From a bacterium (GTDB lineage: Bacteria; Vulcanimicrobiota; Xenobia; Xenobiales; JADMJV01): a stretch of 64,000 bases of DNA. Of this stretch, positions 1 to 64,000 are shown in pieces. A program made the translations under genes and the position numbers. Under the pieces are notes generated by a model. It did no database searches and was not told where the DNA came from. It saw nothing but the letters and a program-made list of their open reading frames with translations. Each line of letters begins with the position of its first letter. Position 1 is the first letter of the stretch. The stretch is taken from contig JAFEBA010000076.1 in assembly GCA_018266105.1 (NCBI GenBank), positions 265-64,264 on the forward strand, in the 5' to 3' direction.

Positions 1-1098
1 TTCGACAAGGGCTACATCTCGCCGTACTTCGTGACCGATTCCGAGCGCATGGAAGCAGTTCTCCAGGACCCGTTCATCCTGATCTCCGAGAAGAAGATCG
101 GCAACCTCCAGGAGATGCTGCCGCTGCTTGAGCGCGTTCTGCAGATGCAGCGTCCGCTGCTGATCATCGCTGAAGACGTGGAAGGCGAAGCCCTGGCCAC
201 CCTGGTGGTCAACCGCCTGCGCGGCTCTCTGCACGTTTGTGCCGTCAAGGCCCCCGGCTTTGGCGACCGTCGCAAGGAGATGCTCAAGGATATCGCCATC
301 CTCACCGGTGGTCAGGTCGTCTCGGAAGAGCTCGGCATCAAACTGGACAAGATGTCCGTCGATATGCTGGGCCGCGCCTCCAAGGTGCATATCACCAAGG
401 AGAACACCACCGTGGTGGAGGGCAAGGGCAATGAGGCCGACATCAAGGGCCGCATCGACCAGATCCGCCACCAGATCGAGAACACCGACAGTGACTATGA
501 CCGCGAGAAGCTGCAAGAGCGCCTGGCCAAGCTGGTCGGCGGCGTAGCCGTCATCCGCGTGGGCGCAGCCACCGAAACCGAGCTGAAAGAGAAGAAACAC
601 CGCATCGAGGACGCCCTCTCGGCCACTCGGGCGGCTATCGAAGAAGGCATTGTGGCCGGCGGCGGAACCGCCCTGATCAACGCCCTCTCCGCTCTGGACA
701 GCGTTAAGGGTTTGAGCCACGACGAAATGGTCGGCGTGGATATCCTGCGCAGCGCCATGGTCGAGCCTGCTCGCCAGATCGCCTTCAATGCAGGCGTTGA
801 GGGCGGAGTGGTCATCGAGAAGGTCAAGACCCTGCCCGCCGGACAGGGCTACGACGCACTCAATGACAAGTACGTCGACATGGTCAAAAGCGGCATCGTG
901 GACCCCCTGAAAGTGACCCGTTCGGCTCTGCAGAACGCGGTCTCCATCGCCTCGATGGTGCTGACCACCGAAGTCATGGTCACCGATAAACCCGCCAAGG
1001 ATGAAGGCGGCCCCGGTGGCGGCGGCATGCCCGGCATGGGTGGCATGGGCGGCATGGGCGGCATGGGTGGTATGGGCGGAATGGACATGGATTTCTAA
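1..1098 (+). CDS. groEL: Chaperonin GroEL (Hsp60), C-terminal part
   Basis: Cytosolic ATP-driven folding chaperonin, cut by the left window edge; 365 residues are visible, beginning at the GYISPYF motif near residue 197 of E. coli GroEL. The apical domain ([23 protein letters not shown]), the intermediate segment ([19 protein letters not shown], and the RIEDAL segment holding the ATPase aspartate) and the equatorial AGGGTAL motif are all present. The protein ends in a long Gly-Gly-Met repeat tail closing DMDF. The tail is richer in GGM units than E. coli's, which is normal family variation. A strong intrinsic terminator follows 20 bp downstream. groES is not in view. Confidence 0.98.
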
Positions 1099-1120
1099 TC
1101 CAGGTTCGCTCCCTTTGCAA

Positions 1121-1153
1121 AAAGGGCCCCGGAAAGTCCGGGGCCCTTTTTTT
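1121..1153 (+). terminator. Rho-independent terminator after groEL
   Basis: A perfect 10-bp GC-rich stem, GGGCCCCGGA (1124-1133) and TCCGGGGCCC (1137-1146), encloses a 3-nt loop. Seven T residues follow and an A run precedes it. It lies just after the groEL stop and isolates it from the catabolic operon. Confidence 0.93.
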
Positions 1154-1296
1154 GTTGGCATCGCCCTATAGACCCGACCTCGCACGTCGGCTGCTCGTAG
1201 GCAGCTCCTCCAACTCGGCCGACCTGGAGGGGGCGGTTTGGAGCCACCCGGCGCGGGTAAATCTGTAGTCCATTCTCGCGCTTCCTGGAGGGATTT
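1154..1296 (+). other. Leader of the aldehyde dehydrogenase operon, short inverted repeats
   Basis: This non-coding stretch between the groEL terminator and the GTG at 1297 holds several small inverted repeats: GCTGC/GCAGC, CCTCCA/TGGAGG and ACCCG/CGGGT. A TATAGA hexamer at 1167-1172 could be a -10 box, but no good -35 is seen. I recognise no riboswitch class. The ribosome binding site GGAGGG (1287-1292) sits 4 nt before the start. Confidence 0.3.
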
Positions 1297-2859
1297 GTGT
1301 TGAAGTTCAAGGTCACATACGCCAGCTTAACGGCCGATAACGAAGAGCTGCACCAGCAGTTGGACAAGGCTTTCGCCGAGGTTAAGGCGCAGGCGGGTAA
1401 GGCGTTTCCCTACTACGTAGGCGGAAAACCACGAACCTCCCAGGAGTTCAGCAACAGCACCAATCCGGCCGACTTTAAGACGGTGATCGGGAAGGTCTGT
1501 AATTCCAGTGTCGAGGACGTTCAAGAAGCAGTCGCCGCGGCCCGCAAGGCCTATCCAGGCTGGCGTGCCACCCCCTGGCAGGAACGCGCCCGGCTGGTGG
1601 AACGAGCCGCCGCCATCATTCGCGACCGCAGCATGGAACTGACCGCGTGGCTGGTGCTTGAAAATGGCAAAAATCGAGTGGAAGCTCTGGGTGAAATCGA
1701 AGAGACGGCCGATCTCTATGACTACTATGCTCAGCAGATGCGCGCCAACGAAGGCTTCATTCGGGAAATGGGCAAACTCTCGGAGAAAGACACCAACACC
1801 AGCGTCCTGCGCCCCTACGGGGTTTGGGCAGTGGTGGCTCCCTTCAACTTCCCCTACGCCCTGTTAGGCGCTCCGATGGCGGCCGCTCTGGTCACAGGCA
1901 ACACGGTGGTGGGCAAGCCAGCCTCGGACACCCCCATCTCGGGCGCCCTGATCGCCGAGATCTTCCATCAGGCCGGCTTTCCTGAGGGCGTGGTCAACCT
2001 GGTGGTGGGAAGCGGCCGCAGTGTGGGCCAGGCCCTGATCGACCATCCGGACGTGGACGGCGTGACCTTCACCGGCAGCTACGACATCGGATTCCATCAC
2101 CTTTTCAAAAACTTCTCGGCCAAATATCCCAAGCCGTGCATCGCTGAAATGGGAGGCAAAAATCCGGCCGTGATCTCTGAACACGCCGACATTGAGAAAG
2201 CCGCCCAGGGTGTGTTTCGCTCTGCCTTCGGTATGGGCGGCCAGAAGTGCTCGGCATGTTCTCGCGTTTTCGTGGACGAAAAGGTCGCCGACAAGTTCAT
2301 CAACCGCCTCAAGGAACTGGCCGAGGCAGCCGTGATCGGCAACCCCGAGGACAAGAAAGTCTTCCTGGGCCCGGTGGGAGTCAAGTCCGGCTATGAAGAC
2401 TTCAAGCGCTTCTCAGCCCTGGCCCAAAAAGACGGAACGGTGGTGACCGGCGGCGAGATCTGCGGGGGTGACTTCGCAGGTGGCTACTTCGTCAAGCCCA
2501 CCATCGTCACCAATCTCCCGCAAGACCATGAATTGATGGTTCAAGAACTGTTCCTGCCCATCGTCTGTGTGGAGAAGGTCAAATCATTGGATGAAGGCCT
2601 GCGCCGCGCCAATCAGACCGACCTGGGCCTGACGGCCGGCTTCTTCTCCGAGAAAGAGAGCGAAGTAGAAGAATTTCTGGATCGAATCGAAGCCGGCGTA
2701 GTTTACGTCAATCGTCCGGCAGGTGCCACCACCGGCGCCTGGCCCGGCGTGCAGCCTTTCGGGGGATGGAAAGGCTCGGGTTCGTCCGGCAAAAACATCG
2801 GCGGACTGTATACCATACAGTGCTACATGCGCGAGCAAAGCCGCACAGTCACCCGCTAA
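1297..2859 (+). CDS. Aldehyde dehydrogenase, L-glutamate-gamma-semialdehyde (P5C) dehydrogenase-like
   Basis: NAD(P)-dependent oxidation of an aldehyde to a carboxylate in the cytoplasm. The protein is 520 aa, normal for the P5C dehydrogenase (RocA/PruA) branch. It shows the cofactor-binding PFNFP motif with Asn184, the general base Glu284 in EMGGKNP, and the catalytic Cys318 in the GGQKCSACSR context typical of P5CDH. The start is GTG with GGAGGG upstream. It leads an operon with two aminotransferases and a CoA-transferase, so the substrate may instead be a semialdehyde released by those transaminases, such as succinate, glutamate or malonate semialdehyde. The family is certain; the substrate is inferred. 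Confidence 0.88.
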   Translation: MLKFKVTYASLTADNEELHQQLDKAFAEVKAQAGKAFPYYVGGKPRTSQEFSNSTNPADFKTVIGKVCNSSVEDVQEAVAAARKAYPGWRATPWQERARLVERAAAIIRDRSMELTAWLVLENGKNRVEALGEIEETADLYDYYAQQMRANEGFIREMGKLSEKDTNTSVLRPYGVWAVVAPFNFPYALLGAPMAAALVTGNTVVGKPASDTPISGALIAEIFHQAGFPEGVVNLVVGSGRSVGQALIDHPDVDGVTFTGSYDIGFHHLFKNFSAKYPKPCIAEMGGKNPAVISEHADIEKAAQGVFRSAFGMGGQKCSACSRVFVDEKVADKFINRLKELAEAAVIGNPEDKKVFLGPVGVKSGYEDFKRFSALAQKDGTVVTGGEICGGDFAGGYFVKPTIVTNLPQDHELMVQELFLPIVCVEKVKSLDEGLRRANQTDLGLTAGFFSEKESEVEEFLDRIEAGVVYVNRPAGATTGAWPGVQPFGGWKGSGSSGKNIGGLYTIQCYMREQSRTVTR

Positions 2860-2872
2860 GGAGAAGAAGAAA

Positions 2873-4204
2873 ATGCCAGAAGTAACAGACCTGTCCACCC
2901 ATCCCGTTCTCATCAGGACCGCCATGCCCGGGCCGCTGGCCAAAGCCGAAATCGCCCGCCAGCAACCGCACATGTCGCCCTCACTGATCCATTGCTACCC
3001 CCTTATGGTGAAACGCGCCTCCGGTTGTATGGTCGAAGATATCGACGGTAACGTGCTTTTAGACGTACAGGCCGGTGTGGCCACCGCCTCCACCGGACAC
3101 TGCCACCCGGCCGTGGCAGCGGCCATGAAGCAACAGGTGGACACCCTCATCCACATCTGCGGCACGGACTTCTTCTACCCGGGCTACGGCGAGCTTTGCG
3201 AGCGCCTCAATAAGCTTGCCCCCCATAACGAAAAAGGCTGGCAGACCTTCCTCAGCAACTCCGGCACCGAGGCCGTTGAAGCAGCTATCAAGTTGGCTCG
3301 CTACCACACCGGCCGCAGCCAGCTGATCGCCTTCCGCGGAGGCTTCCACGGGCGCACCTTGGGTTCACTTTCGTTGACGGCCAGCAAGCCCAAGTATCGT
3401 AAGGGCTTTGGACCGCTGACCCCGGGCACCCACCACGTGGAGTATGGCGATTGGCAGTCCATTGATCGCCTTTTCCATACCACCGTGCCCGCCCAGGAAG
3501 TAGCCGCGATTGTGGTTGAGCCGGTCCAGGGAGAGGGCGGCTACATCGTGCCCCCCGCCTCTTTCTTGCAGAACCTGCGAGCCATCTGTGATGAGCACGG
3601 CATTCTTCTCATTTTCGACGAGGTCCAGTCGGGAATGGGCCGCACCGGCAAGATGTTTGCGGCTGAACACTTTGGCGTGCTGCCGGACATCATCACTCTG
3701 GCCAAAGGCATCGCCTCCGGTATGCCTCTGGGCGCTATGATGGCACGCAAGGAAATTATGACCTGGGGCGGCGGATCCCACGGATCCACCTGCGGAGGAA
3801 ATCCTGTTTGCATCGCCGCCGCTCTGGCCACTCTGGATCTGCTGGAGGGCGGACTGGTCCAAAACGCAGCCGTGGTTGGCGATGCTTTCAAGCAGATGCT
3901 CAGCGAGACCCTGACCGGCCAGCCCGGCATTCATGAAGTGCGCGGCGTGGGACTGATGATCGGAGTGGAGTTCACCGACCCGGATATCGCCGACGCCGTA
4001 GCCAACCTCTGCTACGAGCGCGGTTTGCTGGTTTTGGAATGCGGCACCAAGGCCATCCGGATGTCGCCTCCGTTGATTTTCACTCGTGAACAAGCGGTGG
4101 TCGCTCACGGCATCTTCACTCAGGCCTGCAAAGACGTGGTGACCAAACTCCAGGGCGGCGGCACTTTGCCCCATCCCAGCGAACACTCCAAGCTGCATGA
4201 GTGA
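2873..4204 (+). CDS. Class III aminotransferase, 4-aminobutyrate aminotransferase-like
   Basis: PLP enzyme of fold type I moving an omega- or alpha-amino group to 2-oxoglutarate or pyruvate. The 443-aa product begins at the ATG at 2873, behind AAGGAG and 13 nt after the dehydrogenase stop; a longer in-frame reading into the upstream gene is unlikely. Visible motifs are SNSGTEA (phosphate binding), GGFHGRT, the cofactor Asp249 in IFDEVQSG and the Schiff-base Lys278 in LAKGIASG. Length and motifs fit GabT and the acetylornithine/4-aminobutyrate group. The stop overlaps the next start by 8 bp. Pairing with a semialdehyde dehydrogenase suggests amino-acid catabolism rather than arginine synthesis. 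Confidence 0.88.
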   Translation: MPEVTDLSTHPVLIRTAMPGPLAKAEIARQQPHMSPSLIHCYPLMVKRASGCMVEDIDGNVLLDVQAGVATASTGHCHPAVAAAMKQQVDTLIHICGTDFFYPGYGELCERLNKLAPHNEKGWQTFLSNSGTEAVEAAIKLARYHTGRSQLIAFRGGFHGRTLGSLSLTASKPKYRKGFGPLTPGTHHVEYGDWQSIDRLFHTTVPAQEVAAIVVEPVQGEGGYIVPPASFLQNLRAICDEHGILLIFDEVQSGMGRTGKMFAAEHFGVLPDIITLAKGIASGMPLGAMMARKEIMTWGGGSHGSTCGGNPVCIAAALATLDLLEGGLVQNAAVVGDAFKQMLSETLTGQPGIHEVRGVGLMIGVEFTDPDIADAVANLCYERGLLVLECGTKAIRMSPPLIFTREQAVVAHGIFTQACKDVVTKLQGGGTLPHPSEHSKLHE

Positions 4205-5480
4205 TGTCCTAGACGCTCAACGCGAGCACGTCTTTTACACCTGGACCGCACAGAAGAAAGCCTCCCCCATGGAGATCGTGGGGGGGGAGGGCGCGCGCTT
4301 TCAGACAGCTGACGGAGAATGGTGGTGGGACCTGGGTTCCACCACCTGGAACGCCAATTTGGGACACGGCCACGACGGCATGAAAAAAGCCATGGCCGAG
4401 GCGGGCGGAGTGGGACTGGTGGCCAGTCCCACTGCCGCCTTCCCCGAGAAAGCGCGAGCCGGACAGTTGCTGGCCGAAATCAGCCCCGAGGGCATGAACA
4501 AGAGCTTCATCTGTCTTTCCGGAGCTGAGGCCAACGAGAACGCCATCAAGATGGCTCGGATGGTCACGGGTCGCTCCAAGGTGGTGGCGCGCACGCGCAG
4601 CTATCATGGGGCAACCCTGGCCATGCTTTCACTCTCTGGCGACCCTCGGCGCGAGCTTTTCGAGCCGGGTCTACCCGGGGTCTTGCGCTTTACCGATCCC
4701 TACTGCTACCGCTGCAAATTTGGTCTCAGGCCGGATAGCTGCCAGCGCGAGTGCGCTTCAGACCTGGAAACCACCCTGTTGGAGGCCGGACCTGAGACGG
4801 TGGCGGCCGTGATCGTGGAAGGGGTTACTGGAGCGAACGGTGTCTTTCCGGCACCCGCCGGTTATTTCAAGCGGCTACGGGAGATTTGCGACCAGTACGG
4901 CGTCATGCTGATCTGTGACGAAGTTCTCTCTGGCTTCGGGCGCACTGGCAAATGGTTCGCCATCAACCACGAGGGCGTGGTCCCCGATATGATAACCTGC
5001 GCCAAAGGCCTGACCGGGGGCTATGCGCCCGGCGGAGCGGTCATCGTGAGTGACAAAGTCGCTGAATACTTTGAGGACCACACTCTCTTTTGCGGTCTGA
5101 CCACCTACGCCCACCCTCTGGTCTGCTCGGCCATCTGCGCGGCCATCGACTGCTATCGGAAGGGCGGCATCATCGAGGGTGTGCCCGCCAAAGGTGAGTG
5201 GCTGCATCAGCGTCTGCTCCAGCTCCAGAGCACTCGGCCTTTCGTGGGTGAAGTGCGCGGTCTGGGCCTTCTCTGGGCCGTGGAACTGGTGCAAACCCAA
5301 AAGAACCCGATCTTACCGGAAAAAATGGACGCAATCTACGCGGCCCTGAAGAAGCGCAGGGTTTACACCTTCCGCCGCGACAACTTCCTCTACCTGGCTC
5401 CGCCCCTGGTGATTACCATTCGGGAGCTTGAGGAAGTGGTCGGCCTGGTGGAGCAATCATTGGACGAGGTATTGGCATGA
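4197..5480 (+). CDS. Class III aminotransferase, omega-amino acid/taurine type
   Basis: A second PLP-dependent omega-transaminase, 427 aa, clearly diverged from its neighbour. It carries SGAEANE, RSYHGAT, Asp241 in CDEVLSGFGRTG and Schiff-base Lys270 in CAKGLTGG. A cysteine group (Cys170, Cys173, Cys182, Cys186) lies in the DPYCYRC segment, a feature of some omega-amino acid:pyruvate transaminases. The start overlaps the preceding gene by 8 bp, and the stop shares ATGA with the CoA-transferase alpha gene, so translation is coupled. Two different class III transaminases in one operon suggest two amine substrates or two sequential steps. Exact substrate unknown. Confidence 0.86.
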   Translation: MSDVLDAQREHVFYTWTAQKKASPMEIVGGEGARFQTADGEWWWDLGSTTWNANLGHGHDGMKKAMAEAGGVGLVASPTAAFPEKARAGQLLAEISPEGMNKSFICLSGAEANENAIKMARMVTGRSKVVARTRSYHGATLAMLSLSGDPRRELFEPGLPGVLRFTDPYCYRCKFGLRPDSCQRECASDLETTLLEAGPETVAAVIVEGVTGANGVFPAPAGYFKRLREICDQYGVMLICDEVLSGFGRTGKWFAINHEGVVPDMITCAKGLTGGYAPGGAVIVSDKVAEYFEDHTLFCGLTTYAHPLVCSAICAAIDCYRKGGIIEGVPAKGEWLHQRLLQLQSTRPFVGEVRGLGLLWAVELVQTQKNPILPEKMDAIYAALKKRRVYTFRRDNFLYLAPPLVITIRELEEVVGLVEQSLDEVLA

Positions 5481-6175
5481 AAAGCAAAGTGGTGGCCAAC
5501 GCGGCCGAAGCCCTGGCCGGGCTGAAAAGCGGAATGACGGTCATGTCAGGTGGTTTTGGATTGTGCGGAAATCCTGAGGCCTGCATCCAGCACATCGCCC
5601 AAAGCGAGCTCAAGGATCTGACCATCGTCAGCAACAATTGCGGAAATCAGGGGCGCGGCCTGGCGGCATTGCTCAAAAACCGTCAGGTGCGCAAGGTGAT
5701 TTGCAGCTTCATCGGTGGCAACCCTGATCTTTCGGCCCAATACCTGGCCGGTGAAGTGGAAGTTGAACTCAACCCTCAGGGCACACTGGCCGAGCGCATT
5801 CGCGCCGCTGGCGCAGGCCTGGGCGGCTTTTTCACTCCCACCGGAGTCGGCACGAAGGTTGCCGAGGGCAAGGAAGTCCGCGAAATCAATGGGCGCAAGT
5901 ATCTCTTTGAGAAGCCGCTCCACGCCGATTACGCCATCGTTCGCGCTCACATTGGCGATAAATTCGGCAACCTGCGCTTCTACAAAACCTCACGCAACTT
6001 CAACCCCTTGATGGCCACCGCGGCCAAAGTCACGGTAGTGGAGGTGGATCGGCTGGTTGAAATAGGGGAACTGGACGCGGACGATATCCACCTGCCCGGC
6101 CTTTTTGTGCAGCACATTTTTCAGGCGGAGCACGAGAACCCGATCGAGCATCGCACCGTAAGAGGAGCAAACTAA
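5477..6175 (+). CDS. scoA: 3-oxoacid CoA-transferase, subunit A
   Basis: Alpha subunit of a family I CoA-transferase (succinyl-CoA:3-oxoacid/acetate type), which moves CoA from succinyl- or acetyl-CoA to a carboxylic acid. It is 232 aa, full length. The N-terminal MSGGFGLCGNPEA glycine loop, SNNCGNQGRG and the C-terminal DDIHLPGLFVQ segment are typical of ScoA/AtoD. It starts inside the stop of the transaminase (ATGA) and is followed 1 bp later by the beta subunit. In this operon the likely acceptor is the organic acid made by transamination and oxidation, but that is inference. Confidence 0.93.
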   Translation: MKSKVVANAAEALAGLKSGMTVMSGGFGLCGNPEACIQHIAQSELKDLTIVSNNCGNQGRGLAALLKNRQVRKVICSFIGGNPDLSAQYLAGEVEVELNPQGTLAERIRAAGAGLGGFFTPTGVGTKVAEGKEVREINGRKYLFEKPLHADYAIVRAHIGDKFGNLRFYKTSRNFNPLMATAAKVTVVEVDRLVEIGELDADDIHLPGLFVQHIFQAEHENPIEHRTVRGAN

Positions 6176-6176
6176 T

Positions 6177-6806
6177 ATGTGGAGCAAAGCCCAGATCGCT
6201 CAACGCGCCAGCAAAGAACTCAATGACGGTGACATCGTCAACCTCGGCATCGGTCTGCCCACCGATGTGGCCAATTATGTACCCGAGGGAATTTCGGTCA
6301 TGTTCCACTCCGAAAACGGGCTGCTGGGGATGGGTCCTTTTCCCACCGAGGAAGAGCTGGACCCACAGATCATCAACGCAGGCAAGCAAACGGTGACCTT
6401 AGCAACCGGTGCATCAACCTTTGATTCCTCGCTCAGCTTCGCCATGATTCGAGGCGGACACGTGGACGTGGCGATTTTGGGCGGTCTGGAAGTCTCCCAG
6501 TGCGGAGACCTGGCGAACTGGATGGTGCCGGGCAAAATGGTCAACGGCATGGGCGGAGCCATGGACCTGGCCAACGGGGCCCGCAAGACTCTGGTACTGC
6601 AGACACACACATCCAAAGATGGTGACTCCAAGCTCAAAGCCGAGTTGGTCCTGCCAGCCACGGCATTGGGCTGCGTCAACAGGGTCATCACCGAATTGGG
6701 CGTTTTCGACTGCAAGGGCGACCATTTTCTGTGCCTGGAACTGGCCGAAGGTGTCACCCAGGAGGAAGCTCGCAGCAAAACTGCCGGAGAGCTGCGCTTC
6801 GCCTAA
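6177..6806 (+). CDS. scoB: 3-oxoacid CoA-transferase, subunit B
   Basis: Beta subunit carrying the catalytic glutamate of the CoA-transferase. In 209 aa it shows the LGIGLPT loop and the SENGLLGMGP motif, in which Glu46 forms the glutamyl-CoA thioester. A GGHVDVAILGG segment and the MGGAMDL loop follow, all standard for ScoB/AtoA. It is separated from subunit A by one base and ends the operon. The stop codon overlaps the stop of the convergent DUF4132 gene by 2 bp, so no separate terminator fits between them. Confidence 0.95.
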   Translation: MWSKAQIAQRASKELNDGDIVNLGIGLPTDVANYVPEGISVMFHSENGLLGMGPFPTEEELDPQIINAGKQTVTLATGASTFDSSLSFAMIRGGHVDVAILGGLEVSQCGDLANWMVPGKMVNGMGGAMDLANGARKTLVLQTHTSKDGDSKLKAELVLPATALGCVNRVITELGVFDCKGDHFLCLELAEGVTQEEARSKTAGELRFA

Positions 6807-9238
6807 CTGAGGCAAGCCTTTCGTTGCCAATCCGGGTCAAATCCACTGCCCTCCAGAGCCATTTCCTGGGCGTCAGCCATGGCTTCGGAGTAAAGCACGG
6901 GCGGGATGTCCGGCCAGCGGGCAGGACTTCCCTGATGCTCAAAGTTCAGCTCCAACATGGCCACCGGATGGGAAGTCTCAGGCAGGGCACTGCCTGAGAA
7001 TCTCAAGCCAATCGACCAGCCGCTGCTGACCAGGCTCTTGCGATACACATCAAAGACTCCACCATCCTGGGCGGGGGCGCGCTGATAGCCCAGCCCCTGG
7101 GCGCGATTGCGCAGCTTGAACGAGTTGAGCAAGTGCCCGTAATAGGCGAATTCGCCGCTTTCGACCGGGGGTTTGACAAAAACGGCCCGGCTCAGTTGAG
7201 CAAAGCAAGGTATAAGCCGGTAATCGGCCAGGTGCTGCTGCCAGGCCGCCAGTTCAGCCTGGTCGAGCAACAAGGGATGGGCCAGCTGAATTGTGCAGGC
7301 GGAATTCAACTCCAGGCAATCTTGATCGGCGCTCAAAATCGAGCCATCCAGGTCGGCTCGGAAGCTCACCTGCCGACCTTCCTGGCGGGCCAGCCAGACC
7401 AGGCTCTGCACCAACCGAGCGGCGATAGGATGGCGACGCAGGCTGGTATCCCAGGCCGAATAACTCCAGCTCCGAGCGCAGCACATGGCTTCGTAAAGTC
7501 GTTCGCGTAGCGACTTGGGGACTTCCTTGACGGCTTTTTGGGCCGCCTTGAAAAGCGTGCCGGGCAGTTTATCCTGACTGGAGGGCAAAGTCTTGAGAAG
7601 CCTACCCGTGCTATCTTGCAGCTGCCAGCCCAGGTCCGGGAGAAGACTGGCCACCACCGTCCGTTCCTCAAACTCGAGATGAAGCTGGCCCTGTTCATCC
7701 AGGCCTCCGCTGGGAATACTCAGGTCGGCCAGTTCCTCAAGGGTCCAACCTGAGCGTTCGGCTCGCTCGCGCAAGACCCGCTCGGCCTCCTGCTGGATAC
7801 CTTTGGTGCGAAAGCGGCGCGCGACTTCCAGCAGGTAGAGCACCACCTCCTTACCCTCCACATAGCCAAGCATGCAAAGCAAGGCTTTGCACTGTGCGGC
7901 ACGCAAGCCATACCAAGTCTTCAGATAGCGCTGAACCGGCTCAAGCAGCTTGCGGCCGCCAAAGGCTCCGGCCAGCGCCAGCAGGCCTTTGAGCTCGATA
8001 GCCGAGCCCTCCACGCTCTGCTCTAACTGACGGCGGGCCTCGCTCTCAAGGGCCTGTTCTGACTTCGAGATTTTGAGCATGCCATAGAGGTTCTTCAAAG
8101 CTGCAGCCTGCTGGGGCCAGAGAATTTCGATCTGATCCGGGCTGTAAGTCGGCCTGGTATCGCGGACGATCCACCAGTTGAGCAGCTCAAGGCCCCAATC
8201 TTCTCGCGACTCCTCAACCAGATAGGGTGCCACCAGACTGAACAGACCCGTCGGCTGAGGCTGTTTTAGGGCGACTGCGGCCAGCATCCAGCCCTTGACC
8301 AAATCCTCTTCCAAAACCCGGTCGTCCGCCTTCCAGCGCAATTCAGCCGGGGGCACCTGGGCGAGCCAGGCGGGCGGCTCTTTTTGCAGGCGCTTACGCG
8401 CATCAGACAGCAGCCCTGTGCGGTTTAGATAAAGGTCCAGTGGTGCTCCCAGGGCCCTGAGAGCCTCCATCTGAGCCATCCGAGTGCGCTCCACCTTCTC
8501 TTTGGCCAGAACCTCGGTCAGTGGCTTCAGAGCACTGCTGAGGCGCAAGCGACCGGCCCACTCGGCTGCCCGTTGACGCACGCAAGCCTGGCCGTGGCGC
8601 AACCCCGTCAGCAAGCGCTCCTCAAACCGACCGGACCGGCTCAACCAGGCCTGAGCCAGCTCCCGCTCCTTACGCGGCTCGTCCAGGGCGCACTCCCAAA
8701 GACACTCGAGCACCTCGGCGGGCGGGGACTCCAGTCGCGTCAAGAGCCGCAAAGCGGTCCATCGGGAGGTATGCTTCAGCAGATAATCTTGCTGTTGACC
8801 CAGGTAGCTCCTCAGAAAATCAAGCTCGAGCTGAGGCCAGGGGCGACCCCAAGGTTCATCGCTGAAGGCTTTCAAAAAGTCGTGTTCGGCGTTTCCGCTG
8901 GCCTTCCACTTTTGAGCGAAGGCGTTTAGATCGCAGGCCTTACCGTGGAATTCCCACCAACGTTGAAAATTCTCGAGCGCCTCAGGCATGACCCAGGCAG
9001 GACGCGAGCGGGCCAGCAGGTCGCCACAAAGGCAGGCCGCCTGCAAGGCCATGGTAGCGGAAAGCTGCGGATGTACAAAAAGGTCTGAAATGGCCTGACG
9101 CAGACCCGGCGAATACCAGGACCCGGGCAAAACCGGCGCTGGAGGCGCATCCCCTTCCAGTTGCTGCATAAACTGGTTCGCCGTCGCGCGTGCGTTGGGC
9201 CCCGCCTGGGCCAGGATTCTTTCCACGATTTCTTGCAC
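6803..9238 (-). CDS. DUF4132 protein (YehI/MolR-like)
   Basis: Large cytoplasmic protein of unknown activity, 811 aa from a GTG start preceded by AAGAAGGG; an upstream ATG at 9307 would overlap the previous gene by 53 bp. The N-terminal 500 residues are helical and repeat-like (for example CVRQRAAEWAGRL), suggesting a scaffold of HEAT-like repeats. The C-terminal part (about residues 510-800) has the DUF4132 features: FEERTVVASLLPDLGWQL, FAYYGHLLNSF, and RAQGLGYQRAPAQDGG near the end. E. coli homologues YehI/MolR are encoded beside the same MoxR, DUF5682, VWA and SWIM partners, supporting a shared complex. It is the last gene of the long minus-strand run. Confidence 0.82.
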   Translation of the reverse strand: MQEIVERILAQAGPNARATANQFMQQLEGDAPPAPVLPGSWYSPGLRQAISDLFVHPQLSATMALQAACLCGDLLARSRPAWVMPEALENFQRWWEFHGKACDLNAFAQKWKASGNAEHDFLKAFSDEPWGRPWPQLELDFLRSYLGQQQDYLLKHTSRWTALRLLTRLESPPAEVLECLWECALDEPRKERELAQAWLSRSGRFEERLLTGLRHGQACVRQRAAEWAGRLRLSSALKPLTEVLAKEKVERTRMAQMEALRALGAPLDLYLNRTGLLSDARKRLQKEPPAWLAQVPPAELRWKADDRVLEEDLVKGWMLAAVALKQPQPTGLFSLVAPYLVEESREDWGLELLNWWIVRDTRPTYSPDQIEILWPQQAAALKNLYGMLKISKSEQALESEARRQLEQSVEGSAIELKGLLALAGAFGGRKLLEPVQRYLKTWYGLRAAQCKALLCMLGYVEGKEVVLYLLEVARRFRTKGIQQEAERVLRERAERSGWTLEELADLSIPSGGLDEQGQLHLEFEERTVVASLLPDLGWQLQDSTGRLLKTLPSSQDKLPGTLFKAAQKAVKEVPKSLRERLYEAMCCARSWSYSAWDTSLRRHPIAARLVQSLVWLARQEGRQVSFRADLDGSILSADQDCLELNSACTIQLAHPLLLDQAELAAWQQHLADYRLIPCFAQLSRAVFVKPPVESGEFAYYGHLLNSFKLRNRAQGLGYQRAPAQDGGVFDVYRKSLVSSGWSIGLRFSGSALPETSHPVAMLELNFEHQGSPARWPDIPPVLYSEAMADAQEMALEGSGFDPDWQRKACLS

Positions 9239-9254
9239 AGAATGACCCTTCTTG

Positions 9255-9776
9255 CTAAGGGGAGTAAACCCTGAAAGCGCGGGCTTTCCAATCCTGATCG
9301 AACTCAACTCTTAGTCGACAATCCGGCCCGGGCCAGGTCACCTGAGTCAGCTCTGGCTTGCGCTCGGAGTCGACCACCCCCAGTTGCTTCTCGAGGCTGT
9401 CGCGAGAGTCACCGACCCTGGCTTCAAAATGTGGAAACTGAACTCCACCCGATCCTCGGGCCTCCATGTAGATAACCCGCTCACCTCTGAAGACGTAGGA
9501 CTCCGCGCTAGAATAGACCAGATTTCTCAATCCGTCTGGCGTCCGCTCGTCTCTCCGGGCTGAGCCTCGCAACTTTAGGACCTCCTGATAGTCCTGGCCC
9601 AGGTGGATACCGTTTACGGCGACATCCTGAGCATGCAAGACGGGAGCTGAGGGCTGGAACCTCCAGTAAGCCAGCGCTAGAAACAACACGAGCAGGACGA
9701 CAGCCAGGCGCAATGCATAATTCTCCCGGCGTTTGGGCAGTTCGTCAAAGTCTTGTTTTGGTCGTCCTTTGCTCAT
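9255..9776 (-). CDS. Single-pass membrane protein of unknown function
   Basis: A 173-aa protein starting at the ATG at 9776; the reading frame stays open upstream into the SWIM gene, but the start after that stop fits best. A basic N-terminus (MSKGRPKQ, PKRREN) precedes one hydrophobic helix (about residues 20-40, RLAVVLLVLFLALAYW), so the remaining ~130 residues are probably outside the membrane (N-in topology). The soluble part has no family I recognise; it contains GIHLGQDYQEVLKLRGSA, which resembles the start of small two-lobed periplasmic folds. It lies between the SWIM and DUF4132 genes and would give an otherwise cytoplasmic module an envelope anchor. Confidence 0.7.
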   Translation of the reverse strand: MSKGRPKQDFDELPKRRENYALRLAVVLLVLFLALAYWRFQPSAPVLHAQDVAVNGIHLGQDYQEVLKLRGSARRDERTPDGLRNLVYSSAESYVFRGERVIYMEARGSGGVQFPHFEARVGDSRDSLEKQLGVVDSERKPELTQVTWPGPDCRLRVEFDQDWKARAFRVYSP

Positions 9777-9787
9777 CCTTGAAGGTC

Positions 9788-11548
9788 CTATCCATTCAGC
9801 CTTTCGGTGGCCAGGAAACAGCGCACGGCCGCACCCCGGAAATCCCAATCGCTCGCTAGCGCACGACTCAGATTGAGCATAGACCCTTCGCGCAACCGCT
9901 CGGCAAGCTCCTGGCGGCGGCGCTGAAATGAGGGGACCAACTGACTCAATCCCATCTGGGCAGCCTGCTGGCAGAGCGAGAGTGCTTCTTGCAACATTTC
10001 GGAGAGACCATCCCGGCCGCTCGACTCCAGAGCTAAGGGCCAGTCGAAGGGCTCCGCCCCCTGATAAAGGTCCAGGACCACCAACTGCTCGTTCGTCGCG
10101 ATCGCGACCGGCTCAAGCCGGGGAATGCCCCCTTCCAGCCGCACGAACCCGGTCAGCCAGACGGCCTGAGGCAATGCCCAGGCCAGGGCATCCAGGGCTC
10201 CCGGACACTCCCTCTGATGGGTCCTTCGCAGCTCAAGTTGGCCCCGGTGCAGGTCGTCAATACGGGCCACCAGGCGCTGAGACCCAGGATCATAGAAGCC
10301 CGTCTGCACTCCAGAGAGCGGAACCACCCAAAGATCCCGAGCCAGCAGAGGCGCCTCCAGCAACCGGCTGGGGCGCTCATTGCAACGCCGAGCCCAGGCT
10401 TCTCGACCAGGCCAGATCAGCGGGGCCGGCAGGTCACGCCAATCCAGTCCCAGTCGGGTGAGCGAATGTCGATTGCACTCACGCCTAAAGCGCAAACTTC
10501 CGTCCGCTCGCCGCACCAATCCGCGTGAGACCACCTGTGAGCCGGCGGCCTCAGATAGACGGCCCAAGGCCGGCACAGACTCCGAACCGGCGGGAAGGAG
10601 CTGGACCAGAACCTGCCCGGATTCGTCCGCCCAAAAAAGTTGGACGTCCTGGGCGCGGCGCCGACAGCCCAGGGCGAAAAGCCGGGAGTGCTCCAGTTCT
10701 TGCTCCCAGGCTACATCCCGACCCAACAAATAGGACGATCCGTCCCGCAAGCGCAATGCCAGGCTGAGCAAGCAATACAACCATCGGCCCGAGCTATAAT
10801 GGCTGGCCGCCTGAGCATAAGCCTGACCTAACTGAAGGATTTCCTCAACCAGGACCCGCAACCAGCTGCAGCCGAAAATCTCGGCCCGGACCCGCGATCC
10901 CCAGACTTCCCAGAGCGCGGCACTCCCGGCCACTCCCGCTTCCAGCAACTGTTCTAGCCAAAGTTCTGTCTGATCCAATGCAGTGGGCTGAGAGCTGCCC
11001 TGCCAGAGCACACGGCCGGGCTGGCCTGCCTGTTGATTGAATGCCCAGGCGGCCAGGGCCAGATGCAGACACGGGCCTTTGAGCTGACAGTCACATTTGC
11101 CATAGTCTACATCCGAGCCGAGCAAGAAGCGCACCGTGCAACCAGGCAGGCGAACCTGCCAGGGCGGACCCAAGACTTCCGCGCTGAGCCCTCGAGCCTT
11201 TTCGGCCAGGGCTTTGGTCCACAGGCGCTTGCCCAGCAGTTTCTCTACCCGCCCCATGTCGACCGCCACAAACTCTGCGGGCTGCGGCTTTGGCTCGGAC
11301 CCGGCGCATGCCAACAAGGCTCCAATCAAATGACGGCACCATCCCGCCGCTGCGCAACTGCAATGCCCTTGGGTGGCGGGCTGCGCGTCGGGAAAAAAAC
11401 AACGATTGCCGTCGGCAAAGAGGGCCCGCAGGCCGCCCTCTTCCAGCAAAAGCTCGGGCGCAGGCTCCCGCTGGGCTCGCTTGACCAGGCCCCAATTGGC
11501 CATCGCGGCCAGCGCCTCAGGGGTCAGGCCACGAAAATCTGCCCGCAT
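9788..11548 (-). CDS. SWIM zinc-finger protein (YehQ-like)
   Basis: A 586-aa cytoplasmic protein with two CxC(n)CxH zinc-binding SWIM motifs. The first is Cys63, Cys65, Cys71, His73 (HCSCAAAGWCRH); the second is Cys152, Cys154, Cys160, His162 (KCDCQLKGPCLH). The remainder is probably helical and not otherwise recognisable. SWIM domains bind DNA or protein. E. coli YehQ is the equivalent in the yeh cluster. Its ATG overlaps the VWA stop by one base (TGATG), indicating translational coupling. The substrate is unknown; a substrate-recognition role next to MoxR and VWA partners is plausible. Confidence 0.8.
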   Translation of the reverse strand: MRADFRGLTPEALAAMANWGLVKRAQREPAPELLLEEGGLRALFADGNRCFFPDAQPATQGHCSCAAAGWCRHLIGALLACAGSEPKPQPAEFVAVDMGRVEKLLGKRLWTKALAEKARGLSAEVLGPPWQVRLPGCTVRFLLGSDVDYGKCDCQLKGPCLHLALAAWAFNQQAGQPGRVLWQGSSQPTALDQTELWLEQLLEAGVAGSAALWEVWGSRVRAEIFGCSWLRVLVEEILQLGQAYAQAASHYSSGRWLYCLLSLALRLRDGSSYLLGRDVAWEQELEHSRLFALGCRRRAQDVQLFWADESGQVLVQLLPAGSESVPALGRLSEAAGSQVVSRGLVRRADGSLRFRRECNRHSLTRLGLDWRDLPAPLIWPGREAWARRCNERPSRLLEAPLLARDLWVVPLSGVQTGFYDPGSQRLVARIDDLHRGQLELRRTHQRECPGALDALAWALPQAVWLTGFVRLEGGIPRLEPVAIATNEQLVVLDLYQGAEPFDWPLALESSGRDGLSEMLQEALSLCQQAAQMGLSQLVPSFQRRRQELAERLREGSMLNLSRALASDWDFRGAAVRCFLATERLNG

Positions 11549-12675
11549 CAGGCCATCTTCTCGGCCAGCCAGCCGGCCAACTGCCCCGGGGTCATGGCGG
11601 CCACCTCGGCCCCGGCCTCGACCAGTTCCCGAGCCAGCTCCCGATCGTACACGGGCGTCGCCTCGGGATTGAGACTGGCCAGCCCCAAAACCAGCGTGCC
11701 CTGGGCCGCTAGCTCGCCTACCGTGCGCACCAGACGGCGCCGGTCACCGCCTTCAAAAAAATCGCTGATGAGAACCACCACCGAACGCCGTGGATGATCC
11801 ACCAGGCCAGCGGCATAATCTACCGCACGGCAGATATCAGTGCCTCCGCCTAGCTGCACTCGCATGAGAGTCTCCACCGGATCGTCCAACTCGTGGCTGA
11901 GGTCGACCACCTCGGTCGAGAACACCACCAGCTGAGTCTTCAACCAGGCTACCCCCCACAGGCACGAGGCTGTCACGGCGGAATGAATCACCGACTCCAG
12001 CATGGATCCACTCTGATCAACGAGCAAGATCAACTGCCAGGGTAAACGCTGCCGACGGCCGCGCCGAAAGAAGTAGGGCTTTTCCACCACCAGACGACCG
12101 GCCTGAAGGTCGTAATGGCGGAGATTGGCTCGAATGGTGGCGTGGGGATCGAGTTCACGACCGTGGCGAAAGCTGGTGCTACCCCGTAGCCTGCGGGCAC
12201 CGCTAAAGGCCGCCTCGACCTCGCGAGCCAGTTTTTCGAGCAACTCTCCCACCACCTGTCGAACCAGTTCCCGAGCCAACTGAAGAACCTCCTGGTTCAT
12301 CAAGTTGCGCGTCCGCAGCACCGCCTGGACCAAGGTCAGGTTTGGCTTGACCCGCCGCAGTGCCTCAGCGTTGGTGACAACCTCCTCGATCTGGTATTTC
12401 TCAACCGCGTCTCGCTCCAGTCGCTCGATTGTCTCCTTCGGGAACAATTGGTGGATCCGCTCCAGCCATTCCACCACTTCGAGACTGGGGTCTTCGCTGC
12501 CGCCGCGACGCGGGGCCTGGGAAGGACGCACTCCACGCCCCAGCAGCTCCTGATCGCGCTCATAGAGCCAGCTCAAAGCCTGGTCGCAGTCCTGTTGCTG
12601 CTGATCCAGACGCTGACCCAGAGCACCCTGAGCCGCCCGTCCCAACACCAGACGCCAGCGCACCTCACCATCCAA
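11548..12675 (-). CDS. VWA-domain protein (YehP-like)
   Basis: Metal-dependent protein-binding partner of a MoxR ATPase. I take the TTG at 12675 as the start: it follows AGGAGG with a 9-nt gap and overlaps the DUF5682 stop by 11 bp. Sequence further upstream is the shadow of that gene. The 375-aa protein has a helical N-terminal region and a VWA domain from about residue 212, with the MIDAS motif DQSGS (220-224), Thr279 in GGGTD and Asp305 in LISDFF, so metal binding looks intact. MoxR-VWA pairs act in metal insertion or complex assembly in characterised cases. E. coli YehP is the likely counterpart. Confidence 0.86.
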   Translation of the reverse strand: MDGEVRWRLVLGRAAQGALGQRLDQQQQDCDQALSWLYERDQELLGRGVRPSQAPRRGGSEDPSLEVVEWLERIHQLFPKETIERLERDAVEKYQIEEVVTNAEALRRVKPNLTLVQAVLRTRNLMNQEVLQLARELVRQVVGELLEKLAREVEAAFSGARRLRGSTSFRHGRELDPHATIRANLRHYDLQAGRLVVEKPYFFRRGRRQRLPWQLILLVDQSGSMLESVIHSAVTASCLWGVAWLKTQLVVFSTEVVDLSHELDDPVETLMRVQLGGGTDICRAVDYAAGLVDHPRRSVVVLISDFFEGGDRRRLVRTVGELAAQGTLVLGLASLNPEATPVYDRELARELVEAGAEVAAMTPGQLAGWLAEKMA

Positions 12676-14803
12676 GCCGATTGGCCTCCTGTTCCACCCA
12701 CAAGTCCAGCTGAGCAGCCCGCAGGGCCAGCTCGGGCGCAAGACTGGAGCGCAACACCTGACCCGGATGGCTGAGGCCCAGGCCGGGCAACAAGCGCAGC
12801 GCGATCTCTTGCTTCTCGGCGGGGGCAAACCGCTCAAAGGCCTGCCGCAAAGCTGGCAAAGCCCGAATGAAAGCCTCCGGCTCCATTCCCGTCAACAACT
12901 GGTGTAGCTCGTCCAGCAGCTCGCTTTGTTGCAATACGCTCTGACGCGCCAGAGCAAAGAGCCCGTGCAAAAAGTCACCTAAGAGCTCGGGTGGATAGAC
13001 CCCTCTCACGGCCGCCACCAGACCCGGGGGTGGTGGGTCGCACTCGCCGAAAAGCGACCACAAAAGGCCCAAGGCCGCGCCGCGCAAGCCGACGGCCGAT
13101 TCCGAGGCCAGACGTTCCATGACCGGTCTGGCCCAATCAGCCGGATAGCGCCGCAACAGATCCCGCGTGACCACCACCGCCTCCAGGAGATCCGGCTGGT
13201 CCGAATCGACTCCCTCCAAAAGCCACAGCATGCGTTCCAAACCGGCCTGCAGCAGGGGCTGCCCGGCCGCAGCCAGAGCCGGAGCGACTCGCAAACTGAC
13301 CTCCAACCTGGCCAGGGCAGCGCCCAGAGGGCCTACTCGAAGTTCCCGCTGAAGGGCCTGCTGCAGGCGAGCCAGACCGCGATGGCTCAGCTCCAGCAAA
13401 CCAGCCCGGCTGGCCTGAGCCAACCAGGCACTGACTTCGGCGGCCCCCCAGTCGGCTTCCAGTTGAACCTCCAGGGCCTGACAGGCCGCCTCTTCAAGGC
13501 AGTTGCCGTAGGCTGAGGCCTCCAACAGACTGGGCTCCAACTCCAGGCTTTCGGCCAGGCTCCAGATTTCGGGGTCCTGTCGAAGGCGGCTGAACCCCTG
13601 CACGCCGAGCAAATGCAGTCGATGCAGAATATGACTCTCGACACTACCGGCCAGCAGTTCCCGCGAGCAAGCGGGATGGGCGGGCATCAGGTCATAATGG
13701 GCCAGCAATTGGAGCACCTCGATGGCCAGCGCGGGCCTGGGCGTGTCCGGATCGAGCTGGCCGCGTCGAGATCCGGAAAAGACCTCAACCAGGGCCTGCA
13801 GAACAGGATGGGTGGAAGCCTGCAAACATCCCCGATAACTCCAAGGCAATGGCGTTTCCAAAGCTTCTTTAATCAGGGCCCCGGCCAGGCCATCCAGCAA
13901 ATCGACACGGCTGAGAAAACGGTGACCGCGAATGCGCTGCAGCATCTGCGCACTCTGGTGGGCTGCAATGAGGTCGGCGGTAGAAAGCGTCTGCCGACGA
14001 ACCCGCAGATGGCGAGCCACCTCAGCCAGGCAGTTGGTGGCTGCGCCCTGCCACCCGTGTTCCCACAACCATTGATAATATTCGGGCGAGGGCATCCCGG
14101 CGCTGTAACCAGCAAAACGATCCAGGCGAGCAAAACTGAAGGGGACCAGGCAGGTCTGTCCGTCCAGTTCGACCTGAGGCCACTCGGCCGGAAACTCCCT
14201 CCAGGCCTCCTCCAAAAAAGGGGCGTGATAACCGCCGCAAACGGCCAGGGTGGGACCCTGAGCCTGAGCCCAGGCCAGGCACTGGGCCATGAAGGCTTCG
14301 CGCTGCTGGTCCTGAGCGCTGACCAAGTGTCGAAGCTCGGCAAAATAACGTCTCAATTGCTCTTCCAGCCGCTCTTCAGTCGCCTGCTCCACCCAGGCGT
14401 CCCATAGGCCATCACTACAGTCGTAACCCAACTGTCGGGCCAGCTTCTCCTGATCCAAATGAAACCGATCGCGGTAGCGATTGGGAACTTCGCGAAAAGC
14501 CGGATGCCAGGCAGGCAGATCCATAAACAATGGCTCGGCTCCCACCTGGGCAGCCACCTTCAGGGCCACCCACTCCGGGGAATAATCGCAAAATGGAGTA
14601 TAGGCCCGAAACTCCCCGTGGCGAGAGGAACAGAGAGCAACCGGTAAGCGATGATTCAATTGCAGTTGACCCATTTTGGGGTTGAAGTCGCTGGGACCCT
14701 CGATCAAGACAAAGCGCGGACGCTGTCGTCGAATCAGACACTCCACCAGTCTGGCGCAGGCGGGACTGTGGTGGCGAACTCCCACCACCAGCAGCTCCTT
14801 CAC
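12665..14803 (-). CDS. DUF5682 family protein (YehM-like)
   Basis: A 712-aa cytoplasmic protein with the DUF5682 hallmarks: GVRHHSPACARL at the N-terminus, FVLIEGPSDF at about residue 35 and CGGYHAPFLE near residue 193. These His/Glu-bearing motifs resemble EreA/ChaN-like putative hydrolases, so a catalytic role is possible but unproven. The C-terminal half is helical and leucine-rich. It begins at GTG, overlapping the MoxR stop by 4 bp (GTGA), and its own end overlaps the VWA start. E. coli YehM sits between the equivalent ATPase and VWA genes, exactly as here. Confidence 0.8.
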   Translation of the reverse strand: MKELLVVGVRHHSPACARLVECLIRRQRPRFVLIEGPSDFNPKMGQLQLNHRLPVALCSSRHGEFRAYTPFCDYSPEWVALKVAAQVGAEPLFMDLPAWHPAFREVPNRYRDRFHLDQEKLARQLGYDCSDGLWDAWVEQATEERLEEQLRRYFAELRHLVSAQDQQREAFMAQCLAWAQAQGPTLAVCGGYHAPFLEEAWREFPAEWPQVELDGQTCLVPFSFARLDRFAGYSAGMPSPEYYQWLWEHGWQGAATNCLAEVARHLRVRRQTLSTADLIAAHQSAQMLQRIRGHRFLSRVDLLDGLAGALIKEALETPLPWSYRGCLQASTHPVLQALVEVFSGSRRGQLDPDTPRPALAIEVLQLLAHYDLMPAHPACSRELLAGSVESHILHRLHLLGVQGFSRLRQDPEIWSLAESLELEPSLLEASAYGNCLEEAACQALEVQLEADWGAAEVSAWLAQASRAGLLELSHRGLARLQQALQRELRVGPLGAALARLEVSLRVAPALAAAGQPLLQAGLERMLWLLEGVDSDQPDLLEAVVVTRDLLRRYPADWARPVMERLASESAVGLRGAALGLLWSLFGECDPPPPGLVAAVRGVYPPELLGDFLHGLFALARQSVLQQSELLDELHQLLTGMEPEAFIRALPALRQAFERFAPAEKQEIALRLLPGLGLSHPGQVLRSSLAPELALRAAQLDLWVEQEANRLGW

Positions 14804-15873
14804 GGTAGCCTGTGGCGAGCTTCGTAGAAGGCCTTCCAGGCCGAGCCCGGGCGCCGCCCGACTCGCTGCTCAAGGTAGCGGCGAAGGCGCTGGATGTCCT
14901 CCGGATTATCCTTCAGAGCCGTGCCCAGAATGCACTCCATCAGGTCTTCGGCTGAGGCCACACTTTGGCGCAGATAGTGGCTGCGGATACCTAGACTCTG
15001 AGCGACGGTCACCGCCTCGGCGGTGGACAGACTGGTGCTGAGGCGCTCCATCGTCTGTCCATCCTGGCTCTGTCCGGTGCGCAGCTCCCGGAAGGTGGTG
15101 ACAAGAACCTCCAAAAGCTCCCGAGGAGGGGCCGCTTCCACCCCGGAAAGTTGAAGCTGACGGAGAGCCTCCTGATGCACAAGCTCCAGCTCCTCGCCAG
15201 CGTCGGCGATAGGATAGACGGTCTCGAAATTGAAGCGCCGTTTCAGAGCCGAGCTCATCTCGTTCGTACCGCGGTCGCGGGTATTGGCCGTGGCCAGAAT
15301 GTTGAACCCCTGGCGAGCGTAGAGTTGACTGTCAGGACCTTCAATCTCGGGGATGAAGAGCACCCGGTCGGACAGCACCGAAAGCAGACTGTCTTGAATC
15401 TCAAGGGGACAGCGCGTGATCTCCTCAAAACGAACCAGCTTGCCTTCCAACATGGCCGTAAACAGTGGGGCCGGCACCAACGATTTGAGGCTCGGCCCCT
15501 CAGCCAAAAGCATCGCGTAATTCCAACCGTACTTAATCTGATCTTCAGTTGTGGCGGCGCTACCCTGAATGGTCAGGGTAGACTGGCCGCAGATGGCTGC
15601 CGCCAGAAGCTCAGAAAGCAGCGACTTGGCCGTGCCTGGCTCCCCCACCAGCAGCAGCCCGCGCTGAGTGGCCAGAGCCACCATGGAGCGATCGACCAGC
15701 GATGGATTGCCCACAAACTTGGGCCGGATCTTCAACTCAGAGTCCCCCAGCAAAAAGCGACGAACGGCCTGAGGAGATAGGGCCCAGCCCGGTGGACGAG
15801 GGTGTCGGTCTTGCTCGGCCAGCCGAGCCAGTTCATCAGCGTGCAGCACTTCTGCCGGGGGACGTTGCAGCAT
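14800..15873 (-). CDS. MoxR-type AAA+ ATPase (YehL-like)
   Basis: AAA+ ATPase of the MoxR class, 357 aa. It shows Walker A GEPGTAKS (77-84), a Walker B-type segment VRFEEI with Glu150-Glu151, sensor 1 Asn197 in LATANTRDRGTNE, and the LKRRF arginine-finger region just after. Such ATPases usually form hexamers that remodel a partner recruited by a VWA protein, here encoded two genes downstream. The ATG overlaps the YdeI stop by one base (TGATG), which ties this module translationally to the upstream signalling genes. The target protein is unknown. Confidence 0.9.
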   Translation of the reverse strand: MLQRPPAEVLHADELARLAEQDRHPRPPGWALSPQAVRRFLLGDSELKIRPKFVGNPSLVDRSMVALATQRGLLLVGEPGTAKSLLSELLAAAICGQSTLTIQGSAATTEDQIKYGWNYAMLLAEGPSLKSLVPAPLFTAMLEGKLVRFEEITRCPLEIQDSLLSVLSDRVLFIPEIEGPDSQLYARQGFNILATANTRDRGTNEMSSALKRRFNFETVYPIADAGEELELVHQEALRQLQLSGVEAAPPRELLEVLVTTFRELRTGQSQDGQTMERLSTSLSTAEAVTVAQSLGIRSHYLRQSVASAEDLMECILGTALKDNPEDIQRLRRYLEQRVGRRPGSAWKAFYEARHRLP

Positions 15874-16433
15874 CAGTGGAACTTCTCCCCGCGCGCCAGC
15901 ATTCCCATGATCTTCTGCAAACGTGCCCGCCGGGTCTCGGGCTTTTTGGCCGTTTGCAGCCTCCAGATAATGGCGTAGCGGTTGGTAGAATTCAAGCTCT
16001 CAAAAAAATCCGCCGCCGCCGGATTGTTTCGCAACTCGGCGGCCAGCTCATCAGGCACCAGAGCCGTCGAGGGACTATCGTAAGCCTGCTCCCAGCGACC
16101 GTCGGCCTTGGCGCGCTCGACCTCGGCCAGCCCGGCTGGTTGGATGCGCCCCTCTGCAATCAGCTTTTCCACCTTGGTCCGGTTGATCTTGGACCAGATA
16201 CTGCGCGGCTTACGCGGAGTAAACTTGTGCAAATAGGAGTGCTGGTCCAACGATTTCACCTGGCCGTCGATCCAGCCATAACAAAGTGCTATCTCCAAAG
16301 CCTCTGGGTAGTATAGCGACTTCAGTTCGGAGCCTTTCTTGGCAAAGTGCAGCCACAAACCGGGAGCGCTGGCGTGATTTTGCTTCAGCCAGGCCTCGAA
16401 AGCGGCAGCGTCGGGGAACATCATTCGCTCCAT
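15873..16433 (-). CDS. YdeI/OmpD-associated family protein
   Basis: A 186-aa protein of the YdeI (Bacteriocin-protection/OmdA) family. Typical features are the N-terminal FEAWLKQNHASAPGLWLHF, the core CYGWIDGQVKSLD, the PRKPRSIWSKIN motif and the C-terminal TKKPETR-like segment (AKKPETRRARL). The family is linked to resistance to cationic peptides and envelope stress in a few bacteria, but the mechanism is not established. The ATG at 16433 lies 1 nt after the response-regulator stop; an in-frame extension upstream would overlap that gene. Its place between a two-component system and the MoxR gene suggests shared control. Confidence 0.85.
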   Translation of the reverse strand: MERMMFPDAAAFEAWLKQNHASAPGLWLHFAKKGSELKSLYYPEALEIALCYGWIDGQVKSLDQHSYLHKFTPRKPRSIWSKINRTKVEKLIAEGRIQPAGLAEVERAKADGRWEQAYDSPSTALVPDELAAELRNNPAAADFFESLNSTNRYAIIWRLQTAKKPETRRARLQKIMGMLARGEKFH

Positions 16434-16434
16434 A

Positions 16435-17109
16435 TCAGAGCTCAAAACGATAGCCCACCCCATAAACCGAGTAAATCACTTCTTTATCCCCCAGCTCACG
16501 AGCAATCTTCTTGCGCAAGTTCTTGATGTGGCTATCCACCACCCTGTCGGTGACGTCCTGATCCATGTCGTAAGTCAACTCCACGATCGAATCGCGCGAG
16601 TAGACCCGCCCCGGGTGGGTGAGAAACAGTTTGAGCAAACGATACTCAGTGGGAGTCAGATCCAGCCTCTGCCCCTGCACATGGATGATCTGAGCGGCTT
16701 CATCCAGACGAAAGAGAGAATCCTCCGGCCGCGGCACGGAGCGGGTGCGCCTCAACACCACCTTGACCCTTGCCACGACTTCCCGCGGACTGAAGGGTTT
16801 GCAAATGTAATCATCGGCTCCCAGCTCCAGGCCCAGCAGCCGGTCCAGCTCCTCCACCCGAGCCGTCACCAACATCACAGGCACCTCCGAATTCTTACGA
16901 ATCTCGCGGCAAATCGCGAGCCCATCCATACCGGGCAACATGACGTCCAACAAAACCAGGTCGGGCTTATAGTCTCGGAATGCTTCCAATGCCTGGCCAC
17001 CGTGAGCGACCCACCGATGCTCCATGCCGGAATGATTCAGATAATCGCCCAAAATGCGGGCCAGCGACTCTTCGTCCTCCACGACCAGAATGCGGGGTTT
17101 GTGTTCCAT
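16435..17109 (-). CDS. OmpR/PhoB-family response regulator (BaeR-like)
   Basis: DNA-binding response regulator, 224 aa. The receiver domain (1-118) has the acidic pair Glu11-Asp12, phospho-acceptor Asp55 in LLDVMLPG, Thr82 and Lys104 in CKPFSP. The C-terminal winged-helix effector domain (about 130-224) shows DLTPTEYRLLKLFL, VDSHIKNLRKKI and GVGYRF. It lies 3 bp after the kinase gene, so the two form a cognate pair. Its likely targets include this operon, but I see no tandem operator repeats that would prove autoregulation. Confidence 0.94.
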   Translation of the reverse strand: MEHKPRILVVEDEESLARILGDYLNHSGMEHRWVAHGGQALEAFRDYKPDLVLLDVMLPGMDGLAICREIRKNSEVPVMLVTARVEELDRLLGLELGADDYICKPFSPREVVARVKVVLRRTRSVPRPEDSLFRLDEAAQIIHVQGQRLDLTPTEYRLLKLFLTHPGRVYSRDSIVELTYDMDQDVTDRVVDSHIKNLRKKIARELGDKEVIYSVYGVGYRFEL

Positions 17110-17112
17110 ACT

Positions 17113-18234
17113 CTACCTCGAATAGCGGGGAATGGTGAGATCCACGCGCAGCCCTCCCAGCGAGGAATTCCCCGCCTGCAGTTGACCCTCGTGAGCCTCG
17201 GCGATGGCGCGACAGATGGAGAGTCCCAGACCGGCGCCACCCAATTTTTTACTCCGTGAGGACTCGACTCGAAAGAACCGGTCAAAGAGTTTGTCCAGCA
17301 TCTCAGGAGCCACTCCAGGAGCAGAGTCCTCAAGACGAATCGTCCAATGGCTTGCGCTCTCTCGGCAACGCAGCTCCACCTTGCCTGGAGCATCGGTGTA
17401 GCGCAGGGAGTTCTCCAACAAATTAGACAGTAACTGGCGCAGACGATCGGCGTCGCCGCGCACCAGCGCCTCCAGGCGAGAACTTTCCCGCACCACCGTT
17501 AATTCCAGTCCCGCCTTTTGGTAGCGGGACTGAAAAGGTTCGCTGACTTCCGTCAAAAGGCGCCACAAGTCCAGCTCACGCATCTTATAGTTGAGCTGAC
17601 CCAGGTCGGCCCTGGCCAACTGGAAAAGGTCTTCGGTCAGGGCGGTGAGGGCCATCACCTGACCATGAAGCAACTCAAAGGCCTCGGGGTTGGCCGGACG
17701 CACGCCGTCTTGAAGCGCCTCCACTTCAGCCCGCAAAACAGCCAGCGGGGTCCGTAACTCGTGCGAGACATCGGCGATCCACTGCTTGCGAGACTCGTTA
17801 CCTCGCTCCAGGGTGTGGGCCAGATGGTTGAACCGCTGGGCCAGCTGGCCCAGCTCATCACTCTCGCTGACGCTGATACGGGCCTTGTAATCCCCGCCGG
17901 CCAGTTTCTGGGTGCCGTGAAGCAACCTCAGGATCGGCCGCTTCAGGTGGGCGGACAGAGCGGCGGCGGTAAGCGTGCTCAGCGCCAGGGCCACCACCCC
18001 GATCAGGGTGGTGGAGCGCATCTGCTCGCTCATAAATTCCTGGGCCAGCCGGGCCTGCTGCGGGGCGGGAGCCTGGCGAGCGAGGGTCTGATAGCGTTCA
18101 AAACCCTGGCCCAAGGTCAATCGCAGCCCCGACAGCATCAACAGAACCAGCACCGCGCAGGTGAGAAACAGACTGGCGAAAATCTTGTGGCCGATGGAGA
18201 ATCTCACCTCGGGTTTTGCGCGAATCACCGGCAC
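17113..18234 (-). CDS. Sensor histidine kinase (BaeS-like)
   Basis: Membrane histidine kinase, 373 aa, starting at GTG. Two membrane helices (about 17-39 and 76-96) flank a short ~36-residue extracytoplasmic loop, too small for a classical ligand domain, so it may sense membrane or lipid state. A HAMP domain (97-150) follows. The H box holds His158 (DVSHELRTPLA), the N box Asn271 (LSNLLENSLRYT), then come LEDSAPGV (G1-like) and GGAGLGLSI (G2). All catalytic boxes look intact. It is upstream of the response regulator and 15 bp downstream of the UT-M23 fusion gene. Confidence 0.93.
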   Translation of the reverse strand: MPVIRAKPEVRFSIGHKIFASLFLTCAVLVLLMLSGLRLTLGQGFERYQTLARQAPAPQQARLAQEFMSEQMRSTTLIGVVALALSTLTAAALSAHLKRPILRLLHGTQKLAGGDYKARISVSESDELGQLAQRFNHLAHTLERGNESRKQWIADVSHELRTPLAVLRAEVEALQDGVRPANPEAFELLHGQVMALTALTEDLFQLARADLGQLNYKMRELDLWRLLTEVSEPFQSRYQKAGLELTVVRESSRLEALVRGDADRLRQLLSNLLENSLRYTDAPGKVELRCRESASHWTIRLEDSAPGVAPEMLDKLFDRFFRVESSRSKKLGGAGLGLSICRAIAEAHEGQLQAGNSSLGGLRVDLTIPRYSR

Positions 18235-18249
18235 ACGACCTGCTTCACC

Positions 18250-20256
18250 CTAGACCGCCAGGCTGAGACGCCAGCCGGGGATGCCTTGGTCTTCCTGCAG
18301 TCCCAAGCCTTCCAGCCTGGCTTCCAGACTCAGCCCGTTGGCGTGCAGCAGCCCAAACTCCACCAGGCCGAGCTGATCATCCAACAATGCCCAGCTCTCT
18401 ACCCCCCGGCCGTGCTGAGCACGCTGTTCCCATGCTCCAGCACGTCGAGAACGCACATAAGAGCTGTGGAGATTGGCGCGCCAGGGCAGGCCTCGACTGA
18501 GCAAACGGGCCGGTGGGCGGTCCCTCCACTGACAGGCCAGGGCGTGCAAAGGCGTCACCCCCAGGGCCAGCACCAATGCATCCAGCAAAGCGTCGGGCCG
18601 GGAGCAACGTTCGTAGAAAGCCACCAGCTCGGGCGTGGCCCAGAAGGCCACCCGCGCCCCCCGATCGGAAACCAACCAAAACTGACCGTCCAGATCTAAT
18701 TCCACCGTGAAGATTCGAATCTCCTGACCGACCCGAAAGCTCAGGCGTCGGCCCACGGGCAGATGCAGATGCACCTCACCTGTGCCCGGCGGGCTGCTCA
18801 CCAAATCGCCCTCTTGAGGTCGGCAGTCCAGCTGGAAAGCCGTCCCGCACAGCACGTGACTGAGATGAAAAGGCAGACTGGGTTCACCCAGTCGCGCCCC
18901 GGGCTGAACGTGAATGTGAAGATGAGGCTGTGGCGACCGGCCACTGTTACCACAGTGGCCCAGTAGCTGACCCAGCGTCACGGATTGACCGCACTGGACC
19001 TGAAGGCTACCGGCCTGCAGGTGAGCCAGCACCACCACCGGCCCGCTGGCCGATTGAATCATGACGTAGTTACCCCAACGCCGCAGAATATTGACCTCAC
19101 CGGGGTTGTTGTCGGGGCAGTCAGAAACGCAGTCGATAACCCGGCCGGCCAGGGGCGAGAGAATCTCCGCCCCATAGCAGTAGTAGTCGGTCAACTCATT
19201 GCCCTGACCGGAAAAACTCTTGCCGTTGCGCTGCTGCACAAAGTCCAGCGCGTAGCGCCACTGCTCCTTGTGGGTATGGGGGCCATCAAAGCCCTGGTAG
19301 CAACTCCACTGCCCCTTAAAGGGCAGACGAAGCGCCAGGCTGCTGGGGTCCAGGCCGCGGGCCTGGGCCAGAGAACAGCGCTCCCAGCTGCGTTCGGGCA
19401 GAGCCGGCAGAAGCAAGCGCTGAAAGCGCCAGAAGCCGCTGGCGCGTGGCCAGCAAGCCCAGAGGGCCAGCCAGGTCACCAGCACAAAGGGGATGGCCAG
19501 CGGAGGCAGACCCAATGGAGCCAGCAAACTGGTGCAGGCAAGATAGGTCAGGCTGGCAGCGGCTCCCGCCGACAATCCAAGCAGCAGACTGGCCCGTCCA
19601 GGGGAGAGCCAAAGGCCGCTGATCATCAAACAGGTGAGAATGGACTGAGTACCCGCCAATACCTGAGCGTATGAATTCCAGGGCACGCCCAACAGTCCTA
19701 AAAGAGCAAAGGAGAGTGCAAATGAAAGTCCACTCAGCAGCAACAAGTAGGGGGATCCCCAACCAATTGCCAGAGCCACCAGAGCGCCGCTGACAGGATT
19801 TGGCACCAAAAAGATCTCTCCCAGAGCGCACAAAAACGGATAGCCGTGATTGGGAGGCAGAGGCTGAAGCTCCAGCAGCAAGGACCGGGCCACCGACATC
19901 AGTCCCAGCCCCACCAGCACAAAGGGCGCACACAGTGGACGCTGCACTCGGGTCCGCAGCCAGCCGGTGACCAGCACACAGGCCGGACCCCCAGCCAGAA
20001 TCAAAAGCAGCAAGTCCCCGGAAGGCTGATAGGTGGCTCCCAGCAGGTGACCCACCAGCACTGCATTCACCAGTTCCAGGGTGGGATTGGCCGGCTCCAA
20101 GGGGAGCAACCGGCGAGCCAGAATCGCGCTCAGAGCACAGATCCAGGCCGCACAACCAGGTACGGGTTCCACCATGGTGGCCGCCACCAGCACCAGCGAG
20201 GGCAGCCAACCCGGCAGCATGAGGAAGGAGCCATAGGCCGAAAGCAGGGTCCTCAT
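18250..20256 (-). CDS. Urea transporter-like membrane domain fused to M23 metallopeptidase
   Basis: A 668-aa fusion. Residues 1-285 form about ten hydrophobic helices with urea-transporter (UT) family features: ELVNAVLVGHLLG, and two versions of the LPxxTxPF signature (RPLCAPFVL, LPPLAIPFVL). Residues 310-465 form a LytM/M23 peptidase domain with a His-x8-Asp site (His330-region and Asp338 in YALDF), His412 in LAHLQ and His445-x-His447 in PHLHIHV, so zinc binding looks complete. The last 200 residues are uncharacterised. It overlaps the decarboxylase stop by 4 bp (ATGA). The peptidase probably acts on peptidoglycan or a secreted peptide at the outer face; whether the UT part conducts urea is unknown. 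Confidence 0.8.
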   Translation of the reverse strand: MRTLLSAYGSFLMLPGWLPSLVLVAATMVEPVPGCAAWICALSAILARRLLPLEPANPTLELVNAVLVGHLLGATYQPSGDLLLLILAGGPACVLVTGWLRTRVQRPLCAPFVLVGLGLMSVARSLLLELQPLPPNHGYPFLCALGEIFLVPNPVSGALVALAIGWGSPYLLLLSGLSFALSFALLGLLGVPWNSYAQVLAGTQSILTCLMISGLWLSPGRASLLLGLSAGAAASLTYLACTSLLAPLGLPPLAIPFVLVTWLALWACWPRASGFWRFQRLLLPALPERSWERCSLAQARGLDPSSLALRLPFKGQWSCYQGFDGPHTHKEQWRYALDFVQQRNGKSFSGQGNELTDYYCYGAEILSPLAGRVIDCVSDCPDNNPGEVNILRRWGNYVMIQSASGPVVVLAHLQAGSLQVQCGQSVTLGQLLGHCGNSGRSPQPHLHIHVQPGARLGEPSLPFHLSHVLCGTAFQLDCRPQEGDLVSSPPGTGEVHLHLPVGRRLSFRVGQEIRIFTVELDLDGQFWLVSDRGARVAFWATPELVAFYERCSRPDALLDALVLALGVTPLHALACQWRDRPPARLLSRGLPWRANLHSSYVRSRRAGAWEQRAQHGRGVESWALLDDQLGLVEFGLLHANGLSLEARLEGLGLQEDQGIPGWRLSLAV

Positions 20257-21653
20257 CGAACTGCCATTTCTCTCCAGGGCTGAGCCTCGCAGTCGCGCAA
20301 ATGAGCGGGCAACTCATCCTGGGCGCACATGACCTCAAGATTTTCCGCCCTCCGAATCACGGACACATTGCCATCCTCCTGCAGCAAAATGATGGCCGGA
20401 CGATACTCGATGAATTGCATCCACTGAGTGTTATTGTAAGCTCCCACTGGACTGACCAGCAGGCGATCCCCCTGGCGCAGCGGGGCAATTTGAATGCTGC
20501 TGCGCACCACATCGATATTCATACAAAGTGGACCGTAGAGCACCGTCTCCTGGGGCGGACCCACAGGAGGGCGCGTGAGCTTAACTTGATGGTTATACCA
20601 GAAGGCGGTGAACAGCGTATTCACGCCCGCATCCAGCACTGCTGCTCGTCGCCCGTCGGGCAGGCGCTTGGTGCCGACCACGCTGGTGATCAGGTGCTGG
20701 GCGTCGTCGACCGTGGCTCGACCGGATTCAAAAATGAGCCGGGGCAGCGGCTGATTCTGGCGCACCCGGAACTCCATCCCCTGATGCAGCGCGTCCACGA
20801 TCACTCGAGCGTATTCCTCCACGGCCGGCACGGCCTGAGCCGGAGGCAGATAGACGCCCTGCAGAGCGTTCTGAGAGGGCAGTCCGCCACCAATATCAAT
20901 CGAATCGATTCGGACGATGCCGTCCTGTTCCAGCCAGGCCACAAACTCGCACATCAGGCGCATCTGCTCAGCATAGGCTCTGGGTTCCATGATAAAGGTT
21001 CCGATATGAGAGTGCAGGCCCGTCAGGCGCAGTTGCGGGCTAAGCTCGATTCGGCGCGCAGCTTCGTGCGCTTCGCCGCTTTCCAGGTTGAAGCCGAATC
21101 GACTCCAGGGTTCGCTGTAGCCGGTATTTAAATTCAGACGCAGGGTCACATCCACCACTTGCTCTTGATCGCGAGCGATCGCCTCAATGGTGGACAGTTC
21201 ATCCAGGTGGTCCACGTGCAGGTGGGCTCCTTCAGAGATGGCCCGACGTAAAATTTCTGCGCTCTTGTTGGGGCCATTGAACAGGATGCGTGAGCCGGGC
21301 ACGCCCAACTTGCGTGCCTTTTCGTATTCAAAGCGTGAGACGACCTCGGCCCAACAGCCTTCCTGATGCAGAATGCTGCAGATGGCGCTGGTGTAATTGG
21401 TCTTGTAAGACCAGCCGTGGACCACGTTGGGATAGAGCGATTGAAAGGCCTTGCGCAGGCGACGCGCGTTCTCGCGTAGTCGCTTCTCGCTGGTCACAAA
21501 CAAAGGGGAGCCATACGCAGCGACCAGTTCCTCCAGATTGTGGCCTTCCAGCTGATCTTGGTACTCGCCTCGGGGCGGACGCAGTCCGAACTTGTTCAAC
21601 GCGCCCAATTGATGGGGCGACATAAACGGTGCAATCCAGGGCTTCTTACTCAT
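20253..21653 (-). CDS. Fold-type III PLP decarboxylase (DAP/ornithine decarboxylase-like)
   Basis: PLP enzyme of the diaminopimelate/ornithine/arginine decarboxylase 2 family, 466 aa. The ATG at 21653 is preferred because GAGAGG lies 9 nt upstream. The Schiff-base Lys84 is in the WSYKTNYT motif, the glycine loop is DIGGGLPS, the HSHIGT strand motif is present, and the C-terminal GPLCMNIDVV matches the conserved active-site Cys of the family. The IFESGRATVDDA segment is LysA/NspC-like rather than strictly biosynthetic. It sits between an ATP-grasp gene (13 bp upstream) and the UT-M23 fusion, so it may tailor an amino-acid-derived small molecule instead of making lysine. Confidence 0.85.
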   Translation of the reverse strand: MSKKPWIAPFMSPHQLGALNKFGLRPPRGEYQDQLEGHNLEELVAAYGSPLFVTSEKRLRENARRLRKAFQSLYPNVVHGWSYKTNYTSAICSILHQEGCWAEVVSRFEYEKARKLGVPGSRILFNGPNKSAEILRRAISEGAHLHVDHLDELSTIEAIARDQEQVVDVTLRLNLNTGYSEPWSRFGFNLESGEAHEAARRIELSPQLRLTGLHSHIGTFIMEPRAYAEQMRLMCEFVAWLEQDGIVRIDSIDIGGGLPSQNALQGVYLPPAQAVPAVEEYARVIVDALHQGMEFRVRQNQPLPRLIFESGRATVDDAQHLITSVVGTKRLPDGRRAAVLDAGVNTLFTAFWYNHQVKLTRPPVGPPQETVLYGPLCMNIDVVRSSIQIAPLRQGDRLLVSPVGAYNNTQWMQFIEYRPAIILLQEDGNVSVIRRAENLEVMCAQDELPAHLRDCEAQPWREMAVR

Positions 21654-21666
21654 CTGGCACATCCTC

Positions 21667-22707
21667 TCAAGCGATGAGCGCGCCGCTCATCATCAGGTTC
21701 TCAAAAGCCTTCATCTCCACAATCAGCTCCTCGGCATAACGCACGAACATAACGCCGGGTCGAAGCGGGGAAAAAGTCGGTGGTGGTTCGCCCTGCAACA
21801 TCTCCAGCAGGGTTAAGGGCAGGTTGCGACCGACCCCGTGGCTCAAATAAATCCAGGCTGGAAAACGCGGATTCATTTCGATCAGATAGAGCTGGCCATC
21901 TTTGGCCCGCAGCACCTCGGCCTCAAAGGGGCCCCGCCATCCGAGGCCCTCAATCAAGGTGGCGGCCAGGCGCTCAAGTTGTTCATCCACCACACTGACT
22001 CCCGCCCAGGCCTTGCCTTTGTCGGTCAGGGCCCGCTTGCTCATCATGACCGCGCCCAGAAGGCCGTGCTCGGTGCCCAGGCCAGTCAAATTGATTTCCT
22101 GACCCTCATGAAAGCGTTGCACCAGCACCGGGTAACCCCATTGAGCCGCCAATCGATGGTAGGCTTCCTCGGCCTGATAGGCGTCGTGACAGATCACAGC
22201 ATCATAAAAGGCGCCCTTGACCACCAGCGGATAGCTCCAGGCACCTGAGCGAAAGAAGCCCGGGTCGGCCACCGTGCGCGTTTCGGGGGTATGAATCCCG
22301 ATGCGGCGACAGAGGTCAGGCAGGCGGTCTTTGTTGCGCGCCTGGAGCTGTCTGGAACCAGGCAGCATCATGCGGATCCCGCGTCGCTCCAACTCCCCTT
22401 GGATAGCGATAAAGCAGGGGAGCTCGGCATCCAGACAGGGAATCACCGCATCCAGATGCTCCCGCTCGTGGACTTCCAACAAACGCTCCAACAAAGCTTC
22501 AGATCCGGCCGCCGGATAGGGCAGCAAATAGGACGAGTCCATCCCATTGTGATACAGACCCGCATCCAGCACATCGTAGCCGAGACCCACCAATCGACCC
22601 CTGAAGCCCGAGGCCTGGCGCAGGCAGCGAGAAACCGCGTAACCGGGACCCGGATTCTCGGGACGGGCGTTCATTCCGGTAATTGCCACGTTCCAGGCGA
22701 TCTTCAT
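21667..22707 (-). CDS. ATP-grasp carboxylate-amine ligase
   Basis: A 346-aa ATP-grasp enzyme of the carbamoyl-phosphate-synthase-L/PylC-like type, which joins a carboxylate to an amine with ATP. Visible features are the PreATP-grasp N-terminus, NKDRL around Lys126, the ATP-binding Lys164 in LVVKG, and the metal-binding Glu277 and Asn279 in YLIEMNPRFPAW. The ATG overlaps the PqqD-like gene's stop by 4 bp (ATGA). Association with a PqqD-like carrier-binding domain and a PLP decarboxylase suggests peptide or amide bond formation on an unknown substrate. Confidence 0.85.
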   Translation of the reverse strand: MKIAWNVAITGMNARPENPGPGYAVSRCLRQASGFRGRLVGLGYDVLDAGLYHNGMDSSYLLPYPAAGSEALLERLLEVHEREHLDAVIPCLDAELPCFIAIQGELERRGIRMMLPGSRQLQARNKDRLPDLCRRIGIHTPETRTVADPGFFRSGAWSYPLVVKGAFYDAVICHDAYQAEEAYHRLAAQWGYPVLVQRFHEGQEINLTGLGTEHGLLGAVMMSKRALTDKGKAWAGVSVVDEQLERLAATLIEGLGWRGPFEAEVLRAKDGQLYLIEMNPRFPAWIYLSHGVGRNLPLTLLEMLQGEPPPTFSPLRPGVMFVRYAEELIVEMKAFENLMMSGALIA

Positions 22708-22976
22708 GCCAGATACCTCCCCAACTGGTGCACAAAGCTCTCCAGGCAGCTTTCAGCCTGTTCAGCATCGGTGCAATAGCTTTTGGCAAGCTCCTCGGCC
22801 ACCTGATTCATCGAAAGCCCCAGGCGCAGCATCTCAAGAGCCTCCACCGCGGTTGGATTCAGGCTGTAGCTCTGGCCGCTGCGTGGGTCAAAGAGAAAAC
22901 CGCTGTCGCTGAGGGCCAGCTGACGAAGTACATCAGCCTGACGCAGCCGATCCAGCACCTCCAGCGCGGGACGCAT
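22704..22976 (-). CDS. PqqD-like protein (RiPP recognition element fold)
   Basis: A 90-aa protein with the PqqD family pattern: FLFDPRSGQSYSLN (25-40), TAVEALEML (42-50), then a winged-helix-like tail ending in LGRYLA. PqqD-type domains bind leader peptides of ribosomally made modified peptides, or serve as accessory domains in related ligase systems. The frame is open upstream, but the ATG at 22976 shares its A with the stop of the exported protein (TGATG), which decides the start. It directly precedes the ATP-grasp gene, consistent with delivery of a substrate to it. Confidence 0.8.
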   Translation of the reverse strand: MRPALEVLDRLRQADVLRQLALSDSGFLFDPRSGQSYSLNPTAVEALEMLRLGLSMNQVAEELAKSYCTDAEQAESCLESFVHQLGRYLA

Positions 22977-23365
22977 CACGGAGCCACCGTTCCGGCGGCA
23001 TAAGAGCGCAGGCCATCCATATGATAGCCGTTGGCTCGGCACCACTTGCAGTCTTTCGTGGTACACTGGTTGCGAGCCACCTTGGTTTCCCACAGGGCTA
23101 CTTCATACTTCGCTCCCGAAAAAGAGGTCCCCAAAGGGAAGGTCTGACTCCAGCTACCCTGGCGCACAAACGTGACCTGGCTGCGGGGTGAGATGCGGTC
23201 GTTGGCGGGCGTAATTGTAATTCCTAACCAGCCGCTGTGATCGGAGTAGCCGGTCACGGTGACCGAGCTGCTGTTATCCGAACGGCCAGTGATGAACTCC
23301 TTGGTAGCGGCCCAGGCGGACACCACCAGAGCCACCGTCAACACCAGGGGAGAAAACTTCCTCAT
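22976..23365 (-). CDS. Small exported protein with C-terminal cysteine cluster
   Basis: A 129-aa protein with a clear Sec signal peptide (MRKFSP, hydrophobic 7-18, probable cleavage after Ala19 in SAWA). The mature part is rich in Ser, Thr and Gly and likely beta-stranded. It carries three cysteines near the C-terminus (Cys101, Cys106, Cys109; CTTKDCKWC) and ends in AAGTVAP. I recognise no family. The start is supported by GGAGG upstream. It is the first gene of the long minus-strand run and is coupled to the PqqD-like gene, making it a candidate substrate or structural partner of that cassette. Confidence 0.72.
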   Translation of the reverse strand: MRKFSPLVLTVALVVSAWAATKEFITGRSDNSSSVTVTGYSDHSGWLGITITPANDRISPRSQVTFVRQGSWSQTFPLGTSFSGAKYEVALWETKVARNQCTTKDCKWCRANGYHMDGLRSYAAGTVAP

Positions 23366-23489
23366 TTGATTCTTACCTCCAGGGGCCCATTATGCGGAAC
23401 GAGTGCGGAGAAATTACGGACATTGTGGAGAGATCGTGAAGAAGACCGAACCAGGAACCTGGGGGTCCTCGTTGGAAGGATGCCTTCCC

Positions 23490-23900
23490 ATGAAACTAGA
23501 GTGGTTGATCTTGGCCGATGCCGCCGAAGTGATCGGCAACAAGCTTTATGTTATGGGCGGGGGCTGGGACCGGCTTACCGTGCACACGGAATTTCCGGTA
23601 GCCCAACACCTGGCCGTGGCTGTGTCCATTTCCCTTGAGCCCGAGGAACTGGCCCAAACCCATGAATTTGTTCTGGACGTCCAGAGCCCCCACGGCAAAT
23701 GGTTGGCCTCCCTGGAGGCCGACTTCGAGGTCAGCCTGCCCGAGGGAAGCCAGTCCAAGCGACCTCAACGTTGGCAATTTGCCTCGTCCATGGACCTCTC
23801 GCTGGATGTAGCTGGGGCTTACGCCATCGTGGTCTTTCTCAACGGTGATGAAGTGGGCCGCCAGGTCTTTGAAGTCAATCAGGCGGAGCTCGAGGATTAG
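23490..23900 (+). CDS. DUF6941 family protein
   Basis: A 136-aa soluble protein starting MKLEWLILADAAEV, followed by KLYVMGGGWDRL, a beginning typical of the DUF6941 family of short beta-sandwich proteins of unknown role. The ATG at 23490 follows GGAAGGA at 23474-23480. A longer in-frame reading from 23403 lacks such a site. It has no signal peptide or membrane helix. It is 10 bp upstream of the tandem PilZ gene and divergent from the minus-strand run; the 124-bp gap between the two start codons should hold both promoters, though I see no strong consensus boxes. Confidence 0.75.
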   Translation: MKLEWLILADAAEVIGNKLYVMGGGWDRLTVHTEFPVAQHLAVAVSISLEPEELAQTHEFVLDVQSPHGKWLASLEADFEVSLPEGSQSKRPQRWQFASSMDLSLDVAGAYAIVVFLNGDEVGRQVFEVNQAELED

Positions 23901-23910
23901 ATTTTTATAA

Positions 23911-24657
23911 ATGCTGGACCGTTTTAAACAATTACTGCGGGGCGCGCTGGCTTTTTTCCAGGTTCGTTCTCAGAGCAAATCCGATGAACGACGACGTCTG
24001 ATCCGACTGCGCTGTGACTACAAGGTGCAATGCGTGGTGGATCAGCTGCAGTTTTCCGCTCAAATTCGAGACATGGGCTTGAACGGTATGCGCCTGCGCA
24101 TGGCCGAGAAGCTCAAGCCCGGCTCCAATATTTTTGTTTACCACCCCAGCAACACCCAGCGCGTGGAAAATGAATACGTGCTCTGTCTGGTGCGCTGGTC
24201 GCGCAAGCACAAAGACAGCGACGAATTTGACGTGGGACTGCAATATGCCGATACCCCTGGCAACATGCGTCGCTCCTGGGTCAAGTTCTTGCTCAAGGAA
24301 CTGGGATTTGATGAACGCGCCATCTATACGCGCCGCAAATCCATCCGAGCGGATTCGTCCATGGAGAGCGTGCTTCAATGCGACGGTCGCGAATTTCACG
24401 GGATGCTGCTCAACCTGGGAGCCGGCGGCGCGCTCTTCGAGACCGACGCTCAGTTTGCACCGAACAGCAAGGTCCAACTGCGAGTAGGACCGCTGGGCAA
24501 CCTCAAGCCCATCTGGCTTCCCGGCGTGCTGCTGCACTCCAAGGAAGGTGAGGAGGGGTCGCAGCTTGCCAGCATCCGGTTTGTCGACCTCAAGCCCGCT
24601 CAGGTGCGAAGCCTGGGGCAATTCGTGCTGCAGCTGCTGAGGTCGGGCGAAAGTTGA
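23911..24657 (+). CDS. Tandem PilZ-domain protein (c-di-GMP receptor candidate)
   Basis: A 248-aa protein with two PilZ domains. The first (about 25-135) has the arginine motif RRRLIRLR and DMGLNGMRL in place of the usual (D/N)xSxxG. The second (about 142-240) has RRKSIR and LNLGAGGALFE. The arginine motifs fit c-di-GMP binding, but both second motifs are degenerate (Ser replaced), so one or both domains may be structural. No membrane segment. The next gene begins with a TTG overlapping this stop by 4 bp. The only cyclase-like protein in the window (49745-50272) looks inactive. Confidence 0.82.
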   Translation: MLDRFKQLLRGALAFFQVRSQSKSDERRRLIRLRCDYKVQCVVDQLQFSAQIRDMGLNGMRLRMAEKLKPGSNIFVYHPSNTQRVENEYVLCLVRWSRKHKDSDEFDVGLQYADTPGNMRRSWVKFLLKELGFDERAIYTRRKSIRADSSMESVLQCDGREFHGMLLNLGAGGALFETDAQFAPNSKVQLRVGPLGNLKPIWLPGVLLHSKEGEEGSQLASIRFVDLKPAQVRSLGQFVLQLLRSGES

Positions 24658-25424
24658 ATCGGCAAATTCTCACCCAGTTGCGTCAACTTCCGGGGGAGAT
24701 CGCAGCATACTACCAGGATTTGCACACCGGCCGCAGCTGGGGCTGGAATGCCGACGCTGATTTCCCCGCCGCCAGTGTGATCAAAGTGCCCATTTTGCTG
24801 GCTGTGCTGCAAGCGGCCCAACATGGACGGCTCTCGCTGGACCAAAAAATTCAGGTCGAATTCAAGCACCACGTAGGCGGAGCCGGCGTGCTTTTCGAGC
24901 TGCACGACGGAATCGAACTCACCGTTCTGGACCTGTGCAGGATGATGATTGTGGTCAGTGACAACGTGGCCTCCAATTTGTTGCTTGACCTTCTTCCTCC
25001 GGAAGCCATGGCGGAGTTCTTTGCCCAACACTCCATGCATCGCAGCCTGCTGGGCAGACGCTTCATGGAACAGGCCCGCCCCGGTCACGACAATCGCACC
25101 ACCGCCTATGACATGGGGATCTGCCTGGCAGCCCTGGCAAGGGGCGAATTGTTGGACCGGTCCCACACCAATCAGGCCCTCTCCACCATGAGGCGCCAGC
25201 AGTTCCGAGAAAAGATTCCGCTCATGCTGCCACCAGAGCTGCCCGTGGCCCATAAGACCGGTGAACTGGAAGGGGTACGCCACGATTGCGGCATCATCGA
25301 AGTACATGAGCGCCCCTATGTGCTGGTGCTGCTGACCCAAAAGGGGGGCGCCAGTTGGGACGTGGACCGAGCCCTGGCTGAGCTATCCCTGGCCGTTTAC
25401 GACTGGCACCTGGGAGACCTTTAG
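24654..25424 (+). CDS. Class A beta-lactamase-like serine hydrolase
   Basis: A 256-aa serine hydrolase of the penicillin-binding/beta-lactamase superfamily. The three active-site motifs are present: Ser41-V-I-Lys44, Ser102-Asp-Asn104 and Lys200-Thr-Gly. The omega-loop ExxLN deacylation motif is not seen; the equivalent region reads MEQARPGHDN. No signal peptide is visible at the TTG start, so it may be cytoplasmic. Both points argue against a true antibiotic-hydrolysing lactamase and for a peptidase or esterase acting on an unknown substrate. It is coupled to the PilZ gene and converges with the asparagine synthase gene, overlapping its end by 4 bp. Confidence 0.83.
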   Translation: MNRQILTQLRQLPGEIAAYYQDLHTGRSWGWNADADFPAASVIKVPILLAVLQAAQHGRLSLDQKIQVEFKHHVGGAGVLFELHDGIELTVLDLCRMMIVVSDNVASNLLLDLLPPEAMAEFFAQHSMHRSLLGRRFMEQARPGHDNRTTAYDMGICLAALARGELLDRSHTNQALSTMRRQQFREKIPLMLPPELPVAHKTGELEGVRHDCGIIEVHERPYVLVLLTQKGGASWDVDRALAELSLAVYDWHLGDL

Positions 25425-27385
25425 GCGGAGACGGGAGGGCTGGTGAAGCCTTCCCCCTGCAGAAACAGCCGACGCCACTCCAGGACGGATAGAATTCGCC
25501 ACAATTCCCAACTGTGGTCCTTACCGGCCTGATGTTCGTTAAAGAGTTTATCCAGGCGGTCCACTTGAAACCATTCGCGAGCAGCCTGGCTATGCAACTG
25601 GTCGGCCACCCACTCTTTCAGTGGACCGCGATACCAATGCACGGCCGGGGTCGGGTAGCCTTTCTTGTCTCTGCGCAAAATAATCTCGGGCGGAGCCAGG
25701 CCCGCCACGGCCGTGCGCAGCACGCGCTTGGTCCAGCCGGCGTGAATCTTGTAGACCCCAGGCAAGGCGAAGGCGAACTCGACCAGACGGTAGTCCAGAA
25801 ACGGGGTCCGGGCCTCGATGGAAAAGGCCATGCTGTTCCGATCTTCATAGCGCAACAACTGTGGAATGGACAGGTGAGTCAGATCCTGAGCCAGGCGACG
25901 GGAAAGCCGGTCCGGCCAGAGCCGGGCGGCGGTGCGGCTCCGGTCTACTCCCATCATTCCCTGACGGAGGCTCTCTTGCAGATAGACCGGAGGTTTCCAC
26001 GGGTCCGGCTTGAGCTTTTCCGCCTTGCGCAAAAAGCCGGGCAGACGGGCCTGCCAGCGAGCTTTGGAAGCCACTTTAGCCAAAGAACGACCGGCCAACT
26101 CCTCGCAAAGAGCCAGTTCCGAACCCTCCTGACCCTGCCAGGCCAGGTCCCAAACATGATCTTCCAGGTAGGGTAGGTAGCCGGCAAAAACCTCGTCGCC
26201 GCCCTGACCGTCCAGGAGCACCTTCACCTGGTTGTGAGCCGATTGCATGACTTTCCACTGCGTGAACAAGGTGGCACTGCCGGAAGGCTCGTCTTGAGCC
26301 CAGCATATCTTTGCCATGGCCCCGACCAGCTCTTCGGGGCGCGGGATGACTCGCGTGGCGTCCGTTTTGCAGCCTTCCACTACGCTACGAATAAACTGAG
26401 ACTCGCTGCAGTCCGCTTCCTCGTATTCACTGGAGAAAGTTCGAATGGGCTTGTCATTCAAGGCTGAGGCGATAGAGACAATGGAGCTACTGTCCATTCC
26501 ACCGGAGAGACAGGTTCCGACCGGCACATCTGAACGCAAGCGCAATCGCACCGCATCCTGAAGCAAAGCCCTCAACGCCTCGGCTGCGGTGTAAAACGAA
26601 ACATCCGGATGGGACGGAAGCGCCGGCTGAGCAAAGTCCAAAGCAGGCACAGGCGGGGCACCCTGCAGGCGCACCGAGGCCAGCTCCAGGGCTGCTTCAA
26701 AATTGTGGCCCGGCGCCAGACTCCAGTAGGATTGGATGGTCAAACCGGCTTGTGCTGAAATCCAGAGATGGTGGGCCGGGGGTAGAGGTTTGACGCCTTC
26801 GAAAAAGGTCTCTTGCTCATCATCACAGATGCTTTCTACCAGGAAACGCCCCAGGGCTCGAGGATTGGGACGGCGCAAGCCAGCATCATCACCCAGCAGA
26901 GCTTTGGGCTCGGAAGCGAAGCGAAATTCACCGGCCACTTCGGCGTAGTAGAAAGGCTTCACCCCGAAACGGTCACGAGCGCACCAGAGCTGGCTTTTCT
27001 GCTCGTCCCAGAGAGCGAAAGCCCACATCCCATTGAAATGGCTCAGACAGTCACGACCCCACTGCAGATAGGCCCGCACCAGCACCTCGCTGTCACTCTC
27101 AGTGCGAAACTGATGTCCCAGGCCTTCGAGCACGGTCCGAATTTCCAGATAGTTGTAGATCTCACCGTTGTAGATCAGCAGGCAATGTTCGACACGCATC
27201 GGTTGTTCCGAACGCGGGTCAAGATCGATAATGGACAAGCGGCGGTGAACCAGGCCCAGACCCGCCTGATTATAGATGCCCTGGGCGTCGGGCCCGCGAT
27301 GAGCCAGCAGTTGGCCCATCCGCTCCAGGCGTGAAGGCTCAATGGACCGTCCTTGCAGGTGGAAAACTCCAGCAATGCCGCACAT
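25421..27385 (-). CDS. asnB: Glutamine-hydrolysing asparagine synthase (AsnB-type), copy 1
   Basis: Makes asparagine, or a related amide, from aspartate with glutamine and ATP. The 654-aa protein starts MCGIAGVF, so the nucleophilic Cys2 of the Ntn glutaminase is intact; RGPDAQG, YNGEIYNY and RDRFGVKPFYY follow. The synthetase domain has the PP-loop SGGMDSSSI and the GGDEVFAGY motif. It is full length for cluster-forming AsnB proteins, with a longer linker around 230-260. A second copy is at 36382. Its place near a PhyH-like oxygenase leaves open an amide-forming role in a natural-product or capsule pathway rather than housekeeping. Confidence 0.92.
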   Translation of the reverse strand: MCGIAGVFHLQGRSIEPSRLERMGQLLAHRGPDAQGIYNQAGLGLVHRRLSIIDLDPRSEQPMRVEHCLLIYNGEIYNYLEIRTVLEGLGHQFRTESDSEVLVRAYLQWGRDCLSHFNGMWAFALWDEQKSQLWCARDRFGVKPFYYAEVAGEFRFASEPKALLGDDAGLRRPNPRALGRFLVESICDDEQETFFEGVKPLPPAHHLWISAQAGLTIQSYWSLAPGHNFEAALELASVRLQGAPPVPALDFAQPALPSHPDVSFYTAAEALRALLQDAVRLRLRSDVPVGTCLSGGMDSSSIVSIASALNDKPIRTFSSEYEEADCSESQFIRSVVEGCKTDATRVIPRPEELVGAMAKICWAQDEPSGSATLFTQWKVMQSAHNQVKVLLDGQGGDEVFAGYLPYLEDHVWDLAWQGQEGSELALCEELAGRSLAKVASKARWQARLPGFLRKAEKLKPDPWKPPVYLQESLRQGMMGVDRSRTAARLWPDRLSRRLAQDLTHLSIPQLLRYEDRNSMAFSIEARTPFLDYRLVEFAFALPGVYKIHAGWTKRVLRTAVAGLAPPEIILRRDKKGYPTPAVHWYRGPLKEWVADQLHSQAAREWFQVDRLDKLFNEHQAGKDHSWELWRILSVLEWRRLFLQGEGFTSPPVSA

Positions 27386-27468
27386 GCTTTAGGAGTGCTG
27401 TGTGCGCCCAGAAACCCCTCCCTGCTCTGTTGACGCAAAAGGATTGAGCAAAACGGCTCGAAGCAGCC

Positions 27469-28233
27469 GTGGTGTTGAACTCCCGTGAGCGAGAAGGGCT
27501 CTATCAAGGCCAATTTTTGGTGGGTAGAGCCACTTCCAATGGGCTGGCTGAAGCGGTCTGGACCTGCCTGCGCGAAGAATTTGGAGAGCAACCGCGCGAC
27601 TTCCAGGGCCCCGACTTCCTGAGCCGCCTCAATCGCGCCCGCCAGCGACTCTGCGGCGCCGAATGGCGCGATCAATGCCGTCGTTTTTTATTGGAACAAG
27701 GGCTCGAACTGGACCATTTCCTGCTCGACCGATTCCGACTGCGAGGGGTAGCCCCGGGTGCCGATGCCATCCCGGCTGCGGTCGCTGCTTTTTATGCCCA
27801 CCGCGACTGCTGGTATGCCAATCCTCAAGCCCAGATCAATCTCTGGCTGCCGCTGCACGATGTGGACGGGTCCTGCAGTTTTGGATTCTATCCAGAGTAC
27901 TTCCAGCATCCCGTGGAGAACGACTCGGAGCGCTTTGACTACGGTCAATTCCTGAGCGACGGCGGATTCCAAAGCACCACTCAGAGCCTGGTCCATCCCC
28001 GCTGGCTGGCCAACCAGCAACCCGAGCCCCCCTACCCGGTGGTGCTCAAGCGAGGGGAATTTCTGCTCTTCGCCGCCTCGCATCTGCATCGCACCCTGCC
28101 CAATCGTTGCGGACGCATTCGCTTCAGCCTGGACATGCGATTGGTCCATCGTGAGGATCACCTCTGTCATCGCGGAGCCCCCAACTGTGACAACCGCTCT
28201 CGCGGAGATGCCGCAGTGGACTACGCCTGGTAA
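27469..28233 (+). CDS. PhyH-like Fe(II)/2-oxoglutarate dioxygenase, putative
   Basis: A 254-aa protein resembling phytanoyl-CoA dioxygenase-like oxygenases. The core shows an HxD-like pair (AHRDCW, about residues 109-114), a jelly-roll strand NLWLPLHDVDGS, and a distal His with a following Arg (HLHRTLPN, GRIRFSLDMR) for iron and 2-oxoglutarate. Together these give the 2-His-1-carboxylate facial triad. The start is GTG without a clear ribosome site. It is divergent from asparagine synthase across 83 bp and converges with the papain-like gene. The substrate is unknown. Confidence 0.7.
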   Translation: MVLNSREREGLYQGQFLVGRATSNGLAEAVWTCLREEFGEQPRDFQGPDFLSRLNRARQRLCGAEWRDQCRRFLLEQGLELDHFLLDRFRLRGVAPGADAIPAAVAAFYAHRDCWYANPQAQINLWLPLHDVDGSCSFGFYPEYFQHPVENDSERFDYGQFLSDGGFQSTTQSLVHPRWLANQQPEPPYPVVLKRGEFLLFAASHLHRTLPNRCGRIRFSLDMRLVHREDHLCHRGAPNCDNRSRGDAAVDYAW

Positions 28234-29309
28234 GGAACTTCAGCCCGACTGTGCAGGCTTTCGGGCCCAAACTGGACCCGATCGGCGATCGCCTGAGGTA
28301 GCACTAGAAACTGTGTTTTCCACAGGAAGTCGCGCATGCCGATGGTGTGCTGAGCGTGATCGGCCGGGTCGAAGTAGGTGATCTGACCGTCCTGGCACCC
28401 CTGCAACAAAAGCATATGGTCTTTGCCCTCCCAGTTGGTCATGGCGGCCTGGAAGGTTTCCCCCGGCTCGAGCTTACTCAGCAACTCTTGCGTCGCCCTG
28501 GCAGACTTACTATCGTAGGCTATCACCACTTGAGGCTGACTCTGGGTAAGAGCGGTCAGAGCAGCAATTTCCGCGATCTTGAGGCCACCCCCATCTTTGT
28601 CATTGGCAAACCTGTCGGTGGCCACCTCGTAAGGCCCGCGTGCGGCTCCGGCAGCGGCCATCAAGCTGGATTGAATCAGTCGATCGGTGCTGTTGCGGCC
28701 ACTGCCGTCATCGCTCTGGCTACCTTCAACCCGCGACAGGGGAGCACCACTGGTCAGATAGATCTTGCCCTGAAGTCCGCTCAGATTCTCCACCAGGGCC
28801 GTGAAGCGTTCCGGATCTTCTGCCAGTTGACGTTCCACATTGGTCGCTCCGCAGGTGAAGCGATTGCCCTGCCAGATATTCTGGTCTGGCCCGCTCAGGA
28901 TGGCCACCGTCTCACGGGTCAGGGCCGCCCCGTCCAAACCGGCAGCTCGGGGTTTCTGAGTCAATTCGCTAAGATTCTGCAAGGTCGCCTGGGATAGCCG
29001 ACCCCGGTCCGCCAGGCATTGGAGCTGTTGCGCGCCTTGGGCGGAATCCGAGAGCACACTCAGAACCGAACCGTACAAAGCTCCCAGAGCGCCTGGCAAA
29101 GCCGAGGCGGTCAGGCTTGCGGAGCCGACGGCGTGGGTGGACTGAACGGAGCAAGGGCTGGTGGGTGCAGCGACCCTCGGAGCCTTGAAGGCCTGGATCG
29201 ACTCGCTCGGCGTAAAGCCGTCCGGCCAACGGTCCTCTGGTTTCTTGAACAAGCTCGAGCCTGAGCGGGACGGAGCCACCGACGAATTCTTAAAGGACGG
29301 AATGATCAC
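28221..29309 (-). CDS. Predicted papain-like cysteine peptidase
   Basis: A 362-aa protein of no family I can name with certainty. The first ~60 residues are Ser/Pro-rich and probably disordered. The second half has a papain-fold signature: Gln147 and Cys153 in WQGNRFTCGATNVE, His298 in EGKDHMLLLQ and Asp314 in TYFDPAD, in the right order and spacing for a C39/BTLCP-like peptidase. Whether it cleaves or transfers acyl groups cannot be told. The GTG start has only a weak AGGA upstream. Its end overlaps the convergent oxygenase gene by 13 bp. No signal peptide is visible. Confidence 0.6.
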   Translation of the reverse strand: MIIPSFKNSSVAPSRSGSSLFKKPEDRWPDGFTPSESIQAFKAPRVAAPTSPCSVQSTHAVGSASLTASALPGALGALYGSVLSVLSDSAQGAQQLQCLADRGRLSQATLQNLSELTQKPRAAGLDGAALTRETVAILSGPDQNIWQGNRFTCGATNVERQLAEDPERFTALVENLSGLQGKIYLTSGAPLSRVEGSQSDDGSGRNSTDRLIQSSLMAAAGAARGPYEVATDRFANDKDGGGLKIAEIAALTALTQSQPQVVIAYDSKSARATQELLSKLEPGETFQAAMTNWEGKDHMLLLQGCQDGQITYFDPADHAQHTIGMRDFLWKTQFLVLPQAIADRVQFGPESLHSRAEVPYQA

Positions 29310-29394
29310 GATCCTATAAGAGAATAAGAGGCTGAAAAAAAAATGAACGCTAGCGGGCCTCGAGCCAGGCGGTCGATTGGCCGGCCCAGATGGG

Positions 29395-31512
29395 CTAAGC
29401 CCTTTCTACAATACTCCAGGGCACGGCCGCCAGTCCACGAGCACCCTCCAGATCCAGCAAGCGCTCCGCCCGATAGCGCCTTTCTAAGTCCGGCGGCAGA
29501 TATTGCTGAAACTTGCCCAGTTGCAAGGGCGGCAATAGATGGCTGAGATCGATCGGAGCAGGATCGCGCAGCCGACCCATGATGCTCTCCAGATCTCCAT
29601 ACTCCTCGCCAAAGTGCAGGTAAAAGTTGTTGAATGTGGGGCGCAAGTTGTGCACCTGCTGCCAGAGCAGAGCCAGCGTCTGGTTGATGCGCCCACCGGC
29701 AAAGGTGAAAAGCCGATGGCCTGGTGTGCGCTCCTGTAAATTGACCGGAGCTTGTTGCAGAACAGGCTGCCATTGCTCGCGCAAGTAGTTGAGCAAGCGT
29801 GCCCCTTTTGAATCGAGGAAGGGCAAAACCGACTCGCCCGTGAGCAGCTCGCGCACGGCCTGACAGAGAGGATAGTGCAACAAACGCGGCGGTCCATTCC
29901 ATTGAGGCAGGGCACCCTCACCGGCCGACTCGACCACCATTCGGCCGGTGGCCTTGTCGATGTCCAGGATGCGCCAGTGACTACCCCCCAGAGCGAAGCT
30001 GGCCTTCTGCCCGACCAAACTCCAGGCAAACCAGGCATCCAGTTGGCCCACGCTGCGACCGCCGGAAGTAACCACATCAAACTGCTGCGCACTTGAGAAC
30101 ACAGAGAATAACTCGCGATAGCCATCGCCGCCCAGCTTACGCGCGCTCTCCTCGCCCAGAATCAGGCGACCATCGGCCCGCTGCAAAAGCCTCAACTCAC
30201 AAAGATGATTGAGGATGGACAATTTTTCGTCCTCAGCAATCTCACGCATCGCGTAGGTCGTCCAGGGAGCGAGCAAGCTGGCCTCGTTGGCGCCACCCTC
30301 AGCCACCGCCCTGGCCAGCACCTGCTGCGCGAAGATAGCCAGCGAGCGACGGCTGGGCTCCAGAGGCTCCACATAGCCGGACAGCGCCAACTGCAGCAGG
30401 GCGCACACCTGCAGAAAACTCCAGTGTTCATCGGTCACGAAGGCCATGTGGGCGGCCTGACCTCGGCGTCCACTGCGGCCCAGTCGCTGGAGCATCGAAG
30501 CCACAGTGCTGGGACTGTGGAGTTGCACCACCCGGTCCAGATCGCCAACGTCCAGGCCCAATTCCATGGTTGAGGTGGCCACAATGCAAGCCTGAGCGGC
30601 ACTTTGAAATGCCTTCTCGGAGCTGAGCCTCGAATCAACACTGAGCGAGGCATGATGTAAAAAACAGCGCTGACTTTGGGACTCTAGCGACTGAGATAGT
30701 TCTTCCGCCTTGCGCCTTGAATCCACGAATACCAGCGACTTTCCTTGCTGGGTCAGGCGCGCCACCTGCAAATGGCGCAGGTGCTCTTCTTCCCAGGGGT
30801 GGACCTCGATCAGCTTCTTGCCTTTCCTACGGCCGGGGTCCACGACCTGACCGCCAGGCCGGCCGAACCATTCCAGCAGCAGTTCTGGATTGCCAATCGT
30901 GGCCGACAGGCCGATCCGTTGCGGAGGTCTGCAGCTCTGCGCAGCCACTCGATCGAGCAGGCACAGCAAGTGATCCCCGCGCTCCTCACCAGCAAAGGCA
31001 TGAATCTCATCCAGCAAGATCAGACGCAAACCATCCCACAGTCCACTGCGTCCACGAGGACCACAAGCAGTGAGCAGAACCTCCAACGATTCGGGAGTGG
31101 TCATTAGAATCTCGGACGGATTGCTCAAGAAGCCCTGGCGCTGGCTGGGTCCGATGTCGCCGTGCCAGAGAAAGACCTCCATGCCCACCCGCCTGGCCCA
31201 GCGTTCCAGTCGAGGATGCTGATTGTTGAGCAGGGCCTTGAGCGGGCACAGATACAAAACCTGAAGTCCGGCTCTTCGTTGCCGAAGCAACAACTCCAGA
31301 ACCGGAATAAGAGCCGCTTCGGTTTTCCCTCCGGCGGTGGGGGCAAGAATCAGGCAATCGGCGCCCGAAAGCACGGCCGGAATAGACATTTCCTGGATGG
31401 GACGGAGTTCTCGCCAGCCCTCTCCTTCCGCGATCGCTCTTCTGAGCTCGGGATGCAGTTCAAAAAAGCGGCTGGTCGGCTCCAGATTGCTGGCACTCAA
31501 CAGTTGCGTCAA
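29395..31512 (-). CDS. brxHI: Lhr-like superfamily 2 helicase, BrxHI family
   Basis: ATP-dependent DNA/RNA helicase, 705 aa. Motif I is APTAGGKT with Lys63, motif II is DEIH (168-171), motif III is SAT in GLSATIGN, and motif VI is QRLGRSGRRGQ. A C-terminal winged-helix and Lhr-core-like region follows, without the long extra domain of full Lhr. This size and its coupling to brxD match BrxHI of BREX type 2. The start is TTG, sharing TTGA with the brxD stop, so the two are translationally coupled. No other BREX gene is in the window. Confidence 0.83.
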   Translation of the reverse strand: MTQLLSASNLEPTSRFFELHPELRRAIAEGEGWRELRPIQEMSIPAVLSGADCLILAPTAGGKTEAALIPVLELLLRQRRAGLQVLYLCPLKALLNNQHPRLERWARRVGMEVFLWHGDIGPSQRQGFLSNPSEILMTTPESLEVLLTACGPRGRSGLWDGLRLILLDEIHAFAGEERGDHLLCLLDRVAAQSCRPPQRIGLSATIGNPELLLEWFGRPGGQVVDPGRRKGKKLIEVHPWEEEHLRHLQVARLTQQGKSLVFVDSRRKAEELSQSLESQSQRCFLHHASLSVDSRLSSEKAFQSAAQACIVATSTMELGLDVGDLDRVVQLHSPSTVASMLQRLGRSGRRGQAAHMAFVTDEHWSFLQVCALLQLALSGYVEPLEPSRRSLAIFAQQVLARAVAEGGANEASLLAPWTTYAMREIAEDEKLSILNHLCELRLLQRADGRLILGEESARKLGGDGYRELFSVFSSAQQFDVVTSGGRSVGQLDAWFAWSLVGQKASFALGGSHWRILDIDKATGRMVVESAGEGALPQWNGPPRLLHYPLCQAVRELLTGESVLPFLDSKGARLLNYLREQWQPVLQQAPVNLQERTPGHRLFTFAGGRINQTLALLWQQVHNLRPTFNNFYLHFGEEYGDLESIMGRLRDPAPIDLSHLLPPLQLGKFQQYLPPDLERRYRAERLLDLEGARGLAAVPWSIVERA

Positions 31513-32828
31513 AGCTCAACTTCAAAAGCCGAACACGACTGACCCAGGGCACGCTCTTCCTCGGGATGAAGTTGAATCTGTTCTAACTGACGGGTTTCGA
31601 ACTTATAGTCACGACCCGGGTCGTAGCTTTCATGCTGGTCAACCAGGTCCATGGAGTTGACCAGCTCGCGTAAAAAGATACGCGGGGCCACTTCGATCCG
31701 ACCGCCAAACCCTGCTGTAACTCGATCCACGAAACTGCTCAGCAATTCCGGCGTAATTTTGGCACGCACTCGCTCGGGGTGATCGGCCGGATAGATCTCC
31801 ACGATCCTTTCAGCCACCTGGCGCAAGCGTTCCGCATTGAAGGGCCTCAAGCGCACCTGAGCCTGGCGCAGATTGTCCGGCTCACCTTCCTTGAACTGAA
31901 CCGAGATTCGCTCCTGGAGAGGCTGAAGCAGCGGAACGCCGCCTGGACTATCGAAGAAATCGGGAGTTCCTGTGAAGAGCAAATGCAAACCGGCAAACTC
32001 CTGACCATCCACCGCATCCACCAGTTGCCTTAAAACTTCCAGACTCTTGAGACGCTCGGGGCGACGCAGACGCAGCACCGTTTCTACCTCGTCGATGATC
32101 AGCAAAAGGCCACTGTGTCCGGCCGACTTGGCCAGTTCCAACCAGCCACGCAGGAAGATCAAGGCGTCGCTATTGTCCAGTTGTCCAGAGACCCCGGCCA
32201 GGCGCTTGATGTCGGCGCTGACCTTGGCTTCACCCTGCATCCAATCCAGGATTCCGCGAGCATCGTCATAGCGCTGCTCGAACTTGGCACAATGGTAGGC
32301 TTTCAGACAGGCTGCCAGGCGGCCGGCCTGCTGGCCGACGCTGACCAGGTGCTGCTCCACCTTGTGCGATACGGCGGCAGCGAAGTTCGGGGACTCTTCG
32401 TCCACTCCGTCCACTTCCACCACCTGATCTTCCAATCGATAGAGCCAGCGGTCCACCAGACTCTGCAGAGCCCCCCCCCTGCGACCAGGCATGGACATAT
32501 TCTGACATAGCCTCTTATACACTTCGCTGAGCTTGTAGAGCGGGGTATCGGCCACCGAGATGACCACCTTGGAGACCAGGAAGTTATCCGCCAACGCCTC
32601 AGCTGAAGCCAGGCTGGTCAGAAAGGTCTTACCTGAGCCGTAGGCGCCGCGCAAGAACTTATATGCCCCTCGACCCTGAGCCACGTAGGCGCGCTGGTCT
32701 CGCAGAATCTTCATCTGCTCTTCCAATCCTACGGCATAATGCTCCAGCCCCTCGGGCGGCACGGTGCCACTCCGCAGGGCATTGATGATCGTCAGGGCTT
32801 GTTCACGAGAAAGGGTTAAGGTGGACAT
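31509..32828 (-). CDS. brxD: BREX-type ATP-binding protein BrxD (DUF2791)
   Basis: A 439-aa P-loop ATPase of the BrxC/BrxD (DUF2791) family. It has Walker A GAYGSGKT (61-68) with the family context FLRGAYGSGKTFL, Walker B LLLIIDEVE (Asp246, Glu247) and a downstream FTGTPDFFD sensor segment. The C-terminus is winged-helix-like. In BREX type 2 this protein is encoded beside the helicase BrxHI, as here. The 5' side holds a 228-bp non-coding region with inverted repeats. The family call is strong; membership of a working anti-phage system is inference because PglZ, PglX, PglW and PglY are absent. Confidence 0.86.
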   Translation of the reverse strand: MSTLTLSREQALTIINALRSGTVPPEGLEHYAVGLEEQMKILRDQRAYVAQGRGAYKFLRGAYGSGKTFLTSLASAEALADNFLVSKVVISVADTPLYKLSEVYKRLCQNMSMPGRRGGALQSLVDRWLYRLEDQVVEVDGVDEESPNFAAAVSHKVEQHLVSVGQQAGRLAACLKAYHCAKFEQRYDDARGILDWMQGEAKVSADIKRLAGVSGQLDNSDALIFLRGWLELAKSAGHSGLLLIIDEVETVLRLRRPERLKSLEVLRQLVDAVDGQEFAGLHLLFTGTPDFFDSPGGVPLLQPLQERISVQFKEGEPDNLRQAQVRLRPFNAERLRQVAERIVEIYPADHPERVRAKITPELLSSFVDRVTAGFGGRIEVAPRIFLRELVNSMDLVDQHESYDPGRDYKFETRQLEQIQLHPEEERALGQSCSAFEVEL

Positions 32829-33056
32829 GGCCTTGAAGATTCCTCAAGACGGCAAGTCCTCCTGCGCCTTTCTAGTGCGGCAGATTCTTGTTCCGTCCCA
32901 AACACCTGTTCAGGGAAGCCGGAGACTTTGAGGCGAACCTGTGAGCCGTAAGTCTCCACCGGACCGAATAGAAGTTGGGAACCCACTGAGTCGCGTGCCC
33001 TGAAGCTTGATTCTCATCGAAGGCTTGGCGCGCGACGAAGGCTAGTTCTAAAAAAT
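32829..33056. other. 228-bp non-coding region with nested inverted repeats
   Basis: This gap between the stop of the beta-helix gene and the brxD start contains an outer inverted repeat TTCAGGG (32909-32915) and CCCTGAA (32998-33004). Inside it is GGAGACTT (32921-32928) paired with AAGTCTCC (32950-32957), and TGGG/CCCA at 32976-32985. It could fold on either strand: as a brxD leader on the minus strand or as a free small RNA on the plus strand. The core faintly recalls cobalamin-riboswitch boxes, but there is no regulated gene on the plus strand and the match is poor. Confidence 0.35.
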
Positions 33057-34820
33057 CTAGGGCCGAACAAAAGCGTAAATCGCCCCTTCGCTGCCCTGCC
33101 CCTGGTTCTGCAAAAGATTCAGTCCGGCTCGACTCAACTTTTCCTGCAACGACTCCAACAAACCGGCGATGCGGCGGGTGCCGGCTACTTTGCTGAGCTC
33201 AGCCTCGGAAAGCTTTCCGTGACGAGCCAAGGCCTCCAATACCAATTTCTCGGCAGCTTTCGGTTCAAAAGGCAAGGTCAGGTGGAGGGGCTTACTCTCA
33301 CTGTCCTGCAACTGGAGGTGATGGCCCTGCTTGAGCCGCTGACCCTGAGCGCGCGCCTTTTCCAACAGGACAACCTCGGAACTTAGGCAAGAATAGTCGC
33401 TCAGAGTATGTCCCTGGCTTGAGTTTTCCGAGAACCAGGGAGCAGCCTCGGGCCCGACCTGAATGCCATAGTTACCGTTGTTGGCCAGATGGTTCTCCAC
33501 GAAGAAGCCGCCGCTCCGGCCAACGACCTGTAACCCGCAGTGTCCGTTCTGACTGGCCTGATTCTCCCAGGCCTGCGGCTGAGCCTGATCGCCGACGTAG
33601 ATGCCGCCCTGGGAGTTATTCTGACACTGATTTTGACGTAACAGAGACCTGGAGTCTCCAAAACAGGCGATTCCGAAAAGCTGGTTGCTCTGGCAACTGT
33701 TCTGTTCAAGCAGCGGTTGGGCCTGGTCGCTGACCTGGATCCCGTGGTAGGGATGCTGAGTGCATTGATTGCTGTCGGCCCGGCCACCGGACTGCCCAAA
33801 GTAGGCCAGCCCAGAAAGCCCGTTGCGCGCGCAACGATTTGCCGAAAGAGCCGGCCCAGCAGAGTCGGATACCTGCACTGCATATTGCTCATTCTCCTCC
33901 AGCCAGTGCTCCCTCGCGCAGCCTCCGGACTGAGCATAATAGGCAAGTCCAGAGTGCTGATTGTGCCTGCAACGATTTTGCCAAAGCATCGGCCATGCCT
34001 TGTCTCGCACCTGAATTCCGTGCCAGGCGTTCTGAGTGCAATAGTTGGAGCTGGCCAGCACCCTGCTTTCGCCTCCAATATCAAGGCCGCAAAGTCCATT
34101 GTCCTCGCAGACCTGCTGTTCCAGGCTGGCCACGGCCTGCTCCTCGACGCTCATTCCGTGGTGCAGGTTCTGGCTGGTCTCATTGCCTACAGCTCGACAC
34201 TGGCTCTGACCGCTGAGAAAGATACCGTGAGTTCCGTTGCTATGGCAACGGTTGCCATCCAGCTCTCCCCAGGCCTGACCCAGCAGCCAGATCCCCGCCT
34301 CACCATTGTTGCGACACTCATTTTGACTGACACGAGCGCGGCTGTAGCCTTGCAGGCGAATTCCTTGCAGGCGGTTGTCGTAGCAGCGGTTGGACTCCAG
34401 ACGCAGCTGGCTTTGATGGTCGACCAGTACACCCACGTCGTTGTTGAAAAGCTCACTGAAGGTCAGGCTCCCGCGAGATTCGTGAGAGAAATGCACACCG
34501 CAACCTAGACCGCGGTCGTCCACCCAGCGTGCTCCGCTGAGATGACACTCTTCCAGGTGTGCCTCGCCACTTTCGACCCACACCACACGCGCAGGACCCT
34601 CGCCCAGGTAAATCAATCGCATGCCCTGGATAAAGAAAGGCCCCGCGCCCTGGATTCGAACCACGGCTTCGCGTCCCTGACGTAAGACCAATGTTGTGGA
34701 TGAGCCGCGCAGGCGGATGGCCCGCCGCAGCAACAGCGAAGAGCTGAGCTCAAACTGCCCGGAAGGCAACTCCAAAAGCTCCCCATCACCCATCGAATCA
34801 ATCTGGCTCTGTAAGTCCAT
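33057..34820 (-). CDS. Right-handed beta-helix repeat protein with C-terminal winged-helix-like domain
   Basis: A 587-aa protein. From about residue 100 to 470 it is built of ~23-residue coils of the form N-x-C/A-x(4)-GI-x-V/L-x(3)-A/S-x-P, a NosD/F-box-like parallel beta-helix. Coils such as HGIQVSDQAQPLLEQN and HSGLAYYAQSGG recur, many with an internal Cys or Asn ladder. The last ~65 residues (KLVLEALARHGKLSEAELSK onward) look like a winged helix-turn-helix, an unusual partner. No signal peptide at the ATG at 34820; a TTG at 34940 would extend it by 40 residues. Function unknown; beta-helices usually bind polysaccharides or act as scaffolds. Confidence 0.72.
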   Translation of the reverse strand: MDLQSQIDSMGDGELLELPSGQFELSSSLLLRRAIRLRGSSTTLVLRQGREAVVRIQGAGPFFIQGMRLIYLGEGPARVVWVESGEAHLEECHLSGARWVDDRGLGCGVHFSHESRGSLTFSELFNNDVGVLVDHQSQLRLESNRCYDNRLQGIRLQGYSRARVSQNECRNNGEAGIWLLGQAWGELDGNRCHSNGTHGIFLSGQSQCRAVGNETSQNLHHGMSVEEQAVASLEQQVCEDNGLCGLDIGGESRVLASSNYCTQNAWHGIQVRDKAWPMLWQNRCRHNQHSGLAYYAQSGGCAREHWLEENEQYAVQVSDSAGPALSANRCARNGLSGLAYFGQSGGRADSNQCTQHPYHGIQVSDQAQPLLEQNSCQSNQLFGIACFGDSRSLLRQNQCQNNSQGGIYVGDQAQPQAWENQASQNGHCGLQVVGRSGGFFVENHLANNGNYGIQVGPEAAPWFSENSSQGHTLSDYSCLSSEVVLLEKARAQGQRLKQGHHLQLQDSESKPLHLTLPFEPKAAEKLVLEALARHGKLSEAELSKVAGTRRIAGLLESLQEKLSRAGLNLLQNQGQGSEGAIYAFVRP

Positions 34821-34933
34821 GCCAGCAAGGGTTGCGGGCGTTTGCTGACTGTTTCCTGCCGCCCGAAAGAGATCAGAGCGATAAGCAATTTGGTCAGCCC
34901 TCTTCAATATCGATACAAAAATAGTACACAAAT

Positions 34934-34962
34934 TTGACAAAATCGTCCATGATCTCTATCCT
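34934..34962 (+). promoter_or_regulatory. Sigma-70-type promoter of the NDH-2 gene
   Basis: A perfect -35 TTGACA (34934-34939), a 17-nt spacer and a -10 TATCCT (34957-34962; 4 of 6 bases) place transcription start near 34969, 25 nt before the ATG at 34994 and just ahead of AAGGAG. The site is in the divergent gap with the beta-helix gene. Confidence 0.7.
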
Positions 34963-34993
34963 GGCAGAAACCACTGCGAAGGAGCCTGTTCCA

Positions 34994-36331
34994 ATGCTCA
35001 GATTCTGGAAAAAGTCCACCACCCGGCCATCCCGGGTGGTGATCGTGGGGGCGGGCTTTGGAGGTCTGAGTGCGGCCCGCGAATTAGAAAAGCTGGGCGG
35101 CTTCGAAGTCACCGTGCTGGACCGCACCAACCATCATTTGTTTCAGCCTCTACTTTATCAGGTCGCAACCGGTGGTCTGAATCCGTCTGAGATCTCCAGT
35201 CCCATCCGCTCACTCTTCCGTGAGTCACCATGCGTGACCGTGCTCCTTGGGGCGCTCACGGGCGTCGATCGAGTGAGACGCGTGATTCAGGTCGACCAGA
35301 GCGGCCTGGAGCTTGCCTACGACTATCTCATCCTGGCCTTAGGGGGCCAGACCTCCTACTTTGGCCACCCGGAGTGGGAGAAATGGGCTCCAGGTCTTAA
35401 GACCCTTGAAGACGCCAGGAAGATCCGGCAGAAGGTTCTGCTGGCCTTTGAACGGGCCGAACTGGAAAGTGACCCGGAGGCGAGGCGCAGATTGATGACC
35501 GTGGCCGTGATCGGGGGAGGCCCCACTGGAGTGGAAATGGCCGGTGCTCTGGCCGAACTTCGTACCCACGTGTTGCGTCGAGAGTTCAAGCGCATCAAGC
35601 CGGAGGAGGCAAGAGTTCTCCTTCTGGAGGCCGGCTCGCGGGTGCTCAGCACTTTTCCAGAAAAGGCATCCGATACGGCGGCCGACGAACTGCGTCGACT
35701 GGGCGTGGAAGTCTTGCTGGGCGAAACGGTTGAGGAGATTTCTTGTGGTTCGGTCCGAACTCAGCGCCGCACCCTGGCGGCCGAAAACGTGATCTGGGCG
35801 GCCGGCGTGGCTGGCCATCCTCTGGCCGGGTTGTTGGGGGCGCCGCTGGACCGGGCTGGCCGCGTCAAGGTCAACCCCGAGCTCAACCTGGCCGATGATG
35901 AGCGAGTCTTCTGCCTGGGCGACATGGCTCACGTAGCCGACAAGAGCGGTCGTCCCCTTCCAGGGGTTGCGCCCGTGGCCGTTCAGCAGGGCAAGCTGGC
36001 CGCCCGCAACATCGCCAAACTGCAAGCCAATCGGAAGCCCAAGCCCTTCAGCTACTTCGATAAGGGTTCAATGGCTACAATTGGCCGCAAGTCCGCCGTG
36101 GCCGTGCTACCAGGCGGGATCCTGCTGAGTGGTTGGGCTGCCTGGCTGGGTTGGCTGGCGGTCCATCTGGCCTTTCTAGTGGACCTGCAGAACCGAATTC
36201 TGGTCATCCTGCGCTGGGGCTGGGCCTATCTGGGTTGGAAATGGAATGTCCGCCTGATCGCCGAGCCTTCGGAAGCGGCGGGCACGGCCGGGCTTCCCCA
36301 CTCGACTCGGACCGCACCGGCCGGAAGCTGA
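34994..36331 (+). CDS. ndh: Type II NADH dehydrogenase
   Basis: Non-proton-pumping NADH:quinone oxidoreductase that feeds electrons into the respiratory chain. It is 445 aa from the ATG at 34994, which has AAGGAG nine bases upstream. It contains the FAD dinucleotide motif VVIVGAGFGG (14-23), HHLFQPLLYQVATGGL (quinone-binding and isoalloxazine region typical of NDH-2), the NADH motif VAVIGGGPTGVE (about 168) and the second FAD motif GDMAHV. A C-terminal hydrophobic stretch (LLSGWAAWLGWLAVHLAFLVDL) anchors it to the membrane face. It is followed 50 bp later by asparagine synthase copy 2. Confidence 0.93.
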   Translation: MLRFWKKSTTRPSRVVIVGAGFGGLSAARELEKLGGFEVTVLDRTNHHLFQPLLYQVATGGLNPSEISSPIRSLFRESPCVTVLLGALTGVDRVRRVIQVDQSGLELAYDYLILALGGQTSYFGHPEWEKWAPGLKTLEDARKIRQKVLLAFERAELESDPEARRRLMTVAVIGGGPTGVEMAGALAELRTHVLRREFKRIKPEEARVLLLEAGSRVLSTFPEKASDTAADELRRLGVEVLLGETVEEISCGSVRTQRRTLAAENVIWAAGVAGHPLAGLLGAPLDRAGRVKVNPELNLADDERVFCLGDMAHVADKSGRPLPGVAPVAVQQGKLAARNIAKLQANRKPKPFSYFDKGSMATIGRKSAVAVLPGGILLSGWAAWLGWLAVHLAFLVDLQNRILVILRWGWAYLGWKWNVRLIAEPSEAAGTAGLPHSTRTAPAGS

Positions 36332-36381
36332 GTGTTGTCGGCCGGAAGGGTTCCTGCCTCCAGACGCGATAAAGCCCTGGC

Positions 36382-38241
36382 ATGTGTGGAATTGCCGGAG
36401 TTTTCGGAGCTCGCGCTCCTGAAGTCGTAGACAAGATGCTGCAAGTGCTGGCTCACCGCGGGCCAGACGACCAGCATTGCGTCCCCGGCGAGGGCTTCAC
36501 CCTCGGGGCCCGACGGCTTTCGATTATCGACCTGGCCGGCGGACGTCAGCCCTTGAGCACGCCCGACCAAAACGTTTGGGCCTGCCAAAACGGCGAGATC
36601 TATAACTTTCCTGAACTGCGCGAAGAGTTGCGCAATCAGGGGCATCAGTTCAGCAATCGCAGTGACACTGAGGTACTACCTCACCTCTACCAGCTGCACG
36701 GCGACGGTATGGCCGGAGCGATTCATGGAATGTTTGCCGTGGCGGTGTGGGACAAGCAACGAAGTCGCGGCCTGCTGATCCGCGACCGCTCCGGCAAGAA
36801 ACCGCTTTACTACACTCAACGAGGAGAACAGCTCTGGTTTGCTTCGGAGATCAAGGCTTTACTGCAGATCCCCGGCTTTGAGCGCAAACTCAATCAAGAA
36901 GCCGTTTACCACTTCCTCTCGCTCAAGAATGTCCCCCATCCCCTGACCGCTTTTGAGGGTGTGCACATGCTGCCGCCAGCTCACCAGTTGATCTGGGAAA
37001 ACGGGCGCATCCACAGCGTCAAGCCTTACTGGAAACTGGACTGGACTCCCCTGCAGGGTGAACTCCAGGAGCAAGAGCTGGCCGAGGAACTGCTGATTCG
37101 CTTGGAGAGGGGAGTCAAGCGCCGTCTGCTGGCGGATGTGCCGGTGGGATTTTTTCTTTCCGGCGGTCTGGACTCCAGTCTGGCCACGGCACTGGCCGCC
37201 AGCTCCAGCGCCCAGAAAATCAAAACCTTTACTCTCCGCTACCGAGCCGATTCCAGCACACCTGGTAAGGAGCTGGACCTGGCCTGCGCTCGCCAGATCG
37301 CCCGTCAATATGACACCGAGCACTACGAGGAAGAGCTGGATTTTTCTCGCTTTCAGGATGAGCTGCCGGCTATTCTGACTCACTTCGACGAGCCCTTTGG
37401 GGGCGTGATGTCGACCTACTTCCTCTCGCGTCTGATCGTCAAGCACCTGAAGGTCGCCATCTCAGGGGACGGCGCCGACGAACTCTTTGGCTCCTATTTA
37501 AGCCACCGACTGGCTCGCCCCCTGGCCGAATTTGCTCAGGGCAAAACCGACGACCTGGGCCATTTTCAGGAACAGCCGGACTTCCTGGCCCGACTGACCT
37601 CGCCCCATGACTGGGAATGGCGCAGCAAGCTGTTTGTGTTCACCGAAGCGGACAAACGCCGCCTCTATCGTCCAGAATGTCTGCCCCAGGCCGACACCAG
37701 CCAGTGGATGCGCAAGATTTTTGAAGGCTGCACGGCTCAAGACCCTCTCAATCGAGTCCTGGAAGCAGAATTCTTGACCCAGCTGCCCGACCAGGTGCTG
37801 GCCTTTGCCGACCGGCTTTCCATGGCTCACAGCCTGGAAATCCGCACCGGATTTCTGGACACTGAGGTCATGGAGTTTGCGGCTCGCATTCCTGGCCGCT
37901 TCAAGATTCACGGCCAGGAGATCAAAAGCGTGCTGAAAACCGCCGCCCGCAAATATCTCCCGGCCGAGGCCATTGACCGCCCCAAGGAAGGTTTCGTTAT
38001 GCCGGTCAACCAGTGGTTGGCTGGCTGGCTGCTGGACTATGCGCGCCAGCAGCTCTCCAAGCAACGCCTGGATCAGCACGGCCTTTTCGAGACGGCCGAA
38101 GTCAGCCGGCTGGTGGAGGAATTCGCGGCCGGCAATTCCGGCCTGGCCAACAAGGTGCTTTCGCTACTGTGCTTCCAGATCTGGTATGACCTGTATTTCG
38201 CGAACCCCGTCAGCCTGCCGCTCCAGCCGCAGAGCAGATAG
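36382..38241 (+). CDS. asnB: Glutamine-hydrolysing asparagine synthase (AsnB-type), copy 2
   Basis: A second AsnB of 619 aa with intact Cys2 (MCGIAGVFG), RGPDDQH, NGEIYNF, the PP-loop SGGLDSS and the GDGADELFG motif. It differs widely from the copy at 25421-27385, so it is not a recent duplicate. The ATG at 36382 has no clear ribosome binding site; transcription probably continues from the ndh promoter. This shorter copy is closer to general AsnB length. Which copy makes free asparagine cannot be told from sequence. Confidence 0.92.
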   Translation: MCGIAGVFGARAPEVVDKMLQVLAHRGPDDQHCVPGEGFTLGARRLSIIDLAGGRQPLSTPDQNVWACQNGEIYNFPELREELRNQGHQFSNRSDTEVLPHLYQLHGDGMAGAIHGMFAVAVWDKQRSRGLLIRDRSGKKPLYYTQRGEQLWFASEIKALLQIPGFERKLNQEAVYHFLSLKNVPHPLTAFEGVHMLPPAHQLIWENGRIHSVKPYWKLDWTPLQGELQEQELAEELLIRLERGVKRRLLADVPVGFFLSGGLDSSLATALAASSSAQKIKTFTLRYRADSSTPGKELDLACARQIARQYDTEHYEEELDFSRFQDELPAILTHFDEPFGGVMSTYFLSRLIVKHLKVAISGDGADELFGSYLSHRLARPLAEFAQGKTDDLGHFQEQPDFLARLTSPHDWEWRSKLFVFTEADKRRLYRPECLPQADTSQWMRKIFEGCTAQDPLNRVLEAEFLTQLPDQVLAFADRLSMAHSLEIRTGFLDTEVMEFAARIPGRFKIHGQEIKSVLKTAARKYLPAEAIDRPKEGFVMPVNQWLAGWLLDYARQQLSKQRLDQHGLFETAEVSRLVEEFAAGNSGLANKVLSLLCFQIWYDLYFANPVSLPLQPQSR

Positions 38242-38313
38242 AGGTTTTTCAGACTTTTTTGGGCGGCCCCGGTCATGCTCAGGGCAGACAACACCAGGAG
38301 GCAACCAATTATC

Positions 38314-38823
38314 ATGGCTTCGTATGACGTCGCAATCTCCCGCAACGGCGGATTCTCTTCGCTGGCCGACGCCAAGGCTCATCGTTCCGTAATCGGCAAG
38401 CTCAACCATCAGGTGGAGCTGGCCAGGTCGGTTGCCAATGACTGCCGCGAAGCCGATCAGGCCGACATTAGCAGCACCGGTTCGGAGCTTTACAAAGACC
38501 TGGCTCCCGGCACGGGCCACGTGATTATGCTCAGCCAGCCCGAAGGATCCCCACTGATGGGTGCCGAGCTGGAATACAACCCGGCCGATGGTAGCACCCG
38601 CAGCCTGGTGGTGGACATGGGCGAAAGCAAATTGACCCAACGTGGACAGACCTTCAAGCTGGAAGAGAAGGGTGTGACCACCTTCTTCCGCCAGGATGAG
38701 AAGCGTGGAGTCTTCACCATTATGGACGCTGATGCTGAAGTCCCCCGCATCTTCGGCGAAGCCGATCCGGCCAAACTGACGGCCGGCACCATTCAGCTCA
38801 ACCAGCCCATTTTAATCTTCTAG
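38314..38823 (+). CDS. Hypothetical protein
   Basis: A 169-aa protein I do not recognise. It starts MASYDVAISRNGGFSSL behind AGGAGG at 38296-38301 and ends in NQPILIF. The middle has a beta-rich section (GHVIMLSQPEGSP, YNPADGSTRSLVVDMGES) and the protein is weakly acidic, with no cysteine ladder, signal peptide or membrane helix. The strong ribosome site and normal codon use suggest a real gene. A long inverted repeat lies 47 bp downstream. Confidence 0.55.
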   Translation: MASYDVAISRNGGFSSLADAKAHRSVIGKLNHQVELARSVANDCREADQADISSTGSELYKDLAPGTGHVIMLSQPEGSPLMGAELEYNPADGSTRSLVVDMGESKLTQRGQTFKLEEKGVTTFFRQDEKRGVFTIMDADAEVPRIFGEADPAKLTAGTIQLNQPILIF

Positions 38824-38869
38824 TCTCGAACACCCTGTTCAGGGGCGCGCCACGGAGGCGAGTCCCAGA

Positions 38870-38901
38870 CGAGATCAATCGATAGCGGTCGATTGATCTC
38901 G
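38870..38901. repeat. Perfect 13-bp inverted repeat
   Basis: CGAGATCAATCGA (38870-38882) and its exact complement TCGATTGATCTCG (38889-38901) surround a 6-nt loop. There is no T tract, so it is not a classical terminator. It may be an operator or an RNA hairpin between the hypothetical gene and the NT-GNAT gene, and it covers the alternative TTG start at 38893. Confidence 0.75.
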
Positions 38902-38913
38902 CTTTGGTCCCGC

Positions 38914-40206
38914 ATGCGTGATGGAGCTCCTTTGCAAAGACCCGACCCCAAGCAATGCATAGAAGACCTGCGCCGCCTGCGTTTTCCGGAGGCGGTCGCT
39001 GTCTTTCTGGGTGGCTCGGTGATGCGCGGTCAAGCAACTCCCTATTCCGACCTGGACGTGGTGGTGGTGCTGGAAAGCCTGCCTGCGGCTTATCGGGAGT
39101 CCTTGATTCATCAGGGGTGGCCGGTCGAGCTGTTTGTGCACGACCCGGAGACCCTGGCCTACTTTTTCGAGAGCGATCGCAAGCGCGGAGTGCCCTCGCT
39201 TGCAGCCATGGTCAGTGAGGGGCTGGAGCTGCCCACCACCAGTTCAAGCTCGGCACGCATCAAGCAACAGGCCTGGCAGGTGCTTCAGGACGGACCCACC
39301 GTCTGGGAACAACCCGAGCGAGAAAATGCCCGTTATGCCATCAGCGATGTATGCGATGATCTGAGGGCCCCACGCAACCCGGCTCAAGCCCTGGCCTCAG
39401 CAGCGCGACTCTACGAGATGCTGGCCAATTTCGCTCTGCGTTCGGCTGGCTGCTGGTCGGCCACGGGCAAGAGCATTCCGGGCCAATTGGAAAAACTTCA
39501 ACCAGGCCTATCCGATCGATACACCAGAGCGTTCCAGACCTTTTTTCAGAAGCTGTCCGCCGACGAACTCCTTGAACTGGCCGAGAGCCTGCTGGAACCC
39601 TACGGTGGCTGGCTCTTTGAAGAACCGCCGCGTCCCGCTCCCCCTCACTGGCGCTTGCGCAATCCGCCCCAATTTGAAACCGCCCGGCTGATTCTGCGTA
39701 TGCCTGTGGAGCGTGATATTCCATCCATCCTGCGTTATCTGCGCGGCAACCAGGCTCGCCTGGCGCCGCTGGAACCCGAACGGCCCGTGGACTTTTATAC
39801 TGCCGAGTACTGGCGCAGCTATCTTAACTGGGCTCGCCAGGAATTCTCCCACGAGACCGCTTTGCGCCTGGTGGTCACCCCACGCCAGAAAGACGAAGTC
39901 ATTGGCATGATCAACTTTTCGCAGATGTTCCGGGGGCCGTTTCAGGCCTGCTACCTCGGCTATTCCCTGGACCTGGAATGGGAAGGCCAGGGAATTATGT
40001 TCGAAGCCCTGCAGCGGGCTTTGGACTACATTTTGAATGAACTCGGTTTTCATCGTGTGATGGCCAACTATTTACCAGAGAACGAGCGCAGTGCCCGCCT
40101 GCTCCAACGGCTGGGCTTTGTCATCGAGGGGCGAGCCCAAAACTATCTTCATATCGGGGGTGAGTGGCGCGAACATGTGCTGACCGCTCTCACCAGGCCG
40201 GTATGA
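38914..40206 (+). CDS. Nucleotidyltransferase-GNAT acetyltransferase fusion
   Basis: A 430-aa two-domain protein. The N-terminal part (about 30-130) is a polymerase-beta-type nucleotidyltransferase: GGSVMRGQATPYSDLDVVVVL, with the metal-binding acidic pair in the S-D-L-D motif; a downstream Glu-x-Phe (VELFVHD) may supply the third carboxylate. The C-terminal part (about 255-430) is a RimJ/RimL-type GNAT with TARLILRMP, GYSLDLEWEGQGIM (acetyl-CoA loop) and NERSARLLQRLGF. The ATG at 38914 avoids the hairpin covering the TTG at 38893. The final ATGA is shared with the protease gene. Antibiotic-type or polymer modification is possible. Confidence 0.77.
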   Translation: MRDGAPLQRPDPKQCIEDLRRLRFPEAVAVFLGGSVMRGQATPYSDLDVVVVLESLPAAYRESLIHQGWPVELFVHDPETLAYFFESDRKRGVPSLAAMVSEGLELPTTSSSSARIKQQAWQVLQDGPTVWEQPERENARYAISDVCDDLRAPRNPAQALASAARLYEMLANFALRSAGCWSATGKSIPGQLEKLQPGLSDRYTRAFQTFFQKLSADELLELAESLLEPYGGWLFEEPPRPAPPHWRLRNPPQFETARLILRMPVERDIPSILRYLRGNQARLAPLEPERPVDFYTAEYWRSYLNWARQEFSHETALRLVVTPRQKDEVIGMINFSQMFRGPFQACYLGYSLDLEWEGQGIMFEALQRALDYILNELGFHRVMANYLPENERSARLLQRLGFVIEGRAQNYLHIGGEWREHVLTALTRPV

Positions 40207-41186
40207 GCTGGATTCAACGGCGCTCGCCTGCTACTCGCATGCTGCACGCCCTGATGCTTTCAGTGGTCGTAGGCCTTTTCACATTCTTCTGCCCCACCCC
40301 TTGGGCCATCGAGGCACCCGGGCCCTTCTATCCAACCCGCTCATTGGTCCATATCGGAGGCGCCCGGATATACTCGTCTAAAGGCCATTTCGTGCTGCTG
40401 ACAGTGGTCTCAGAACCGGCCAGCCTGCTCTACTGCCTGTATTCCTTCTTTGACTCGTCCTCGCGCCTGGTGCCTCGCTCTCAACCCCAGGCCAAGTCTG
40501 GCCCCAGAGGGGACGACTGGCAAATGCACTTGAGCCAGTCTTTGTCGAGCCGGATCGCCCTGGCTTACGTGATGGACCAACGGCCTGCATTCGTGCATGG
40601 CCTCGCAGTACATCAGCTCCTGGCGGGCAGTCCCAACGCCCAGGTCTTGAAAGCGGGAGACCGGCTCGAGAGCCTGGATGGCCTGAGCCTGCACCACGTA
40701 TTCGAGCTGGGCGAAGTGTTGGCCAAACATAAAGTGAACGACCGGCTGCCGGCCAGAGTTCTGCGCAAGGGCAAGGTCCTGGACCTGAAACTTCAGGTCT
40801 GGTGGAATGGTCAGCGCAAGATGATCGGCGCTGAGTTTGCGCCAGTACTGGGAACGCCGGAAAACCCGTTCAGCATCAAAATTGACTCCGAGCACGTGGG
40901 CGGAGCCTCTGGCGGACTGGTCTTCTGCCTGGAAATCATCGATCAGCTGACACCGGACGATCTGACTCGAGGGCGGGTGGTGGCCGCTACCGGAACTCTC
41001 AATCTGCGCGGCAAGGTCGGTCCGATCGAGGGAATCCGTTACAAGCTGGTGGGAGCCGAACGAGCCGGAGCCGAGATCTTCCTCTGCCCGGCGGAGAATT
41101 TGGCCGAACTGAAGGGCATCCGGACCTCGCTTAAAGTGGTGGGCGTAACCAGCCTGGATGAGGCACTAGAGGCCCTCAGACATTGA
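40203..41186 (+). CDS. Membrane-anchored PDZ-S16 (Lon-like, YlbL-type) protease
   Basis: A 327-aa protease. A short basic stretch and one hydrophobic helix (about 12-34) anchor the N-terminus. A PDZ domain lies at about 130-215 (LLAGSPNAQVLKAGDRLESLDG). The C-terminal S16 domain has catalytic Ser in GGASGGLVF and the partner Lys in GIRYKLVGAERAGAEIF. YlbL-family enzymes of this layout act on membrane or secreted proteins. The ATG at 40203 overlaps the previous stop (ATGA) and the TTG of the next gene overlaps this stop, so three proteins are coupled. Link to the methyltransferase and glycosyltransferase is unexplained. Confidence 0.82.
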   Translation: MSWIQRRSPATRMLHALMLSVVVGLFTFFCPTPWAIEAPGPFYPTRSLVHIGGARIYSSKGHFVLLTVVSEPASLLYCLYSFFDSSSRLVPRSQPQAKSGPRGDDWQMHLSQSLSSRIALAYVMDQRPAFVHGLAVHQLLAGSPNAQVLKAGDRLESLDGLSLHHVFELGEVLAKHKVNDRLPARVLRKGKVLDLKLQVWWNGQRKMIGAEFAPVLGTPENPFSIKIDSEHVGGASGGLVFCLEIIDQLTPDDLTRGRVVAATGTLNLRGKVGPIEGIRYKLVGAERAGAEIFLCPAENLAELKGIRTSLKVVGVTSLDEALEALRH

Positions 41187-42043
41187 GGGGAACCTACACC
41201 CAGCAGCTGCTGGCGCGCTCCTATCTCAAGTTATTGCGTGACAGTCTGTGCAACTTACACTACCCACGTGCCGAGACCTCGCCGATCAGCCCCTCGGAAC
41301 TCGATCGAGCCGCGGTCGTTCTGGAGAAGGTGCGAGAGCGCTTTGGGCAGCACCCATGCCCTCAGGTCCAACTGATGCTCAAGCTGATCACCCCCGAGAT
41401 GGGGGTCGGCTGGTTTCGGCGCAACTCCTGGCAGGCCTACACCCTGATCGATCAAGTGGGGCTGGACAACATCCAGCGCTGCCTGCAGCAAGTGGTCAGC
41501 GCCAACGTACCCGGCGACCTGATCGAATGCGGTGTCTGGCGAGGCGGAAGCTGCATCTTCATGCGAGGACTCTTACGGGCCTTGGGGGAGCGCAAGCGCC
41601 AGGTCTGGGTGGCCGATTCTTTTGAGGGATTGCCCCAACCCGACCCCGAGCAGTCCCCGTTCGACGCGATTTCCCACGAGTTTCTCAAGGAAATCGGCGG
41701 GCTGAGCTGCAGCCAGGAAGAAGTTCGCGAGAATTTTCGTCGCTTTGACCTGCTGGACAGACAGGTGCGCTTCTTGCCCGGCTGGTTTAGCGACACCCTG
41801 AAGGAGGCTCCCATTGAAAAGCTGGCCCTGATTCGATTGGATGCGGATTACTACGAGTCCACGCGCGACGCTTTGGAAGCGCTCTACCCCAAGCTATCTG
41901 TGGGCGGCTTCATCATTATCGATGACTACGGTAGCGCCGGACTGGGGGCGCGCCAGGCCGTGGATGATTTTCGCCGCAGGGAACGTATTGCCGCTCCCAT
42001 GCGCGGAGTCAACGAGAACATCGCTTATTGGGAAAAGGCCTGA
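41183..42043 (+). CDS. TylF/MycF-type sugar O-methyltransferase
   Basis: A SAM-dependent O-methyltransferase of 286 aa. The core carries GDLIECGVWRGGSCIF (SAM-binding motif I), WVADSFEGLP (motif II) and LIRLDADYYESTRDALEALYPKL with IIDDYG (metal-binding aspartates), as in TylF, MycE/MycF and NovP. These enzymes methylate deoxysugar or rhamnose hydroxyls, so its partner glycan is probably the product of the glycosyltransferase that follows. It starts at TTG inside the protease stop and its stop overlaps the next ATG by one base (TGATG). Confidence 0.86.
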   Translation: MRGTYTQQLLARSYLKLLRDSLCNLHYPRAETSPISPSELDRAAVVLEKVRERFGQHPCPQVQLMLKLITPEMGVGWFRRNSWQAYTLIDQVGLDNIQRCLQQVVSANVPGDLIECGVWRGGSCIFMRGLLRALGERKRQVWVADSFEGLPQPDPEQSPFDAISHEFLKEIGGLSCSQEEVRENFRRFDLLDRQVRFLPGWFSDTLKEAPIEKLALIRLDADYYESTRDALEALYPKLSVGGFIIIDDYGSAGLGARQAVDDFRRRERIAAPMRGVNENIAYWEKA

Positions 42044-43284
42044 TGAACAAACTCATCTGTCTGACTTATCACTACCCGCCCTTCGGGGGCGTGGCGGTGC
42101 AACGAGTGCTCCGCTTCACTCGCTATCTGCACGAGCAGGGCTTCGAGTGCCATGTCATCTGCGCGCAGCCTGTAAAAGCCGCCAGCGTGCCCCTGGATCC
42201 TGAGCTGGTTCAGGAGATTCCACCCGAGGTGACGGTCCACCGTTTGAAACCCTTCGAGCCAGAGTGCTTCATCAACGACTGGTCGAGCCCATTGGATAAA
42301 ATCAGGCGCAATCTCTTCAAGATGTTCGCCGGCATTCTGATTCCAGACGATCAGGCCATGTGGATCGATCAGGCAGGCGGAGCGGCCATCCGGCTGGCCC
42401 GAGAAATTCAGGCCGATGCGCTCTTTGCCACGGGGCCCCCTTTCTCTACCCTGTTGGCCGGACAGCGCGCAGCAGAAGCGACCGGTCTTCCGCTGGTGGT
42501 GGATTTCCGAGACGACTGGACCTTCTTGCGTCGAAATTTGAAGAGTCTGCCCGCCAGCCGACAGCTCCGTGAAGAAGCTCTGGAACAAAAAGTCCTTCAA
42601 CAGGCGGCCGGCGTGCTGACCGTCACTCCTCCGCTGGCCCAAGAAATGAAAGCGCGCTCGCCTTTTCCAGAACGTGTGCACATGCTTCCGAACGGCTTCG
42701 ACCCGGAGCATTTCAAGCAGCCCGAGCAGCCAATGGAGGAAGGCGTTCTGTTCTACGGGGGCAGTCTCTATGCCAGACGCGAACCCGAGACGTTCTTTAA
42801 AGCCTGGGAAGCCTACCGCCAAAGGGGCGGCAGCTGGCGTTTTGAGCTGGCCGGCCCGGTTTCGGAGGACTGCAAGCACTACTTCCAACCCGAACGGGCC
42901 GATTGCCGCTGGCTGGGCTTCCTGCCTCATCAGGAGTACCGTCGCCGCCTGCTCCAGGCCAGCTTGAATTTGGCCTGGATTGACCCATACCTTTCGGTCC
43001 AATCCTACACCGGAAAACTGTTGGAATATCTTGGAGCGGGCCGCCCAGTGCTGATGCTTGGCGATCCTGAATGTGCCGCCGCAGACCTGTTGCAGCGCTC
43101 AGGACTGGGAATGACAGTTCCCGTGCACGATCAGGATGCAATCGTGGCCGCCATTGAAAAAATCGCCCGGGGGGATTGGCATCCCCAGCCGGACGATTCG
43201 GTGATCAGCCCATTTGACGCTCGTCAACAGACGGCGGTGCTGGCAACCATTCTTAACGAGGCGATTTCGCGACCTCAAAAATAG
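42043..43284 (+). CDS. Glycosyltransferase (GT4-like, GT-B fold)
   Basis: A 413-aa glycosyltransferase with a GT-B layout. The N-terminal lobe opens with CLTYHYPPFGGVAVQRVLRF, typical of GT4 enzymes that make surface glycans. The linker and C-terminal lobe contain LPNGFDPEHF, FYGGSLYARREPE and YTGKLLEYLGAGRPVLML, where the YTGKLLEYL glutamate-type motif contacts the sugar nucleotide. It is the last gene of the coupled run from 38914 and converges with the UPF0173 gene, overlapping its end by 32 bp. Confidence 0.88.
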   Translation: MNKLICLTYHYPPFGGVAVQRVLRFTRYLHEQGFECHVICAQPVKAASVPLDPELVQEIPPEVTVHRLKPFEPECFINDWSSPLDKIRRNLFKMFAGILIPDDQAMWIDQAGGAAIRLAREIQADALFATGPPFSTLLAGQRAAEATGLPLVVDFRDDWTFLRRNLKSLPASRQLREEALEQKVLQQAAGVLTVTPPLAQEMKARSPFPERVHMLPNGFDPEHFKQPEQPMEEGVLFYGGSLYARREPETFFKAWEAYRQRGGSWRFELAGPVSEDCKHYFQPERADCRWLGFLPHQEYRRRLLQASLNLAWIDPYLSVQSYTGKLLEYLGAGRPVLMLGDPECAAADLLQRSGLGMTVPVHDQDAIVAAIEKIARGDWHPQPDDSVISPFDARQQTAVLATILNEAISRPQK

Positions 43285-43945
43285 AGTCCACGGCCATCAC
43301 CTCGACCCGGCCGAGCTTCTTCGCCTCAACCTGTTGCTTGAAATCCTGTGGATTCTCCGAGAGCGGGGGGTTCCAGGTGCCGTAGTGGATCGGAATGAAC
43401 AGCTCGGCACCGATGAATTCGGCGGCCTTGACCGCTTCGTAAACATCCATGGTGAAGTGTCCACCCATCGGCAGTACCGCGATGGTCGGCTTGTAAAGCT
43501 CGGCGATCAACTTCATGTCCGAAAACACACAGGTATCACCCGCGTGATAGACCACGTGCTCACCGAAATTAAGGATGACACCGGCCGGCATGCCCATATA
43601 CTGGCCACCGTATGAAGAGCTGTGGAAAGCCGGCACCAGCTTGGACCAGCCCCAGGCATGATTGACCCGCCCGCCCAGGCCGCAGGGAATGACCGTACCG
43701 CCCAGCTTCTCCAGCTGATTGGCCAGCTCAAAGCATGCCACAATGGGCGCTTGATGATGCTTGGAAAGTTCCACCGCGTTGCCCACATGATCTTCGTGGC
43801 CGTGAGTGCACACGATCGTGGACGGCTTCAGATCACTAGGAACTTTGCCGTAGAGGGGATTGTCGGTCAGAAATGGATCCACGATAACGGTGTGGCTGTC
43901 GGTGTGGAACGAGATGGCTGAATGGCCATAATATCGAATTTTCAC
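43253..43945 (-). CDS. UPF0173 family metal-dependent hydrolase
   Basis: A 230-aa metallo-beta-lactamase-fold protein of the UPF0173 family. The metal ligands appear as HGHEDH (about residues 49-54), a histidine in PAFHSSS, Asp in YHAGDTCVF and a C-terminal His in IPIHYGTW. The opening MKIRYYGHSAI is family-typical. It starts at GTG overlapping the ispF stop (GTGA), so it is the last gene of a guaB-ispF-UPF0173 unit. The physiological substrate is unknown; relatives hydrolyse phosphoesters or lactones. Confidence 0.88.
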   Translation of the reverse strand: MKIRYYGHSAISFHTDSHTVIVDPFLTDNPLYGKVPSDLKPSTIVCTHGHEDHVGNAVELSKHHQAPIVACFELANQLEKLGGTVIPCGLGGRVNHAWGWSKLVPAFHSSSYGGQYMGMPAGVILNFGEHVVYHAGDTCVFSDMKLIAELYKPTIAVLPMGGHFTMDVYEAVKAAEFIGAELFIPIHYGTWNPPLSENPQDFKQQVEAKKLGRVEVMAVDSIFEVAKSPR

Positions 43946-44463
43946 GAGGTCCTCCTGGCTAGAGCGCTTGCGATTACGGCCACCCCTTCGCGCCGACCCA
44001 CAAATCCCATTTTCTCCATAGTGGTGGCCTTGAGGGCCACATTTTCGAGGGGCAACGCAAAAACTTCGGCCAGGTTGGCCCGCATCTGCTCGCGGTGCGG
44101 ACCGACTTTGGGGGCCTCGGCCATTACCATGACGTCTAGATTGCAGAGCTCGTAGCCGCGCTGTTTCAGCTCCTGGGTTACGCGCCGTGCCAACTGCAAA
44201 CTGTCGGCCCCCCGGAACTCTTCGCTGGTATTGGGGAAGAAGTGTCCGATGTCGGGCAGTCCGGCCGCACCCAGAGCCGCATCCATGGCGGCGTGCACCA
44301 CCACGTCGGCGTCAGAATGGCCCAGCAGTCCCTGACTGTGGGGAATCTCCACACCGCCGAGAATGCACTTGCGCCCTTCCGCGAACTCGTGCACGTCAAA
44401 GCCCAGGCCGGTGCGAAACTGCGTCTCCTGGCGGATCAGCTGGCGAATTTCGGCTTCTGTCAT
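43942..44463 (-). CDS. ispF: 2-C-methyl-D-erythritol 2,4-cyclodiphosphate synthase
   Basis: Fifth enzyme of the non-mevalonate (MEP) isoprenoid pathway, closing the cyclodiphosphate with loss of CMP. It is 173 aa from the ATG at 44463, one base after the guaB stop; the upstream extension in frame is the guaB shadow. Motifs are GLGFDVHEF (Asp and His metal ligands), CILGGVEI, GHSDADVVVHA and PNTSEEFRGADSL, then the trimer-cavity ATTMEKMGFVGR. The first ~18 residues are an extension relative to most IspF proteins. No ispD is adjacent. Confidence 0.95.
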   Translation of the reverse strand: MTEAEIRQLIRQETQFRTGLGFDVHEFAEGRKCILGGVEIPHSQGLLGHSDADVVVHAAMDAALGAAGLPDIGHFFPNTSEEFRGADSLQLARRVTQELKQRGYELCNLDVMVMAEAPKVGPHREQMRANLAEVFALPLENVALKATTMEKMGFVGRREGVAVIASALARRTS

Positions 44464-44464
44464 C

Positions 44465-45907
44465 TTAGATCTTATCGACGTCGTGATGGCGGCTCTCGGC
44501 GATGCCGGCTCCAGTGATGCGAGCAAACTCCGCGTTCTCCTGAAGTTCTTTCAGAGTGCGAGCGCCGCTGTAAGTCATACCCGAGCGCAAGCCACCCACC
44601 AGCAAATGCAGAATGTCCTTGACCGGACCGCGGTGGGGCACCACCGCCTCGACTCCCTCGGGCACGACCTTTTCCCACTCGCCATCGGCCACCTGGCCCT
44701 GGTCCACTTCCTTGCGGCCCACATTGGCAGTGAGTGAGGCCATTCCCCTCACCACTTTGAAGCGCCGACCGTCCCTCACCACCGAGGCGCCTGGAGCTTC
44801 GTTGGTGCCGGCCAAGGAACTGCCCAGCATGGCGCAGTGAGCGCCAGCCGCGATGGCCTTGGTCAGGTCGCCGGAGGTTCGAGTGCCACCGTCGCTGATA
44901 ATGGTGACGCCATGTTGGGCGGCAGCCGGAGCACACTCCATCAGAGCGCTCAACTGCGGGTAGCCGGAACCGGCCACCAGGCGGGTGGTGCAGATACTGC
45001 CGGAACCAACGCCGACTTTGATGGAGTGGGCACCGGCCCTGGCCAGGTCGGCCACACCTTCGGGCGTGACCACGTTGCCGGCCATAATCTGGACTCCCGG
45101 AAAGCGTTCGGCCAGCTTCTTAACCATATCGATGGCCAGATTGGAGTGCCCGTGAGCGATATCCACAACCAGCAGATCGCAGCCCACTTGAAGCAGTCTT
45201 TCGGCGCGGTCGAGGTCGTCGTGTCGCACGCCTAGAGCGGCCCCCACTCGCAGACGGCCGCGGCTGTCCTTGGAGGCATGCGGATGCTGGCGTTCCTTAA
45301 GAATATCCCGCGCGGTGATCAGTCCGACCAGTTTGCCACTTTCGTCCAGCAGCGGCAACTTCTCGATGCGATGCTGGTGCAGCAATTTGCGGGCCTCGTC
45401 CCGGCTAATGCTGGGAGTTCCGGTGACCAGCCGCTCGCGCGGAGTCATCAGACTGGCAACGGTTCCGCTTAAATCATCGGCCAGGTCGAGATCGCGGTGA
45501 GTTAAAATGCCGGCCAATTTGCCGCTCTCATCCACCACCACCAGTCCGCTGGTTTCACGCTCGCGCATCTGCGCGATGGCCTCCTTCAGCGGAGTCTCGG
45601 GACGCGAGGTGACCGGATCGTCCACGCGAAAGCTCTCGGCGCGCTTGACGCGGGCAACTTCGGCCACCTGGCGCTCAATGGTCAGGAAACGATGGATGAT
45701 TCCCAGCCCGCCCGCTCGAGCCATCTCCACCGCCATGGCAGCTTCTGTGACTGTGTCCATATTGGAGGAAATGATCGGGATGTTGAGCTGAATCTCAGGA
45801 GTTATCTGCGTGGCCGTGGTGACGGCGCCGCGGCTGTTGATTTCCGAGTATTTGGGAACCAGGAGCACGTCGTCAAAAGTCAAAGCCGTCTGCTCGCGAA
45901 GTTTCAT
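44465..45907 (-). CDS. guaB: IMP dehydrogenase
   Basis: Oxidises IMP to XMP with NAD+, the committed step of guanine nucleotide synthesis. It is 480 aa from the ATG at 45907 (upstream frame extension ignored). The N-terminal TFDDVLLVP, the CBS pair (about 92-205; DHRDL-like [10 protein letters not shown] and ITARDILKE), and the catalytic loop [11 protein letters not shown] with the nucleophilic cysteine are clear. The [12 protein letters not shown] and GARTLKEL segments are usual. It is the first gene of the minus-strand unit with ispF, and a promoter is seen upstream at 45944-45972. Confidence 0.97.
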
Positions 45908-45943
45908 CAATTCCAGCCCTCTAAAACGCAAAAATGGTCGCTC

Positions 45944-45972
45944 ATCGTATATGAAGACCGGGGCATTGGCAA
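45944..45972 (-). promoter_or_regulatory. Predicted promoter of guaB
   Basis: On the minus strand TTGCCA (45972-45967) and TACGAT (45949-45944) are separated by 17 nt, matching a sigma-70-type promoter with 5 and 4 of 6 bases. The start site would fall about 30 nt upstream of the guaB ATG. The rest of the 160-bp divergent region to 46068 shows nothing else clear, apart from AAGGAG upstream of the next ATG. Confidence 0.55.
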
Positions 45973-46068
45973 GTGAGGCATGATTTCTAACCGCTCAAAC
46001 CTTCCAGCTTAAAGGGGGCCTTTTATCAGAAGCGAATCGCCCGCCAGCGATAAGGAGAGCCCTCACGG

Positions 46069-47475
46069 ATGAAAAAATGGCTGATTGCCGCCTGCATGAC
46101 CGCGGCGGCCTGGAGTGTTCCGCTGGACTCGGGAGTTCAGGGGGCCTGGGTCTCACCCGACTGGTTCTTGCCCGGCACTCGCAAATACAATGAAGAGGAC
46201 GTTCGCGTCCGCAGCCGACGCATGCTGAAAGGCCTGGCTGACGCAGGCTTCAACACCGTTTTCTTCGAGACATTCCTGCGCGGCTACAGCATTGCTCCTT
46301 CGCTCAAGGACGGACGTGTCACCAATGACATGCCGGTATATCCTCATCTGCGCTGGAACTACCGTTACGACGGGGCGAAGACCTACGACACTCTGCAGAT
46401 CTTTATCGACGAAGCCCAGCAGCAAGGGATTGAAGTGCACGCCTGGACCCATATGTTCTATTGGAAAATGGACAATCCAGGCGCCAATCTGGCCTGGCAT
46501 GCCGCTCCCAGTCTGTGGAGCAACATGATGGTCAACTATCTGAGGACCCAGGCCGACAAACTGGCCTCCCAACCCCAGGTGGCTCCCGAAACCCTTCGCT
46601 TGATGCGCGACGCCGCCAATCTGCTGACCAAAACCACCGAAGCCCGGGCCCTGGATGAACTCATGGGCCGCTACCACTTCCCCATGGAGGGGCGCCCGCT
46701 GGGAATGCTCCTGCGCACGGCTCTGCGGGCCGGCGCGGAGAGACCGGGCTTTATTTTGATGGGCACCGAGGAAGACCCCTTCCCCGCACCGCGCGGTAAA
46801 GTTCTCAGACCGATCTACATGAACCCCGGCTCAGCCGAAGTGCGCGCCTTGCTGATCAAATCCGTGCAGAACATTGTGGAGAACCATCCCGGCCTGGCGG
46901 GTGTGCATCTCGACCACATTCGCTACCCGGTGGACGGCCAGGGATTGCCCGAAGAACTGGAAGTTCAAGATGGCACCTACAACTACTACAACCAGGCCAG
47001 TGAGACCGAAATGGCGCGCTACCAGGCGGTGCATCAGGAACTGGCTCAGCGTCGCGAGAACCTGCGCATGCTGGTGGACGATATGAGGGCCATGCTGGGC
47101 AATCACCGCACGCTCTCCTCAGCCGTCCTGCCCGTCTACTACAGGGAGCGAGACAATGGGCGCTTCCGCCTGGGCGGCTACGACTTCGCTTCCCAGGACT
47201 GGGTTGGCTGGAAGGTCGACTTTGTGGTGCCCATGCTCTATGAGATGAACCCCTATTTTATTCGCAGTCTACTCAGTTTATTTCAAGAGGAAGAACTTAA
47301 GCGACTCGGCCAGAATAATAAGATCGCCGTCTACCCCGGGGTCAGTCAGACGCGCACCGCGCGCACCGCCTTGCCCGAGATCGCCGGCTGGGTCTTTTTT
47401 GACTTAAGCTTGTCACGAGACGTAAAGTTAGAAAAAAAGGAAGCTACCGAGGACCTCAATTTTGGCGCCCAGTGA
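46069..47475 (+). CDS. Family 10 glycoside hydrolase-like protein (GHL10/DUF187), exported
   Basis: A 468-aa exported protein with a signal peptide (MKKWLIAACMTAAAW, cleavage near residue 20-25). The core shows GAWVSPDWF, NTVFFETFLRG, HAWTHMFYW (catalytic-face residues of the TIM barrel) and the characteristic GVHLDHIRYP around residue 285, followed by VDFVVPMLYEMNP. These mark the GHL10 (DUF187) family, thought to cleave cell-wall or exopolysaccharide chains. AAGGAG precedes the ATG. The Nudix gene overlaps its 3' end by 14 bp. Confidence 0.87.
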   Translation: MKKWLIAACMTAAAWSVPLDSGVQGAWVSPDWFLPGTRKYNEEDVRVRSRRMLKGLADAGFNTVFFETFLRGYSIAPSLKDGRVTNDMPVYPHLRWNYRYDGAKTYDTLQIFIDEAQQQGIEVHAWTHMFYWKMDNPGANLAWHAAPSLWSNMMVNYLRTQADKLASQPQVAPETLRLMRDAANLLTKTTEARALDELMGRYHFPMEGRPLGMLLRTALRAGAERPGFILMGTEEDPFPAPRGKVLRPIYMNPGSAEVRALLIKSVQNIVENHPGLAGVHLDHIRYPVDGQGLPEELEVQDGTYNYYNQASETEMARYQAVHQELAQRRENLRMLVDDMRAMLGNHRTLSSAVLPVYYRERDNGRFRLGGYDFASQDWVGWKVDFVVPMLYEMNPYFIRSLLSLFQEEELKRLGQNNKIAVYPGVSQTRTARTALPEIAGWVFFDLSLSRDVKLEKKEATEDLNFGAQ

Positions 47476-47929
47476 GTCATTTCGCTTTGGCAACCAACCC
47501 ATCGGCCCTGTTACCGAAGCGGAACAACATTCGGCCGGTGGAGTGGTGTACAAGCGCGAAGGACACCGCCTGAAGATCTGCCTGGTTAGCAAAAAGAACG
47601 GGCGCATCTGGGCATTACCCAAAGGCCGCCTGGACCCGGGTGAAACGACCGAGCAAACCGCTTACCGCGAAATTTTGGAAGAAACCGGCCATCAGTCAAA
47701 CGTCGGCGCTAAAATCGACGAGATTCACTACTACTTTTTCCTCAACGAGAACCAGACCTATTATCACAAAACGGTTACCTTTTACGTCATGCGAGTCACC
47801 ACCGAAAACGCCCAGCAACGCGATCAGGAGGCAGACGAAGTGGCCTGGTTTGATTTTCCCGAGGCCCTGCGCAAGCTGTCTTATTTGAATGAGAAGAAGA
47901 TTCTGAAAAAAGCCCAGAGGATGGTCTAG
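47462..47929 (+). CDS. Nudix hydrolase
   Basis: A 155-aa Nudix pyrophosphatase of the diadenosine/diphosphoinositol-type (MutT-like) class. The Nudix box GRLDPGETTEQTAYREILEETGH (around residues 55-77, matching GX5EX7REUXEEXGU) is complete. It starts at TTG inside the end of the GHL10 gene, so translation is coupled, and is followed 3 bp later by an acetyltransferase. The EQHSAGGVVYKR opening is seen in Ap4A hydrolase-like enzymes. The substrate cannot be read from sequence. Confidence 0.92.
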   Translation: MAPSESFRFGNQPIGPVTEAEQHSAGGVVYKREGHRLKICLVSKKNGRIWALPKGRLDPGETTEQTAYREILEETGHQSNVGAKIDEIHYYFFLNENQTYYHKTVTFYVMRVTTENAQQRDQEADEVAWFDFPEALRKLSYLNEKKILKKAQRMV

Positions 47930-47932
47930 CCA

Positions 47933-48442
47933 TTGTACAGGCTGGAGCGCATCACACTGGCCCCCTTTGGCTGGGAGCAGGCCGAGGTCTACCTGGACTG
48001 GGTCAATCACGAGGAGACCGCCCACTGGCTGACGCGTGCCCTGCCCGTGACGCGTCACGAACACCAACGCTGGTATGAAGGCCTGGTCAACCGTCAGGAT
48101 GCGGTTGTCTTTTCAGTGCTGGAAAACGAGAGCGGAACCTATCTTGGCAATGTTTGGCTGTGGGGAATCCATCCGGTGCATCGCAGCGCGGAATTGCGCA
48201 TTCTGATGGGGCCTCAGGCCAAGGGCAAGGGCTACGGAACCGAGGCCTGTAGAGGCTTGCTCCGCTTCGCCTTCAACGATCTCAACCTGAATAAGGTCTT
48301 TCTTTATGTTCTGGCCCATAACACGGCGGCCGTGCGAGCCTTTGAGAAGGCCGGCTTCCAGCGCGAAGGTCTTTTGCCGCAAGAGTTTTATGTGGCCGGG
48401 AAATACGAAGACGCCCTGAGAATGTCGATTCTACGGAGCTGA
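47933..48442 (+). CDS. GNAT acetyltransferase, RimJ/RimL-like
   Basis: A 169-aa N-acetyltransferase. Acetyl-CoA binding is indicated by LGNVWLWGIHPVHRSAELRILMGP and GKGYGTEACRGLLRFAF (the R/Q-x-x-G-x-G/A loop), and the C-terminal NTAAVRAFEKAGFQREG is the standard GNAT end. This branch acts on ribosomal-protein or small-molecule amines. The TTG start is 3 bp after the Nudix stop. It is not close in sequence to the GNAT half of the fusion at 38914. Confidence 0.88.
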   Translation: MYRLERITLAPFGWEQAEVYLDWVNHEETAHWLTRALPVTRHEHQRWYEGLVNRQDAVVFSVLENESGTYLGNVWLWGIHPVHRSAELRILMGPQAKGKGYGTEACRGLLRFAFNDLNLNKVFLYVLAHNTAAVRAFEKAGFQREGLLPQEFYVAGKYEDALRMSILRS

Positions 48443-48489
48443 TCCGGGCCCGTCGGAGGGACTGCCGTGGCTCTTGCGAACAAGCGGGC

Positions 48490-49659
48490 ATGGACAAGGA
48501 GTGGCTGAGCCCGGGCACGGTTCTGGACCAGGGCCGGTTCGAGGTGATCCGGGCAATTAAAGCCGGCGGCATGGGGGCGGTCTACGAAGTGATCGACCAC
48601 CGCATGGGCGGCAAACCCTATGCCCTCAAAGAAATGATCAACCCGGGCGTGGACATGGAAGGTCAGCGCAACGCTCGAGAGCGATTTATCAGCGAAATCC
48701 AGGTCATGATGACGCTCAAGCACCCCAACATCCCGCGCGTCACCACTCAGTTTTTGCATGCCAAGTCCTTCTATTTCGTCATGGAACTGGTGCGAGGTAT
48801 TGACCTGTCGCAGAAACTCAAGCGAGACGGAGACCCCGGTCTGCCCCCGGGCCTGGTGGTTGGCTGGGCACTGCAGATTCTGAGCGCTCTGGAGCACCTG
48901 CACAAACGACCCCAGCCCGTAGTGCACCGAGACATCAAGCCCTCGAATATCCTGCTGGACGAAGACACAGGCCGCATCGCCCTGATCGACTTTGGCATCT
49001 CAGCCGCCAGCAATCCGGGAGAAGGCCTGTGGATCGGAACCCCCGGCTATGCCCCGCCCGAACAACAGTGGGGGCGCCCCGAACCCAAGTCCGATCTGTA
49101 CGCACTGGGTGCAACCATGCACTACCTGATTTCGGGCATCAAACCCAACAACGACTTCGAATTTGAGGACTTAAAGGTCGACAGTCAGCTCAACAAGGCC
49201 ATCAAGGCCGCCCTGATGAGCTGGCCAGATGAACGAGTGGCTAGCGCCGAGGCCATGGCGGAATCCCTGCGCAACCTCAGCAATATCCAGGTCAATATGC
49301 CGGCCATGGACGATCAGGACTTCCACGGCGCGGTGGACGCCTACAAGAACGAGGTTCTCGACCCTTCACTCAAGGAACTGATTTCGCGCTATGGCAACGA
49401 ATGCCACACCCGCTTTCTGCCTCAAAATTTAGACTACATGCAGTTTGTGCTGGCCAGTCCCACACCGTTCGAGCTGCAGATCACCAAAGACGAAAACCGC
49501 AGCGTGGTGGCCTTCCGCGAAAAGCAAGGGATTCTGGATGCTCGGCTGTTGGGCGAAGTCGACCCGGCGGCCAGCGATCGAGCTCAGAAGACTCAGGAAA
49601 TCCTGAGTCGCTACGTACAGGACTACGAGGAGTCCAAAGGCTGGGGAGTGGCATTTTGA
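48490..49659 (+). CDS. Soluble Ser/Thr protein kinase (Hanks type)
   Basis: A 389-aa cytoplasmic eukaryote-like kinase. The glycine loop is KAGGMGAVYE, the catalytic lysine Lys47 in YALKEM, the catalytic loop HRDIKPSN (146-153) and the DFG triad 167-169, so it should be active. A PPEQ segment stands in the APE position. The C-terminal ~120 residues carry no membrane helix or PASTA repeat, unlike cell-wall kinases, and are of unknown fold. The ATG follows an open run of 47 bp after the GNAT gene. Candidate substrates are not indicated. Confidence 0.93.
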   Translation: MDKEWLSPGTVLDQGRFEVIRAIKAGGMGAVYEVIDHRMGGKPYALKEMINPGVDMEGQRNARERFISEIQVMMTLKHPNIPRVTTQFLHAKSFYFVMELVRGIDLSQKLKRDGDPGLPPGLVVGWALQILSALEHLHKRPQPVVHRDIKPSNILLDEDTGRIALIDFGISAASNPGEGLWIGTPGYAPPEQQWGRPEPKSDLYALGATMHYLISGIKPNNDFEFEDLKVDSQLNKAIKAALMSWPDERVASAEAMAESLRNLSNIQVNMPAMDDQDFHGAVDAYKNEVLDPSLKELISRYGNECHTRFLPQNLDYMQFVLASPTPFELQITKDENRSVVAFREKQGILDARLLGEVDPAASDRAQKTQEILSRYVQDYEESKGWGVAF

Positions 49660-49744
49660 AGTTTTTTCATCTTTACAAGTAGGGCAAGTAGGGCGAGCAT
49701 CCAAAATGGGTGGGCTGCCATAAAGACACGGTTCAGGAGGCAGG

Positions 49745-50272
49745 ATGTTAGATAAATTAAGTGGTCTACTCGAACGCAAAGCGTTCCTGGCCAAGGTGGA
49801 CGAAGAACTGAAAAGGTCGGTGCGCTATCGCCGACCCTTCGGGTTTCTGATGATCGATCTGGCGCACAACCACTTCAGCCAGGACCGCGACGTCCGATGG
49901 TCCATGGGATACAGCCTGCTCAAGCAACTGGCGGCCGTCTTAAAATCGGGTCTGCGCGACGTAGACGTGCTGGGCCGATTTGACGGCGAGGTCTTTGGGG
50001 CCGCGCTACCGGAAACCGATGTGGCTGGCGCAGCCGTTGCGGCCGAAAGAGTCCGCAAGGTGGTAGCCGATCACTGGTTTATGGGAACAACTCAAGAAGA
50101 CCGGGTACGCGTGGCCGTCAACGTCGGCTTCGTGACCTTCCCCGAGCACGGGGACACCCTTCAGGTTCTGGTCGACGCCGCCAAAGGCGCGCTAGAACAG
50201 GCCAAGAACGAGGGCGGCAATAAGGTCGTAGAAGGTCAGCGAGTCGTCGTCGAAGAGGGCACGGCCGAGTAG
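49745..50272 (+). CDS. Degenerate GGDEF-domain protein
   Basis: A 175-aa GGDEF-fold protein with the ATG behind AGGAGG. The signature GG(D/E)EF reads DGEVF at residues 80-84: the first glycine is Asp and the catalytic acidic fourth position is Val. The metal-binding D-x-D-x-F region reads DLAHNHF. It is therefore unlikely to make c-di-GMP and may be a nucleotide- or protein-binding domain. The remainder (LAERVRK-like AERVRKVVAD, AKNEGGNKV) is normal. It lies 85 bp after the kinase gene and may be its partner. Confidence 0.82.
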   Translation: MLDKLSGLLERKAFLAKVDEELKRSVRYRRPFGFLMIDLAHNHFSQDRDVRWSMGYSLLKQLAAVLKSGLRDVDVLGRFDGEVFGAALPETDVAGAAVAAERVRKVVADHWFMGTTQEDRVRVAVNVGFVTFPEHGDTLQVLVDAAKGALEQAKNEGGNKVVEGQRVVVEEGTAE

Positions 50273-50294
50273 TCTTCAGTTAACAAGTGTGACA

Positions 50295-50324
50295 TTGACA
50301 ATATTTCGGCTCCCGTGCTATGTT
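50295..50324 (+). promoter_or_regulatory. Promoter of the wecA-atp operon
   Basis: A perfect -35 TTGACA (50295-50300), an 18-nt spacer, and TATGTT (50319-50324) preceded by TGC, an extended -10. The start site would fall near 50331, about 74 nt before the wecA ATG at 50405, leaving a leader that contains GAGAGGAC ahead of the start. This is the clearest promoter for the wecA-wecB-atp-murA block. Confidence 0.7.
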
Positions 50325-50404
50325 CCCGGCGAAACGCAGGCTCCCGATTGGGGGAGTCTGAGGGATACGTAAAGTCCCCCTCAGCTCCACAAAGAGAGGA
50401 CAAT

Positions 50405-51376
50405 ATGCACGCCACAGTAAGTTTGGTCGCGTTCACGCTCGGCTGTCTGGGCACCCTGGCAGTGACGCCGCTGGTGAAAAAAATCGCCACTGCCGCCGGG
50501 GCCATCGACCGACCCAACGCTCGCAAAGTTCACAAGGTCCCGACCCCGCTTTGGGGTGGGCTTGGCGTGTTTTGCTCTCTCGTCGTCGCCATTCTGGCTA
50601 CCCTCAAGATCTTTTCGAGCGAAATCCCGATGACCGCGACGCACTGGTCGCACCTGACCGGAATGCTGTTGGGCAGCCTCATGATCGTGCTCACCGGTAT
50701 GTGGGACGACCGCTACAACATGCCAGCCAAGGTCAAGTTGATCTGCCAGATCGCCACCGCCCTGGTGATGTGCAAGTTCGGAATTCGAATCGGCTTCGTA
50801 ACCGGCCTGAGCAGCGACTACTTCTTCTTCTCTGAATGGCAAGAGTGGGTCCTGACCATCTTCTGGATTGTCGGCATCACCAACGCCATCAACCTGCTGG
50901 ACGGCCTGGACGGACTGGTGGCGGGCGTGGCCCTGGGCAGCTCGGTCGTATTTGGCTTCGTTTCGGCCCTGTCGGGCCAGTGGATGGTCATGCTTGTGAT
51001 GGCCGCCATCGCCGGCTGCTGCCTGGGATTCCTGCGCTACAACTTCAATCCGGCCACAATCTTTATGGGCGACACCGGAAGCCTGCTGCTGGGCCTCAGC
51101 TTCGCTGGCTGGTCCATCGTGGGCGCTATCAAGGTGGCTCTCTCGCTGACGCTGGTCATCCCAATCCTGATTATGGCAGTGCCCATCTTCGACACCGCCT
51201 TCGCCATCGTGCGTCGCGGCCTGGCCCGTCGCCCCATCTTTAGCCCCGACAAAGAGCACCTGCACCACCGCCTGCTGGGCCTGGGAATGTCCCAGCGTCA
51301 GGCCGTAGTGCTGATCTACGGCATCAACATGGCCTTCGGCCTGGCTGGCCTGGCGCTCGCCTACGTCGTGCATTAG
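50405..51376 (+). CDS. wecA: Undecaprenyl-phosphate N-acetylhexosaminyl-1-phosphate transferase (WecA/TagO-type)
   Basis: Membrane enzyme that starts polysaccharide or teichoic-acid-like chains by moving GlcNAc-1-P to undecaprenyl phosphate. In 323 aa, about ten hydrophobic helices are seen with GMWDDRYNMP, AINLLDGLDGL, FMGDTGSLLLG and HLHHRLL, the four signature motifs of the MraY/WecA superfamily. The ATG at 50405 has GAGAGGAC upstream; a longer in-frame reading from 50315 is unlikely. The wecB gene follows with no gap. The wecA-wecB-atp order resembles Bacillota. Confidence 0.94.
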   Translation: MHATVSLVAFTLGCLGTLAVTPLVKKIATAAGAIDRPNARKVHKVPTPLWGGLGVFCSLVVAILATLKIFSSEIPMTATHWSHLTGMLLGSLMIVLTGMWDDRYNMPAKVKLICQIATALVMCKFGIRIGFVTGLSSDYFFFSEWQEWVLTIFWIVGITNAINLLDGLDGLVAGVALGSSVVFGFVSALSGQWMVMLVMAAIAGCCLGFLRYNFNPATIFMGDTGSLLLGLSFAGWSIVGAIKVALSLTLVIPILIMAVPIFDTAFAIVRRGLARRPIFSPDKEHLHHRLLGLGMSQRQAVVLIYGINMAFGLAGLALAYVVH

Positions 51377-52552
51377 ATGTTAGAGATGGCGCAAATCCGG
51401 GTGATGAGTGTTTTCGGGACCCGCCCGGAGGCGATCAAAATGGCGCCAGTGCTACTGGCCCTCGAGAAGGACCCCAGCATCACGCCCATCCACGTGGCCA
51501 CAGGCCAACACCGGGAAATGCTGGACCAGGTGCTGGACCTCTTCAAGATTACGCCCCACGTTGACCTCAAAATCATGCAGGCCAACCAGACGCTTTACGG
51601 CATCACCCAACTGGCGCTTCAAGGCCTGGAAAAAGTCATCGACGAACACAAACCCGACCTGATTCTGGTGCAGGGCGACACCACCACCGCCTTTGTAGCC
51701 GGCCTGGCCGGGTTTTACGCCAAGGTGCCGGTGGGGCACGTAGAGGCCGGCCTGCGTACCCACAACGTCTACGATCCATTCCCCGAGGAAATGAACCGCC
51801 GGCTGCTCAGCCAACTGACCGACCTGCACTTTGCACCCACCGACAGCTCCCTGGAGAACCTGCTCAAAGAAGGATTCCCGCGCGACAAGATTTTGGTGAC
51901 CGGCAACACGGTTACGGACGCCCTGCTCGGTATTGCGGCCGGCCTGCCCGAGGGCCTGCCTGCGGATCTCCCACAAATAGCCCAGGACAAGCGAATGATC
52001 CTGGTGGAAACCCACCGACGTGAAAATCTCGGTACACCAATGCAGGAAATCTGTACATCTCTAAGAACGATTGTGAATGATTTCACAAACTGTGAGATCA
52101 TCTTTAGCGTGCACAAGAACCCAAAGGTTCGTGAAGTCGTGTTCCCGGCGCTCCAAGGGGTGGAGCGCGTTCACCTGATCGAGCCAGTGGATTATCCCAC
52201 TCTCATTCGGCTGATGCGCGCCAGTACTTTGATTCTGACCGATTCGGGCGGAATCCAAGAGGAAGCCCCTTCCTTGGGCAAGCCAGTACTGGTGCTACGC
52301 AAAACCACCGAGCGACCCGAGGGCGTGCATGCCGGGGTAGCCAGGTTGGTGGGCACTGACCAGAGCGTCATTGTGTCGGAAGCGTCCCGCCTTCTTTCTG
52401 ACTCGCAGGCCTACAAAGCCATGAGTCAGGTGGCCAGTCCCTACGGTGACGGCCGGGCGGCTGAAAGAATTTTGGCAGCCATTCGTCATCGCTTTGGAAT
52501 TGACGCCAACCGGCCGAGGGATTTTTCCCCGAGGCTGGTTATCCAACAGTGA
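51377..52552 (+). CDS. wecB: UDP-N-acetylglucosamine 2-epimerase (non-hydrolysing)
   Basis: Converts UDP-GlcNAc to UDP-ManNAc for cell-surface polysaccharide; the 391-aa protein matches WecB/MnaA in length. Motifs include VFGTRPEAIKMAP near the N-terminus, GQHREML, GDTTTAF, VGHVEAGLRT, VHKNPKVREVV and TDSGGIQEEAP with the catalytic acidic residues. The ATG at 51377 directly follows the wecA stop; a second ATG at 51386 is possible. Its stop overlaps the atpZ GTG by 4 bp (GTGA), tying sugar-nucleotide synthesis to the ATP synthase operon. Confidence 0.94.
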   Translation: MLEMAQIRVMSVFGTRPEAIKMAPVLLALEKDPSITPIHVATGQHREMLDQVLDLFKITPHVDLKIMQANQTLYGITQLALQGLEKVIDEHKPDLILVQGDTTTAFVAGLAGFYAKVPVGHVEAGLRTHNVYDPFPEEMNRRLLSQLTDLHFAPTDSSLENLLKEGFPRDKILVTGNTVTDALLGIAAGLPEGLPADLPQIAQDKRMILVETHRRENLGTPMQEICTSLRTIVNDFTNCEIIFSVHKNPKVREVVFPALQGVERVHLIEPVDYPTLIRLMRASTLILTDSGGIQEEAPSLGKPVLVLRKTTERPEGVHAGVARLVGTDQSVIVSEASRLLSDSQAYKAMSQVASPYGDGRAAERILAAIRHRFGIDANRPRDFSPRLVIQQ

Positions 52553-52833
52553 GCGAGCCGGACGAGTTAGAGGAACTGCAACAGCAGATTCAACGACTTA
52601 AGGGCACGCCCGAAAAGGAACCTGACCCACGTGGGGGGATGGCCGGAGTCGGCTTGGTGTTCTCGCTGGGCTTCACGGTTCTTGGTGGCTTGATGGGCGG
52701 CGATCATTTTGGTCGCTACCTGAGCCAAAAAGCAGGGAATCCGCAATACGCTATGGTAGGGTGGGGCCTCGGTCTCGGGGCTGCCCTGGTGGGAGCTTAT
52801 CTGATGCTCCGTCCCTATCTGAAGCAGAAATGA
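52549..52833 (+). CDS. atpZ: AtpZ/AtpI-type ATP synthase accessory membrane protein
   Basis: A 94-aa membrane protein with two predicted helices (about 30-50 and 68-88), preceded by an acidic, coiled-coil-like head (DELEELQQQIQRL). The GLVFSLGFTVLGGLMGGDHFGRY segment with its glycine-rich turn matches AtpZ (AtpI-like), a factor thought to help ion binding or rotor assembly of the F0 part. It starts at GTG overlapping the wecB stop (GTGA) and its stop overlaps the next ATG (ATGA). Confidence 0.85.
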   Translation: MSEPDELEELQQQIQRLKGTPEKEPDPRGGMAGVGLVFSLGFTVLGGLMGGDHFGRYLSQKAGNPQYAMVGWGLGLGAALVGAYLMLRPYLKQK

Positions 52834-53105
52834 TTTCAGCGGGATTTGCGCTCGGGTTCCTGGTGGCCGGCCTGCACTGGTGGCTGTTCGCCAGACAACG
52901 TAAGTTGTTTGGCGGTGCATTCACCACCCGAGACGTCCTTTGGACGTTCGCCGGAAGGTGGGCGCTAACCATCGCGCTCGCGGTTCTGTGCTTGCGTGTA
53001 ATGCAAGTGCAATACGGAGAATTTATGACCGGGTTTCTGGTGGCCTCAGTGGTCATCCGAATCAAAGGAGTCCTGAATGTTAGGAAGTTTAATACTCGCC
53101 AATGA
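52830..53105 (+). CDS. atpI: ATP synthase subunit I-like small membrane protein
   Basis: A 91-aa protein with three hydrophobic segments. The ATG at 52830 lies in the ATGA overlap with atpZ; a longer reading from 52761 would sit inside atpZ. The sequence GFALGFLVAGLHWWLF and the position just before atpB fit the atpI family, though the primary sequence is poorly conserved. Its 3' end overlaps atpB by 29 bp. It probably helps assemble the c-ring, as known for AtpI. Confidence 0.7.
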   Translation: MISAGFALGFLVAGLHWWLFARQRKLFGGAFTTRDVLWTFAGRWALTIALAVLCLRVMQVQYGEFMTGFLVASVVIRIKGVLNVRKFNTRQ

Positions 53106-53997
53106 AGAGGCCGGCCAGGCCGCCGCTCACGCTATGTCGTTCGGTTGGCACGAAGCCTCTTTGCTCTGGTCCTCGGCTGCCGTCATCGGCGTAGTGGTCG
53201 GAACGGCCATTGTAGCCCGTGGTCAAGCCGGACTGGTTCCCAAGGGCGTGGCCGCAGTCTATGAGCACATCTTTGACTGGCTGGAAGGCCTGGCCTTCGG
53301 CCTGATGGGCAAGCAAGGTCGACGCTTTGTGCCGCTGGCCTGCAGCTTCTTTCTCTACATTCTGATGTGCAGCTGGATTGGTCTGCTGCCCTGGCCATCC
53401 TTCCACGAAGGCCACGCCGAGGTTGCTGCCTTCGATAACCCGGCATCCTCGATCAGCACCACCCTGGCCCTGGCCATGCTGGCAGTGCTGTCCTTCAATA
53501 TGATCGGCTTGCGCCACGCCCTGGCGCCCTACCCGGATCCGGACCACGGGCACGATCACGAGCATGCTGGACACGGTCACGAACACCACCACGCTCCCAG
53601 CGGTGTCGCGGGCTTCGGGCACTGGGTGGCGCGCTTCATCGACCCGGTTCCGATGATCTATCGCGACCTGGGCGGCGCCCTGAAGGTGCTGGCCATCCCG
53701 ATGTTCTTCCTGTTTCTGCTGATCAACATCCTGGAACGCTTTATCCCGCTGGTCTCTCTTTCTCTGCGTCTTTTCGGCAATATGTCCGCCAAGCATACCG
53801 TCAAGGTGAGCCTGCTCACCATTCTCGAGCAACTGCTCCACGACGGCGGCTTCTTCAACTGGGGTCTGGCCGTCATCATCTTCGGCTCCACCTGCTTCGT
53901 GGCGCTGTTGGGCGCGCTGGCCGGATTCCTACAAGCAATGATTTTCACCGTTCTGTTTCTGAGTTACATCGCTCACGCGGTGCACACAGATCACTAA
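53077..53997 (+). CDS. atpB: ATP synthase F0 subunit a
   Basis: Proton-channel subunit, 306 aa. The conserved LSLRLFGNMSAKHTVKV carries the essential arginine that faces the c-ring, and FLQAMIFTVLFLSYI is the usual last helix. A cytoplasm- or lumen-facing loop between helices (about residues 149-172) is histidine-rich (DHGHDHEHAGHGHEHHH), unusual for subunit a and possibly metal-binding. It overlaps atpI by 29 bp and is 42 bp before atpE. Confidence 0.94.
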   Translation: MLGSLILANEEAGQAAAHAMSFGWHEASLLWSSAAVIGVVVGTAIVARGQAGLVPKGVAAVYEHIFDWLEGLAFGLMGKQGRRFVPLACSFFLYILMCSWIGLLPWPSFHEGHAEVAAFDNPASSISTTLALAMLAVLSFNMIGLRHALAPYPDPDHGHDHEHAGHGHEHHHAPSGVAGFGHWVARFIDPVPMIYRDLGGALKVLAIPMFFLFLLINILERFIPLVSLSLRLFGNMSAKHTVKVSLLTILEQLLHDGGFFNWGLAVIIFGSTCFVALLGALAGFLQAMIFTVLFLSYIAHAVHTDH

Positions 53998-54018
53998 TCA
54001 GTCAAACCAAAACGATAG

Positions 54019-54261
<243 letters not shown>

Positions 54262-54305
54262 AACTCTCTAGTCCGGGCCAGTGGCCCCATTTGAGGTAAT
54301 ACAGC

Positions 54306-54803
54306 ATGGATGCAATCTTAAATTTCCTCTACGGTCTGCACTTCTCGCCGATCGTGTTCTTCGCTCAGATCGGGCTCTTCTTGTTCTTTCATATGACCAT
54401 GCAGAGCATCATCTACGGACCGATCGTGCGCGCGAGAAACGAGCGTGAGGGCAGAATCGAAGGCCATCTGGCCAAAGCCGAGGCCGCCGCGGCCAACGCC
54501 AAGGGCATGAAGAGCAAGTATGATGAGGAAATCAAGGCTCAGCGGTCTTTGCTGGCTCAAGAGCTCAAAGAAGCCACTGAAAAGGCCGAAAAAGAGGCCG
54601 CCGCACGCATGCAGCAGGCACGGGACGAAGCCGGTAAACTCACCGACGAAGCCCACGCCAGGCTGAATGAGGAAGAAAAGCAGCTCCTCGCGAGCATGGA
54701 TCAGGAAGCGAACAAACTGGCTCTGGCCGTTGCTCGTCAGGTGGTCCAAAACAGTCTGTCTCAAGACGCTCAGGGCCGGGTCCTGGCGCAGTTGAAAGGG
54801 TAA
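54306..54803 (+). CDS. atpF: ATP synthase F0 subunit b (first copy)
   Basis: A 165-aa peripheral-stalk protein with one N-terminal membrane helix (about 10-32) and a long charged coiled coil (about 55-145, KAEAAAANAKGMKSKY, EEIKAQRSLLAQELK). It ends in LALAVARQVVQNSL, close to the delta-binding end of subunit b. The gene is 44 bp after atpE and 3 bp before a second b-type gene. The two together form a heterodimeric stalk, as in photosynthetic and several deep-branching bacteria. Confidence 0.88.
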   Translation: MDAILNFLYGLHFSPIVFFAQIGLFLFFHMTMQSIIYGPIVRARNEREGRIEGHLAKAEAAAANAKGMKSKYDEEIKAQRSLLAQELKEATEKAEKEAAARMQQARDEAGKLTDEAHARLNEEEKQLLASMDQEANKLALAVARQVVQNSLSQDAQGRVLAQLKG

Positions 54804-54806
54804 GCC

Positions 54807-55292
54807 ATGGAGTTTGATGCCTTTGGCTTCTTTATCTCGATTCTCAACTTTGGCGTGATGTTCGCGCTCTTCTATCACGTGGTCATCACGCCGATGGAAG
54901 AAGCCGTGGTGGTCCGCCGCAAGAAAGTGACCAGCCGCCTGGACGAAATCCGGGGCACGCTGGCCGCCGCCGAAAAGCTTGAAGCCGATGTGAAGAGCCA
55001 ATTTAGCAAACTGGAAGCCGAGAAGGCCGAGATGCGCCTGAGCACCGAGCACGAAATTGCTCGCATTCAGGAGCAACTGCAGACCAACACGGAGCGCGAC
55101 GCCCAGCATCTGGTCGCCAAGACTCAGCGGGAGCTGGACAAGAATCGCCAGGAAACCCTGGCGGCTCTCAACCGCCAGCTCACAGACCAGGCAATGAGCC
55201 GGGTCGAGAGTCTGCTGACCCAGGCATTGGACAGTCAGGCCAAGGCCTCCAGCGCCAGCACTGTGCTGGGGAAAGTAGGCGCCCGTGGTTAA
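54807..55292 (+). CDS. atpF: ATP synthase F0 subunit b' (second b-type subunit)
   Basis: A second 161-aa stalk protein with a membrane helix (about 8-28) and a coiled coil (RRKKVTSRLDEIRGTLAA, EKLEADVKSQFSKLE). It is clearly different in sequence from the first b subunit, so it is not a fresh duplication. It overlaps atpH by 8 bp. Whether it is b or b' cannot be told with confidence; both are needed for a heterodimer. Confidence 0.85.
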   Translation: MEFDAFGFFISILNFGVMFALFYHVVITPMEEAVVVRRKKVTSRLDEIRGTLAAAEKLEADVKSQFSKLEAEKAEMRLSTEHEIARIQEQLQTNTERDAQHLVAKTQRELDKNRQETLAALNRQLTDQAMSRVESLLTQALDSQAKASSASTVLGKVGARG

Positions 55293-55842
55293 CGCGATTG
55301 GCGTCCGCTACGCCCAGGCTCTCTTTGATATGGCCAAGGCCAAGAACCAGCTGGACGCTCAGCTGGCCGACTTGGTCAAGGTCCAGCTCATCTTCCGCGA
55401 GCACGAGCAACTCACTCGGGCTCTGCAGGCTCCGACCATTCCCTCTCCAGTGAAGAAGTCGATTCTGCAGAAAGTGTTGAGCGGTCGGGTGACCGATACC
55501 ACCCTGCACTTCTTTTACGTGCTGGTAGACAAAGGCCGCGAGGTCTATGTCGACTCGGTGGTCGAGTCCTATCGCGAGCTGCTGCGGCAGTCGCGAGACG
55601 AAGTCAAGGTCATCGTGCAATCGGCCGACAAGCTCGACGAAAACCTGATCAAACAGGTCGAAGCGAGCATGAAAAGCTACACCGGCAAAAAGGTGGAGCT
55701 CGAATTCGAAGTGGTCCCGGAATTGCTGGGCGGACTCCTGTTCCGCATCGGCGACCGGATTATCGACGGTAGCATCCGTCACCAACTGAACCAGATTCAT
55801 GAGCGGCTCTCCAAAGCGGGCGCCGCCGCCGTAGGAGGCTAG
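55285..55842 (+). CDS. atpH: ATP synthase F1 subunit delta
   Basis: The 185-aa subunit that joins the peripheral stalk to the F1 head. It starts at GTG and overlaps the b' gene by 8 bp. The N-terminal [11 protein letters not shown] helix and the C-terminal [24 protein letters not shown] signature are typical of AtpH/OSCP. It is followed 4 bp later by atpA. Confidence 0.94.
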
Positions 55843-55846
55843 TGCA

Positions 55847-57367
55847 ATGGCGATTCGTGCCGAAGAAATTTCCGATATTCTCGTCAAAGAGATCGAGGGC
55901 TACCAGCCCGACGTCAAAGAACAGCCGTATGGCACGGTCATCCAGGTGGGCGACAACATCGCCACCGTCTACGGTCTGCGTTCCGTGCGTTTCGGTGAGC
56001 TGCTGAAGTTTGAAACCGGTCAGATGGGTCTGGCCCTCAACCTTGAGGAAGACGTCATCGGTGTCGTGGTTCTGGGTAAGGACGACGACATCAAGGAAGG
56101 CCACCGCGTCGAATCGACCGGCCGCATCAGCGAGGTGCCCGTGGGCGACGCAATGCTGGGTCGCACCGTGGACGCGCTGGGTCAGCCGATTGACGGCAAA
56201 GGACCCATCGCCACCGAGGCCACCCGCACCCTGGAGTTCACCGCTCCCATCGTGCCTGAGCGCCAGCCGGTGCACGAGCCCATGCTGACAGGCATCAAGG
56301 CCATCGACGCCCTGGTTCCGGTCGGGCGCGGCCAGCGCCAGCTGATCATCGGTGACCGCCAGACCGGCAAGACCGCCATCGCGCTGGATGCCATCATCAA
56401 TCAAAAAGACACGGGCGTGCTCTGCGTTTACGTGGCCGTAGGTCAGAAGACCAACACCATCTCCTCCATTGTGGAAGACCTGCGCCGTCACGACGCTCTC
56501 AAGCACACCGTGATTGTGGCCGCCACCGCCAACGACCCGCCATCGATGCTCTACCTGGCCCCCTACACCGGCTGCGCCATCGCCGAGCAAATGATGTACT
56601 CGGGCAAGCACGTTCTGATCATCTATGACGATCTGACCAAGCACGCCAAGGCCTACCGCGAAATCTCGCTGTTGCTGCGCCGTCCTCCGGGCCGCGAAGC
56701 CTACCCCGGCGACGTCTTCTTCTTGCACTCCCGCCTGCTGGAGCGCGCCGCCAAGCTTAGCGACGAGATGGGCAAAGGCTCGATGACGGCGCTGCCCATC
56801 ATCGAAACCCAGCTGGGCGACGTATCCGCTTACATCCCCACCAACGTGATTTCGATCACCGACGGTCAGATTTACCTGGATACGGACCAGTTCTACCAGG
56901 GTATCCGTCCCGCCGTGGACGTGGGTCTCTCCGTCTCGCGCGTAGGCGGTGCCGCTCAGATCAAAGCGATGAAGAGCGTGGCCGGTCCGCTGCGTCTGGA
57001 CCTGGCTCAATACCGCAACCTGGCCGCTTACACCAAGCTGTCCGCCGACGAGCTGGACAAAGCCAGTCGCGACCAGCTGACCCGTGGTGAGCGCATCACC
57101 GCCGTGCTGAAGCAGAAGCAGTTCGTGCCGATGCCGGTTGAGCGAGAAGTGGCCATCATCTACGGCGCAACCAAGGGTTACCTGGACGAGCTCCCGCTCA
57201 GCTCCATCGAGCGCTTCGAAGAAGGCTTCCACACCTTCGTGGCTGAGAAATACTCGCAGATCCATACCGGCATCCGCGACTCGAAGGCCATCACCCCCGA
57301 AGTCGAAACCGCGCTGAAGGAAGCCCTGGCGGCCTACCTCAAGCAATTCAAGGCTTCGCTGGCCTAA
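55847..57367 (+). CDS. atpA: ATP synthase F1 subunit alpha
   Basis: The 506-aa non-catalytic nucleotide-binding subunit. The P-loop GDRQTGKT (about 171-178), the [11 protein letters not shown] strand, and [30 protein letters not shown] match the family closely. A C-terminal helical bundle ([20 protein letters not shown]) is present. Complete, with an ATG and normal spacing from atpH and atpG. Long open frames on the opposite strand of this gene are codon-bias artefacts. Confidence 0.98.
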
Positions 57368-57371
57368 GCCG

Positions 57372-58241
57372 ATGGCGAGTGAGCGCGACCTAAAACGCCG
57401 CATCAAAGCGGTCAAAAATACGGAGCAGATCACCAAAGCCATGAAAATGGTGGCGGCGGCGCGCATCAAGAAGGCCGAAGACGTCCTCAAGGCGGCTCGT
57501 CCTTACTCGAAGCTGCTCAAGGAAGTGGTGCAGGACCTTACGGCCGGCATGGACGAGGTCGTGCACCCCTTGATGACGGTGCGCCCCGTCACCCGCACCG
57601 CCTATCTGGTGGTGACCTCGGACAAAGGTCTCTGCGGCTCCTACAACAACAACCTGCTGAAGTTGGTGTGGAACACCTTCGGCAGCGCCCCCAAGGAAAG
57701 CTATAAGCTGATCTCGGTGGGTGGCAAAGGCGACAAGTTCTTCCGCCGTCGCAAGCTGGACATCGACAAGGCCATCACGGGCTGGTCGCCCAGCTTCGCA
57801 ATGGCCCAGGAGCTGGCCAATCAGGTCACCGATTGGTTCCTGGACGGCACCGTGGATGAGGTAAAGCTGATCTACTCCCAGTCGATCAGCGCCATCACGC
57901 AAAAACCGGTGGTGGAGCGTATCCTTCCCATGTCCAAGGACGCTGTGGGCGAGGATAAGCCAGGCGCTGGCGGTGGAGGGTTCGCTTTCGAACCCTCAGC
58001 CGACGCAGCCCTGAACATTCTGCTCCCGCGTTATGTGCAGAACATCATCTACCGAGTGCTGGCCGAAGCCCGCGTGTCGGAGCTGGGTGCTCGTCTCAAA
58101 TCGATGAGCGCAGCCACTGACAACGCCAACAAGCTGGCGGCCGAACTGACGTTGCAGTTCTACCGCATTCGTCAAGACAACATTACCAAAGAGATTCTGG
58201 AGATTGTCGGCGGCGCGGAAGCGCTCCGAGCCTCGAAATAA
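57372..58241 (+). CDS. atpG: ATP synthase F1 subunit gamma
   Basis: The 289-aa central-shaft subunit. The N-terminal helix RDLKRRIKAVKNTEQITKAMKMVAAARIKKA and the C-terminal helix ELGARLKSMSAATDNANKLAAELTLQFYRIRQDNITKEILEIVGGAEAL-type coil are standard; the TSDKGLCGSYNNN motif is also clear. There is a short glycine-rich loop (GAGGGGF) around residue 199 not usual in E. coli. It is 4 bp after atpA and 18 bp before atpD. Confidence 0.96.
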   Translation: MASERDLKRRIKAVKNTEQITKAMKMVAAARIKKAEDVLKAARPYSKLLKEVVQDLTAGMDEVVHPLMTVRPVTRTAYLVVTSDKGLCGSYNNNLLKLVWNTFGSAPKESYKLISVGGKGDKFFRRRKLDIDKAITGWSPSFAMAQELANQVTDWFLDGTVDEVKLIYSQSISAITQKPVVERILPMSKDAVGEDKPGAGGGGFAFEPSADAALNILLPRYVQNIIYRVLAEARVSELGARLKSMSAATDNANKLAAELTLQFYRIRQDNITKEILEIVGGAEALRASK

Positions 58242-58253
58242 GAGGAGGACTGA

Positions 58254-59702
<1,449 letters not shown>

Positions 59703-59704
59703 CC

Positions 59705-60088
59705 ATGTCGCTCTTGACTGTCGAAGTCGTCACCCCGGAAGCGATGAAGTTTACGGGCGAGGCTCGTCAGGTCCAGTTGCCCGGCGTGCTCGGCGAGATG
59801 GGAGTTCTGCCCAATCACGAGCCGCTGGTCACCATGCTCAATCCCGGCGTAGTCGAGGTGCGTTCACCCGAGGGCACCAAGATTTTCGCCGTGGCCCAGG
59901 GCTTCGCCACCATTGCCAACAACAAGGTGGCCTGCCTGGTTGACGATGCTGTCGAAGCGGGCAAGGTGGATACGGCCAAGGTCAGCGATCTGGTGGCCAA
60001 GCTGGAGCGCGAACTGGCCGAAAGCAACGACGAGCGCACCCGTAACCAGCTCGCTTTTCTCAAAGCTCAACTGTCCCTGAAAGGTTAG
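59705..60088 (+). CDS. atpC: ATP synthase F1 subunit epsilon
   Basis: A 127-aa subunit closing the operon. The N-terminal beta-barrel (VEVVTPEAMKFTGEARQVQLPG, EMGVLPNHEPLVTML) and the C-terminal two-helix part (LVAKLERELAESNDERTRNQL) are visible, so the inhibitory C-domain is retained. It is 2 bp after atpD and 8 bp before murA, suggesting continued transcription into murA. Confidence 0.95.
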   Translation: MSLLTVEVVTPEAMKFTGEARQVQLPGVLGEMGVLPNHEPLVTMLNPGVVEVRSPEGTKIFAVAQGFATIANNKVACLVDDAVEAGKVDTAKVSDLVAKLERELAESNDERTRNQLAFLKAQLSLKG

Positions 60089-60096
60089 GTCTAACC

Positions 60097-61359
60097 ATGG
60101 CGCGCCTGGTGGTTCACGGTGGTACTCCCCTGCATGGGAGTCTGGAAGCCAACGGGGCTAAAAATGCCGCGTTGCCCATCATGGCCGCGGCTTTGCTGGC
60201 CAAAGGCAAGGTGACCCTGCGCCGGGTGCCCAACATCAGCGACGTCTGGACCCTGACGGGAATCCTCAAAGCCATGGGCTGCAAGGTCGATTACGACGGC
60301 AACAGCCTCATGGAGTTGGACACCTCCACCCTGACCACAACCAAAGCTCCAGATCACCTGGTGCGCAAAATGAACGCCTCGTTCGACATCATGGGGCCGC
60401 TGCTGGCGGCCTATGGTGAGGGCGAGGTTTCTTTGCCTGGCGGCTGCAATCTGGGCTCACGCCCGGTGGATCTCCACATAGCCGGCTTCCGCAAGCTGGG
60501 GGCCGAAGTTACCGCCAAGAGCGGCTTTGTGCAGGCCAAAGCCAGCAAATTGAGGGGCGGTCGAATTCTTTTTCCCAAAGTCAGCGTGGGCGCCACCAAG
60601 AACTGCTTGATGGCGGCCAGCGTGGCTGAAGGCGAGACGATTCTGGAAAACTGCGCCCGTGAGCCTGAAATCGTGGACCTGGCTGAATTCCTGATCGCCA
60701 TGGGGGCCAAGATCAAAGGGGTAGGCCGCCAAAAGATGACCATCACCGGCGTCAAAGAATTGCACGGAGTCGACTACAATGTGGTGGCCGACCGCATCGA
60801 GGTGGGCACTTACCTGATCGCCGGTGCCATCACCGAAGGCGACGTCACCATCACCGGTTGCGTTCCCGATCACGTCACCTCTTTGCTGGATTTGATGCGC
60901 GAGATGGGTCAGGAAATCACTGTGGGAGATGACTTTATTCGCGTGCAGGGCCGGCGGCCCATCACCCCCATCGCGGTTTCCACCGAGCCCTACCCGGGCT
61001 TCCCGACTGACCTTCATCCTCAGCTGGTGGCCCTGGCCACCCTGGGCTCCGGCACCACCACCGTGACCGAAAACATCTTTAACGGCCGCTTTATGTATGC
61101 AATGGAACTTGTGCGCCTGGGCGGCGACGTGCGCGTCAGCCATCGCGACGTCATCATACGCGGTGTCAAGCAGTTGGAAGGCGCACCGGTGGACGCTCCA
61201 GATATTCGCGCTGGAGGCGCCCTGGTCTGTGCCGCCCTGGCCGCCAAAGGCGAAAGCACAATCAGCGGCGTGAACTTTATCGACCGCGGCTATCAGGAAA
61301 TCGAGAAGCGCCTGTCCCAGCTGGGTGGAAAAATTACCCGGGCTGATTTCGAAGACTAA
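60097..61359 (+). CDS. murA: UDP-N-acetylglucosamine 1-carboxyvinyltransferase
   Basis: First committed step of peptidoglycan synthesis: enolpyruvyl transfer from PEP to UDP-GlcNAc. In 420 aa the catalytic Cys117 lies in LPGGCNLGSRPVDLH (the fosfomycin-target cysteine is therefore present), and Lys23-Asn24 in GAKNAALP binds substrate. The PTDLHPQ motif is also intact. Being directly after atpC mirrors the atp-murA order of Bacillota. A possible small inverted repeat CATAGC/GCTATG lies at 61366-61390 after the stop, without a T tract. Confidence 0.97.
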   Translation: MARLVVHGGTPLHGSLEANGAKNAALPIMAAALLAKGKVTLRRVPNISDVWTLTGILKAMGCKVDYDGNSLMELDTSTLTTTKAPDHLVRKMNASFDIMGPLLAAYGEGEVSLPGGCNLGSRPVDLHIAGFRKLGAEVTAKSGFVQAKASKLRGGRILFPKVSVGATKNCLMAASVAEGETILENCAREPEIVDLAEFLIAMGAKIKGVGRQKMTITGVKELHGVDYNVVADRIEVGTYLIAGAITEGDVTITGCVPDHVTSLLDLMREMGQEITVGDDFIRVQGRRPITPIAVSTEPYPGFPTDLHPQLVALATLGSGTTTVTENIFNGRFMYAMELVRLGGDVRVSHRDVIIRGVKQLEGAPVDAPDIRAGGALVCAALAAKGESTISGVNFIDRGYQEIEKRLSQLGGKITRADFED

Positions 61360-61441
61360 TTAATTCATAGCAAACTTTGGAAACGCTATGAGCAGGACTT
61401 TGTTACATTCACCCGCCCCGTTTTAGCTTCGTTCTGCCCGC

Positions 61442-61457
61442 GCCCAATAAAATGGGC
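61442..61457 (+). promoter_or_regulatory. Small hairpin at the translation start of the GDPD-like gene
   Basis: GCCCA (61442-61446) and TGGGC (61453-61457) can pair around a 6-nt loop, directly before the ATG at 61460, leaving no obvious ribosome site. It could limit translation. The rest of the 100-bp gap after murA shows nothing clear. Confidence 0.3.
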
Positions 61458-61459
61458 CA

Positions 61460-62332
61460 ATGAACATCATCTCCGCCAGTCTCAACGTCATTGCCGGCCC
61501 CCTGACTTCCTCGACTCCGATACTCGAGCCCGGAGGCTCCCTGGAACGACTCGGATCGACTTCTTGTCCTCTCTTTAGCGCCGGTCAGGGCCTGGAGGCC
61601 CGGATGAATCCAATAATAGAGATGACCGTGGAGCTGATGAACCTGCTGACCGGCCTGATGCTGGGAAGTCCAGGCGGTTTGACTGCTGCCCGGGCAGCAG
61701 CCAACCTGGGCCAGCCCGTCGGCAACAAAGACTTCAGCCATCCCGGTGCGCGGATCCAGGGCGGGCCGGCTCTCTATAAGCACGGAATGTTCCATAAGGG
61801 AGCCAAAGGGGCGCCCGATACCTATGCCTTTGAAAACTCCCCGGCCGGCATCAAGTTCGCGGCCGACCACGGCTTCTCGTCCATCGACATCGACATGCAG
61901 ATCACCAAGGACGGCGTGCCGGTGGCCACCCACTGGTCCGAACCCATGAAGAAAGACGGCTTTTACGACCCCGAGCACAAGTTGAGCCCCGGCACGAAGG
62001 TCAGCCAGATGACCCTGGCTGAAGTTACCCGGCTCCGCAATAAAGACGGCCGCTCTCAGATCTTGCCTCTCTCGACCATGCTGGCTGAACTGAAAAAGCA
62101 CAATATCGCGGGCGACCTGGAAGCCAAGAACGACCCGCGCTTTGCCACCGACCACATGATGGGCCAGATCGCTGACATGGTTCGCAAAGCCGGCATCCAG
62201 GCCAATCTCAAAACCATTAATTACGGCCCCCAATCCATGGCGGTGATCAAACAGGCTCAGAAGCAAGGATTCTGGACGCGCACCGCCCACGGAAACGGTC
62301 ATGATCGCCAGGTTTTCGGCTACGGGGGCTGA
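61460..62332 (+). CDS. Glycerophosphodiester phosphodiesterase-like protein
   Basis: A 290-aa protein with a GDPD-type TIM barrel. The N-terminal ~105 residues are not conserved and may be disordered. The barrel opens with a histidine in ALYKHGMFHKGAKG, then APDTYAFENSPAGIKFAADHGF and SIDIDMQITKDGVPVATH. These match the His-Glu-Asp arrangement of GDPD family enzymes, although the spacing is non-standard. The C-terminus is short. It probably cleaves a phosphodiester or related polyol bond. The ATG has no clear ribosome site. Confidence 0.65.
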   Translation: MNIISASLNVIAGPLTSSTPILEPGGSLERLGSTSCPLFSAGQGLEARMNPIIEMTVELMNLLTGLMLGSPGGLTAARAAANLGQPVGNKDFSHPGARIQGGPALYKHGMFHKGAKGAPDTYAFENSPAGIKFAADHGFSSIDIDMQITKDGVPVATHWSEPMKKDGFYDPEHKLSPGTKVSQMTLAEVTRLRNKDGRSQILPLSTMLAELKKHNIAGDLEAKNDPRFATDHMMGQIADMVRKAGIQANLKTINYGPQSMAVIKQAQKQGFWTRTAHGNGHDRQVFGYGG

Positions 62333-62352
62333 TGCGGATCTCACCTTTGTCA

Positions 62353-62388
62353 TCAGGCAGGGACTGCCTGAGCGCTTGAGAACGCGCT
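62353..62388 (+). repeat. Two adjacent hairpins before the MreB-like gene
   Basis: TCAGGCAG (62353-62360) pairs with CTGCCTGA (62364-62371) around 3 nt, and AGCGC (62371-62375) pairs with GCGCT (62384-62388). There is no T tract, so they are not a clear terminator. A similar 10-bp palindrome occurs at 6976-6999 inside the DUF4132 gene. Confidence 0.5.
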
Positions 62389-62393
62389 AAGGC

Positions 62394-63347
62394 GTGTTGG
62401 CTTTGGAATTGGGTAGCAGTTGGCTGAGAGGGGCGCGTCGGGGAGAGACACCCACGCTGTCGGTGCCCAGCCTGGTGGCACGAGATGCCAATAGCCTTAA
62501 GGAGATCGCCTTGGGCGAGGAGGCAGCCCAGTTCCGCAGCGGCTCACCGGCCGCTCTGCAGCTGATCGCACCGGTTCGTGCTGGCCGCATCCTGGACTGG
62601 GCCGGGGCTCGCAGCCTGCTTAAGTTGGCCCTCACGCGATTGCACAAGAAGCGCTCGAAGCCCCGCGTAGCGATGGTGGTGCCGGCTCAACTGAGTCTGG
62701 TTCAGCGACGCGCCTGGAAACAATTGGCCAGCGAAGCCGGGGCGGGCCAGGTCGAACTGGTGGAAGCGCCGCTGTGCGCGGCTGCTGGTTGTGGCTGCGA
62801 TGTCACGCGACCGCTGGGACGGCTGGTCATGGACTGGGGCGGAGGCAGCCTCAGCCTGGGACTGGTGGCGGGCAAGCAGATGCTGGCTGGCGAATGTCTG
62901 GAACTGGGCGGGCTGGACATCGACGCCGCCCTTGTGCGCTGGGTGCGCCAGCAGTTTGGCATTCTGGTGTCGCCGGCCCAGGCCGAGGACATCAAGATCT
63001 CGATGCTGACCGCCCTGGCCAGAGCCCAGACCCCGCGCCACATGGAGATCACCGGTTTTGGAGCCATCGACGGCCTGCCCCAGACCCAAGAGATCACCGA
63101 GGAAAACGTTCAGACCGCGCTTGAACCCTTTCTGATTCGCCTGAGAGAAGCGGTGCTGCGTATTCTGGGTCAGGCCAGCCCTGAGGTCAGCGGGGACCTG
63201 CTGGAAGAAGGGATCTGGTTCTGCGGCGGCAGTTCCCAACTGCAGGGAGTGGCGGAATTCCTGGAGCAGGTGACCGGTCTGCGGGTGTTGCCGGTTACCT
63301 CTCCCGAGCAAGCCGCCATCCGCGGATTGTGCGAATGGATCCGCTGA
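62394..63347 (+). CDS. Divergent MreB-like actin homologue
   Basis: A 317-aa actin-fold protein resembling MreB. The second half of the MreB pattern is recognisable: VEAPLCAAAGCGCDVTRPLG (in place of EEPMAAAIGAG), the phosphate-2 loop MDWGGGSLSLGLV and a C-terminal GGSSQLQGVAEFLEQVTGLRV. The phosphate-1 loop reads LELGSSWLRG, with Glu in place of Asp and altered Thr, so nucleotide turnover may differ. It starts at GTG and overlaps the next ATG by 13 bp. A true MreB is not seen in the window, so it may be its only actin or a partner. Confidence 0.75.
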   Translation: MLALELGSSWLRGARRGETPTLSVPSLVARDANSLKEIALGEEAAQFRSGSPAALQLIAPVRAGRILDWAGARSLLKLALTRLHKKRSKPRVAMVVPAQLSLVQRRAWKQLASEAGAGQVELVEAPLCAAAGCGCDVTRPLGRLVMDWGGGSLSLGLVAGKQMLAGECLELGGLDIDAALVRWVRQQFGILVSPAQAEDIKISMLTALARAQTPRHMEITGFGAIDGLPQTQEITEENVQTALEPFLIRLREAVLRILGQASPEVSGDLLEEGIWFCGGSSQLQGVAEFLEQVTGLRVLPVTSPEQAAIRGLCEWIR

Positions 63348-64000
63348 ACGTCCTTTTCGTATGCCAGACTTACCCACCCGAAGCGGGTGGACTGGCCCGA
63401 GCCGGCGCTCGCATTTCCCGGGCTGTTGAGCCGCATTGCCGAAGTATGCAGAGGTTGGTGCTGGACCCTCAGCTGGCTCCGGCCCAGTCCGTATCCGAAC
63501 CGGGACTGACCCGACTGGGTCCGTTGCCGGACAAGGATGAAACCCTGCAGTTGGTGGAGCAGGCGGTGGCTCACTATCCAGGCCTCGACCTGGTGCACGC
63601 CTTCTATGGCGGTGGGCTGGCGGCAGCAGCTGTAGCCGGTGCCCGGCGGGCGGGGCTGGCCAGCCTGATCAGCCTGCGTGGCAATGACCTGGACCGCGGA
63701 CTCTATCGCAGCCCCTGGCTGCCCTGGCTGATCCAATCGGCCACAGCCATCAGCTGCGTGAGTCGTGAACAAGTACATAAGCTGGACCGATGGTTCGGTC
63801 GCCGGGACTGCCACTACATCCCGAACTCGGTGGACCCAAACCTCTTCTACCCGGAGGAGACAGAGTCCCCAGAAAAGCCTATGGTTCTATTCAGCGGAGA
63901 GATGCGCTGGAAGAAAGGTCTGCCGCTGGTGTTGGAGCTGGCCGATCAGGTCGAGGGGCGCTTCGAGATCGTGCTGGCCGGAGGGGCCCGCGGTCCGGAA
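63335..64000 (+). CDS. Glycosyltransferase family 4 protein, N-terminal part
   Basis: A partial GT4 glycosyltransferase of at least 222 codons with no stop before the right window edge. The start ATG at 63335 lies within the end of the MreB-like gene. The N-terminal lobe begins VLFVCQTYPPEAGGLARAGARIS, typical of GT4 enzymes, with LVHAFYGGGLAAAA. The linker IPNSVDPNLFYP and the beginning of the second lobe (FSGEMRWKKGLPLVLELA) then appear, the usual donor-binding region. It is unlike the GT at 42043. Confidence 0.87.
   Translation, partial: MDPLNVLFVCQTYPPEAGGLARAGARISRAVEPHCRSMQRLVLDPQLAPAQSVSEPGLTRLGPLPDKDETLQLVEQAVAHYPGLDLVHAFYGGGLAAAAVAGARRAGLASLISLRGNDLDRGLYRSPWLPWLIQSATAISCVSREQVHKLDRWFGRRDCHYIPNSVDPNLFYPEETESPEKPMVLFSGEMRWKKGLPLVLELADQVEGRFEIVLAGGARGPE

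Follow-up and report, generated by a model that had tools for sequence, protein, structure and literature searches.

A Lasso-Type RRE and a Leader-Like Decarboxylase Tail: A Predicted Enzyme-Docking Module in a Widespread Bacterial Cassette

Introduction

RREs usually bring and present substrates, not partner enzymes. The locus studied here combines a PqqD-like protein of this type with two enzymes, and several described systems resemble it in part.

In the discrete RRE-leader pairs of lasso and LPP pathways, an RRE with LppB-type Asn/Asp/Phe contacts binds a leader with the motif [Y/W]xxPx[hydrophobic] (PMC13381572). The pairs TbiB1, TfuB1/FusB1, PbaB1, and LppB share the RRE family, the ligand motif, and these contacts with our locus. 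In contrast, the predicted ligand at our locus belongs to a complete enzyme, whose N-terminus it forms, and the cassette lacks a precursor peptide as well as a cyclase, a leader peptidase, and a kinase.

A second group of related systems employs alanine-racemase-fold (AR-fold) decarboxylases that act on a tethered amino acid or on a peptide-attached group, e.g., BtrK and MccE (PMC7857480). Butirosin BtrI/BtrJ/BtrK has in common with our cassette the trio of a small protein, an ATP-grasp ligase and an AR-fold decarboxylase working on a tethered amino acid; however, the small protein here is an RRE and not an acyl carrier, the decarboxylase bears a tail, and a transporter-peptidase is linked. 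In microcin C, MccE likewise acts on a group attached to the peptide product, but the heptapeptide precursor and the nucleotidyltransferase of that system are not seen in the cassette. The nearest characterised decarboxylase is the N-citrylornithine decarboxylase FigC/FslC, with which ours shares a Met beside the catalytic Cys and a Thr and a Tyr of the specificity helix. It differs in that the presumed citrate contacts are missing, an ATP-grasp enzyme takes the place of the NIS synthetase, and a leader-like tail is present.

Results

Layout of the Cassette

The window, i.e., the whole stretch of 64,000 nucleotides analysed here, carries the following features, all on the minus strand:

22976..23365, minus strand: exported protein, predicted beta-sandwich (predicted model), companion outside the core
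22704..22976, minus strand: PqqD-like protein, lasso-type RRE, 90 aa (PF05402, E=7e-10)
22857-22859, 22746-22748 and 22734-22736, minus strand: key RRE residues N40, C77 and F81, respectively
21667..22707, minus strand: ATP-grasp enzyme, putative ligase, 346 aa (family models and predicted fold)
20253..21662, minus strand: PLP decarboxylase of the alanine-racemase fold, 469 aa as called (PF02784/PF00278)
21555..21662, minus strand: decarboxylase residues 1-36, an N-terminal leader-like tail without counterpart in other decarboxylases of the fold
21621..21638, minus strand: predicted RRE-binding motif WIAPFM (W9-M14) of the tail (motif match and covariation with RRE position 77)
21585..21596, minus strand: NKFG, decarboxylase residues 23-26 (alignment; fixed spacing from the motif aromatic)
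18250..20256, minus strand: fusion of a urea transporter (PF03253) and an M23 peptidase (PF01551), hereafter UT-M23, fourth core gene (domain matches and constancy)
17113..18234, minus strand: histidine kinase, 15 nt downstream of UT-M23
16435..17109, minus strand: response regulator of the OmpR type, following the histidine kinase after 3 nt

From the exported-protein gene through the PqqD-like and ATP-grasp genes to the decarboxylase gene, the spacing amounts to overlaps of 1 and 4 nt and a gap of 4 nt; the UT-M23 gene in turn overlaps the decarboxylase gene by 4 nt. The decarboxylase reading frame has an alternative ATG at residue 4. The first-pass annotation had delimited a four-gene cassette at 20253-23365. 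Its four minus-strand reading frames were confirmed, and so were the PqqD-like, ATP-grasp, and decarboxylase families, but the boundaries were not, as the unit continues beyond 20253: the UT-M23 fusion, a constant member, had been missed. The core unit consists of the PqqD-like RRE, the ATP-grasp ligase, the PLP decarboxylase, and the UT-M23 fusion. A promoter and terminator scan yielded signals at chance level, and a search of the cassette gaps and the upstream region for a conserved small ORF found none.

Distribution

The order of the core genes is identical in about eight phyla. Independent searches for the ligase and the decarboxylase hit exactly the same 10 of 58 related genomes, which bears out the earlier view of the two as a conserved pair. 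Co-occurrence had also been expected of the exported protein. While RRE, ligase, decarboxylase, and UT-M23 occur together far beyond chance, the exported protein is inconstant: its gene adjoins eight of the ten cassettes in the 58-genome set, and in relatives outside the phylum other genes occupy its position. Among 149 sampled Bacteroidia genomes, 36 (about a quarter) contain the system. Plasmid relatives are limited to a single distant Streptomyces match. No description of this gene combination was found in the literature; the cassette is widespread in bacteria yet undescribed.

A PqqD-Like Protein with Leader-Binding Features

The PqqD-like protein scores above the cut-off of PF05402, the PqqD-like wHTH family, and profile comparison gives TbiB1/TfuB1 as its closest solved relatives. 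Residues N33, D70, and F74 of LppB correspond to RRE positions 40, 77, and 81. The leader-gripping Asn (N40) is kept in 120/120 RREs and F81 in 105/120. The leader-binding type proposed earlier is supported. The C-terminus is variable, and no carrier motif is found among the invariant residues. The window protein also scores 39.2 with the PqqD model TIGR04353 (HPr-rel-A; cut-off 35), a Petrimonas relative 24.3. Membership in the HPr-rel-A system was rejected, since an HprK-related partner is absent from the window contig and no gene of the genome exceeds the cut-off for one.

The Decarboxylase Carries a Leader-Like Tail

The tail motif [Y/W/F]xxPx[I/L/M/V]...NKFG occurs in all 81 readable cassette decarboxylases, in 0 of 14 control decarboxylases and in 6.5% of shuffled sequences. 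Its Pro is kept in 120/120. NKFG lies at a fixed 14 residues past the motif aromatic (80/80 located cases of the first sample); L027, L100, L101, and L102 have T, P, A or G in place of its Lys, and L024, like the Phe clade, shows variation at its Asn. The window motif WIAPFM fits the published [Y/W]xxPx[L/V/I/F/A] except for the Met at the final position. Judged from its sequence, the tail motif is of the kind bound by lasso-type RREs. Scanning the tail with the lasso-leader models of NCBIfam gave no match, and hence its identity as a leader rests on motif, spacing, and covariation.

Each genome has one tail match; neither the 10 genomes nor 149 genomes of the phylum contain a second copy. No precursor peptide with leader and core was found near the cassette, and the tail profile matches the decarboxylase only; the locus is not a standard RiPP pathway, as had been surmised. 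Neither a B2 leader peptidase nor an asparagine-synthetase-like cyclase is present among the conserved cassette neighbours, which rules against assignment to the lasso peptide pathways.

RRE and Tail Covary

In leader binding, the Tyr of the leader is hydrogen-bonded by an RRE Asp at the equivalent of position 77. This Asp is present in 108/108 cassettes with a Tyr motif and absent in 12 of 14 with Trp or Phe: it is lost in all five Phe cassettes and with most Trp motifs, two Trp cassettes retaining it. The window pairs C77 in the RRE with a Trp motif in the tail. The Tyr-Asp pairing held in an out-of-sample test; on the tree the Asp losses represent two independent events only, each within a Tyr-less clade. 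Given the tail motif, the kept Asn, and this covariation, the binding partner of the RRE is most likely the decarboxylase tail and not the exported protein.

The latter had been put forward as the RRE substrate. We rejected this assignment because the leader motif occurs in 0/7 exported proteins, most cassettes outside the phylum lack the protein, and the expected ligand sits on the decarboxylase N-terminus. Searches of Pfam and NCBIfam returned no family match for it, and its model (pLDDT 87) has weak FnIII/Ig-like matches in the PDB, none of them confident. It is an accessory, a companion within the phylum.

Both Enzymes Have Intact Active Sites

The decarboxylase belongs to the Orn/DAP/Arg decarboxylases (PF02784, E=4e-31). 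Its best solved relative is FigC (7kh2, E=3e-53), and BtrK is also among the solved relatives. The Schiff-base Lys, the His, GGG, ExGR, and the catalytic Cys show no or almost no variation across 73 relatives, and therefore the protein is not a dead scaffold. The lysA model of NCBIfam ranks second at 215 bits, below its cut-off of 297.9, while a separate gene of the genome passes at 308 bits. Thr352 and Met381 replace the Arg and the acidic residue of DAP decarboxylase. A role in lysine biosynthesis is disfavoured on both grounds, in agreement with the earlier reading. The FslC/FigC model reaches 217.6 bits against a cut-off of 500, and the presumed citrate contacts His357/Arg387 correspond to Ile383/Gln413; for want of these contacts, a citrate siderophore role was rejected. 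By sequence comparison, the predicted pocket resembles that of FigC, not LysA, without the citrate contacts.

The ATP-grasp enzyme matches PRK12767-type models (E=9e-20), with support from its predicted fold, and its nucleotide- and Mg-binding active-site residues are invariant. The predicted fold is close to 2pn1 and also to L-amino acid ligases and PylC, with low identity (18%) to PylC and the L-amino acid ligases, and its neighbours include both amide ligases and carboxylases. On this model, we consider it a putative amide ligase.

The UT-M23 Fusion and Adjacent Regulators

In the UT-M23 fusion, H329, D338, H412, H445, and H447 are invariant in 62 relatives. The usual His of the M23 metal site, four residues ahead of the Asp, is unconserved, and H329 may replace it. 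As in the window, a histidine kinase follows UT-M23 in L021, L022, and L025; it is possibly a regulator of the operon.

Discussion

Cassette conservation, intact active sites, the tail motif, and RRE/tail covariation support docking. We favour, with a probability of roughly 60%, a biosynthesis-and-transport cassette in which the lasso-type RRE binds the leader-like tail of the decarboxylase and would thereby hold this enzyme beside the ATP-grasp ligase. The ligase would join an amino acid either by the side chain or through an acyl partner, so that the alpha-amine and the alpha-carboxyl stay free, and the docked decarboxylase would remove the free alpha-carboxyl. Such a decarboxylation of a ligated amino acid is plausible by analogy to BtrK, FigC, and MccE, which act on tethered or acylated amino acids. 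The UT domain could then let a small neutral product pass the inner membrane, while the M23 domain would act in the envelope, in Bacteroidota together with a TPR/beta-barrel protein. That RRE and tag constitute an enzyme-docking module, coupling ligase to decarboxylase in a non-RiPP pathway of about eight phyla that makes and moves an undescribed decarboxylated amide, is a broader claim to which we give even odds.

Other explanations have to be weighed. The decarboxylase itself might be modified, the RRE presenting its tail to the ATP-grasp enzyme for attachment at or near NKFG, somewhat like the precursor-enzyme fusions of borosins. The tail does resemble a full leader, with its motif and the conserved downstream NKFG, RREs usually present substrates, and no other leader-bearing protein was found; however, the Lys and Asn of NKFG vary and the decarboxylase active site is intact, and we regard this as unlikely. 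Somewhat less probable still is a RiPP pathway whose precursor is encoded away from the cassette, where the tail only lets the decarboxylase share the RRE. Precursors can lie elsewhere, the RRE is of the lasso type, and leaders sharing only YxxPx[I/L] would evade the tail profile. Yet the gaps and the upstream region showed no conserved small ORF, the tail profile gave no second copy, and the perfect Tyr-Asp pairing involves the decarboxylase tail.

The remaining alternatives concern the chemistry. FslC/FigC as the best-matching decarboxylase and the common Met after the catalytic Cys would suit a rhizoferrin-like polycarboxylate metallophore, with the ligase making an acyl-amino acid and the decarboxylase acting like FigC; with the presumed citrate contacts replaced and neither an NIS synthetase nor a siderophore receptor seen among the cassette genes, this is quite improbable. 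We find it harder still to credit the PqqD-like protein with the role of a covalent carrier whose ligase-loaded amino acid is decarboxylated as in BtrI/J/K: trio and BtrK relationship agree, but the C-terminus is unconserved, no attachment site is evident, and the conserved residues are the leader-binding ones. An ordinary diaminopimelate decarboxylase adjoining unrelated genes, to which the rank of the lysA model might point, is scarcely credible in view of the unreached cut-off, the separate gene that passes it, the replaced DAP-recognition residues, and the strict cassette linkage.

If the docking reading is true, RREs would have a second job, and the leader-like tail would be a tag for coupling enzymes. 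Some PqqD-like genes that have been mined as precursor-less RiPP clusters or as false positives may then dock enzymes. For the Bacteroidia, it would open the way to a metabolite system that about one in four of the sampled genomes contains.

Gene Order and Distribution of the Cassette

The closest named relatives of the host genome (8.4 Mb) are Candidatus Eremiobacterota (Vulcanimicrobiota) MAGs. The cassette of the window lies in an operon-like gene series, in which adjacent genes are separated by 3-15 nt or overlap by 1-4 nt. In transcription order, it comprises:

22976-23365, minus strand, exported protein
22704-22976, minus strand, PqqD-like protein
21667-22707, minus strand, ATP-grasp enzyme
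20253-21662, minus strand, PLP decarboxylase
18250-20256, minus strand, urea-transporter/M23 fusion (UT-M23)
17113-18234, minus strand, histidine kinase
16435-17109, minus strand, response regulator

All four genes assigned to the cassette in the first-pass annotation are present, but its end was drawn one gene early and left off UT-M23.

When genome contigs were searched with the ATP-grasp protein as query, 127 relatives were found, of which 80 were kept. In this ligase-drawn sample, the order PqqD-like protein, ATP-grasp, decarboxylase, UT-M23 is kept in nearly all sufficiently long loci. Some gene starts are uncertain. Cassettes occur in Eremiobacterota, Bacteroidota, Ignavibacteria, Pseudomonadota (Magnetococcales, Caenispirillum), Spirochaetota, Cloacimonadota, Riflebacteria and Melainabacteria, as labelled on the records, where some MAG labels are probably misbinned. 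Since the ligase defined this sample, ligase and decarboxylase were also searched independently in 58 related genomes, and close relatives of both were found in exactly the same ten. UT-M23 is present in nine of these and, at comparable score, in none of the other 48; in the tenth (G016), the contig stops inside the decarboxylase. Judged by the ligase, the cassette occurs in 36 of 149 Bacteroidia, in 34 of 395 genomes drawn from the phylum to which Bacteroidia belong, and in 9 of 296 genomes from the phylum that holds a Leptospirales relative. In cassette trees, the window cassette clusters with those of Magnetococcales, Obscuribacterales and Caenispirillum, not with those of its own phylum's other classes, which suggests horizontal transfer.

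The exported protein adjoins eight of ten cassettes in the window's phylum, occurs twice in a genome without cassette, and was not recognisable beside cassettes outside the phylum. Of the four families expected to co-occur, PqqD-like protein, ATP-grasp and decarboxylase are thus linked, while the exported protein is not constant. Bacteroidota cassettes are usually followed by two further genes, one for a TPR plus apparent beta-barrel protein (at 43 loci), the other for a secreted TPR protein (at 46). The genes upstream of the cassette were compared at loci L045, L066, L067, L071, L076, L096 and L098: Bacteroidales have either DUF2202 proteins there or small membrane/exported proteins together with an ECF sigma factor, and other Bacteroidota have a LytTR/histidine-kinase pair. 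The kinase/regulator pair of the window lies downstream. Signal control of the envelope seems to be a common theme. By eye, a Magnetococcales locus (L024) has an extra acetyltransferase-like gene (10466-10984, plus strand) between decarboxylase and UT-M23. Likewise by eye, an asparagine-synthetase-like protein of the window (25421-27385, minus strand) is divergent from a phytanoyl-CoA dioxygenase-type oxygenase-like ORF (27469-28233, plus strand), possibly another small biosynthetic pair.

A Leader-Like Tail and Its Predicted RRE

The decarboxylase is homologous to FigC, LysA and others from about residue 37 onward. The preceding tail contains an aromatic-x-x-Pro-x-hydrophobic motif in all 81 cassette decarboxylases with readable N-terminus, against 6.5% in shuffles of the same tails and none of 14 readable alanine-racemase-fold decarboxylases from related genomes. 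NKFG or a variant follows, with a fixed aromatic-to-Asn spacing of 14 residues (80 cases), e.g., PWIAPFM...LNKFG in the window and TYERPVI...LNKFG in Petrimonas. In each genome, a profile of the tail has a single significant match, which is the cassette decarboxylase; among 149 genomes of the window's phylum, the profile matches exactly the ten known cassette holders.

The remaining cassette proteins are poor candidates for the RRE ligand: the motif is absent from the exported protein (0/7), rare in the PqqD-like protein itself (1/81), and, as read from the sequences, placed within folded or membrane regions in ATP-grasp and UT-M23.

Of the solved structures, TbiB1 and TfuB1, two discrete lasso RREs, are nearest to the PqqD-like family. 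Lasso-type RREs bind [Y/W]xxPx[L/V/I/F/A] of leader peptides; in LppB, the kink at Pro is held in place by Asn33, the Tyr of the leader forms a hydrogen bond with Asp70, and the pockets are lined by Phe74, while Trp-reading RREs of the paeninodin type have Gly and Gln at the Asn33 and Asp70 places (PMC13381572). By HMMER alignment, window positions 40, 77 and 81 correspond to LppB chain residues 51, 88 and 92, which we infer to be N33, D70 and F74 (constant offset 18).

The first sample showed Asp in 67/67 Tyr cassettes, named by the motif aromatic, and C/S/A in 7/8 Trp cassettes. This Asp-Tyr pairing was then checked on new genomes, giving 120 RRE/tail pairs in total. The RRE Asn and the motif Pro are present in all 120. 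Tail Tyr is paired with Asp in 108/108 cases and Phe with Tyr or His in 5/5, which fits Phe having no hydroxyl to bond; Trp faces a non-Asp residue in six cases and Asp in one. With L025 (Trp-Ser) and L026 (Trp-Asp) included, Asp is missing from 12 of the 14 non-Tyr cassettes (Fisher p=7e-15, a value that takes no account of relatedness and so should not be read as a true probability). The ligase tree implies three losses of Tyr and two of Asp; the Asp losses, few as independent events, both fall within Tyr-less clades. The basal Trp cassette (Caenispirillum) retains Asp, which would fit a change in the tail before one in the RRE. The RRE-tail interaction is thus predicted from motif, conservation and covariation. 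In Phe-type cassettes L174, L180, L186, L196 and L197, the Asn of NKF is replaced by S, A or D, so that covariation with a partner may extend to the second half of the tail.

Predicted Chemistry

In both decarboxylase and ligase, the active-site residues are invariant, and hence both enzymes are probably live. The decarboxylase branch includes enzymes acting on amino acids that are tethered or acylated: FigC (N-citrylornithine), SbnH, AcsE, MccE (microcin C) and BtrK (glutamyl carrier) (PMC7857480). The window enzyme has in common with FigC the Met that follows the catalytic Cys (M381) and the specificity-helix Thr and Tyr (T352, Y356). However, at the positions of FigC His357 and Arg387, presumed to contact citrate, it has Ile383 and Gln413, which suggests a larger, neutral substrate. 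An ordinary diaminopimelate decarboxylase, the alternative raised in the first-pass annotation, is disfavoured by FigC-type residues in place of the Arg and acidic residue of that enzyme, and the host carries a separate lysA.

In its predicted fold, the ligase is similar to 2pn1, to L-amino acid ligases and to PylC, which makes an isopeptide on a lysine side chain. Based on this fold and on the decarboxylase relatives, we propose that the ligase would yield an amino acid with alpha-amine and carboxyl still free, on which the docked decarboxylase would act. UT-M23 keeps the conserved Asn/Pro/Phe positions of its UT domain and the histidines and aspartate of M23, one usual zinc position not being conserved. 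Passage of a small neutral product through the UT domain would fit this scheme.

Relation to Known Systems

A literature search found no published description of this gene combination. In its apparent mode of working, the cassette resembles both RRE-guided pathways and BtrI/J/K, yet defining features of each that were tested are missing: no precursor peptide was found, and the small protein shows no carrier features. Elsewhere in the host genome, other PqqD-family genes on contigs C92 (L221, L224) and C136 (L222, L223, L225) lie 1-8 kb from HPr-kinase-related matches scoring below the family cut-off; owing to this proximity, they may represent separate HPr-rel-A-like systems. Lasso-type RREs that are not accompanied by lasso machinery were regarded by the authors of RRE-Finder as possibly being false positives or belonging to unknown classes (PMC7470986). 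For some of these, the cassette offers an alternative reading.
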